This document shows positions 1-30,131 of a DNA stretch of 30,131 bases, in pieces. The notes beneath the pieces were generated by a model that saw only the letters and a program-made list of their open reading frames with translations, had not been told where the DNA came from and did not search any database. Source of the DNA: a virus; the IMG/VR virus record IMGVR_UViG_3300042867_000091, positions 1-30,131 of that record; one strand, written 5' to 3'. A program made the position numbers and the translations under genes. Within the stretch, counting starts at the first letter, position 1. Each line of letters starts with the position of its first letter.

Positions 1-922
1 CACCGGCAAATCTGCTCTCATCTGTGTATCCAAATGATTTGGCTAGATCATTATGTATATATGTAACGCCTGTGATTAACTTTACCTTAGATAATGCGTT
101 GGTAATTGTCTGAATATCGCCTTTCAATCTAGCATCAGAACTAAATGCTGTAACATCACCTGTTGCAGTTATATCGCCTGATACACCAAGTGATGATAGA
201 CCTGAGATAGAGCCGCCAGAGATAGACACAGCGCCTGATCCTTGTGTTGACATTGTACCAAGACCTAAACCAGTTCTTGCTGTAGCTTGATCATTGCCTC
301 CTGTACCGCCATATTGAACAGCAACTACAGTTCCGGTCCATGTACCAGCAGTAATTGTTCCAACACCCGTAATGCCTGTATATGATCCACTTATACGTGC
401 AGATGGTACTGTGCCTGATGATAAAGTGCTTGCATTCGATGAGTAATTGTTTGATCTTACACCAACAGAGTCGGCATATGTGTTAGCTCTAGTGCCTACA
501 CCATCAGCATATGTGTTAGCTCTTACACCAACTGAGTCAGCATAAGTATTAGCTCTGGTACCTACACCATCGGCATATGTATTAGCTCTGGTAGCTACAC
601 CATCAGCATAAGTATTAGCTCTATCACCTACGCTGTCAGCATAGGTATTTGCTCTATTGCCAACTGAATTTGCATATGAATTGGCATAAGTATTGGCTCT
701 CGCGCCCACACTATCAGCATAAGTGTTAGCCCTAACACCAACCGAATCGGCATATGTATTTGATCTGGTTCCAACAGAGTTGGCCCAAAGATTTCCGTTA
801 TCTACTCTAGTAAACAGAGTTGAAACATTGACAAGCGTTTGCTCACCTTGAACAATTATCTGATTAGTTCTAGTTCTCCATTCGTCAAATGTGTTCGTTA
901 GTTCTACGTTTGCAAGTGCCAT
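1..922 (-). CDS. Tail fibre protein with 11-residue repeats and S74 chaperone domain (3' end outside window)
   Basis: 307 codons are visible; the C-terminus lies beyond base 1. The start ATG (920-922) follows GAGAG by about six bases and begins MALANVELTNTFDEWRTRTN, an N-terminus typical of T4-like fibres that attach to the baseplate. A tandem of 11-residue repeats of the type ANTYADSVGVR follows (bases 455-763). Next comes a fibre motif around VQYGGTGGNDQATARTGLGL, and then, near bases 60-150, SSDARLKGDIQTITNALSKV. The last stretch matches the start of the peptidase S74 intramolecular chaperone family, which trimerises fibres and then cleaves itself off. It is the last gene of the baseplate/fibre operon, one base after the 71-residue gene. 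Role inferred: host-receptor-binding fibre. Receptor specificity cannot be read from the sequence. Confidence 0.88.
   Translation of the reverse strand, partial: MALANVELTNTFDEWRTRTNQIIVQGEQTLVNVSTLFTRVDNGNLWANSVGTRSNTYADSVGVRANTYADSVGARANTYANSYANSVGNRANTYADSVGDRANTYADGVATRANTYADGVGTRANTYADSVGVRANTYADGVGTRANTYADSVGVRSNNYSSNASTLSSGTVPSARISGSYTGITGVGTITAGTWTGTVVAVQYGGTGGNDQATARTGLGLGTMSTQGSGAVSISGGSISGLSSLGVSGDITATGDVTAFSSDARLKGDIQTITNALSKVKLITGVTYIHNDLAKSFGYTDESRFAG
455..763 (-). repeat. Nine tandem units of a 33-bp coding repeat in the tail fibre gene
   Basis: On the minus strand nine units read (A/S)NTYAD(S/G)VG.R, each 33 bp except one of 45 bp (ANTYANSYANSVGNR), which carries a four-residue insertion. 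The units differ mostly at synonymous positions and at the residue before Arg. A partial unit (WANSVGTR) precedes and a degenerate one (SNNYSSN) follows. An 11-residue period with small residues at fixed places suits a trimeric hendecad coiled coil in the fibre shaft; that structure is inferred. Confidence 0.9.
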
Positions 923-923
923 T

Positions 924-1139
924 TTATTCTCTCGTTAAATTTCTGAGTAGATTTTTAATTTCTGCCATATCTTTGGCAAGATTTTCAACTGTGGCTTCAA
1001 GACTATTTATCTTTTGTTCCTTAGACTGAATAACTTGCCTCTTGTTCCTGTATTTTTCCAATGCTTCATTGTCAGCATTGACTAGGACGCCCTCTTTAAC
1101 TTTGTAAATACCAGGAACTTCTGTTTTTTGATACTTCAT
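924..1139 (-). CDS. Small conserved protein with C-terminal coiled coil
   Basis: 71 residues, starting MKYQKTEVPG at ATG 1137-1139, one base after the stop of the 2064-residue gene; an in-frame upstream extension would run into that gene. The N-terminal half (GIYKVKEGVLVNADNEALEKY) looks like a short beta motif followed by a helix. Residues about 36-70 (KRQVIQSKEQKINSLEATVE onward) are a likely coiled coil with hydrophobic residues at heptad spacing. Its place between the DUF4815-type protein and the tail fibre suggests a linker, fibre-attachment or assembly role; this rests on position only. I do not recognise a named family. Confidence 0.75.
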   Translation of the reverse strand: MKYQKTEVPGIYKVKEGVLVNADNEALEKYRNKRQVIQSKEQKINSLEATVENLAKDMAEIKNLLRNLTRE

Positions 1140-1140
1140 G

Positions 1141-4100
1141 TTATACCTGTACCGCAATTGCTCTTAGATCAGCTACGCGAGGAACAATAGCTGAATTTGT
1201 TGCAGTTAGACCAATCTTCAACGAGAATATCTTAAACCCACTAAACAATGTACCTTGACTGTTTGTGTATTGAACAACTGTATTAGGTGTTGTATTTGGT
1301 CCTGTATTGCCAGTCATCATAGAAGCAGGAAATTTGAAAGTATACTCTCTAAAGTCATTTCTATCACCGCTTGTCGAGTATGAGGTATCGTCTACCATTT
1401 CCAACTTATACCACGGAATGTTGTTATAAGAATCACCATCTTGTGCATTAATCAAACGAATCCACACTCCAACATCAGTAGTGATAGGTCTATATGCTGT
1501 CATAATCACAAGAATATCTTCAGCATCTTGACCATCTGCAAGAACAACTGGCTTTGAGATATACTTATTAATCAAAGCACCGCCAGTTGGTGTTTTTGTA
1601 TCGCCAACTAATTTGGTAACAGTTACATCACTTGAACCTACTTTGGCAGATGTTGAATTGACATTATCGCGAATTTCTAGTACTGTGCCAACAGTGTAAT
1701 CTGTAGTTGGAACTGTAATGACTACATCGTTAACAGACTTAGAGATAATCGTAGAATTGGCAAGCGTAGTATTATTAACTAGAATATTTCCTACATTAGC
1801 AAAAGTTGCATCATTAAGAGTTACTGTTATTCCTGTATAATTTTCTTTGTATGTATTTGCATTAACAATGTTGTCGACAAATACAGTGTGTGTTCTACCT
1901 ACATCTAAGATAGGTGTCACATATTCAGATTGTGTAAGCATTTTTGCTTGAACTTGATTTGAAGGCGCACCATTCAATGAAGATGAATCAATTTCATACG
2001 ATCTTGAAAGAACAGCTTTTTCTACAGAGAAATAGAAGTTTTCATTATCATCAATTGGAACAAATATGGCATCTTGAACACCAATATTTGATGTTGCCTT
2101 CATATCAAAAGAGATGCCTGTCTTATTAAACTTAATATATGAGGGTTCAAAGTCAACAAGAGAATATCTGGAATTTGAAATTCCTGTTATTGTGGCAGAA
2201 GTATTGCTTGTCAAACCATACACTGTATCACCAATATAGAATTGACCATTAGAAGCGTCAACATCAAGAGTTTTTGATGATGATGTTATCGTATACTTCT
2301 CAATGTATCCTGAACCTTGTCTGACGGTACTGATAATTGCAGATGTGCCTGAGTTAACGTTATTTGCACCGTAATATCTAAACACTCTCTCAGCTGGTTG
2401 AAATTTAGTACTTGCAACTGCGGCAACAGACCCTGCATATGTAATAACTTTAGAGTTGGCTCCAGAAGTATTACCAATCAGAATGTCATTTACCAACAAC
2501 TCTGTCATATTGCTGCCAGACAATGTTAGTCGCTGATTACCAACAAGAGTTTCACCGTTAACATCAAAGTCATCAGATACGTTGTCTAGTATGAGTCTTT
2601 CTATAGGTTTCTGTCCAATATTAGCAATGCCTTCAACATTAGTAGTGAACGAGGCACGATATAAGTTTACCTTCAAGTCAACATCTGGAACAATATCCCA
2701 ATTGAGGTTATTGTTTGTTGTATAGAAAGTTCCTGTTAGAGGACGTTGTGATAGTCTATTTTCTGTTCCAAGTTCCTTTTCAGTAAGTCTTGAAATCCAA
2801 ATATATGTATCTGGATTTAGACCGATCGTGTGAATAACCAAAGCGTACTGTACGTTATTATACAAGAAGATCGGACACTCAAATTCTATAGTTGTAGCTA
2901 GAGATGCATCGTCTGAAACAACATAACGAGGATCAGAGCTTTCTACCCAAACTTCAGATAGAGGTACCGCATTGCGAGTAATATCTCCACCTGAATCCAT
3001 CTCACGAATTTCAATCCAGAAGCCAAGCGTAGGATGCTTTTGAGCAAAGAATAGATCAACTTTTGTCAAGAAGATTCCTTCTTCTCCATCTGGAGCTTTT
3101 GGCAAGAACGAATAAGCAGAACAAGAAGGACGAAGCTTCTGTAAATATTGAGTTGTTGTTAGATTTGATTCGTTTATATCATTCACAGTAGCAATAACTG
3201 TTCTTGTTGTAAGAATTGTATTCTGCAACTGTTGAACCAAACCTTGAGCAACAAAATAGTTCTTAGCCATTGTTGTAGCGTCTTGCTGAGAGTTTGTTGG
3301 ACTATCGATTACAATAACTTCTCTCTGTCCTGTGCGGAAACGCTTTTCATTTCCTGCTGGTAGACGTAAACGGAAATAAGCTGTACCGTTAGCGTCCGTT
3401 ACAAGAGGATCTCCCTCATTAACAATAGCTACAATATTAGCTTCCACTTTAGGATCAGGCATTACTTTAAGATATGTTTCGTAGGCTTCCACATTTGCAA
3501 GAGGACTGACATATTGTGTCATGTCTTCACCGTCAAAAAATACATAAAGCTTCGTAAAGGCTTTCATACCCTTAACAGCACAGGTTAGAATTTGTGGACG
3601 AATGTAAGGTTTTATACTAACATCAACAACCTTATTGCCGAGCTGTACATTGTTTTCTGCTACTGAATAGAAAGTTTCACTACCGACTCTTGTATTATCA
3701 TATTGAGTCTCAACAATCGTTTCAAACTTAGCTCCAGAAGATGCTTTTCCGGAACTTTTAAACCCTAATGTGTTCTTGTTAAATTCTACGTTTCTAGCCA
3801 ACCAGTATGCATTATCATAAGCAAGGTCTCTTTGAGAAGCATCGAATGTTCCAATCAGTTCGCCCGTATCAGCACGATACAGTTTATATCCTGTGATTGT
3901 CGTTTGCCACTGATTCCAGGTTGTCGTTGCAGGTTCTGAGTAATCTGATCCAACACCTGTAGATACTTGATTGTCTGCGAGTTTCTGAGTATCAACCCAA
4001 ACGTCAATATCTGGTGTAAGGAACAAGTTGCCAACAAATCTGTAGCTTGAAACTTCGACGTTTCTATATGATGTTACTTTAGGCTGTTCAATCATCAGAT

Positions 4101-7100
4101 TATGGGTAAATGGCAGATGGATAAGAGGTCCATTCTGGACAAGTCCTGTAAGCGATGTTGTATTATAATAGATTGATCTCATAGTGTAGAGAGGGCGAAT
4201 GCTCTTTTCTTCAGGATCGTTTACGATACGATAATTAACATCGGCAGTATCGCCATTACTTTCATCACGGAAAGAATCAACAAAAATGCCGTTCTTGAAA
4301 CGATTGTTTCCATTTTCATCAAGAATCTGCATATCTATAGCAGACTTTTCCAGTGCTGTGAGAGCCGCGTAGTATTCGAGATTTACGATACGGTCTTTCA
4401 AAACTCCAATGTCACGCATCGTGTATCTAATATTGGCAAGCCTCTTAACTTGCACAGACAAATCTTTTCTTCCAATAATTTGAGCATAATTTGGTGAAAG
4501 TGAAGGGAAAGGTGCAACATAAATTGCAGCAAGTGCCATAACGTTTTCAGGTACAGCAGGAGTAATTGGATTTACATTTGGATTGCCTGAAATGACAGAT
4601 ACTTGTCCTCTTTTATCCATAACTACAACGTCTCTGCGAGGCAAATAGTATGAATATGAGTATGTTACTTGCGATGAAGGAACAGGGAAACGCATTCCAT
4701 TTGTGTCATAATTGAAGACTGTTGATGATCCTGGGTTAGTAGTAGCACTGCCGATCAGTGTAGTAGAATTGGCAGTTCTCTGCTTTACAGGTCTGATATC
4801 AATGAATTGACGGAGATCATATTTGATCTTTGTTGTTGGCGATTCAAAGATTGGAATATTTTCAATACCTATTGAATCTGGATATGAATCAACGGAGAAG
4901 TATCCCACACCAACAGCAAAGTTAGGCTCAAAGTGATCTAGTACAACTAGATAACGATCATTTGCAGTCAAACTAATCCCGTTTGGATTAATAGTTGCAA
5001 AGTCATACATATCATCTTTCTGACCATTATCCAGAACAAAGAATCTGGTTACATCCGCAGCATTTGCATCAGTTGTACTAGTTGGCATTGCATCAGTTCT
5101 ACGGAGAATTTTCTTAATCTTGTAGACATCCGGAATACCAAGATTGATTGGACTTGTTAAAGAAGGTGTATTGGTACCTGATGTAAAATCAATCTTTACC
5201 AATACGTTTTCTACTAATTCTTTATTGATCTCAACAGCATCAGGTCTATTTACTGGATATGTAAGTTTTGCATCTGTTGTAGCAATAGGTTCATACAATG
5301 AAATATTCAAAGTAGACGGCGTTGTCGTTACTGATCTCTGCTGTCCAGTCGTGATAGATTTAGAATTAAGATCAATAATACTGCCTGCACGATATGCTCT
5401 TAGAATAAAAGCACTTGTACCTGTATAAGGTCTATCGATTATAAGATTAGTATCGTTAGATATATCGGTAATAGTGAAATATTCTGTGTTTCCGGAAAAT
5501 TGGATTGTATCACCTTTACTAAATCTTAAGAACGAAGAACCTGTCGACTGGATTATATTACCTGATGGAGTATCGGAAACAGTCCAACCTGTGTTTACGG
5601 TAATATCTGCACTAACAGAAAGAATAATTTCTGACTTATCCAATGCAGTTAATGAAGTCGTGCCATATATCATCTGTTCGCCGACAATACTGTTTACTAC
5701 GTTTGCGACACCTCCAGTACCACCAGGATTTGTGAAAGAAACGCTAGATACGGTTCTATTAAAGTTGAATGATGTTTTTGAAGCTCCATCAGTTCCTTTA
5801 AGATCACGAACGGCAGGAGAACCTACACTCATAAGAAGTGTGGATATAGATTTACCTTCCAATGAAAGTGTATCAAGAGAAGCATCTACAATCGGATCTG
5901 CCCAAAACTGTCCTGAAGCGTTTATTGTCTTAACTTGAGCAAAAGAATTTGATCCAACCATACGAATGTCTGATAGGTAAACGAAAACTTCACCGTCTGG
6001 TGTACCTAAAATTCCATCATATTTGACAACTGAAAGAACGCGGGCAGTACCAATATTATTGCCTGATGGCGTTCCTGCAAGAGCACCCCGTGTTGCAATT
6101 CTTTTTGTGGCAGTATCATAGAGATTAACAACTGCACCTGTATCAGAAGAAATTTGACCAAAAACGTTATTACATCTAACATAATTACCCATAGATGCAG
6201 TTGCAACTTGTCCGCTTAGATTCGCATATGTTGAAGCTTTAGGAATAACAACATCATAATCGGTTACAAGCTTACCAACTTCATAACCTCTAACATATCC
6301 TACACCAGGTTCTACACCAATAGACAAGAAGCTTGAGTTGCCATTTGCAGAATAACCACCATTTGTACCAGAATCATAGTTCTCACGAACACGAACATCT
6401 AGACCCCACACATAGTAGTTACCAGATTCATCAAGTGTGCGTTTTGCAAGCTCATCTTGTAGAATGTTATATTGCGAACGGTCATATCTTTCAATGATTA
6501 TTCCCTCTTTGATGGTAAAGAGTTCTGCAAAGTTTGGTGCTTCTTCTTCATCATCAATATCACGAACTTGTAATTCCAAATTAAGTTGAAGACGATCAGC
6601 ACCTGGAGCTGAGTAATTGGAAGCTTCAAGAGCAGGATCTAGGAGCGAACTATCATCTGATGCTTTAACGATACGTTCTGAGATGTTAAATCCTACACGA
6701 CATGTCGGATTTGTTCCATAACGCGAAAGCACTATTGATTGCTCATTAAATCTTAAGAAATGACCTTTAGCAAAGATAACGCCTTCACGGATGATGAAGC
6801 GTGAACCTAAACCTGTTGGTGCTGTATCGATTGCTACTAGTTTTTGTCCTGTGTTTGTAGACAAAACTTCACTTGCATTGAATTTTACAATGCTTGTGTT
6901 AGAAGGTGAAGAAGACTTGTATCGAATGAATAGAGTTTTGTAATTACCATCTACGCTGTTTTCAGAACCAGGAAGAATTTCAATAACGTAGGCTTCAACG
7001 TTGTTTGTTACGCTGTAAATATCTTTGTTGAGGAAAAGACTAAGATTAGCTGGTGCACCTGTATCGTCTTCATCTTTGACTTTTATGTAATCAACATCCT

Positions 7101-7335
7101 TTTCAATACCAAACTGACCTGGAAGAACAATGGAACCGTCACGGAAAACGTGCTTACCAAATCTATCAATTTGCTTCTGCAAGATAGTCTGCATCTGTGT
7201 AAGTTCACGGGCCTGTACTGCGAATCCTGGCTTATAGAGGACACGATAATAGTTGTTTTCCTCATCATAATCATCATAATATGGAGTTACGTTAAAATCT
7301 GTTGTCAATGCTGAATTGGCGGCAGTATTAGCCAT
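1141..7335 (-). CDS. Very large DUF4815-type tail/baseplate structural protein (2064 aa)
   Basis: The N-terminus (FNVTPYYDDYDEENNYYRVL, then PGFAVQARELTQMQTILQKQ, residues about 14-65) matches the DUF4815-type start of very long virion proteins in cyanophage-like and other distant T4 relatives. The rest is a long chain of beta-rich, Ser/Thr/Asn/Gly-rich segments without transmembrane helices or catalytic motifs that I recognise. The start ATG (7333-7335) has a strong ribosome-binding site, AGAGGAAAAAG. It follows the gp8-like gene with 21 bases between them, at the place where T4 has genes 9-12, so an outer baseplate or fibre-bearing role is inferred. At about 6.2 kb it is one fifth of the window; no frameshift or internal stop was seen. 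Confidence 0.85.
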   Translation of the reverse strand: MANTAANSALTTDFNVTPYYDDYDEENNYYRVLYKPGFAVQARELTQMQTILQKQIDRFGKHVFRDGSIVLPGQFGIEKDVDYIKVKDEDDTGAPANLSLFLNKDIYSVTNNVEAYVIEILPGSENSVDGNYKTLFIRYKSSSPSNTSIVKFNASEVLSTNTGQKLVAIDTAPTGLGSRFIIREGVIFAKGHFLRFNEQSIVLSRYGTNPTCRVGFNISERIVKASDDSSLLDPALEASNYSAPGADRLQLNLELQVRDIDDEEEAPNFAELFTIKEGIIIERYDRSQYNILQDELAKRTLDESGNYYVWGLDVRVRENYDSGTNGGYSANGNSSFLSIGVEPGVGYVRGYEVGKLVTDYDVVIPKASTYANLSGQVATASMGNYVRCNNVFGQISSDTGAVVNLYDTATKRIATRGALAGTPSGNNIGTARVLSVVKYDGILGTPDGEVFVYLSDIRMVGSNSFAQVKTINASGQFWADPIVDASLDTLSLEGKSISTLLMSVGSPAVRDLKGTDGASKTSFNFNRTVSSVSFTNPGGTGGVANVVNSIVGEQMIYGTTSLTALDKSEIILSVSADITVNTGWTVSDTPSGNIIQSTGSSFLRFSKGDTIQFSGNTEYFTITDISNDTNLIIDRPYTGTSAFILRAYRAGSIIDLNSKSITTGQQRSVTTTPSTLNISLYEPIATTDAKLTYPVNRPDAVEINKELVENVLVKIDFTSGTNTPSLTSPINLGIPDVYKIKKILRRTDAMPTSTTDANAADVTRFFVLDNGQKDDMYDFATINPNGISLTANDRYLVVLDHFEPNFAVGVGYFSVDSYPDSIGIENIPIFESPTTKIKYDLRQFIDIRPVKQRTANSTTLIGSATTNPGSSTVFNYDTNGMRFPVPSSQVTYSYSYYLPRRDVVVMDKRGQVSVISGNPNVNPITPAVPENVMALAAIYVAPFPSLSPNYAQIIGRKDLSVQVKRLANIRYTMRDIGVLKDRIVNLEYYAALTALEKSAIDMQILDENGNNRFKNGIFVDSFRDESNGDTADVNYRIVNDPEEKSIRPLYTMRSIYYNTTSLTGLVQNGPLIHLPFTHNLMIEQPKVTSYRNVEVSSYRFVGNLFLTPDIDVWVDTQKLADNQVSTGVGSDYSEPATTTWNQWQTTITGYKLYRADTGELIGTFDASQRDLAYDNAYWLARNVEFNKNTLGFKSSGKASSGAKFETIVETQYDNTRVGSETFYSVAENNVQLGNKVVDVSIKPYIRPQILTCAVKGMKAFTKLYVFFDGEDMTQYVSPLANVEAYETYLKVMPDPKVEANIVAIVNEGDPLVTDANGTAYFRLRLPAGNEKRFRTGQREVIVIDSPTNSQQDATTMAKNYFVAQGLVQQLQNTILTTRTVIATVNDINESNLTTTQYLQKLRPSCSAYSFLPKAPDGEEGIFLTKVDLFFAQKHPTLGFWIEIREMDSGGDITRNAVPLSEVWVESSDPRYVVSDDASLATTIEFECPIFLYNNVQYALVIHTIGLNPDTYIWISRLTEKELGTENRLSQRPLTGTFYTTNNNLNWDIVPDVDLKVNLYRASFTTNVEGIANIGQKPIERLILDNVSDDFDVNGETLVGNQRLTLSGSNMTELLVNDILIGNTSGANSKVITYAGSVAAVASTKFQPAERVFRYYGANNVNSGTSAIISTVRQGSGYIEKYTITSSSKTLDVDASNGQFYIGDTVYGLTSNTSATITGISNSRYSLVDFEPSYIKFNKTGISFDMKATSNIGVQDAIFVPIDDNENFYFSVEKAVLSRSYEIDSSSLNGAPSNQVQAKMLTQSEYVTPILDVGRTHTVFVDNIVNANTYKENYTGITVTLNDATFANVGNILVNNTTLANSTIISKSVNDVVITVPTTDYTVGTVLEIRDNVNSTSAKVGSSDVTVTKLVGDTKTPTGGALINKYISKPVVLADGQDAEDILVIMTAYRPITTDVGVWIRLINAQDGDSYNNIPWYKLEMVDDTSYSTSGDRNDFREYTFKFPASMMTGNTGPNTTPNTVVQYTNSQGTLFSGFKIFSLKIGLTATNSAIVPRVADLRAIAVQV

Positions 7336-7356
7336 TATTCTTTTTCCTCTTGCAAA

Positions 7357-8703
7357 TTAGAATGATAATATAATCTTGAATTCTTCTGTCTGTTCTGCTG
7401 AACGTTGAATAGACACGCTGTTGTCAATATATAGAATACTTCCTGAATACCTCTGAAGCTTCGATGAATTATCAACACCTACAACTGCTCTTACGGTTCT
7501 ACTAGAAGAACCTGTAATGATTTCAGATTTAGGATTTCCAGTAACGTCATTGAGTTTCAATTCTCCGTTATTAGAATTCCATGAAACTACAGTACCTTTA
7601 AACGTTGCAGTTTCCAGCGTAGCACCTTGAAATGCAATTTCATCTAAGCTAAAATCACTTGAACCTGTTGTATCAAGGAACAATGTTGTTAGCTGTGAGT
7701 ATACAATTCCTGTAGCATACGCGAGTGATGAAGTTAATCTTGGATTTTTGATAAGGGCAATCTGTCGGAAGTTATTTTGTATATCAAATACACCACTTTC
7801 CGTTCCATTAAGTCTGAGATTAATGATAGCGTTTGATGCACCCAATTCTTCCACCGGACTAGAACCGTGTCCACCTGAAGGATTTCCTGGCGGTGATATT
7901 ATAGGTCTTAGATTAGCGCCAGAACCTTCTGATGAAATCACACTGATCGTAGCATTCGTATATCCAGAACCTTTTTGCTGAATAGAGATGCTGTTAATAG
8001 CAGTTGTGGTTGCATTAACGGTTGCAACCGCTGTAGCATCTATTCCATCACCACTAATGACGAGTGTGGGTGGGCTAACCGAACTATAGCCAGAACCACC
8101 ATCTTCAATTTTAATAGCCTCAATAGCCCCCTCAATCGCATTCTGTTGAACTGACCATTGCAAAGATCCGTTATCTTCGGTTATCTTCTTAACAGGCATA
8201 TAATTCGTAGTTAAGAACTTAAGTTTTTCATCATCTGTTAGTGTATACAAATATTTCCACACATATTTGTCTGCACCCTCAACGGCTGAGTTAGTTATGG
8301 TTGATGCCGGCTTTACTGTAGAAGGCTCACCATTATTGTTACTCAAACACTTGTATACGTTGTAATCCGTCGTTAAAACATAAAAAGGTGATGCAGTGTT
8401 ACCGTAATCTGTTGTATTTCTTTGGTCATCATACTGAGAATAAACGTTACCACTTGTCCAGTTAATGCGAGGAACACACAAGCTAACATCATTACCTTGA
8501 ATCTGCTTTGCGCCGATAATATTTTTCCAAACTTCTATCTGTTGAGTAACATTTGATGTAGGTGTAGGAGGATTCTGTTCATCTGTCCAAGGTCCAACTT
8601 TACCAAATGTGAAATAGATGTATGGCTCTGAAGTACCACCCACTGAGCTTTTGAAAAGTTCGGCATTCAATATTTCAAGACTTTTAGTGTATGTTGATGG
8701 CAT
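7357..8703 (-). CDS. 8: Baseplate wedge subunit gp8-like
   Basis: 448 residues against 334 in T4 gp8. The N-terminal part has family features: EPYIYFTFGKVGPWTDEQNP, a WKNIIGAKQI segment, VYKCLSNNNGEPS and DKYVWKYLYTLTDDEKLKFL. The extra length is two inserts: a glycine-rich beta module (residues about 193-280, GGSGYSSVSPPTLVISGDG) also found in the gp6 and gp7-position proteins, and a C-terminal module (FQGATLETATFKGTVVSWN) shared with the gp7-position protein. Known role: gp8 joins wedge arms in the baseplate periphery. The start ATG (8701-8703) follows AGGAAT by six bases, and a TCTAAATA late-promoter-like site lies 21 bases upstream. Confidence 0.85.
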   Translation of the reverse strand: MPSTYTKSLEILNAELFKSSVGGTSEPYIYFTFGKVGPWTDEQNPPTPTSNVTQQIEVWKNIIGAKQIQGNDVSLCVPRINWTSGNVYSQYDDQRNTTDYGNTASPFYVLTTDYNVYKCLSNNNGEPSTVKPASTITNSAVEGADKYVWKYLYTLTDDEKLKFLTTNYMPVKKITEDNGSLQWSVQQNAIEGAIEAIKIEDGGSGYSSVSPPTLVISGDGIDATAVATVNATTTAINSISIQQKGSGYTNATISVISSEGSGANLRPIISPPGNPSGGHGSSPVEELGASNAIINLRLNGTESGVFDIQNNFRQIALIKNPRLTSSLAYATGIVYSQLTTLFLDTTGSSDFSLDEIAFQGATLETATFKGTVVSWNSNNGELKLNDVTGNPKSEIITGSSSRTVRAVVGVDNSSKLQRYSGSILYIDNSVSIQRSAEQTEEFKIILSF

Positions 8704-8724
8704 TTTTTATTCCTAAATTCATAT

Positions 8725-8732
8725 TATTTAGA
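8725..8732 (-). promoter_or_regulatory. Late-promoter-like site TCTAAATA before gp8
   Basis: Minus-strand TCTAAATA overlaps the stop codon of the gp7-position gene. It has no -35 element, and the expected transcript would include an AGGAAT ribosome-binding site before the gp8 ATG. It resembles the T4 late -10 element TATAAATA at six of eight bases. Function inferred from position and from the same octamer before the channel operon. Confidence 0.45.
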
Positions 8733-10815
8733 CTACGGTAATTACGGTTCTGTTTGCTTCTGAAGTTACACCTCTAATGGTTCCTGTATTAGCAGTACCT
8801 ATATAGTCGAGAAGTTCAAGCTTACCTGTTGAGTTGTTCCATGAAACAACAGATGCCTTAAATGTAGCAGTATTTAGTGTAGCACCTTGATATACAACTT
8901 CATTAGGAACAAAATTTCCTGTACCGGTTGATGTATTAATCATAAGAACTTTTATGGTAAGATTTGCAACATTTACCGTAATATTCTTTAAAGAAGCATT
9001 AATAGGTGTTGTATCTTTCTCAATAACATACTCTCCAAACATCTTCATGCCTGCAGGATGAATGAGCTTATTTAAAATACTCTTATATTTTTCCAAAGAA
9101 TGTTTGAGTTTTAAAACGTAAGAAAATGGTTGATAGTAGTCTCTGTCCTGCAAGAAGTTATATGAAGAAACCATTCCATCATCATTTAAGAATCGACCCT
9201 GATACTTGTATGAACCTGTAATCACTGTTGCGGTAGCTTGTGCTGTACCAGATCCAATATTTGTAAGATTTAATGTCGGCGCGGTTGAATAGCCTGAACC
9301 TCTAGATGTGATAGACAAAGATAGAATCGCACCAGCTTTGGAACCTACTGAAGCTAGTCTTTCACCAAATCCAAGAACAGATGTTACAATAATATTGGCA
9401 TTAACACCATTTGCTGATAATACTTCAACAGTGGGTAAGAAGTTTTGATCATACCCAGAACCGCCTATGATGTGACCGCCACTAGCCGTAAATTCAACTT
9501 CAGTGATAACACTTGAACTAGATGTGTTTACCGCTTTAACTCTAGCGTTAGCTCCTGATCCATAACCACCTAACACGTTATTGAATTTGAGAATATCTCC
9601 AACACTATATCCACTACCACCGTTAATGATCTGCATTCTTCCAAGAATACCTAAAGCACGAACGCGAGTATTTGCGACAATAGAAAATGTTGGTGTGCCT
9701 GTGTAGTTCGAACCTAAATTCGTTAGACTTATACTACCAATTGGACCTGTATTTGCATACGTAAAGTAATTCATTGCACTAGCAATAGTGGAATTTACGT
9801 TTCTGGAGTTTAGATTAGTATAACTCGACTTATTTAAAAGAGAACTGGATTCCAATGAAATTGTGGACGAAACTATGTTGTAGCTATTTGGGTGTATCGA
9901 TCCATCGTCAACTACCAAATTAACTAAACCATTCGCACCACTGCCTCCACCACCAGAAACTAGAACTTGACTATTGTTTTGAAAGCCAGAACCACCATTG
10001 ATAACTCCGATACCGGAAAGACTTCCAGTACTTACAGAGGAAATGATAACAACTGCACCGGACCCATCACCTGTAATTGTTACCGTCTCACCAACTTGAT
10101 ATCCTTCACCAGGAGAAACTATCTTAACAGAACTAATACCACCAGCAAACAATAAAGCTTCAATGGTAATTTCATTTCCATTTTCTAGATATGTAGTCGA
10201 TATATATTCACCAGAACTAAAGTCCTTAGTTTGCTGAGAAATCTTCAATTCGCGAACAAGAACGCCACTTTCATAGTAGGTATCTAATTTTTCAACAGTT
10301 GCCGCTGCTTCTGAAGTTAGACCAATAATTCGGCGACTCACTAGAAGATTAGCAGTTTGAATTCTATTGTCTAAGACACCGTTAATATATACCTCGGAAA
10401 TTTTTATAGAATCTTCAACAAACCATTTACCATCAGAAGCGCGAAGAATGTCCTTCTTTGGATAATAAAATTCCACTTCATCGTTGAAAAGAATACGCAT
10501 GAGAAAGCGCACAGACTTCTCAGTTCCGCGAGATTTATAGAAGTCTTTAATATTCTTAACAAGTAAATTCTTATCTACCAGTACATTTTGTGGAATAAGA
10601 GGAAGAAAATTATTGTAGAACTGTTGGACAAATATATCAGTCTTATCTAGATCCAACTGATCTTTCATAGACTTTGCTACGTTGACAACACCCTGTGTCT
10701 GTTCCATCCATTCATAATATGCTTCAAGGAATGCCACAAAGTTTTCGTGATCATTCCTTACAAAGAATGGTAATTGTGAAGATACCAGAGTTGATATTTT
10801 GTTTTCGCTGATCAT
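8728..10815 (-). CDS. Baseplate wedge protein in gp7 position (gp7-like)
   Basis: 695 residues; T4 gp7 has 1032. The N-terminal 150 residues (LPFFVRNDHENFVAFLEAYY, then FYKSRGTEKSVRFLMRILFN) are a conserved helical domain known in wedge-region proteins of distant T4 relatives. The middle (residues about 215-560) contains at least four glycine-rich beta modules with GGSGY or GSGY signatures. The C-terminus (YQGATLNTATFKASVVSWNN) repeats a module of the gp8-like protein. Its start overlaps the gp6 stop by ATGA, and it lies between gp6 and gp8 as gene 7 does in T4. The gp7 name rests mainly on this order; the wedge role is more secure than the orthology. Confidence 0.72.
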   Translation of the reverse strand: MISENKISTLVSSQLPFFVRNDHENFVAFLEAYYEWMEQTQGVVNVAKSMKDQLDLDKTDIFVQQFYNNFLPLIPQNVLVDKNLLVKNIKDFYKSRGTEKSVRFLMRILFNDEVEFYYPKKDILRASDGKWFVEDSIKISEVYINGVLDNRIQTANLLVSRRIIGLTSEAAATVEKLDTYYESGVLVRELKISQQTKDFSSGEYISTTYLENGNEITIEALLFAGGISSVKIVSPGEGYQVGETVTITGDGSGAVVIISSVSTGSLSGIGVINGGSGFQNNSQVLVSGGGGSGANGLVNLVVDDGSIHPNSYNIVSSTISLESSSLLNKSSYTNLNSRNVNSTIASAMNYFTYANTGPIGSISLTNLGSNYTGTPTFSIVANTRVRALGILGRMQIINGGSGYSVGDILKFNNVLGGYGSGANARVKAVNTSSSSVITEVEFTASGGHIIGGSGYDQNFLPTVEVLSANGVNANIIVTSVLGFGERLASVGSKAGAILSLSITSRGSGYSTAPTLNLTNIGSGTAQATATVITGSYKYQGRFLNDDGMVSSYNFLQDRDYYQPFSYVLKLKHSLEKYKSILNKLIHPAGMKMFGEYVIEKDTTPINASLKNITVNVANLTIKVLMINTSTGTGNFVPNEVVYQGATLNTATFKASVVSWNNSTGKLELLDYIGTANTGTIRGVTSEANRTVITVV

Positions 10816-12881
10816 TCGGTAATTACGTTAATCTGAATTGAGCTTGGATCTGTCTCATCTATATTTAAGATACGATTTCGAAGTGGGAAAATAACCTCTT
10901 GATCGATAGGAACGCTGATCGTAAAGATATTTTCATCGTATAAATCATTGGCTTCTACAGATTTTACATTCAATGAATTGAGTGTGATAATACCCTCTTC
11001 ATAATCTACAGTACCTGCATTTTCAACAACAATTACCTTTTTGCCTGTATCATCAATATAGTATGAACGAAGCGTCGCAAATCTACTTTCAAGAAGAACT
11101 TCTGTTTTAGCCTCAGTGCCAAATTCAGCTACAATGTTTACTGTTGCTCGACTATAATTGATACCTTTATTGGTAATCTCAATCGCTGAAATTCTATTGC
11201 CTGCAATTCGAGCGGTCGCAGTAGCTCCAGAACCATCACCTGAAATCACAATGGTAGGTGGTGTGATATAGTTGATGCCAGGATTTACAATCTTAATGCC
11301 TAAAATACCTGTCGCACTGGAAGGCACTTCTTCGAAATATATCTTACGGTCAATAAAGTTGCCATCTGTCACAGTCAACTGTGGATATGTTGTCATTGTT
11401 CCTGTATAATCACCGCGTTTAATAGGAACATTGAAACTTATCACATATGTTTTAGTCTCATTAGGAGATACTATTAGACGCTTCTGCAAGAATGTTCTAA
11501 TGTCTGAACCAGTAATTGAGCTATATGAGTTTTCAATGTACTTCTGGAGCTTTGACTTACGGAATACGGAATTGAAAAAGTTGATTTCGGTATCATTATA
11601 GTCTGCTATGGCTGCAAGAACATATGCTTTGATGGCAGATGCTGAAGCGGAACTGATGTATGAATTGTAATATACATTACCACGGACTTGAATATATGTG
11701 TATGAAGGATCAACAATTTCTGGTGTGACCGTCATAACATTACGTGTCTTAATCAACTTATTGGTAATTTCAAGCTTTTCATCATTTGTAAGGAAGTAAT
11801 TGTCTTTTGTCTTGAGTGATACAAACACTTTACCGTAGATAGGAGGATCATTATCTTCTCCACCCCAAACTGACACAGAGTTGATATAGTCATAGTCCTT
11901 AGAGATCAAAGTTTCATAATCAGATTTTGTTACGGCACGGTTCTGTGCTGCATAGGCATAAGGTGCACGGAAACGAATATCACTAATTGTTTCCTTTTCA
12001 GTACCACCAAAAGTTGGGCTATCAGGTGTAATAGGAGTACTATCTCGGAACAATCCAGCTACTGGTTCAGCAAATGAGAACGAGCTAATTTTGTTTGCTT
12101 CTTCACCTACAGTGTCAAGATAGTTCACAATGATAACATTTCCATTATCAGGTTTCTTGCCAATAATATTGTCACCAAAATAGATTACATATGTGCCTTC
12201 ACCATCTTCTTCAACAAAATATACCTTAGAAGTGCCATCCAACTCTGTGACATCTCCAGCGCGAATGTATTCCACTGTTGTCGTGTTTGTTGTTGAAGTT
12301 TGTACAAACACGGTAACTGTATCGATATCGACGTTAGCTGAAGGAATAGTAAAACGTCTTTTTACATTAGATGAATCCATAAGATATTGCAGAGTAATAA
12401 CTTCACCCTGAGCAATCTCAACGTTATACCATGTGAAAGAACCATTAGATTTAGATTCTGTAGAACTATTGAGTACAACAAATGGATAGTTTATACCGTC
12501 AATGTCTGTGCCTAAAATCTTTGTATACTTCTCCAGTGTTGCAACAGAATCAGTAGGTTCGGTAGCTGAAGGTGTTACAACAATATCAACAGTAGTGGAA
12601 GCACCGTGTCGCGATTCCGGCACGTAGTTGATGGCTTTAGCATGAGAAATTACGGAAGTTCTGAGCTGTGCGGTATCAAGGAATGACTCATTAGCTACCA
12701 TATTGAGATAGTAGCTCATATAATGAGTATTATAGGAAAGAATATCCAATAGAACTGACATACCAGATCCATCAAAGTCAAAGTCCTGAAACTGTGACTG
12801 ACCTCTCAAATACTCTTTAAGATTTTGCTTAATTGAGTCAAAATCTAATTCGGTTACTCTCAAACTTGTGTTGGCTGTCAT
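10812..12881 (-). CDS. 6: Baseplate wedge subunit gp6
   Basis: 689 residues against 660 in T4 gp6. The N-terminus reads TELDFDSIKQNLKEYLRGQS, then a segment with GSGMSVLLDILSYNTHYMSY and ANESFLDTAQLRTSVISHAK, the hallmark start of the gp6/gpJ-like baseplate family. The SDIRFRAPYAYAAQNRAVTK stretch (around residues 300-320) is also typical. Known role: gp6 dimers form the inner iris ring of the baseplate with gp25 and gp53. A glycine-rich beta module (VNPGINYITPPTIVISGDGS) sits near residues 525-590. Both ends overlap neighbours by four bases (gp25 upstream, gp7-position protein downstream), indicating coupled translation. Confidence 0.93.
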   Translation of the reverse strand: MTANTSLRVTELDFDSIKQNLKEYLRGQSQFQDFDFDGSGMSVLLDILSYNTHYMSYYLNMVANESFLDTAQLRTSVISHAKAINYVPESRHGASTTVDIVVTPSATEPTDSVATLEKYTKILGTDIDGINYPFVVLNSSTESKSNGSFTWYNVEIAQGEVITLQYLMDSSNVKRRFTIPSANVDIDTVTVFVQTSTTNTTTVEYIRAGDVTELDGTSKVYFVEEDGEGTYVIYFGDNIIGKKPDNGNVIIVNYLDTVGEEANKISSFSFAEPVAGLFRDSTPITPDSPTFGGTEKETISDIRFRAPYAYAAQNRAVTKSDYETLISKDYDYINSVSVWGGEDNDPPIYGKVFVSLKTKDNYFLTNDEKLEITNKLIKTRNVMTVTPEIVDPSYTYIQVRGNVYYNSYISSASASAIKAYVLAAIADYNDTEINFFNSVFRKSKLQKYIENSYSSITGSDIRTFLQKRLIVSPNETKTYVISFNVPIKRGDYTGTMTTYPQLTVTDGNFIDRKIYFEEVPSSATGILGIKIVNPGINYITPPTIVISGDGSGATATARIAGNRISAIEITNKGINYSRATVNIVAEFGTEAKTEVLLESRFATLRSYYIDDTGKKVIVVENAGTVDYEEGIITLNSLNVKSVEANDLYDENIFTISVPIDQEVIFPLRNRILNIDETDPSSIQINVITE

Positions 12882-13279
12882 CTAATGCGCTCTAAGAATA
12901 AGGTTGTTACTGCGGGTTCGCTACTGTTTAGGACTATGAAATAAATTCTGACATTATAACCATTGTTATCGTAGTCAAATAGTGCATCCACTTTTTTGAC
13001 TAAAACACGAGGTTCAAAATTTTCTATTACCTCTTTGATAGCGTCTCTGATAAATCCTTCCACAAGTGGATTGGCATTCTCAAACAAAAGCTTTTGGACA
13101 TTCGACCCAATATAAGGACGAAATGGTCTGTCGTAGAAATTTGTGAGAATTAGATTACGAACCGATCTTTTTACAGAATCAATTCCTGTCTTTCTCAGTA
13201 CATCCTTAGTTGTAGGATGTGGTAAGAAATCCAGATCTATGTCGGAATAATCTTTGTTACGTGCTACTTTATTGGTCAT
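12878..13279 (-). CDS. 25: Baseplate wedge subunit gp25 (GPW/gp25 family)
   Basis: 133 residues, nearly identical in length to T4 gp25 (132). Family signatures seen are VRNLILTNFYDRPFRPYIGS, LVEGFIRDAIKEVIENFEPR and NVRIYFIV. The FEPRV segment is the conserved Glu-Pro-Arg motif of gp25/GpW/TssE proteins. Known role: gp25 sits in the inner baseplate and is thought to start sheath polymerisation. The next gene, gp6, overlaps by ATGA. The start ATG at 13277-13279 has no good Shine-Dalgarno sequence, and CATAAATA ends five bases before it. Confidence 0.94.
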   Translation of the reverse strand: MTNKVARNKDYSDIDLDFLPHPTTKDVLRKTGIDSVKRSVRNLILTNFYDRPFRPYIGSNVQKLLFENANPLVEGFIRDAIKEVIENFEPRVLVKKVDALFDYDNNGYNVRIYFIVLNSSEPAVTTLFLERIR

Positions 13280-13284
13280 ACTTT

Positions 13285-13292
13285 TATTTATG
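13285..13292 (-). promoter_or_regulatory. Late-promoter-like site CATAAATA immediately before gp25
   Basis: Minus-strand CATAAATA differs from the T4 late element in one base, but it includes the stop codon of the needle gene, so it could be coincidental. If used, transcription would begin at or within a few bases of the gp25 ATG and give a leaderless message. The same arrangement, octamer plus five bases plus ATG, occurs at 19118-19131. Confidence 0.35.
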
Positions 13293-14172
13293 CGATATTA
13301 TATTGTCCCTTGGTTGGGGGATTGGTAAATGAGTCATTGACCGTTTTTGTTTTTGGTGCTGGTTTTGCTTTGACCTTCTGTGATGCTTCGTCGGCATCAT
13401 CTGCTTCACCACTTGTGTTCAACTGAATTGCTGATGGACCTTCAATGGCAACAGTGCCAGCAGACTTGAGCGATGCTTTGCCAGTCGATTGCATATTCAA
13501 TTTACTACTTGATTTCAGGTTGATATCGTTCGATGACTGCACATGGACACCAGCACCAACACTACGAATACCAATATCTTTTGATGCACCTAGAGAAAGA
13601 GTACCACTAGTGGAAGCGAGGATTGTATCACCATCTCCAGCAATCATGAAGTTGCCGTGAGTAGAAAGCATACCATTGCCATCAAACTTACCAGTCAAGT
13701 TAGTTGCCACCATTTCTATATTTTCTGCGACCGTAGCGTGTACATTCTTTGCAGTTAGGTTATAATCACCTTCCACTGTCGCATTCATATTACCAGTTAC
13801 AGTTAAATTATAGTCACCCTCGACGCGAAGTGATGCTGTGCCCTGTACTGTAATATCCTGTGCACCTGTAACAAGCACACGATTTTCACCAAAAATAATA
13901 TTGTACTGTCCATTGTGAACGACGATTTGAATTGCACCGTCTGGCATACATTGAATCATTGAGCCTGTACGATGCTGCAATGTGATGCTCTCTGCGCCAT
14001 TACTATCATCAAACATGAACGTGTGGCCTGTTCGCGTCTTATATACATCACCATTAGGATATACACCAGCGCCTTTCATCTTTCGAGCGTCTGGAAGTCC
14101 ATCCCAAGTCGAACCGCTTTGCTTTGCGTTGTTTGTCGTAGACTTATTAGGTGGTTTGGATGAAATAGCCAT
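13288..14172 (-). CDS. Tail spike/needle protein, gp5 C-terminal beta-helix type
   Basis: 294 residues. From about residue 45 the protein is a run of short beta strands (ITLQHRTGSMIQCMPDGAIQ, then ITVQGTASLRVEGDYNLTVT, later NDINLKSSSKLNMQSTGKAS). This is the pattern of the triple-stranded beta-helix that forms the membrane-piercing needle of T4 gp5 and of VgrG/gpV spikes. A charged Lys/Pro/Ala tail follows. In T4 this region is the C-terminus of gp5; here it is its own gene, overlapping the OB-fold gp5 gene by one base (TAATG). No lysozyme motif is present. Inferred role: puncturing the outer membrane as part of the hub. Confidence 0.85.
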   Translation of the reverse strand: MAISSKPPNKSTTNNAKQSGSTWDGLPDARKMKGAGVYPNGDVYKTRTGHTFMFDDSNGAESITLQHRTGSMIQCMPDGAIQIVVHNGQYNIIFGENRVLVTGAQDITVQGTASLRVEGDYNLTVTGNMNATVEGDYNLTAKNVHATVAENIEMVATNLTGKFDGNGMLSTHGNFMIAGDGDTILASTSGTLSLGASKDIGIRSVGAGVHVQSSNDINLKSSSKLNMQSTGKASLKSAGTVAIEGPSAIQLNTSGEADDADEASQKVKAKPAPKTKTVNDSFTNPPTKGQYNIA

Positions 14173-15548
14173 TATGAGAAACCTTTACCTGACAGAATAT
14201 TGCCACCTTTCATAATTAAATCAGTCAATGGCTTAATGTTTTTCTTTGCAGTTATTCCAGTATTTACACTCTCTGTCAGTTGTTTCATGTGTGCTAATTT
14301 ACCAGGGTTCATTCTATTGTGCATATCAAACATGGTCTTTGCAGATTCTCCAAACAAATTCTTTCCAGAAGAAGAAAATGCCTGTTCAGCGGACGTCAAC
14401 ATACTTATTGCACCCTGAATATTGCTGACATATTGTTCTGCATCATCGTCATCCTGCTTGTTGCCTGTCTTTTTGATAAGTGTGTTAGCTACATTGGCTA
14501 TTGTGGTAACGGCATTTGCATCTGTATTTACAGAAGCGACGATCTCCGCAAGATTGATCGTTGCAGTGATTGCGCCTGTTGAGTCAAGTTCCATAATAGT
14601 ATTGCCATATGCACCTGCTGTGCGTATTTTAACCTTTTCTAGCTTGTCTAACCCATGAAGACTTTCATCCGTAGTCAAGCGATTCATGGTGTCTACGATA
14701 TCACCAATACTCTTTGCTGTTGAAAGAAGCTGAGTCGCGTTCTGTAAGAATGTATCAGGTTGTACGCGATTCGTAACAGCAAAGCCATAGCTAGAGCTGG
14801 TTTCGACCTGAGTAATCAAATTAGATGTGGAAACCATAGCGTCTTTTATTTCGGGCGGTAGTTTTGATAATATCTGATCTAATGCCCCAGTTGACTGAAG
14901 CATATTAAACATTTTACCTAACGACATGGTCATACCTGGCATTTGTGATAGCATCGAACTGCTCAGAATACTGGTAGAATGTTGTGTCGCAGTTGCAATA
15001 CCTTTAACTTGATCAAGATGAATACCTGCCATTGGCCAAAGTGTTGCGGTAGAAGGAATAGCTTTAACAAGACTATGCGACCACATACCATTATCTTGTA
15101 CTTCACGAATTTCAGCACCATCTCTAGTGCCATTCTTAAGTGATTTAGGTGGTGCTTTCTTGTCTGTCTTGTGGTTTACGGCTTCTTCAAAGAAACTAAA
15201 GAGTGATTTACCGCCAGGAACACCCATATTCTTCATAACAGTATTAGGCAGCACCCCTAATATTGTGACATATCCTGAACCAGAATGACCAGGTCCACCA
15301 TCTTTCACACACATAACGCAAGTACCGCGCTCTGGTGGTTGACTTGAACTATGGACTGATCCTTGAGTGCCAGAACCTATCATTCGCGCGAAGGGTAAAT
15401 CAGTAAATTTAATCTTATTTCCATTATACAGAGATGGAATCCACACACGCGCACCACCAGCCTTGTCTTTTGCTGGATCTTCGCTGTCACCACCTACAAT
15501 TACCCCTACAAGATATTCACCCTGATTAGGTGCCTTATACTTACTCAT
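14172..15548 (-). CDS. 5: Baseplate hub protein, gp5 OB-fold part without lysozyme
   Basis: 458 residues. The first 115 or so resemble the gp5 N-terminal OB-fold: YLVGVIVGGDSEDPAKDKAG, RVWIPSLYNG, LPFARMIGSG, and GTCVMCVKDGGPGHSGSGYV. In T4 gp5 a lysozyme domain and then the beta-helix follow. Here the remainder (residues about 165-455) is mostly helical and low in complexity, with TGALDQILSKLPPEIKDAMV and TTIANVANTLIKKTGN, and shows no lysozyme residues. The beta-helix is in the next gene. The start overlaps the gp27-like stop by ATGA, matching hub-plus-spike gene pairs. Confidence is high for the OB-fold role and lower for the function of the helical extension. Confidence 0.82.
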   Translation of the reverse strand: MSKYKAPNQGEYLVGVIVGGDSEDPAKDKAGGARVWIPSLYNGNKIKFTDLPFARMIGSGTQGSVHSSSQPPERGTCVMCVKDGGPGHSGSGYVTILGVLPNTVMKNMGVPGGKSLFSFFEEAVNHKTDKKAPPKSLKNGTRDGAEIREVQDNGMWSHSLVKAIPSTATLWPMAGIHLDQVKGIATATQHSTSILSSSMLSQMPGMTMSLGKMFNMLQSTGALDQILSKLPPEIKDAMVSTSNLITQVETSSSYGFAVTNRVQPDTFLQNATQLLSTAKSIGDIVDTMNRLTTDESLHGLDKLEKVKIRTAGAYGNTIMELDSTGAITATINLAEIVASVNTDANAVTTIANVANTLIKKTGNKQDDDDAEQYVSNIQGAISMLTSAEQAFSSSGKNLFGESAKTMFDMHNRMNPGKLAHMKQLTESVNTGITAKKNIKPLTDLIMKGGNILSGKGFS

Positions 15549-16789
15549 ACCATTCCCTTACCAACTGTTGTAGAAACACAATCCATCGTAGTAGTCGAGA
15601 AACCACCACGCTTGACTGTATGCACCATAGATGAAATCAAATAATCACCGGCGCCATATAACTGAACAGGTGCTCGATTCTTGTCATTCTTATTATATAG
15701 ATTGATACGAATTACTTTACCTGCATGATATATTGGGTTCCAAGGCACAGTTAATCTCAGTGCTACCTTGTCTGGCTCCAATAAATTCATGCGAGCCTGT
15801 CTTTTTAATAGGTATTGTTCAATGGCACTATTGCTGGCATCCTGCTGATCTGCTGAATTAAAATTAGTTTGACCCAATTTAAAGATGCCTTGTCCTAATC
15901 CATTCGCAATAGTCTGTACACCCGATAGTGAGAATTGCCCTAAGAATGCATTTGTTAATACCATGGAAGTTAAATCGCGGCCATCAGTATCAATACCATT
16001 CAATAAATCAGACAATAAATCAAAATCACATGGGAAACTATATGTCATAATCAATCGAGGATTTCTGTATCCACCATATATGTCATTCTTTTCTGACTTA
16101 GCTCCAGCTGTATCTGCATGGGTTAGCTCTACAATAGGTGTGCCTTTTGATAATGATGCCAATGATCTGAAATGGTGTGTTCCACCATTCTCATATGTCA
16201 TATAGTGCAAGAAGGACGGGTCATTACCGTTAGCTAATGCCACCTCTGCCTGCTGTTTTACGACATCAAATGGGTGAATATTTTCGGCAATATAGTCGCG
16301 ACTGGGTGAAGATGACTCAATATCCATATTGGTAACTTTGGCAGAGGATGATAATACCTGTCTTACCACTTCGGATGGAGAGGTTGCATTCCAATTCTGC
16401 GATACTAAATCCCGTGCGTTATTCAATAGGCTGTCATCACATCCATACAGCACGAATTCTTCGTTATTGGTATTAATCATTTTACGATCAGCAAGACGGT
16501 AAATACGAGGATTTACTTCGATGCTGTCTTCATTAAATTTATATGCTTTGAGGATTGGTCGCTTGATTTTGATATTAGCGATTAGGTTCTTGAACTCGTC
16601 AAGGTTCTTATTTGGCAATACGTGTCTATAAGAGTGTACTTTAATAGCGGTCTGAATACCGGGGGTCAATAAACTTTCCACCAAAGTGACTTCTTGAACA
16701 GTGAAATCATCTAGTATATTATCTGAAACAGGAAAAGAGGCCTCAATAATGGCAGATTCGTCACTGCCCTTATATTCAGTTTCGCTCAT
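15545..16789 (-). CDS. 27: Baseplate hub protein gp27-like
   Basis: 414 residues against 391 in T4 gp27. The N-terminus SDNILDDFTVQEVTLVESLL, followed by TAIKVHSYRHVLPNKNLDEF, resembles the first tube-like beta-barrel of gp27/gpD-type hubs. The C-terminal part has VPWNPIYHAGKVIRINLYNK and GDYLISSMVHTVKRGGFSTT, the usual closing pattern of hub proteins, which describes a reduced-friction binding surface and strand swap. It lies between gp53 and gp5 with ATGA overlaps on both sides. Known role: trimeric adaptor between the six-fold tube and the three-fold spike. Assignment rests on pattern plus position next to gp5. Confidence 0.78.
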   Translation of the reverse strand: MSETEYKGSDESAIIEASFPVSDNILDDFTVQEVTLVESLLTPGIQTAIKVHSYRHVLPNKNLDEFKNLIANIKIKRPILKAYKFNEDSIEVNPRIYRLADRKMINTNNEEFVLYGCDDSLLNNARDLVSQNWNATSPSEVVRQVLSSSAKVTNMDIESSSPSRDYIAENIHPFDVVKQQAEVALANGNDPSFLHYMTYENGGTHHFRSLASLSKGTPIVELTHADTAGAKSEKNDIYGGYRNPRLIMTYSFPCDFDLLSDLLNGIDTDGRDLTSMVLTNAFLGQFSLSGVQTIANGLGQGIFKLGQTNFNSADQQDASNSAIEQYLLKRQARMNLLEPDKVALRLTVPWNPIYHAGKVIRINLYNKNDKNRAPVQLYGAGDYLISSMVHTVKRGGFSTTTMDCVSTTVGKGMV

Positions 16790-17481
16790 GTCAACCTTCT
16801 CATGGAAGCATTACGGATATTGTTGGTCATTTTGTCAAATTCAGCTATTAACTGTGGATAGTACTTGTTCTTGATAATATTAATACTGCGTCTTTCCTCA
16901 TTCAATTGATTTTCATAATCATAGTTTGTCACTCGATTTTTTGAAATAGTCTCGATTATTGATTTACCACCAACATTAGTGGCAGGTGCTGTATACGAAA
17001 ATTCAAGAGATGCATAGGTATCATAGGGTAAATCAACAGACATTGAATCTGCAATCTTCGTCTGATTTATTTTAAACCTAGTAACTGTCGTAATATTATC
17101 GGTAATATTCTCTCTGGTAATTACCTTTTCGTAGTGGTGATAAGTGGTCTGTGCAGTCTCAATTGATCCATATTTTGAGACAATGAATGCATTAAAGTCA
17201 TTATAACTTAAAGGCCAACCATATTGAGCATCATAGATATTATTGGCATATAGAATGATCCAATAAGCTTCAGGGTCACCGTAAAATCTATCTGCTAATT
17301 GTTCTGGTGTTTCACCCTCTTTTACCGTATATTTCGTATAGGCAGCGAAATTAGTAAGAACCTCTTTGATCATACCAATACGATATGTTATATTGGTAAT
17401 TGTGGTATAATTAGGGTACTGGTTGTCGGTACCCTCTAGAGTGTATTGAATCTTTGGGAATAAGTCGAGATAATTACCCAT
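16786..17481 (-). CDS. 53: Baseplate wedge subunit gp53 (LysM-like domain)
   Basis: 231 residues from ATG 17479-17481 (MGNYLDLFPKIQYTL), two bases after the upstream stop and with AGGG upstream; a longer GTG-initiated form would overlap the gp48-like gene by 47 bases and is less likely. T4 gp53 has 196 residues. Residues about 50-100 (YTVKEGETPEQLADRFYGDP, then YWIILYANNIYDAQYGWPLS) are the LysM-like fold of the gp53 family. Known role: gp53 clamps wedge subunits together in the inner baseplate. T4 has genes 53 and 5 adjacent; here the gp27-like gene lies between them. The stop overlaps the gp27-like start. Confidence 0.92.
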   Translation of the reverse strand: MGNYLDLFPKIQYTLEGTDNQYPNYTTITNITYRIGMIKEVLTNFAAYTKYTVKEGETPEQLADRFYGDPEAYWIILYANNIYDAQYGWPLSYNDFNAFIVSKYGSIETAQTTYHHYEKVITRENITDNITTVTRFKINQTKIADSMSVDLPYDTYASLEFSYTAPATNVGGKSIIETISKNRVTNYDYENQLNEERRSINIIKNKYYPQLIAEFDKMTNNIRNASMRRLT

Positions 17482-17482
17482 A

Positions 17483-18556
17483 TTAGAAACCCTGTAGAAC
17501 GCGAAGCTTGTGGATAGGTTCAACTTCACGGAATACCAACATCATTCGTGTGGCAATTGGCATACCGTCATTATATGTAGAGAACTGACCAGTACCTGGT
17601 GCATAGTCGATTTCGCAGCGTGTCAGCACACATGTATTGATACGTGGGATATTAACGTTTTCTTTGCCTGCCTGAAAGAATGTAATGTCAAATTCAGCAG
17701 GAGGAATAAAATTGACACCGAAATTATCTAATTCAGGTGCCGCATGATATCTAATTGTCTTGATGATTTCACGAACAGACTTTGATTCTTCCGCGTTTCT
17801 TGGCATGAATAAGAATTCAAATTGGAAATCGCGGAGTGGTGTAGAGGCAAATAATACTTCGACACGAGGATTAATAGGGCGTCCAGCTAATTTAGCGGCA
17901 CCACTGGCCAAACTCTGAATAGTGTCTGAGGCACCACCAGCAGCAGCACCTAAATCAGCAGCAGAAGGCAATACTTCTTTTAGTGCTTGTCCCACTAGTG
18001 TTCTACCACCCACATAACTGGCAAAGAATTCAACACCCTTTGAAATAATACCAGTGGCTAATTGTCCACTAAGTGCTGTCATGGAGATTTCTTCGTAGGC
18101 GTTCATTCCATTAAATACCAGCTGTGTGCCAGGCATATATAGGGCAATACTCTCTTTAATTCTGCGGGTTCTACGTGAGGTAATCGAATCAGTCTGAGAG
18201 ACATTCCAACCACCCAATTTACTACCAAATCGTAGAACGTCAACCTTAGAAAGCTCATCAGGTAATAGCGTGGCATTACCTGGTAAATCGGTCGCAATCT
18301 GTGTAGAACCACCACGACCTGTTGTGAGTGTGACAGGCACGTTGATATTAATTACCATATAATGGCCATTATAAGACATACCTAAATCAGAAGGGAATGT
18401 CTTATAATTGAAACCATATTGTTTTTGTGAGAGTGTATTATCATCAGGCAATGCACCATCAGCAGCTATATCCCAAGCTTCATAAAGCTTATTACCTGCC
18501 CAATCCAGACCGTCTGAAATTGAACTTGTAATCTCGTCGTAGTAGCTATCGGTCAT
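17483..18556 (-). CDS. 48: Baseplate tail-tube cap gp48-like
   Basis: 357 residues from ATG 18554-18556 (MTDSYYDEITSS); T4 gp48 has 364. The start is preferred because AGGAA lies about ten bases upstream and because an in-frame TTG extension would cross the late-promoter-like site. The C-terminal third has NPRVEVLFASTPLRDFQFEF, LFMPRNAEESKSVREIIKTI and NINTCVLTRCEIDYAPGTG-like strands (RINTCVLTRCEIDYAPGTGQ), the tube-like domain shared by gp48, gp54 and tail tubes. Known role: gp48 and gp54 sit on the hub and start tube polymerisation. It is the first gene of the baseplate operon. gp54 is the alternative name; the tube-initiator class is well supported. Confidence 0.78.
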   Translation of the reverse strand: MTDSYYDEITSSISDGLDWAGNKLYEAWDIAADGALPDDNTLSQKQYGFNYKTFPSDLGMSYNGHYMVININVPVTLTTGRGGSTQIATDLPGNATLLPDELSKVDVLRFGSKLGGWNVSQTDSITSRRTRRIKESIALYMPGTQLVFNGMNAYEEISMTALSGQLATGIISKGVEFFASYVGGRTLVGQALKEVLPSAADLGAAAGGASDTIQSLASGAAKLAGRPINPRVEVLFASTPLRDFQFEFLFMPRNAEESKSVREIIKTIRYHAAPELDNFGVNFIPPAEFDITFFQAGKENVNIPRINTCVLTRCEIDYAPGTGQFSTYNDGMPIATRMMLVFREVEPIHKLRVLQGF

Positions 18557-18585
18557 GTGATGTTTATTCCTGTGGTTTTCATATA

Positions 18586-18593
18586 TATTTATG
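18586..18593 (-). promoter_or_regulatory. Late-promoter-like site CATAAATA before the baseplate operon
   Basis: Minus-strand CATAAATA differs by one base from the T4 late element TATAAATA and lies 30 bases before the gp48-like ATG. A transcript starting six or so bases downstream would carry a leader with AGGAA at a good distance from the ATG. No -35 element is seen, as expected for a gp55-type late promoter. It is the best-placed of the late sites here and would serve the whole left block. Confidence 0.6.
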
Positions 18594-18612
18594 CACAAAA
18601 ATGGAATTAATT

Positions 18613-19050
18613 ATGGCATACAAAGGACGCTTTCAACCCAAAAACTATCAGAAGTATAGGGGTGATCCTACTAATATTATTTATAGATCACTTTGGGAAT
18701 TAAAGGCTATGAAATACTTCGATGATAATCCCAATATCGTTGAATGGAGCAGTGAGGAACTAGCAATACCATATATATGTCCAACAGATAATCGTAGACA
18801 CAGGTATTTCCCTGACTTTCTCATTAAAGCGAGATTACCAGATGGTAATACTAAAACAATGCTGTTGGAAGTGAAGCCTATGAAAGAAACTAGAGAGCCT
18901 AGAAAGCAGAAGAAAGCTACTCGAAAGTATCTTACTGAGGTAATGACATGGGGCAAGAATCAAGCTAAATGGTCAGCAGCTAACGAATATTGTCTTGATA
19001 GAGGATGGGAGTTTAAGCTAATTACTGAGAGAGAATTAGGAATTAAGTAG
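18613..19050 (+). CDS. 4: Head-completion nuclease gp4 (also called gp50)
   Basis: 145 residues starting MAYKGRFQPKNYQKYRGDP; T4 gp4 has 150 and the same opening pattern. An ATG 12 bases upstream is in frame but has no ribosome-binding site, while GGA lies seven bases before 18613. The protein carries a PD-(D/E)xK-type centre: YFPDFLI with Asp68, then LLEVKP with Glu86 and Lys88, as in TnsA-like nucleases. Known role in T4: needed to finish heads before tail joining. It is the first gene of the plus-strand block and is divergent from the gp48-like gene, close to gp53 as in the T4 2-4-53-5 cluster. Confidence 0.92.
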   Translation: MAYKGRFQPKNYQKYRGDPTNIIYRSLWELKAMKYFDDNPNIVEWSSEELAIPYICPTDNRRHRYFPDFLIKARLPDGNTKTMLLEVKPMKETREPRKQKKATRKYLTEVMTWGKNQAKWSAANEYCLDRGWEFKLITERELGIK

Positions 19051-19089
19051 TATTATTCATATCATCGACGGCATAGCCATAATACACTG

Positions 19090-19108
19090 TTGTCAAGTGG
19101 TTGTCAAG
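19090..19108 (+). repeat. Short direct repeat TTGTCAAG x2, 11-bp period
   Basis: TTGTCAAG occurs at 19090-19097 and 19101-19108, so the copies are about one helical turn apart, in the 80-bp gap between gp4 and the next gene. TTGTCA also resembles a -35 hexamer, but no convincing -10 lies at the right distance. It could be a protein-binding site or chance. Confidence 0.25.
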
Positions 19109-19117
19109 AGAAATCGT

Positions 19118-19125
19118 CATAAATA
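19118..19125 (+). promoter_or_regulatory. Late-promoter-like site CATAAATA before the 172-residue gene
   Basis: Plus-strand CATAAATA ends five bases before ATG 19131, and no Shine-Dalgarno sequence lies at a usable distance. A T4-type late start would fall at or near the ATG. The spacing matches the gp25 case at 13285-13292. Confidence 0.45.
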
Positions 19126-19130
19126 ACAAT

Positions 19131-19649
19131 ATGGCTGTAAAGAAAAATTCAACAATTAAAGACGCAAAACAAGCACTCGACTGGTTTCAAGGTCGTATCC
19201 GTAGTGCTGCAACCATGCGCGCGACCCTTCTTAAAGCTGAAGAAAGTCAACGTGGCAGTGCCGTAATTGGCAAAATGTTTCTATTTAAGTATGATCCTAA
19301 GCATAAAGACAAACTGCCTGTATATGACGTATATCCTCTCGTTTTCCCTATTGAGAGATATTCAGATGGCTTTCTAGGTCTTAATATTCACTATCTTTCA
19401 CAAATCGAACGTGCAGTATTTCTTGGGAAATTAGAGCGTTATGCCACAGCTACAAATCTAACAGAGAAATCACGGTTACGTTTGTCGTATGATTTGATTT
19501 CTTCTACCAAATATATATCTTCTGAATCGCGACCTTTAATCAAGCGATACCTATTTTCCCATATCCGCAGTCGATTTATCGAAATACCTGCTACAGAATG
19601 GGATCGTGCAGCAGCACTACCAATCGAATTATTCGTCACAAAGAAGTAA
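19131..19649 (+). CDS. Conserved T4-superfamily protein, possibly gp2-like
   Basis: 172 residues from ATG 19131 (MAVKKNSTIKDAKQALDWF); an upstream TTG at 19101 is in frame but would cross the late-promoter-like site. The core GKMFLFKYDPKHKDKLPVYD, then VFPIERYSDGFLGLNIHYLS, is a pattern I associate with a conserved protein of distant T4 relatives, rich in Tyr/Asp/Pro turns. No catalytic motif or membrane segment is visible. It follows gp4; in T4 the neighbour of gp4 is gene 2 (DNA end protector), so a head or DNA-end role is possible. That link is positional only. The next gene starts six bases after its stop. Confidence 0.7.
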   Translation: MAVKKNSTIKDAKQALDWFQGRIRSAATMRATLLKAEESQRGSAVIGKMFLFKYDPKHKDKLPVYDVYPLVFPIERYSDGFLGLNIHYLSQIERAVFLGKLERYATATNLTEKSRLRLSYDLISSTKYISSESRPLIKRYLFSHIRSRFIEIPATEWDRAAALPIELFVTKK

Positions 19650-19655
19650 GAGTAA

Positions 19656-20360
19656 ATGTCCAACATACCAAAAAACAATATTACAAATCCACCACGACAG
19701 CTTACTATGACAGACTTTTATGGTATTGTCTCAGCACAGGGTGGGCCAATTAAATCATGTCGATTTGTGGTCAAGATTGTCCCTCAAGGTCAATATCTAA
19801 TTGATAAAGCAGCAAACATGAGAACAATTGGACAATTTCGCGATTTGTCCTATTTGTGTGAAGCCGCTGAAATGCCTGGTAGAGGCTTCGTTAATCTAGA
19901 CGGACGCTATTATGGCCCTAATTTCAAGATACCATTCCAGTCACAGTATGAAGATACCTCTATGACATTTATTTGTCGTACGGAATCCAAAGAACGTCAA
20001 TTCTTTGATGATTGGATGGAATTAATTAATCCTACACATTTGTGGAATTTCAATTATCGTGACACGTATACCGCACAGATTCATATTTACCAGATGGCAG
20101 ACGCACCTGTTGCTAATTCTCCAGATCTTGTACCTAAAGCCACATATCAATGGACGCTTCAGGATGCTTATCCTATCGTCGTGAACCCTCAGCAAGTAAC
20201 ATGGGCTGATGATAATTTTCAACGTATTACGGTATCATTTACATATACTAAATGGACACGACCAAAGCTAGATAAACAAGCTACAGGTCTTAAGAGTCAA
20301 AAAGACTTCATTGAAGGAGCAGATGTCGTTACAGGACTACCGTCTAAAATCATATTTTAA
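19656..20360 (+). CDS. Tail-tube-fold protein (gp54- or gp19-like)
   Basis: 234 residues. The pattern CRFVVKIVPQG, CEAAEMPGRGF, YGPNFKIPFQSQYEDTSMTF, ERQFFDDWMELINPTHLWNF and ATYQWTLQDAYPIVVNPQQV followed by ITVSFTYTKW is the tail-tube fold of T4 gp19/gp54 proteins. T4 gp19 has 163 residues and gp54 has 320, so length does not decide. Next to gp26 and gp51 and close to other baseplate genes, a tube initiator (gp54) is the more likely role, because a sheath gene would be expected next to a main tube gene and none is in the window. ATG 19656 follows AAGAG. Confidence 0.75.
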   Translation: MSNIPKNNITNPPRQLTMTDFYGIVSAQGGPIKSCRFVVKIVPQGQYLIDKAANMRTIGQFRDLSYLCEAAEMPGRGFVNLDGRYYGPNFKIPFQSQYEDTSMTFICRTESKERQFFDDWMELINPTHLWNFNYRDTYTAQIHIYQMADAPVANSPDLVPKATYQWTLQDAYPIVVNPQQVTWADDNFQRITVSFTYTKWTRPKLDKQATGLKSQKDFIEGADVVTGLPSKIIF

Positions 20361-20375
20361 AGGAGTGAATTTATT

Positions 20376-21098
20376 ATGGCATTACCAAAGATAGATGTGC
20401 CAATCTATGTATTGACTATACCATCTACAGGCAAGAAAGTGAAAGTTAGACCATTTGTTGTGAAAGAAGAGAAGCTATTACTTATGGCATTAGCCTCTGA
20501 AGAAGATCAACAGATAATCGACACGACAAAGCAGATCATAAACAACTGTATATTAGATAAGACGAACATTAACAAACTGTCATTTTTTGATATAGACTAC
20601 CTGTTTATTGCACTGCGAGCTAAGTCTGTAGGTGAGACAATTGAGGTTAATTTCATTTGCAATACGATACAGGAAGACAAAACAAAGTGTGGATTTGTTT
20701 TCCCAGTAAAGATCGATATTGCTAAGGTTGAAGTCAAGAATCTCAAAGATAATATGGATGTTCAGTTGACCAGTAAAATGACGGTCAAAATGAAATACCC
20801 GTCATATGATATTATGAAGATGTTGGCAACAAAAGAGGATAATCTGAGTAAGAAAATCAAGATTATCTGTGCCTGCATCGAGAGACTTTTTGACGGTGAA
20901 CAGATGTATACGCCGAAAGACTACAGTAAAGAAGAGTTTGAGGCATTTATTGAGGATATGACAGAAGAACAATTCAAGAAATTGGATGCATTTATTAATA
21001 CATTACCCTCATTCGTTGTGGTTGCAGATCATGAATGTCCTAAATGTGGCACGAAACACCATATCGAATATAAAGACTTTACAAGTTTTTTTCGCTAA
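20376..21098 (+). CDS. 26: Baseplate hub/tail assembly protein gp26-like
   Basis: 240 residues against 208 in T4 gp26. The N-terminus IDVPIYVLTIPSTGKKVKVR, then PFVVKEEKLLLMALASEED, is the conserved start of the T4 gp26 family (T4_baseplate domain). LSFFDIDYLFIALRAKSVGE is a second family block. A CPKCGTKHH motif near the C-terminus, with an upstream Cys pair region (FICNTIQEDKTKCGFVF), may bind zinc. ATG 20376 has a near-perfect AAAGGAG. The last codons are AGT TTT TTT CGC TAA, forming an in-phase slippery site that would fuse it to gp51. By analogy with lambda G/GT and P2 E/E+E', the pair may act as tape-measure chaperones. Confidence 0.88.
   Translation: MALPKIDVPIYVLTIPSTGKKVKVRPFVVKEEKLLLMALASEEDQQIIDTTKQIINNCILDKTNINKLSFFDIDYLFIALRAKSVGETIEVNFICNTIQEDKTKCGFVFPVKIDIAKVEVKNLKDNMDVQLTSKMTVKMKYPSYDIMKMLATKEDNLSKKIKIICACIERLFDGEQMYTPKDYSKEEFEAFIEDMTEEQFKKLDAFINTLPSFVVVADHECPKCGTKHHIEYKDFTSFFR
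21086..21092 (+). promoter_or_regulatory. Candidate -1 ribosomal frameshift site T TTT TTT joining gp26 and gp51
   Basis: Seven T residues lie in phase as X XXY YYZ, one sense codon before the gp26 stop (21096-21098). A -1 slip here reads TCG CTA ATG CTT, entering exactly the gp51 frame through the gp51 start ATG. The product would be 310 residues: 239 of gp26, Ser-Leu, and all 69 of gp51. No clear downstream hairpin or upstream stimulatory Shine-Dalgarno was seen. Confidence 0.55.
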
Positions 21099-21307
21099 TG
21101 CTTGGTTACAATAATCTTGGTAATTTTTACAAGACGAATTTCGCGTTAATGCAACACCACAAATACTCGCTACAAGACTTAGAGAGTATGATACCTTGGG
21201 AAAGATATTTGTATATCGATATGCTTAAGGAACACATTAAAGAGCAAAACGAGAAATCCCGTGATCAAGCCGCAGCAGCAACCGCTAGAAGAAGATCGAA
21301 TAGATGA
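21098..21307 (+). CDS. 51: Baseplate hub assembly chaperone gp51-like
   Basis: 69 residues. The pattern NFYKTNFALMQHHKYSLQDL, then MIPWERYLYIDMLKEHIKEQ, resembles gp51 and small tail-assembly proteins of the P2/lambda chaperone type (a short helix, then Pro-Trp/Phe-x-x-R/E-Tyr). A charged tail (NEKSRDQAAAATARRRSNR) follows. Its ATG overlaps the gp26 stop as TAATG, and its own stop overlaps the next start as ATGA. T4 also has genes 26 and 51 adjacent. It may be made alone by coupled initiation and also as the C-terminal part of a gp26-gp51 frameshift product. Confidence 0.78.
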   Translation: MLGYNNLGNFYKTNFALMQHHKYSLQDLESMIPWERYLYIDMLKEHIKEQNEKSRDQAAAATARRRSNR

Positions 21308-23628
21308 ACAATAAATTTCAAAACCTAACTGTGGACTTTTCACAGCTCCGTTCTATTCCAATCCAAGAGAGAGTTACACTAGCTGGCTCTCCTCTTGGAA
21401 ATAGCATATTTGGTAATATGTCACCTACTGAAATTGCGCGATTATTTCCAAAGTATTATCAGGAAACAGTACCAACAATTGCAGGTATGTCGAGTGCTGT
21501 ATCTGGTGGCACTAATATGGGTGGTGGATCAGGTGGTAGTGGTAAACGAAACAATGTAGCACCAGCTGAGCCTGTACCATTAACACTTGCTCAACGTATT
21601 GCTCAAGCTGCTAATGTAAAGCGTAATCCTATGGTGCCTGGTTCATTCTCGACCCAAGCTCCAGGTATCATGCGTCGATTAATGTCTGATTTTGGAGTAA
21701 CACGCGAACAGGCAGCAGGTATTGTTGGAAATTTAGGACATGAGTCTGCTGGTCTTCAAGCAGGCATTCAAGAACTTAAACCTCGTGCAGGTCGCGGTGG
21801 TTTAGGATGGGCACAATGGACTGGTGTTCGTCGCGTTGCATTTGAAAAGTATCTCGTAGATAATGGTTTAGAAGCAACTGATCCAGAAGCTAATTATGGC
21901 TTTCTGAAGCAAGAATTACTTACCACACATAAAAGCGCGTTAGAAGCTGTCAGAAACACTACCGATACAGAGCAGGCAACTAAAGTGTTTGAGCAAACGT
22001 TTGAAAAAGCCGCAGATGATGCAAAACACTATGATGCGCGAAATAGATATGCACAGCAGGCTCTAGAAGCATATGACACTGCTGATCCTACAGAAAACAC
22101 TCACATTCAAGATGGGACAGATGCAGCACCCACTGATCTTATTACAGACGGCACTACAACAGGACCTGAACCTACAGCACGTATTACACCAGAAACAATT
22201 GGATCAGTAGAAGGTCTAGATCCAAAAGTTGCTGAATATGCTGCAACACTTTCAGGAGCTGATGCAACTCAGTTCTATGAAAACTTAAACACTGTAGGCA
22301 ATATTGATGAAATCAATAGAATGTCTAAAGAAACACCTGCTGCTGTCGGTGAGACTGCATCACAGCAACCTGTATCATCCACAAATATCATTCCTGAAAA
22401 CTCACTGACTGAACGTTATAACAATCTTCGTCAGAACTATTCCGAAGATGTGGGCAGAGATAGTCCTATCTGGAATGAAATTGACCCTGTGTTTGGTCAG
22501 AATCTGGATCATGATCGTAACAATCGTACCATGTCTACTGGCATTCTTGATTGGGACACAGATAAGGTCAGTCGTGAAACTCTTATTGCTGCTGATGCTG
22601 CCGCAAAGGTATTACGTAAGTACGGTTATGCTCCACGTATCGCTAATGGCGGAGGTGGTAACGATCACTCAGCAAATCACGGTAGTGGTCGTGATAAGAA
22701 CTACGCTATCGATATGGCAGCGTTTGATCAAGAAGGTAGAGCAATTACACTGGCTCAGTTACCTAAAGACATTAAGCAGGAAATGTATCAAGCTGCAAGA
22801 CTGACGGCAGCTAACGATACAGGTATGGCATTAGGGTATACAATGAATAATACATCTGCACACTTACAGGCAGGTGATGATACCAGAGAAATGTCTTTCT
22901 GGGGATATTCGAATGGACCAGGAAATTCATCTTCAGCGTCATTACAAAATACGCAAGAGGGTCAAGAGTTCTTGAATCAAATGCAACAAATTTCTCAGAT
23001 GACTCCTGAACAAAGAGCAGATCATTTAGATAAGCTTACAAACACACAGAGATATGATCAGGTTAATCCTACACCTAATGAGCATATTCAGACAAACGAT
23101 GCTGGCGCAGTGGAAACTGATGCAGCACCTGTTCCTCTTGCAACCGACACAGAGACTACAACAGAACCAGAACAACCAACTGCTGTTCCTGAACAAGCTG
23201 CGGAAGTGCCAGCTCAACAAATGGCACAAGGTGGTTACATCGACCAGAAAGACAATCTACAAGTGGTCGACAAGAATAGTGGAGATGTGAAAGCTGAGAT
23301 TAATAATGGTGAATTGCAAGATGGTATAGATGCAAAAGGCGGTGGACTTCAAGTCAAGTCTAATGTCACACGCAAAGCTGATGATCTAATTCAGAAGTAT
23401 GACGAGCAGACAAATATTGATTCACCTACTGATCCTGCTGCAAAGAAAGCAAGACCTGAAGAGCGTGATCCAATTCAGGGTGGTATGTCATCACCAATTC
23501 AAAATTCACAAGCTGCTGGTAACATCGGCAATATACCTGGCACTAATGCGTTTAATGAGATCCATGCATCACTTCACAGGGCATATGGACTATCGCGAGA
23601 TCGAATGAACTACGGCAACGTTAGCTAA
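21304..23628 (+). CDS. Large hub/tail protein with tail lysozyme and possible M15-like peptidase domains
   Basis: 774 residues. The N-terminus (GNMSPTEIARLFPKYYQETV, residues 38-57) is followed by a Gly/Ser linker. Residues about 115-258 form a phage tail lysozyme-like domain: IMRRLMSDFGVTREQAAGIV, then GNLGHESAG with likely catalytic Glu147, and GLGWAQWTGVRR. Residues about 435-530 contain NDHSANHGSGRDKNYAIDMA and, 45 residues later, SAHLQAGDD; the His...Asp...His order recalls M15-type zinc peptidases (tentative). Acidic Pro/Gln/Thr-rich linkers and a segment GGYIDQKDNLQVVDKNSGDV follow. It comes directly after gp26/gp51, the slot of a tape measure protein, but it lacks the long helical content expected. 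It probably opens the peptidoglycan during infection. Confidence 0.78.
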   Translation: MNNKFQNLTVDFSQLRSIPIQERVTLAGSPLGNSIFGNMSPTEIARLFPKYYQETVPTIAGMSSAVSGGTNMGGGSGGSGKRNNVAPAEPVPLTLAQRIAQAANVKRNPMVPGSFSTQAPGIMRRLMSDFGVTREQAAGIVGNLGHESAGLQAGIQELKPRAGRGGLGWAQWTGVRRVAFEKYLVDNGLEATDPEANYGFLKQELLTTHKSALEAVRNTTDTEQATKVFEQTFEKAADDAKHYDARNRYAQQALEAYDTADPTENTHIQDGTDAAPTDLITDGTTTGPEPTARITPETIGSVEGLDPKVAEYAATLSGADATQFYENLNTVGNIDEINRMSKETPAAVGETASQQPVSSTNIIPENSLTERYNNLRQNYSEDVGRDSPIWNEIDPVFGQNLDHDRNNRTMSTGILDWDTDKVSRETLIAADAAAKVLRKYGYAPRIANGGGGNDHSANHGSGRDKNYAIDMAAFDQEGRAITLAQLPKDIKQEMYQAARLTAANDTGMALGYTMNNTSAHLQAGDDTREMSFWGYSNGPGNSSSASLQNTQEGQEFLNQMQQISQMTPEQRADHLDKLTNTQRYDQVNPTPNEHIQTNDAGAVETDAAPVPLATDTETTTEPEQPTAVPEQAAEVPAQQMAQGGYIDQKDNLQVVDKNSGDVKAEINNGELQDGIDAKGGGLQVKSNVTRKADDLIQKYDEQTNIDSPTDPAAKKARPEERDPIQGGMSSPIQNSQAAGNIGNIPGTNAFNEIHASLHRAYGLSRDRMNYGNVS

Positions 23629-23632
23629 AGAA

Positions 23633-23657
23633 AAAGGGAGCAAAAACTGCTCCCTTT
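23633..23657. terminator. Bidirectional intrinsic terminator between convergent genes
   Basis: GGGAGCA/TGCTCCC (23636-23642 and 23648-23654) forms a seven-base-pair stem with a five-base loop, extended by three A-T pairs. On the minus strand it is followed by TTTTTCTTT, a good U-tract for ending the gp32 message; on the plus strand the U-tract is weaker (TTTCC). It lies between the 774-residue gene and gp32, which converge. Confidence 0.85.
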
Positions 23658-23675
23658 CCTATCATGTTAGGCTGC
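23649..23675 (-). repeat. Segment downstream of gp32 that matches the tmRNA tag end
   Basis: On the minus strand GCAGCCTAACATGA, six unrelated bases, then AGGGAGC occurs here and, with identical spacing, at 29797-29823 in the tmRNA coding piece. There the first block encodes the last tag codons and stop. Here it is noncoding, just after the gp32 stop, and the AGGGAGC is half of the terminator stem. Confidence 0.6.
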
Positions 23676-23682
23676 TGAATTA

Positions 23683-24603
23683 TTATTCGTCAGCAAGACC
23701 CTTGAAGTACTTCATGTCTTCATCTTCTTCAGTATCAAAAGGTACTGAGTCAGCGACAGAGGCGCGAGGCTTTGCAGGTTCGAACGAAGGCTTCTGTGTC
23801 AGTCCAGAAATACTAGCAGTATCGCGAGACTGATAAGCACTACCTTCAATTCCCAACACCATGTTTAGCTTGGTCTTGAGTTCGTCGTAGCTCTTGAAGT
23901 TCTTCGGATCAGTAAACTCCTTCAGAGAGTATTCACCTTTCCAAATCTTCTCAAGTTTGGCATCATCGTCAGAGAGTGCCGCAGGATTGTCGAATGCAGA
24001 GAGGTCGTAGTTACGATAACCCTCAACCTGACGAATCTTGATCTTGAAGTTGGCACCGTTCCACAGATCGAACGGGTTCATTGGCTTCTCGTCTTCATAC
24101 TGCGGATTCATAGCAAGAGTGATCTTATCGAAAATCTTCTTACCGAACTTGTACAGTCTGACCTGACCCTCGTTCTCAGGGTTCTTAGGGTCAGTAATGA
24201 CCATGATGTTGGCAATGTAAGTCAAACGTCGCTTTTGTTCGCGCACCTGCTTACGTGCGGGCGACATATCGTCAGTGGTAGAATTCCAAAGCTGAGTGTT
24301 ATACTCAGACACAGGATCCTTCTGTGCAATAGTCGTGAGTGAGTTTTCAATGTACCACTTACCAGTAGGACCCTTGAAACCATGATTGAAAATGCGAACC
24401 CAAGGAAGTGCGTCATCACCGTCGATGGCAGGCGAAGGCAAGAACCTGATAACAGCGTAGCCGTTGCCAGCCTTATCTACTTCAGGCGTCCAGAACCGAG
24501 TATCATTGCTACCGCCTTCAGCGGGTGCATTGATCTTTTCGATTTCCTTAGTGAGACGGCTGAGATCAGTGGAAGACTTCTTGAGGGATGCAAAGTTTGA
24601 CAT
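23683..24603 (-). CDS. 32: Single-stranded DNA-binding protein gp32
   Basis: 306 residues from ATG 24601-24603 (MSNFASLKKSS), with GGAG upstream; T4 gp32 has 301. Family blocks include YAVIRFLPSP, WVRIFNHGFKGPTGKWYIEN, NPENEGQVRLYKFGKKIFDK and NGANFKIKIRQVEGYRNYD. The basic N-terminus (cooperativity) and acidic C-terminus (DTEEDEDMKYFKGLADE, partner binding) are both present. The zinc-binding His/Cys residues of T4 gp32 are absent; the protein has no cysteine, and the matching stretch reads ENSLTTIAQKDPVSEYNTQL. Known role: coats ssDNA in replication, recombination and repair. It is downstream of gp59 with its own sigma70-type promoter and a repeat-rich leader. T4 gp32 represses its own translation. 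Confidence 0.95.
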   Translation of the reverse strand: MSNFASLKKSSTDLSRLTKEIEKINAPAEGGSNDTRFWTPEVDKAGNGYAVIRFLPSPAIDGDDALPWVRIFNHGFKGPTGKWYIENSLTTIAQKDPVSEYNTQLWNSTTDDMSPARKQVREQKRRLTYIANIMVITDPKNPENEGQVRLYKFGKKIFDKITLAMNPQYEDEKPMNPFDLWNGANFKIKIRQVEGYRNYDLSAFDNPAALSDDDAKLEKIWKGEYSLKEFTDPKNFKSYDELKTKLNMVLGIEGSAYQSRDTASISGLTQKPSFEPAKPRASVADSVPFDTEEDEDMKYFKGLADE

Positions 24604-24649
24604 TGTATGTTCTCCATGTATGCGATGTATCGCGTTGTATAAGATGTAT
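24604..24649 (-). promoter_or_regulatory. Array of five ATACA repeats in the gp32 leader (candidate autoregulatory site)
   Basis: On the minus strand ATACA occurs five times at 9-13-base spacing (24645-24649, 24636-24640, 24626-24630, 24617-24621, 24604-24608); the last copy lies between the ribosome-binding site GGAG and the ATG. GCGAT/ATCGC halves flank the middle copy. T4 gp32 represses its own mRNA by binding cooperatively to an unstructured leader that includes the initiation region, so this array is a reasonable counterpart. That function is inferred. Confidence 0.45.
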
Positions 24650-24678
24650 ATAATAACAGGATTTTCTTTCCCTGTCAA
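24650..24678 (-). promoter_or_regulatory. Sigma70-type promoter for gp32
   Basis: Minus-strand TTGACA (24673-24678), a 17-base spacer, then TATTAT (24650-24655): 11 of 12 consensus bases at ideal spacing. The -35 overlaps the TGA stop of gp59. The expected start near 24643 gives a leader of about 40 bases holding the ATACA repeats. It would let host polymerase express gp32 independently of the upstream operon. Confidence 0.7.
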
Positions 24679-25271
24679 GTATATATATGTGCCGTAAGGC
24701 GTCTTTTTAATATGTCCTTGAACTTTTTTTGATCAAGGTCTTGAAACAAGAAGGGCTTATACTTCTTGGCTTTGAAGCTAATCTTAGACCAGATATAATC
24801 ATCTGGCATCTTAGCATCAAATTTGGTAGAGAACTGGATAAAATGGTCGAGTATCACGAATGATTGAATCGTCATTTGACCATTCATAAGCAGTGTGACT
24901 ATCAATGGATATTCGTTGTCCTTCATCTTGAAGTAATCACGAATATCTTCCATTTTATCCAGATCGTTTGCGAACGTGTAGGACATGGACTGGATTGTCC
25001 TCACATACTGCATGAACGTGTCCGCAGCTTCATCATCTAGGAACTCACCAATCCATGTCCTATCTTGTAGGAAGTTTGCAAGCATGAATGTTTTTGGATC
25101 TTCATGTCTTCTTGCAAACTTCTCAAATTGAAATCTATCTCTTCTAGCGAGAAATGATTCCTTACTCACATGCACCTTGCCATTATACTTAAAGAAGTCA
25201 TAAGAAGGCTTCGTGAAGTGGTTCTTAAGGGCAAGGTACGTGCAGTATGTTTCGTACCCTGTTAACTTCAA
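24675..25271 (-). CDS. 59: Helicase loader gp59
   Basis: 198 residues against 217 in T4. The N-terminus GYETYCTYLALKNHFTKPSY, then DFFKYNGKVHVSKESFLARR and DRFQFEKFARR, parallels T4 gp59 (Tyr-Leu...Lys-Tyr-Asn...Arg-Arg-Asp-Lys/Arg-Phe). FMLANFLQDRTWIGEFLDD and the C-terminal SYTFANDLDKMED block also fit. The start is TTG (25269-25271) overlapping the upstream stop as TTGA; no ATG exists before residue 63, and homology covers residue 5 onward. Known role: loads gp41 helicase onto gp32-coated forks. It precedes gp32 as in T4. Confidence 0.9.
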   Translation of the reverse strand: MKLTGYETYCTYLALKNHFTKPSYDFFKYNGKVHVSKESFLARRDRFQFEKFARRHEDPKTFMLANFLQDRTWIGEFLDDEAADTFMQYVRTIQSMSYTFANDLDKMEDIRDYFKMKDNEYPLIVTLLMNGQMTIQSFVILDHFIQFSTKFDAKMPDDYIWSKISFKAKKYKPFLFQDLDQKKFKDILKRRLTAHIYT

Positions 25272-26023
25272 AACGGACTCACATCATCCAGATCGTCATG
25301 CAATGGTGCAGACCGCATAGGGTTGACACGTGCCATACCATTCTTGTACGGGTTTAAACTGTTTAGATACGTAGGATATATCCGCTGCTGGTTATAATGA
25401 GGAGTTGAAATAGTTTCTGGAAAAGTAAAACCACGAGACTTAAACTTCTCTACACGCCACTCAGCAATACGGCTCTTCTGATTAGGAATAAGATGCTTCT
25501 TCACAATAGCATCGAAGGTCTTGCGCGTGAGATGAATCTTGTCCGCATAGTAGGATACCATGCAGTGAGTAAAATCAAAATGCTGAATCAACTCTTCGCG
25601 AGTCTTATAATTTGTGTATATGACTTGATTCTGATTCTTGTCTTGCCACACACCGATAATCTTGTCGTTGTCGCGCTTGTAGTCTTCCGTAACGTCAATA
25701 AGTCCAACCAACATATACTCAAGAACATTCTTCACTTTAACCTGTTCTTGAGTATCACCGATCACAAAGATATCATAGTCTTTCGGATGCTCACCATGAT
25801 ACCATGAAGTGAAGCAGCCGCCGGCAATTACAACATTGTTCTTGAAGATATCGTTTAGACGAAGACTCTCGAAATGAATTCGAGCCTTATTCTTCATATC
25901 AAGAATCTTCTGTGTTTCGTAGTGATCAAATGTATTTGTCTGTGTGTCTGTCATATCTCTCTCATAATAACGAAGTGCATCAATCGTTTTCCACCATTCA
26001 GGTGGGCCTTTAAGTCCAATCAT
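25268..26023 (-). CDS. Nucleotidyltransferase-fold protein, function unknown
   Basis: 251 residues. Residues 64-87 (VVIAGGCFTSWYHGEHPKDY followed by DIFVIG) show the minimal nucleotidyltransferase signature: Gly-Gly (68-69) and an Asp-x-Asp pair (Asp82, Asp84). A third carboxylate is not certain. The C-terminal half has a conserved-looking FDFTHCMVSYYADKIHLTRK stretch. Similar proteins occur in large phages, but the substrate is unknown. It is inserted between gp33 and gp59, which are neighbours in T4, with four-base overlaps on both sides, so it is translated with the replication/late-transcription genes. It could modify nucleic acid or a small molecule; antitoxin-like or tRNA-directed roles cannot be excluded. 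Confidence 0.72.
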   Translation of the reverse strand: MIGLKGPPEWWKTIDALRYYERDMTDTQTNTFDHYETQKILDMKNKARIHFESLRLNDIFKNNVVIAGGCFTSWYHGEHPKDYDIFVIGDTQEQVKVKNVLEYMLVGLIDVTEDYKRDNDKIIGVWQDKNQNQVIYTNYKTREELIQHFDFTHCMVSYYADKIHLTRKTFDAIVKKHLIPNQKSRIAEWRVEKFKSRGFTFPETISTPHYNQQRIYPTYLNSLNPYKNGMARVNPMRSAPLHDDLDDVSPF

Positions 26024-26250
26024 ATAGGAAGTTTGGCTGTATTTGATTTAGGTAAGAAGTGTAGTTCTTCCGCTTCAACTTGAATCTTTGCCTTCAATGC
26101 TCCTGAAATAAGCTTTGCAGATAGTTCCACTTCTAGTCCAATTTGACTACAATGTTCAATTACTGCATCCATGTAAGTCATATTCTTTTTCTTTGCAAGT
26201 TTCTCAACACCGAGAGAAAACGTAAGAACTTCATCTTTTGATGGTGGCAT
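26020..26250 (-). CDS. 33: Late-transcription coactivator gp33
   Basis: 76 residues; T4 gp33 has 112, while forms in cyanophage-like relatives are shorter. The sequence FSLGVEKLAKKKNMTYMDAV, then IEHCSQIGLEVE and ALKAKIQVEAEELHFLPKSN, fits those gp33 proteins, which begin with a helix and end with a Leu/Pro-rich tail. Known role: bridges RNA polymerase and the sliding clamp so that gp55-type late promoters fire. The T4 order 33-59-32 is kept apart from one inserted gene. The ATG (26248-26250) directly follows the HtrA-like stop. Late-promoter-like TAAATA sites elsewhere in the window fit its presence. No gp55 gene is in the window. Confidence 0.82.
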   Translation of the reverse strand: MPPSKDEVLTFSLGVEKLAKKKNMTYMDAVIEHCSQIGLEVELSAKLISGALKAKIQVEAEELHFLPKSNTAKLPI

Positions 26251-27291
26251 TTACTTGCTCTTGTCCGGTTCATATTCTTTTGATAGTTTGTAGTTTGTAA
26301 TCACATCAATCATTTGCTTTTCACCATTTCTTTCAATTAGAACTTTGATCTTTTCGTCAGCACCACTTATTGTGGCCATTTCGGAAACCAAACTATTAAC
26401 ATCGGTAATTTTCAAACCAGTTGGATGATTGTTTGGTGTATAAATTTCCAGTATCTTATCACCAACTTTGATTCCTGCCTTATCAGCAGCACCATTCTCA
26501 TCAATTGAATTTACTATAGCATAGTTCCCATCATCTGTCAACCCAATACTTACATTCATTGCTCTCCATCTAACTTCACCGAATAATTGGAAATCACCAA
26601 GGACTTTCTTGAGCAGAACAGAAGGAATACAGAAACCATATGATCCACCTTTTCCTTCAAACATCAATTCGCTAACACAGATAACTTCCCCTTGTTCATT
26701 GAAGACAGGACCTCCTGAGTTGCCTTGAAAAATTTTAGCATCAACTTGATCTACATACTTTGGATTTGATCCTACGCGACGATTTTTGGAAGACATAATA
26801 CCTTCGGAAACTGTCCATGTGAGTCCCCACGGATGACCAATAATAACTACCTTGCTGCCTTCTTCCATCTCACGACTATCACCAATCGGAAGAATAACTG
26901 CTCCCTCATGTTTCTTAAACTCATCCCACTTCTTTAACTTAAGAATTGCTATATCAACAATAGCATCGGTACTAATAACCTCAGCCTCATAACGAGTTTG
27001 GTCATTGGCTGACACAACAGTTAGTTTGCCATTGCCTTCAATAACATGATCATTCGTAACGATTAAGTTCTCGCCTATAATGAATCCAGTACCGATGCCC
27101 CCGTTTGTGGTATCAAGCTTATTTTCTATGAGTACTGTGCCTTTTTTAACTGTACGGACTACTTGTTCAGTGCTTTTTATAGAACCAAATGCCCCTGTAT
27201 ATAAGACAACAGTTGCAGTGAGGAAAGATATTATAATAATATACAGTATTATACATATATGATGTCTTATGGGAAAATCTTCTGTCTTCAT
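26251..27291 (-). CDS. Membrane-anchored HtrA/DegP-like serine protease with PDZ domain
   Basis: 346 residues. A transmembrane helix (about residues 12-33, HICIILYIIIISFLTATVVL) should anchor it with the protease in the periplasm. The trypsin-like domain has a complete triad: His82 in LIVTNDHVIEG, Asp113 in AIVDIAILKL, Ser192 in FQGNSGGPVFN. Residues about 235-335 form a PDZ-like domain (YAIVNSIDENGAADKAGIKV followed by GDKILEI). This is the DegS/DegP layout with one PDZ. The start overlaps the upstream membrane gene by ATGA and the stop abuts gp33, so it is coupled to the channel genes. Possible roles: processing envelope or channel proteins, or acting on host surface proteins; none is shown by sequence. 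Such a protease is not part of the T4 core set. Confidence 0.9.
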   Translation of the reverse strand: MKTEDFPIRHHICIILYIIIISFLTATVVLYTGAFGSIKSTEQVVRTVKKGTVLIENKLDTTNGGIGTGFIIGENLIVTNDHVIEGNGKLTVVSANDQTRYEAEVISTDAIVDIAILKLKKWDEFKKHEGAVILPIGDSREMEEGSKVVIIGHPWGLTWTVSEGIMSSKNRRVGSNPKYVDQVDAKIFQGNSGGPVFNEQGEVICVSELMFEGKGGSYGFCIPSVLLKKVLGDFQLFGEVRWRAMNVSIGLTDDGNYAIVNSIDENGAADKAGIKVGDKILEIYTPNNHPTGLKITDVNSLVSEMATISGADEKIKVLIERNGEKQMIDVITNYKLSKEYEPDKSK

Positions 27292-27881
27292 GGCTGTTTT
27301 CCTTTCGGAGGTGGTGCCCCCTGTTCTACAATTTCCAGATCACCAGGTGTCTTTGGTTTGTAGGTGTCTTTTTGATTAGATAATAGTTTATTCATTATGT
27401 TATTCATGAGAACACCAATCTCACTCAAATCATCCATGCCTTGTTGACCTTCACCGCTGCCTTCTTTAGGCGGTATACCATTTATACGTACTTCTTTACC
27501 TTCAGCCATAGCCTGTTTTGCTTTTTCAAACTGGGCGGCACGGTTGTTCGAATACTCCACATAGAATGTCTTTGGTGCTATACGTGGATATAAGTATTTA
27601 TACGATTCAGGTTTTTCAGTCAAAAATATTGATATGTAAATGCCACCTTTGTCTGTAGATGAAGGATTAACAATCACAATTGAAGCAAGAGTGCCTTTGA
27701 CTTCATTTGGCTCTTCTGCGGGCCATCCTTTTACACCATCAAGTGCGAAATATACACAATTAGCAAGAACGACAAACAACGCAATAGAAGCAAACTTCAC
27801 AAGAGAGTTATTCCAATACAAGGATATTGCCATCACAGCAACAGCAAATAGCGCGAATACTAATAGAAATGTCTGTGTCAT
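27288..27881 (-). CDS. Small bitopic/polytopic membrane protein of unknown function
   Basis: 197 residues. Two hydrophobic helices at about residues 3-22 (TFLLVFALFAVAVMAISLYW) and 28-47 (VKFASIALFVVLANCVYFAL) are followed by DGVKGWPAEEP and a soluble domain of about 120 residues (SYKYLYPRIAPKTFYVEYSN). A Gly/Glu/Pro-rich tail ends QGAPPPKGKQP. Proteins with a similar two-helix plus GWPA motif occur in distant T4 relatives as far as I recall, without known function. Four-base overlaps on both sides place it firmly between the ExbD/MotB-like and protease genes, so it may belong to the same envelope complex. Confidence 0.75.
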   Translation of the reverse strand: MTQTFLLVFALFAVAVMAISLYWNNSLVKFASIALFVVLANCVYFALDGVKGWPAEEPNEVKGTLASIVIVNPSSTDKGGIYISIFLTEKPESYKYLYPRIAPKTFYVEYSNNRAAQFEKAKQAMAEGKEVRINGIPPKEGSGEGQQGMDDLSEIGVLMNNIMNKLLSNQKDTYKPKTPGDLEIVEQGAPPPKGKQP

Positions 27882-28522
27882 TGTAATCCTCTCTCGCCTC
27901 TAACAGAAACGAAATCGCTCATAGTGCGAATGATATTCTTTTGATCATCCATAACGAAGCGTATCGCAGTCTTTTCCTGCCACACAAAATTCATCTTCAT
28001 GTGAATTGTCTTCTCGACCACAAGATTTGGATTGATCCTGATCACTTCAACAACTAAAGGAACTTCAATTGGTTCATCAACAGGTAGCCCCAAGTTGCTT
28101 TGAGAATTCAAGCATGAGTATAGATGTAAGTTCACAACATATTCACCAGGGAATGTACCGCGCAGTGTTATGTACTCTTTGTTATCTGGATCAATAACAA
28201 CTTCTTCTCCATTGATATCGTATACGCTTCTACGCTTACCCATATCATCACGCTCGAAATACATTAGACCAGATTCTGGTATTTTGTACGATACGATATT
28301 GTTTAGTGGATCACGCACCCACAGATCAACGTCACAGTCAACAGCCTCAGGCCATTCCAATGTGATTATGTAGTCGGCATTTTTCTTAATGCCTTCGTTG
28401 TTCTTTGTGATTGGTGCTATGAGAAGAGTTGTGAGTATGAACAGGACAACTGTGCCTGTCAATAAATTGATCAGTAGGTCAATATATGCGGTACGAAAGT
28501 CAAACTTCTTATGGTTTGTCAT
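27878..28522 (-). CDS. MotB/ExbD-like channel partner with extracytoplasmic beta domain
   Basis: 214 residues. A single helix near the N-terminus (YIDLLINLLTGTVVLFILTT, residues 13-32) has Asp15 at its start, where MotB, TolR and ExbD carry their essential proton-accepting Asp (compare the YxDxxxxxxxF pattern). The short basic N-terminus (MTNHKKFDFR) predicts the soluble part outside the cytoplasm. That part (residues about 45-205) is not an OmpA/peptidoglycan-binding domain; it has EWPEAVDCDVDLWVRDPLNN, a DVDLWV-x-DP pattern like DUF2135-type beta domains. The start overlaps the MotA/TolQ-like gene by 14 bases, as expected for subunits of one complex. The beta-domain assignment is tentative. 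Confidence 0.8.
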   Translation of the reverse strand: MTNHKKFDFRTAYIDLLINLLTGTVVLFILTTLLIAPITKNNEGIKKNADYIITLEWPEAVDCDVDLWVRDPLNNIVSYKIPESGLMYFERDDMGKRRSVYDINGEEVVIDPDNKEYITLRGTFPGEYVVNLHLYSCLNSQSNLGLPVDEPIEVPLVVEVIRINPNLVVEKTIHMKMNFVWQEKTAIRFVMDDQKNIIRTMSDFVSVRGERGLQ

Positions 28523-28973
28523 CGTAGATCACCACATACAATAATGTCTTGGTGATCAGGCTTGATAGAATACCGACAGCATTAGTATATAACGCGATTC
28601 CCAATCCAACAGACATGTTAGCAAGCAATTTGGCCAGACTTGTCGCGTCGGTAACTGACGCCGATGTGATGCCTGACGATAAGAGGTAAATGAAGCCAAT
28701 AACGGTACCTAACATACCGAGCGCCAACATCTGTTCGGAACCAAACCAAACAGCATCGATCAACTTTTTATTATCTCTTGTCTTGTTTGTGTATGCGATA
28801 AATCCAATCGCAGCAAGGGCTGTAATATACAACACCCCAAGCAAAGATGTGATCAGTGTCACATCGTCGTGCCAAATCTTTTCGGTGATGCCAGCATATG
28901 TTGCCCAGTAAAAGGCAGTGGCGGAAGCAAGGACAGATACCCACCAAATGTATAAGGGTCTAACTAATTTCAT
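28509..28973 (-). CDS. MotA/TolQ/ExbB-type proton-channel protein
   Basis: 154 residues with four likely helices (about 7-25, 38-60, 81-100, 118-148). The last two carry the family signature: LGMLGTVIGFIYLLSS, then LAKLLANMSVGLGIALYTNA followed by VGIL, matching the Gly-x-Leu-Gly-Thr-Val and (M/L)-x-x-Gly-(L/I)-x-x-A-L-x-T motifs of ExbB/TolQ/MotA. Asn131 takes the place of a second Thr often seen. The protein lacks the long cytoplasmic arm of MotA and is nearer a minimal TolQ/ExbB. The start ATG (28971-28973) has AGAAGGA upstream and a TCTAAATA site before that. It leads the envelope module and is probably paired with the next gene. Confidence 0.85.
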   Translation of the reverse strand: MKLVRPLYIWWVSVLASATAFYWATYAGITEKIWHDDVTLITSLLGVLYITALAAIGFIAYTNKTRDNKKLIDAVWFGSEQMLALGMLGTVIGFIYLLSSGITSASVTDATSLAKLLANMSVGLGIALYTNAVGILSSLITKTLLYVVIYDDKP

Positions 28974-28997
28974 ACGAATATCCTTCTAATGATTTAA

Positions 28998-29005
28998 TAT
29001 TTAGA
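28998..29005 (-). promoter_or_regulatory. Late-promoter-like site TCTAAATA before the channel operon
   Basis: Minus-strand TCTAAATA lies 24 bases before the ATG of the channel gene, with AGAAGGA in the expected leader and no -35 element. The same octamer precedes gp8. If active it would express channel, protease, gp33, nucleotidyltransferase and gp59 late. Confidence 0.45.
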
Positions 29006-29024
29006 CATTTGGTGGGCGTTAGGG

Positions 29025-29276
29025 TTAATCGCTCTTTGAAACGAACTCGTTTAGCTTCTTTGCTAATTCAATTACCTGACTTTCATCGAAGACTGGCACA
29101 GAGGGGAATAGAGGAAATTCCGCATCCCTGCCCTTGTCACGTAACATGCGAGCCTTTTCGCACTGTATTTGCCAGTCATTCTCAATGCGGATACGCTCAT
29201 TCATATTCTTTTCGGAAAGAATAGACTGTGCCATAGCCAGAAGATCAAAACGCAGTTCGTAGGGTGTCTTTGTCAT
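29025..29276 (-). CDS. Small conserved phage protein, unknown function
   Basis: 83 residues, starting MTKTPYELRFDLLAMAQSIL with AAAGGAAA upstream of ATG 29274-29276. It is largely helical and charged (RIRIENDWQIQCEKARMLRD), then a proline-rich turn (FPLFPSVPVFDE) and a final helix. I recall similar short MTK-PYELR proteins in cyanophage-like T4 relatives, without known function. It sits 17 bases after the DUF992 gene and 51 bases before the channel gene. No membrane segment or catalytic motif is visible. Confidence 0.7.
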   Translation of the reverse strand: MTKTPYELRFDLLAMAQSILSEKNMNERIRIENDWQIQCEKARMLRDKGRDAEFPLFPSVPVFDESQVIELAKKLNEFVSKSD

Positions 29277-29293
29277 GTGTGTGTTTCCTTTGT

Positions 29294-29749
29294 TTATTGC
29301 AGAGTTAATGCGGCAACGGCAGCAGCGACATTAAGTCCTGTCTGACCCTGCACACTGAGAGGCTGAAGTGTAATGTTGTTATTCAGCCCACCTACGAGAG
29401 CGTTAGCTCCCAATCCAGCAACTACGGTAGCTTCGGCATTAACGCCAATGTAAGTACCAGAAAGATCGGCACCAGAACCGGTTGGCGACATTACGATCCA
29501 TGCGATGACCTTATTGTCGGTATATCCAATGTCAACACCAATCTTGGTGATGTTGCCCTTATACTGAGTCTTCTTTCCATTAGAAGCAGTAAATACGCAA
29601 TCAACCTTCTTGCTTGAGCCAATAACCCAACCCCAGCCAGAATGTACCTTGCATGAAAGAACACCAGTCTTAAGTTCAGCAGCATTAGCAGATGAGGTTG
29701 CAGCGAATAGACCCAGTGAAATTAGGGCCGCAGTGAAAAACTTCTTCAT
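29294..29749 (-). CDS. Secreted DUF992 family protein
   Basis: 151 residues. A signal peptide (MKKFFTAALISLGLFAATSS, then ANAAEL; cleavage after residue 23 or 24) is followed by a complete DUF992 pattern: TGVLSCKVHSGWGWVIGSSK, VDCVF, YKGNITKIGVDIGYTDNKVI, then LSGTYIGVNAEATVVAGLGA and NITLQPLSVQGQTGLNVAAA. Cys33 and Cys51 may form a disulphide. DUF992 proteins are small periplasmic or outer-surface proteins known mainly from Rhizobiales chromosomes; function is unknown. A phage copy suggests acquisition from such a host. It follows the tmRNA, with GGAG before ATG 29747-29749. It may act in the envelope with the channel/protease genes, an inference from proximity. Confidence 0.87.
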   Translation of the reverse strand: MKKFFTAALISLGLFAATSSANAAELKTGVLSCKVHSGWGWVIGSSKKVDCVFTASNGKKTQYKGNITKIGVDIGYTDNKVIAWIVMSPTGSGADLSGTYIGVNAEATVVAGLGANALVGGLNNNITLQPLSVQGQTGLNVAAAVAALTLQ

Positions 29750-29796
29750 TATTATATTCTCCGTTATGTTAAATGGTGGAGGGATTCTGTTTCCAA

Positions 29797-29823
29797 GCTC
29801 CCTCCGGGCTCATGTTAGGCTGC
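29797..29823 (-). repeat. tmRNA segment matched downstream of gp32
   Basis: GCAGCCTAACATGA plus AGGGAGC with a six-base gap on the minus strand, the same layout as at 23649-23675. Here it covers the last two tag codons, the stop, and the start of the following stem. Confidence 0.6.
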
Positions 29824-29856
29824 GAGAGCCATACGAGGTGCAAAGTTATCGTTTGC
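29815..29856 (-). other. tmRNA tag reading frame: ANDNFAPRMALAA
   Basis: The resume codon GCA (29854-29856) begins 13 codons and TAA. The peptide ANDNFAPRMALAA starts with ANDN and ends ALAA, as alphaproteobacterial tags do; LAA is the known ClpXP recognition end. Confidence 0.92.
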
Positions 29857-29938
29857 AACTATTGTTTTGCGCTTGAAGTAGTCGCCTACTATTATCTCCA
29901 GTTACCTATTTCACTCTTGTCGATCCTGTTTCGCCCCC

Positions 29939-30027
29939 ATCAGAGATACACCATACTGGTGGTATTAGTATGATTTATTCCCACATTCACAGCCTTACAA
30001 GTCATACAGTAGGTCGTGGTGTATCTT
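29939..30027 (-). other. Intervening segment of the permuted tmRNA with a 10-bp closing stem
   Basis: The 89 bases between the acceptor CCA (ending 30028) and the coding-piece 5' G (29938) contain a perfect inverted repeat, AGATACACCA (30017-30026) and TGGTGTATCT (29944-29953). This stacks next to the acceptor stem in the precursor. In known permuted tmRNAs this segment is removed, giving two RNA pieces. Confidence 0.85.
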
Positions 30028-30131
30028 TGGTGGAGGCGCGGGGTACTGCCCCCCGGTCCAAGTAGTCTTTCAGTTTCCTTCATCGATAATATTTGCGAAT
30101 GAATAGTGGTCCAAAGCGATAGCATATGTAA

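Follow-up and report, generated by a model that had tools for sequence, protein, structure and literature searches.

In the G/GT class of tail assembly chaperones (TACs), only a few percent as much long form is made as short form, and the chaperone associates with the tape measure protein and stays out of the virion; the slippery heptamer of lambda is G_GGA_AAG. The TAC genes of T4-like phages are reportedly gp26 and gp51, which fits the homology described below. Chaperones made by a -1 shift form the lambda G/GT class of Xu, Hendrix & Duda (2004), as cited in PMC8785237. According to the papers that cite it, the study of Vladimirov, Gautam & Davidson (2022) identified the TAC genes of T4-like phages; PRFect cites it for some T4-like phages that carry a short gene and a fused long gene and do not frameshift, and in the paper on Pseudomonas phage Adele (PMC12846349) it is the reference given for poly-T signals of a shift in the TAC-N genes of T4-like phages. 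The Adele TAC itself also involves a -1 frameshift, placed at a poly-T motif where TAC-N ends, but the motif is GTTTTT and the phage belongs to a different family. The gp26/gp51 loci of KVP40, Syn9, S-CAM3, HTVC008M and Cr30 share one layout, with T_TTT_TTY 0–3 nt before the stop and gp51 annotated as a separate gene, and several of them add an upstream Shine–Dalgarno (SD)-like element or a downstream hairpin that the DNA studied here does not have.

The same gene pair as in the T4-like TACs of Vladimirov, Gautam & Davidson (2022) is carried by the window, that is, the whole 30,131-nucleotide viral stretch analysed here, a metagenomic contig. A first-pass annotation knew of no such shift described for the T4 gp26/gp51 pair and suggested that the window could tie the T4 genes to the chaperones; judging from the citing papers, that tie appears to be already in print in that 2022 study. 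The mechanism is already known in many tailed phages, and the window is a further well-supported example. In the window, gp26 and gp51 very probably constitute a single TAC locus, from which -1 programmed ribosomal frameshifting would yield a short and a long form; this reading is supported because the heptamer, the -1 frame and the post-slip residues are conserved. Most ribosomes would terminate at the gp26 stop and release the 240-aa short form, while a minority would slip back one base on U_UUU_UUU, with the P and A sites occupied by two Phe-tRNAs, bypass the gp26 stop and continue in the gp51 frame to give the 310-aa long form. The two forms would coat or fold a tail-length or hub protein during baseplate or tail assembly, and neither would be expected in the virion; that slippage occurs, how frequently it does so and the chaperone role are what we infer. 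The two genes, long annotated as a baseplate hub subunit and a hub assembly catalyst, would then, in cyanophage-like phages and several members of the Straboviridae, behave as the two forms of a single chaperone made by frameshifting, and gp51 gene calls there would therefore mostly be C-terminal fragments.

Gene order and the fold of gp26

The features of the locus are the following:

19656 to 20360, + strand: gene for the tail tube protein, immediately 5' of gp26 (phrog_45, E 2.3e-25; PF23849, weak)
20376 to 21098, + strand: gp26 open reading frame, 240 aa, putative TAC-N short form (PF12322, phrog_150, AF2 model of residues 1–95)
21086 to 21092, + strand: candidate slippery heptamer T_TTT_TTT in gp26 phase (sequence, window scan, 34 of 38 clusters)
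21092 to 21307, + strand: -1 frame extension SLMLGYNN..., the predicted C-terminal domain of the long form (stop at 21305–21307; profile A3; homology to the T4 gp51 C-terminus)
21096 to 21098, + strand: gp26 stop TAA, overlapping the gp51 ATG by one base (TAATG)
21098 to 21307, + strand: gp51 open reading frame as conventionally called, ATG at 21098, 69 aa (phrog_634, phrog_150)
21304 to 23628, + strand: gene whose 774-aa product carries a phage tail lysozyme domain (PF18013, E 8.4e-29), overlapping the gp51 stop by four bases

The full length of gp26 matches PF12322 T4_baseplate (E 2.5e-58) and phrog_150 (E 8.8e-62), and gp51 matches phrog_634, baseplate hub assembly catalyst (E 3.8e-25), and positions 240–282 of phrog_150 (E 2e-5); because gp51 matches its C-terminal end, the phrog_150 family itself seems to contain fused members. 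As in lambda G/GT, a short open reading frame follows the tail tube gene, the heptamer stands a few nucleotides before the stop, and a -1 extension would give a minor long form; unlike lambda, the heptamer is T_TTT_TTT, the phage is a T4-like myovirus, and no clear tape measure gene lies directly downstream. The first-pass annotation pointed to tail assembly genes before the tape measure in lambda and P2 as users of such shifts. In the window, the tail tube gene is upstream of gp26, and the downstream gene, at the place expected for the tape measure, is not recognisable as one. Its 774-aa product gave no tape measure match in the Pfam/PHROG domain assignments, where PF18013 was found instead (residues 121–257), and BLAST found no similarity to T4 gp27, gp28 or gp29 or to proteins annotated as tape measures. 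An annotated tape measure follows the gp26/gp51 locus in Cr30 and HTVC008M. Megablast of the window locus against phage records returned no match.

Kinship with the chaperone class of lambda and P2, as put forward in the first-pass annotation, gains support from the predicted fold. In the AF2 model of gp26 (mean pLDDT 85), residues 1–95 match the PDB entries 3FGX (Z 7.9), 2OB9 (HK97 gp13; Z 7.6) and 3KLU (Z 7.3), values that the tool's own warning treats as possibly middling, its comfort line being Z 8. These three matches span 84–85 residues, all within the N-terminal domain, and are followed by 5IR0 (Z 5.0), with the remaining chains at Z 3.0 or lower. All three top matches are identified in PMC9603447 as tail assembly chaperones of phages. 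Foldseek alone ranked 2OB9 with a probability of 0.69 and a non-significant E-value; the gp26 profile had no match among the PDB sequences, and no tail assembly chaperone was listed among the PDB chains for the model of T4 gp51, in a search that passed through a prefilter. The gp26 model supports a TAC fold for the N-terminal domain of gp26, which would link it to the lambda/P2 chaperone class.

The heptamer and the junction in the window

The 3' end of gp26 reads AGT TTT TTT CGC TAA, which places T_TTT_TTT in the X_XXY_YYZ phase, 3 nt before the stop and separated from it by one sense codon (CGC), just as the first-pass annotation had described. Its further claim that a -1 slip enters the gp51 frame exactly also holds, the -1 frame being open from 21074 to 21304 and the predicted fusion being 310 aa long with the junction TSFF|SLMLGYNN, identical to the peptide anticipated there. 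As the open stretch of the -1 frame begins only at 21074, a slip that joins the two frames must fall within 22 nt of the gp26 stop, where no slippery site other than the heptamer occurs. In-phase heptamers of any kind number 25 in the 9,488 codons of the window (0.0026 per codon), and the one at 21086–21092 is the only in-phase T6Y among them. The TAATG overlap by itself puts gp51 in the -1 frame, and frame agreement is therefore weak evidence; the case for the predicted shift rests on conservation in relatives and not on frame agreement.

Homopolymers are prone to sequencing error, and an indel in the T run, introduced by sequencing or assembly, would split one gene into two. There is next to no chance of this, as the same split recurs in independent contigs, in about 190 loci and isolates whose surrounding codons differ; a homopolymer sequencing error was rejected on the independent contigs L004, L005 and L006, which carry the same seven T's.

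Elsewhere in the window, the tail tube cap gene (17483–18598, - strand) has an in-phase GGGTTTC directly before its stop and a 47-nt overlap with the next gene. A -1 slip at that site would miss the next gene, which by arithmetic lies in the +1 frame.

Conservation of the junction and the two-gene loci

Loci of gp26 were gathered from viral contigs and phage records, and every junction was read. An in-phase T_TTT_TTY (last base C or T), 0–6 nt before the stop, is present in 34 of the 38 gp26 clusters formed at 60% protein identity and in 96 of the 100 formed at 80%, as well as in the isolates KVP40, EniLVp02, Mendera, LPCS28, pf16 and Syn9. The first-pass annotation had listed a lost T run in close homologues among the outcomes that would speak against the shift; the run is kept both in the independent contigs L004–L006 and across the clusters. 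With the encoded residues fixed and the codon usage of each gene applied, 13.6 slippery sites would be expected among the 34 clusters, against 34 observed (log10 P -15.7, a figure that treats clusters as independent and so overstates significance). The residue preceding Phe-Phe is variable (S, D, N, R or A), and its codon always ends in T. As judged from this codon choice, the slippery site is kept beyond protein constraint in the relatives.

The four exceptions at 60% identity comprise three Ackermannviridae-type clusters and one contig with a broken frame, L115. The latter is HTVC008M-like, and its broken gp26 probably reflects a contig error or a decayed copy. In the Ackermannviridae-type loci (L089, L090, L091, L095, L205, L206 and L207), the -1 layout and the C-terminal domain are kept, and gp26 ends in N_NTT_TTY (ATTTTC, GTTTTT, CTTTTC/T) rather than in a complete slippery heptamer; two of them, L091 and L205, have neither an ATG nor an annotated gene at the junction.

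Past the slip, the -1 frame encodes the same single conserved C-terminal domain across the relatives, [RSL]-x-x-[LM]-x-[HY]-x-x-L-...-NFALMQHHKYSL-...-PWER, with conservation beginning at the first post-slip residue. Its profile, A3, has one match in the 30-kb record of the window (E 9.8e-34, the window being itself a member of the profile), and PF12322 likewise matches once in this record. Each of six complete frameshift-type genomes also holds a single PF12322 match and a single C-terminal domain; no separate full-length long form was found in the 30-kb record, which is a genome fragment, or in the six complete relatives. In S-CAM3, the annotated gp51 begins far inside the C-terminal domain, and elsewhere this frame has been given an internal start or no annotation at all (L003, 3765–3899; L087, 3211–3384; L211, after 2229).

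These data also bear on termination–reinitiation at UAAUG, by which gp51 would be a separate 69-aa protein and the T run would merely encode Phe-Phe. The TAATG overlap in the window is in agreement with it, as is an ATG at the stop in 9 of the 34 clusters (within 9 nt in 9 more), and gp51 has no clear SD of its own (best match, 3 nt), as is often the case in coupled genes. Nevertheless, in 16 of the 34 clusters the junction has no ATG nearby, the first ATG coming later, past conserved residues, and these clusters keep the heptamer together with the residues that reinitiation would omit; the slippery codon choice exceeds the codon-usage expectation, and T4 encodes a fused protein. Reinitiation in place of the shift is for these reasons improbable, and -1 frameshifting is preferred as the origin of the long form, although reinitiation at UAAUG could add some free gp51 in the window besides it.

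T4 carries gp26 (208 aa) on one strand and gp51 (249 aa) on the other, and PF12322 matches both. The alignment of the predicted fusion with T4 gp51 spans the junction (residues 23–286, 4e-13 with composition adjustment off), and the fusion profile covers T4-type gp51 at positions 74–283, whereas its match to T4 gp26 ends at position 240. T4 gp26 is thus homologous to the short form only, and T4 gp51 to the whole fusion. Unlike the window, T4 has two separate genes on opposite strands and no slippery site, the Phe-Phe codons being TTC TTT. The suggestion in the first-pass annotation that the shift could tie the T4 genes to the chaperone class needs one correction here: T4 itself does not use the shift, gp51 being the separately encoded full-length long form.

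The same layout is found at the other two-gene loci examined, namely a Mosigvirus, an Acinetobacter phage and ten T4-like contigs (a set that includes L098, whose gp26 is truncated), all with gp26 on the other strand and none, T4 included, with an in-phase heptamer at the Phe-Phe of gp26; two PF12322 matches each are found in T4 and the Acinetobacter phage. At the loci examined, the slippery site is therefore absent where a separate long gene is present. The Straboviridae hold both types, the shift type being represented by KVP40, EniLVp02, LPCS28 and AsFcp_4. This contrast with T4, with its separate genes and the slippery codons gone, would make the role of the ratio between short and long forms directly testable.

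Stimulatory elements around the heptamer

In many relatives, an SD-like GAGGG lies about 9 nt upstream of the heptamer. GAGG occurs within 20 nt upstream in 19 of the 34 clusters, and on average the anti-SD pairing upstream of the heptamer is stronger than in sequences shuffled synonymously (mean z -1.4). Downstream, the 47 nt past the heptamer form more stable structures than 95% of their synonymous variants in 12 of the 34 clusters, and at 80% identity the same test places 52 of 95 clusters beyond the coding null. The window has no SD-like stimulator upstream of the heptamer and no downstream structure beyond that of shuffles (z +0.5; fraction 0.35 against synonymous versions).

The same elements bear on transcriptional slippage, in which the RNA polymerase would add an extra U on the T run and the mRNA would be read as the fusion. 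A homopolymer of seven T's would suit such slippage, and one added U would produce the same frame change, but the run in most relatives is just T6 and then a C, held strictly to the codon phase, and many carry SD-like and hairpin elements, which are typical of ribosomal -1 shifts and which a polymerase would not need. Slippage by the polymerase is accordingly very improbable, and ribosomal frameshifting is retained.

Among the clusters, a stimulator is present at 4 of 13 T7 sites and at 17 of 21 T6C sites (Fisher p 0.009), a comparison whose cut-offs were set after seeing the data and which is uncorrected for shared descent. The clade of the window may depend on its more slippery heptamer without further help, or may shift at a lower rate. 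A broader and rather doubtful possibility is that a bare U7 in this clade, and in most other lineages a less slippery U6C with an SD-like element, a hairpin or both, are two sides of a trade-off between heptamer strength and stimulator that holds one chaperone ratio, from which T4 would have escaped by gene duplication.

Strong hairpins begin 0–7 nt 3' of the heptamer in L003, L151, L121, L145, L106 and others. Within clusters, the downstream hairpin mostly shows little covariation, and five double-change pairs are found in the S-CAM3 cluster.

Follow-up and report, generated by a model that had tools for sequence, protein, structure and literature searches.

A candidate proton-driven envelope transducer of the MotA/TolQ/ExbB type carried by phages and chromosomes of alphaproteobacteria

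The window analysed here, the whole 30131-base stretch of IMG/VR virus record IMGVR_UViG_3300042867_000091, carries a three-gene cassette, A-B-C, that probably specifies a minimal proton-driven transducer, built from A and B and acting on the periplasm of the infected cell. Gene A (28509..28973, minus strand, as are B, C, P and the gp33-like gene below) encodes a MotA/TolQ/ExbB-like membrane protein of 154 aa with four transmembrane (TM) helices, and gene B (27878..28522) an ExbD/TolR/MotB-like protein of 214 aa with one N-terminal TM helix and a presumed periplasmic beta-sandwich; these two reading frames, which overlap by 14 nt, were found where a sequence-only reading of the DNA had placed them. 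The range given there for the system, 27878-28973, was too narrow: gene C (27288..27881; 197 aa), which overlaps B by 4 nt and encodes two N-terminal TM helices followed by a small soluble domain bearing a P-R/K motif, is part of this conserved unit, as often is gene P (26251..27291; 346 aa), encoding a membrane-anchored trypsin/HtrA-like serine protease with a PDZ domain. Of the phage-borne channel pair proposed earlier, phage carriage stands, and the pair is replaced by a set of three genes beside which a protease gene is frequently found. The overlaps of 14, 4 and 4 nt between neighbouring genes suggest translational coupling. A gene for a gp33-like late transcription coactivator (26020..26250; PF16805, 7.1e-17) abuts P and is context outside the cassette. 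The surroundings are of T4 type, the downstream genes also including a nucleotidyltransferase, a gp59-like helicase loader and a gp32-like ssDNA-binding protein. Upstream of the cassette, a gene at 29294-29749 of the window encodes a DUF992 protein (E 6.4e-47) that likely has a signal peptide, and a second DUF992 gene is close to the cassette in one further phage locus.

The product of A belongs to the MotA/TolQ/ExbB superfamily, as the sequence-only reading had supposed. The window protein itself scores 12.6 bits against PF01618, below the 22.9-bit Pfam cut-off; the family is matched by 22 of its 27 phage homologues (best 1.7e-8), and chromosomal homologues score above the same cut-off, at 32.9 and 36.2 bits. 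When a profile of A homologues was compared with PDB sequences, the majority of the matches listed came from the MotA/TolQ/ExbB family, including ZorA, MotA and TolQ chains (E 0.007 to 0.7), with alignments spanning the helix that carries GTxxG and the last helix; the GTxxG motif of the third helix is kept in A. An AlphaFold (AF2) model based on 33 sequences (pLDDT 81) places helices at residues 5-26, 29-36, 41-62, 69-104 and 110-150. Every one of its best 18 structural matches is to ExbB, TolQ or ZorA (Z 10.9-13.1); the first unrelated match follows at Z 10.1, which for a helical bundle leaves a modest margin. With Foldseek, neither the model of A nor that of B matched a PDB entry at E 0.001 or below. 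PADLOC profiles identify ZorA (7.6e-5), which is the nearest named motor to A in some profile libraries (PADLOC/NCBIfam), while a PHROGs search returned no family for A, and tblastn with A against named phages gave no match, the carriers among them being reached through B and the genes around it. At the position of the cytoplasmic domain of its relatives, A has a loop of about six residues, and the protein ends just past its last helix; A would thus be a very small wheel subunit, and to our knowledge none smaller has been described.

The partner protein has the topology of ExbD, TolR and MotB, namely a single N-terminal TM helix bearing a conserved Asp. In the AF2 model of B (pLDDT 81.6), the helix covers residues 9-35 (28418..28498) and the beta-sandwich residues 51-201 (27920..28375 when counted from residue 50). 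Residue 15 (codon 28478..28480) is Asp in 110 of 113 distinct homologues, in keeping with the essential-type Asp that had been read in this helix; two of the three exceptions carry an Asp one alignment position away, and the third is N-terminally truncated. The same homologues all keep W57, D64 and D66, and nearly all keep D92, D93, G95 and E116. No profile match links the TM helix with ExbD or MotB, and the likeness to these proteins is drawn from the single membrane span, its Asp and the association with A. A and B are neighbours wherever the contig extends far enough among the 130 phage and prophage loci that we fetched (some of them repeats of one contig), and this adjacency, together with the conservation of Asp15, is far beyond chance.

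The remainder of B shows no recognisable extracytoplasmic domain of such partners. No ExbD, TolR or OmpA-family Pfam match was obtained for B or 28 homologues at E values up to 1, and neither Pfam nor PADLOC returned a peptidoglycan-binding domain for B, bearing out the earlier description of a partner that lacks a peptidoglycan- or TonB-binding domain and has a non-canonical one instead; PHROGs offered only non-significant families. The suggested relation to DUF2135 was upheld by hhalign, which aligned the B beta domain with DUF2135 proteins at 87% (E 3.9e-6, 109 columns), compared with 3.3% or less for reversed and 30 shuffled control profiles. In single-sequence searches against DUF2135 (PF09906), both window B and a chromosomal B (12.6 versus 22 bits) fell under the Pfam cut-off. 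Structural comparison ranks TerD first (3ibz Z 11.0, 2qng 9.9, 2qz7 9.8, 2kxt 8.8; DUF4425 follows at 5.8), the TerD matches extending over 133-144 residues. Homology of B to TerD (PF02342), a cytoplasmic protein, drew no support from the profile comparison, at 0.4%, and we retain a resemblance in fold. We read the domain as a DUF2135-related sandwich with a TerD-like shape. Its acidic motifs, DxD, RDDxG and a Glu, might bind calcium, although this is a guess.

Among the 130 loci, A-B-C occurs alone in 57, as A-B-C-protease in 42 and as protease-A-B-C in 22; the order A-B-C is thus found in 121, and the other nine, two of which show B-C-protease, are interrupted by a contig end. C follows B in every locus without such an interruption, and PHROGs gave only non-significant families for it. 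A protease gene adjoins the cassette in 66 of the 130 loci, and because it may lie on either side of A-B-C according to phage group, the link with the protease has survived rearrangement. The product of P matches Pfam Trypsin_2 (2.1e-30) and PDZ and contains the motifs TNDHV and GNSGGP. In other phages, a gene for SbmA/BacA (PF05992) lies immediately upstream of A (L041:4492-5514, L043:4496-5521, L048:4477-5514 and L093:1861-2883) or near the cassette (L083, L071 and L070:7616-8611, the last two perhaps closely related to one another). Neither a recognised protease nor a BacA neighbour is present in about half of the loci. That proteases and SbmA/BacA transporters alternate as neighbours in different phages raises the idea of nutrient or peptide handling, in which the device would supply energy for using periplasmic peptides that the protease produces or BacA transports. 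Nevertheless, no outer-membrane receptor or TonB-like linker is seen beside the cassette, and SbmA/BacA is itself proton-driven, so that we regard this explanation as unlikely.

The cassette recurs in many alphaproteobacterial phages. A tblastn search with B found 27 of 50,697 phage records, all from Rhizobium or Sinorhizobium phages, and these named carriers comprise Pootjesviridae, the RHph_N3_13 group, RHph_I1_18 and the group of temperate phage 16-3. In phage 16-3 the protease, A, B and C are p036, p038, p040 and p042, respectively. The region that follows this cassette (L062 7631-10122) contains p044, whose sequence we take to be that of a calcineurin-type phosphoesterase, and p047, annotated as a Ser/Thr phosphatase, which recalls the kinase and phosphatase neighbours of A-B-C in hosts. 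Homing endonuclease-like genes separate A from B in two related rhizobial phages (L063:4225-4983 and L065:4252-4989). The cassette occurs both in temperate phages (the 16-3 group and rhizobial genomes L123-L128) and in large virulent phages; in Pootjesviridae it adjoins genes for a topoisomerase, a late sigma factor and a recombination nuclease. These locations bear on the earlier suggestion of a role in lysis timing, for which one mechanism would be a proton leak, the channel dissipating the membrane potential late in infection. A is indeed a small multi-TM protein with a match to holin_4, albeit a non-significant one (E 0.025) and the sole match of this kind, and we rejected a holin identity for it. 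Since the cassette sits among replication and transcription genes, whether the gp33-, gp59- and gp32-like genes of the window or those of Pootjesviridae, and a leak needs no conserved periplasmic domain, such a role is disfavoured, and we consider it very improbable.

Nor is the cassette confined to phages. In a sample of 385 alphaproteobacterial genomes, the B profile found matches in 66, of which 55 are strong (E below 1e-30), and a survey of 398 genomes of the phylum gave 16 strong matches. The first 15 host regions fetched contain A and B in every case and C in 14, and among the further regions listed A and B are also present, with C in most. Several of these loci adjoin genes that we read as RecO-, AcpS-, PyrE- or PurB-like and lie on megabase-size contigs, and are on both counts chromosomal; for a few others, a prophage or a phage contig sorted into the genome bin is conceivable. 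In one locus (L172:93-3315), three tandem protease-like genes that match the cassette-protease profile lie upstream of a divergent chromosomal A-B. The apparent housekeeping neighbours of several chromosomal counterparts tell against superinfection exclusion, a function raised in the sequence-only reading, by which motor and protease would block or degrade incoming phage components in the periplasm; the literature search likewise found no such phenotype. Presence in temperate as well as large virulent phages, a neighbouring protease of periplasmic type and the standing of anti-phage ZorA as the closest named motor to A in some libraries (PADLOC 7.6e-5) are all consistent with exclusion, which on balance we hold to be an improbable function.

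The abundance of strong host homologues invites a further explanation, that the phage A-B-C is a decoy which poisons or replaces the host A-B-C machine. The latter might sense envelope damage. Also in favour of a decoy, in one host group (L163:3246-5431 and L202) the genes after A-B-C encode, by Pfam, a calcineurin-like phosphoesterase and a protein combining a Ser/Thr kinase with a USP domain; on the other side of the cassette lies what, judging by the sequences, is an apparent two-component pair. In a FastTree phylogeny of B domains, however, phage and host versions fall mostly into separate clades, arguing that the phage copies are not recent host copies, and the carriage of C and the protease as well suggests a working device; we therefore think a decoy unlikely. 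The 16-3-type phages group with one set of hosts in this tree and the large phages lie elsewhere, apart from hosts, deep support being weak for both placements. Phages have likely acquired the cassette two or more times.

Compared with known systems, the TM core is that of the MotA/TolQ/ExbB superfamily, whereas the periplasmic domain and gene set are unlike those of Zorya, Ton, Tol or flagellar stators. ExbB-ExbD and TolQ-TolR share with the cassette the fold of the A subunit (Z up to 13.1), the GTxxG motif, adjacent genes and a single-TM partner with an Asp in its membrane helix; A differs from ExbB and TolQ in an extra N-terminal TM helix and the near absence of a cytoplasmic domain, B from ExbD and TolR in carrying the DUF2135-type sandwich and no recognisable ExbD/TolR domain, and the cassette as a whole in its additional protein C and in that no TonB/TolA-like linker was seen. 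Zorya likewise has a four-TM A-type subunit, and ZorA is the best PADLOC/NCBIfam similarity of A. Membership of Zorya was nonetheless rejected: A is only weakly ZorA-like and, at 154 aa, lacks the long ZorA tail, B has no recognisable peptidoglycan-binding domain such as that of ZorB, no ZorC, ZorD or ZorE genes accompany the cassette, and the cassette is phage-carried. MotA-MotB similarly combines a four-TM wheel subunit with a one-TM partner bearing an Asp, but A is without the torque-generating cytoplasmic domain and B without the OmpA-like domain. DUF2135 proteins (PF09906) have a beta domain with a DxDLHV-type motif, although none of the examples we fetched is the one-TM partner of a motor subunit, and TerD (PF02342) is alike in fold without profile support.

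In motors related to this cassette, five A-type subunits surround two B-type helices and protons pass via the Asp. For the stoichiometry, the use of protons, the topologies of B and C, the contacts with partners and the role in infection, we infer the following scheme. A ring of A, pentameric by analogy, would enclose a dimer of B, and protons would pass between Asp15 of B and the conserved Thr/Gly motif of A, turning or shifting the B helices. Insofar as A and B behave like their known relatives, this motion would be transmitted to paired DUF2135-type beta-sandwiches, through which work would reach the periplasm. There the sandwiches may act on envelope partners; gene linkage makes C, the protease or BacA the natural candidates, most likely C and the HtrA-like protease in this phage, with the SbmA/BacA peptide transporter as an alternative in others. 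The device would thereby remodel or clean the periplasm of the infected cell at an early or middle stage of infection. The protease/peptide role taken by itself is doubtful. The broader proposal, that A-B-C constitutes an undescribed class of ion-driven motor, common in alphaproteobacteria and acquired by at least two phage lineages, with a DUF2135-type axle driving a protease or peptide transporter, remains tentative, its chances falling somewhat short of even.

Bacterial proton-driven motors serve motility, outer-membrane transport, division and anti-phage defence, and we found no report of a tailed phage with a proton-driven motor of its own. Among papers accessible without subscription, the literature search returned no description of phage MotA/TolQ/ExbB systems or of the combinations DUF2135 with ExbD, TerD with MotA, or BacA with ExbB. 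The portion consulted of a 2025 survey of non-flagellar relatives describes assorted DUF appendages and mentions neither phage members nor DUF2135 (PMC12505986). The chromosomal A-B-C would represent a general alphaproteobacterial envelope machine, unstudied so far as our search of the literature found, and with classical phage 16-3 the cassette becomes tractable in the laboratory. That temperate and virulent phages alike carry it, with A-B-C in unchanged order, argues that the cassette is useful during infection.
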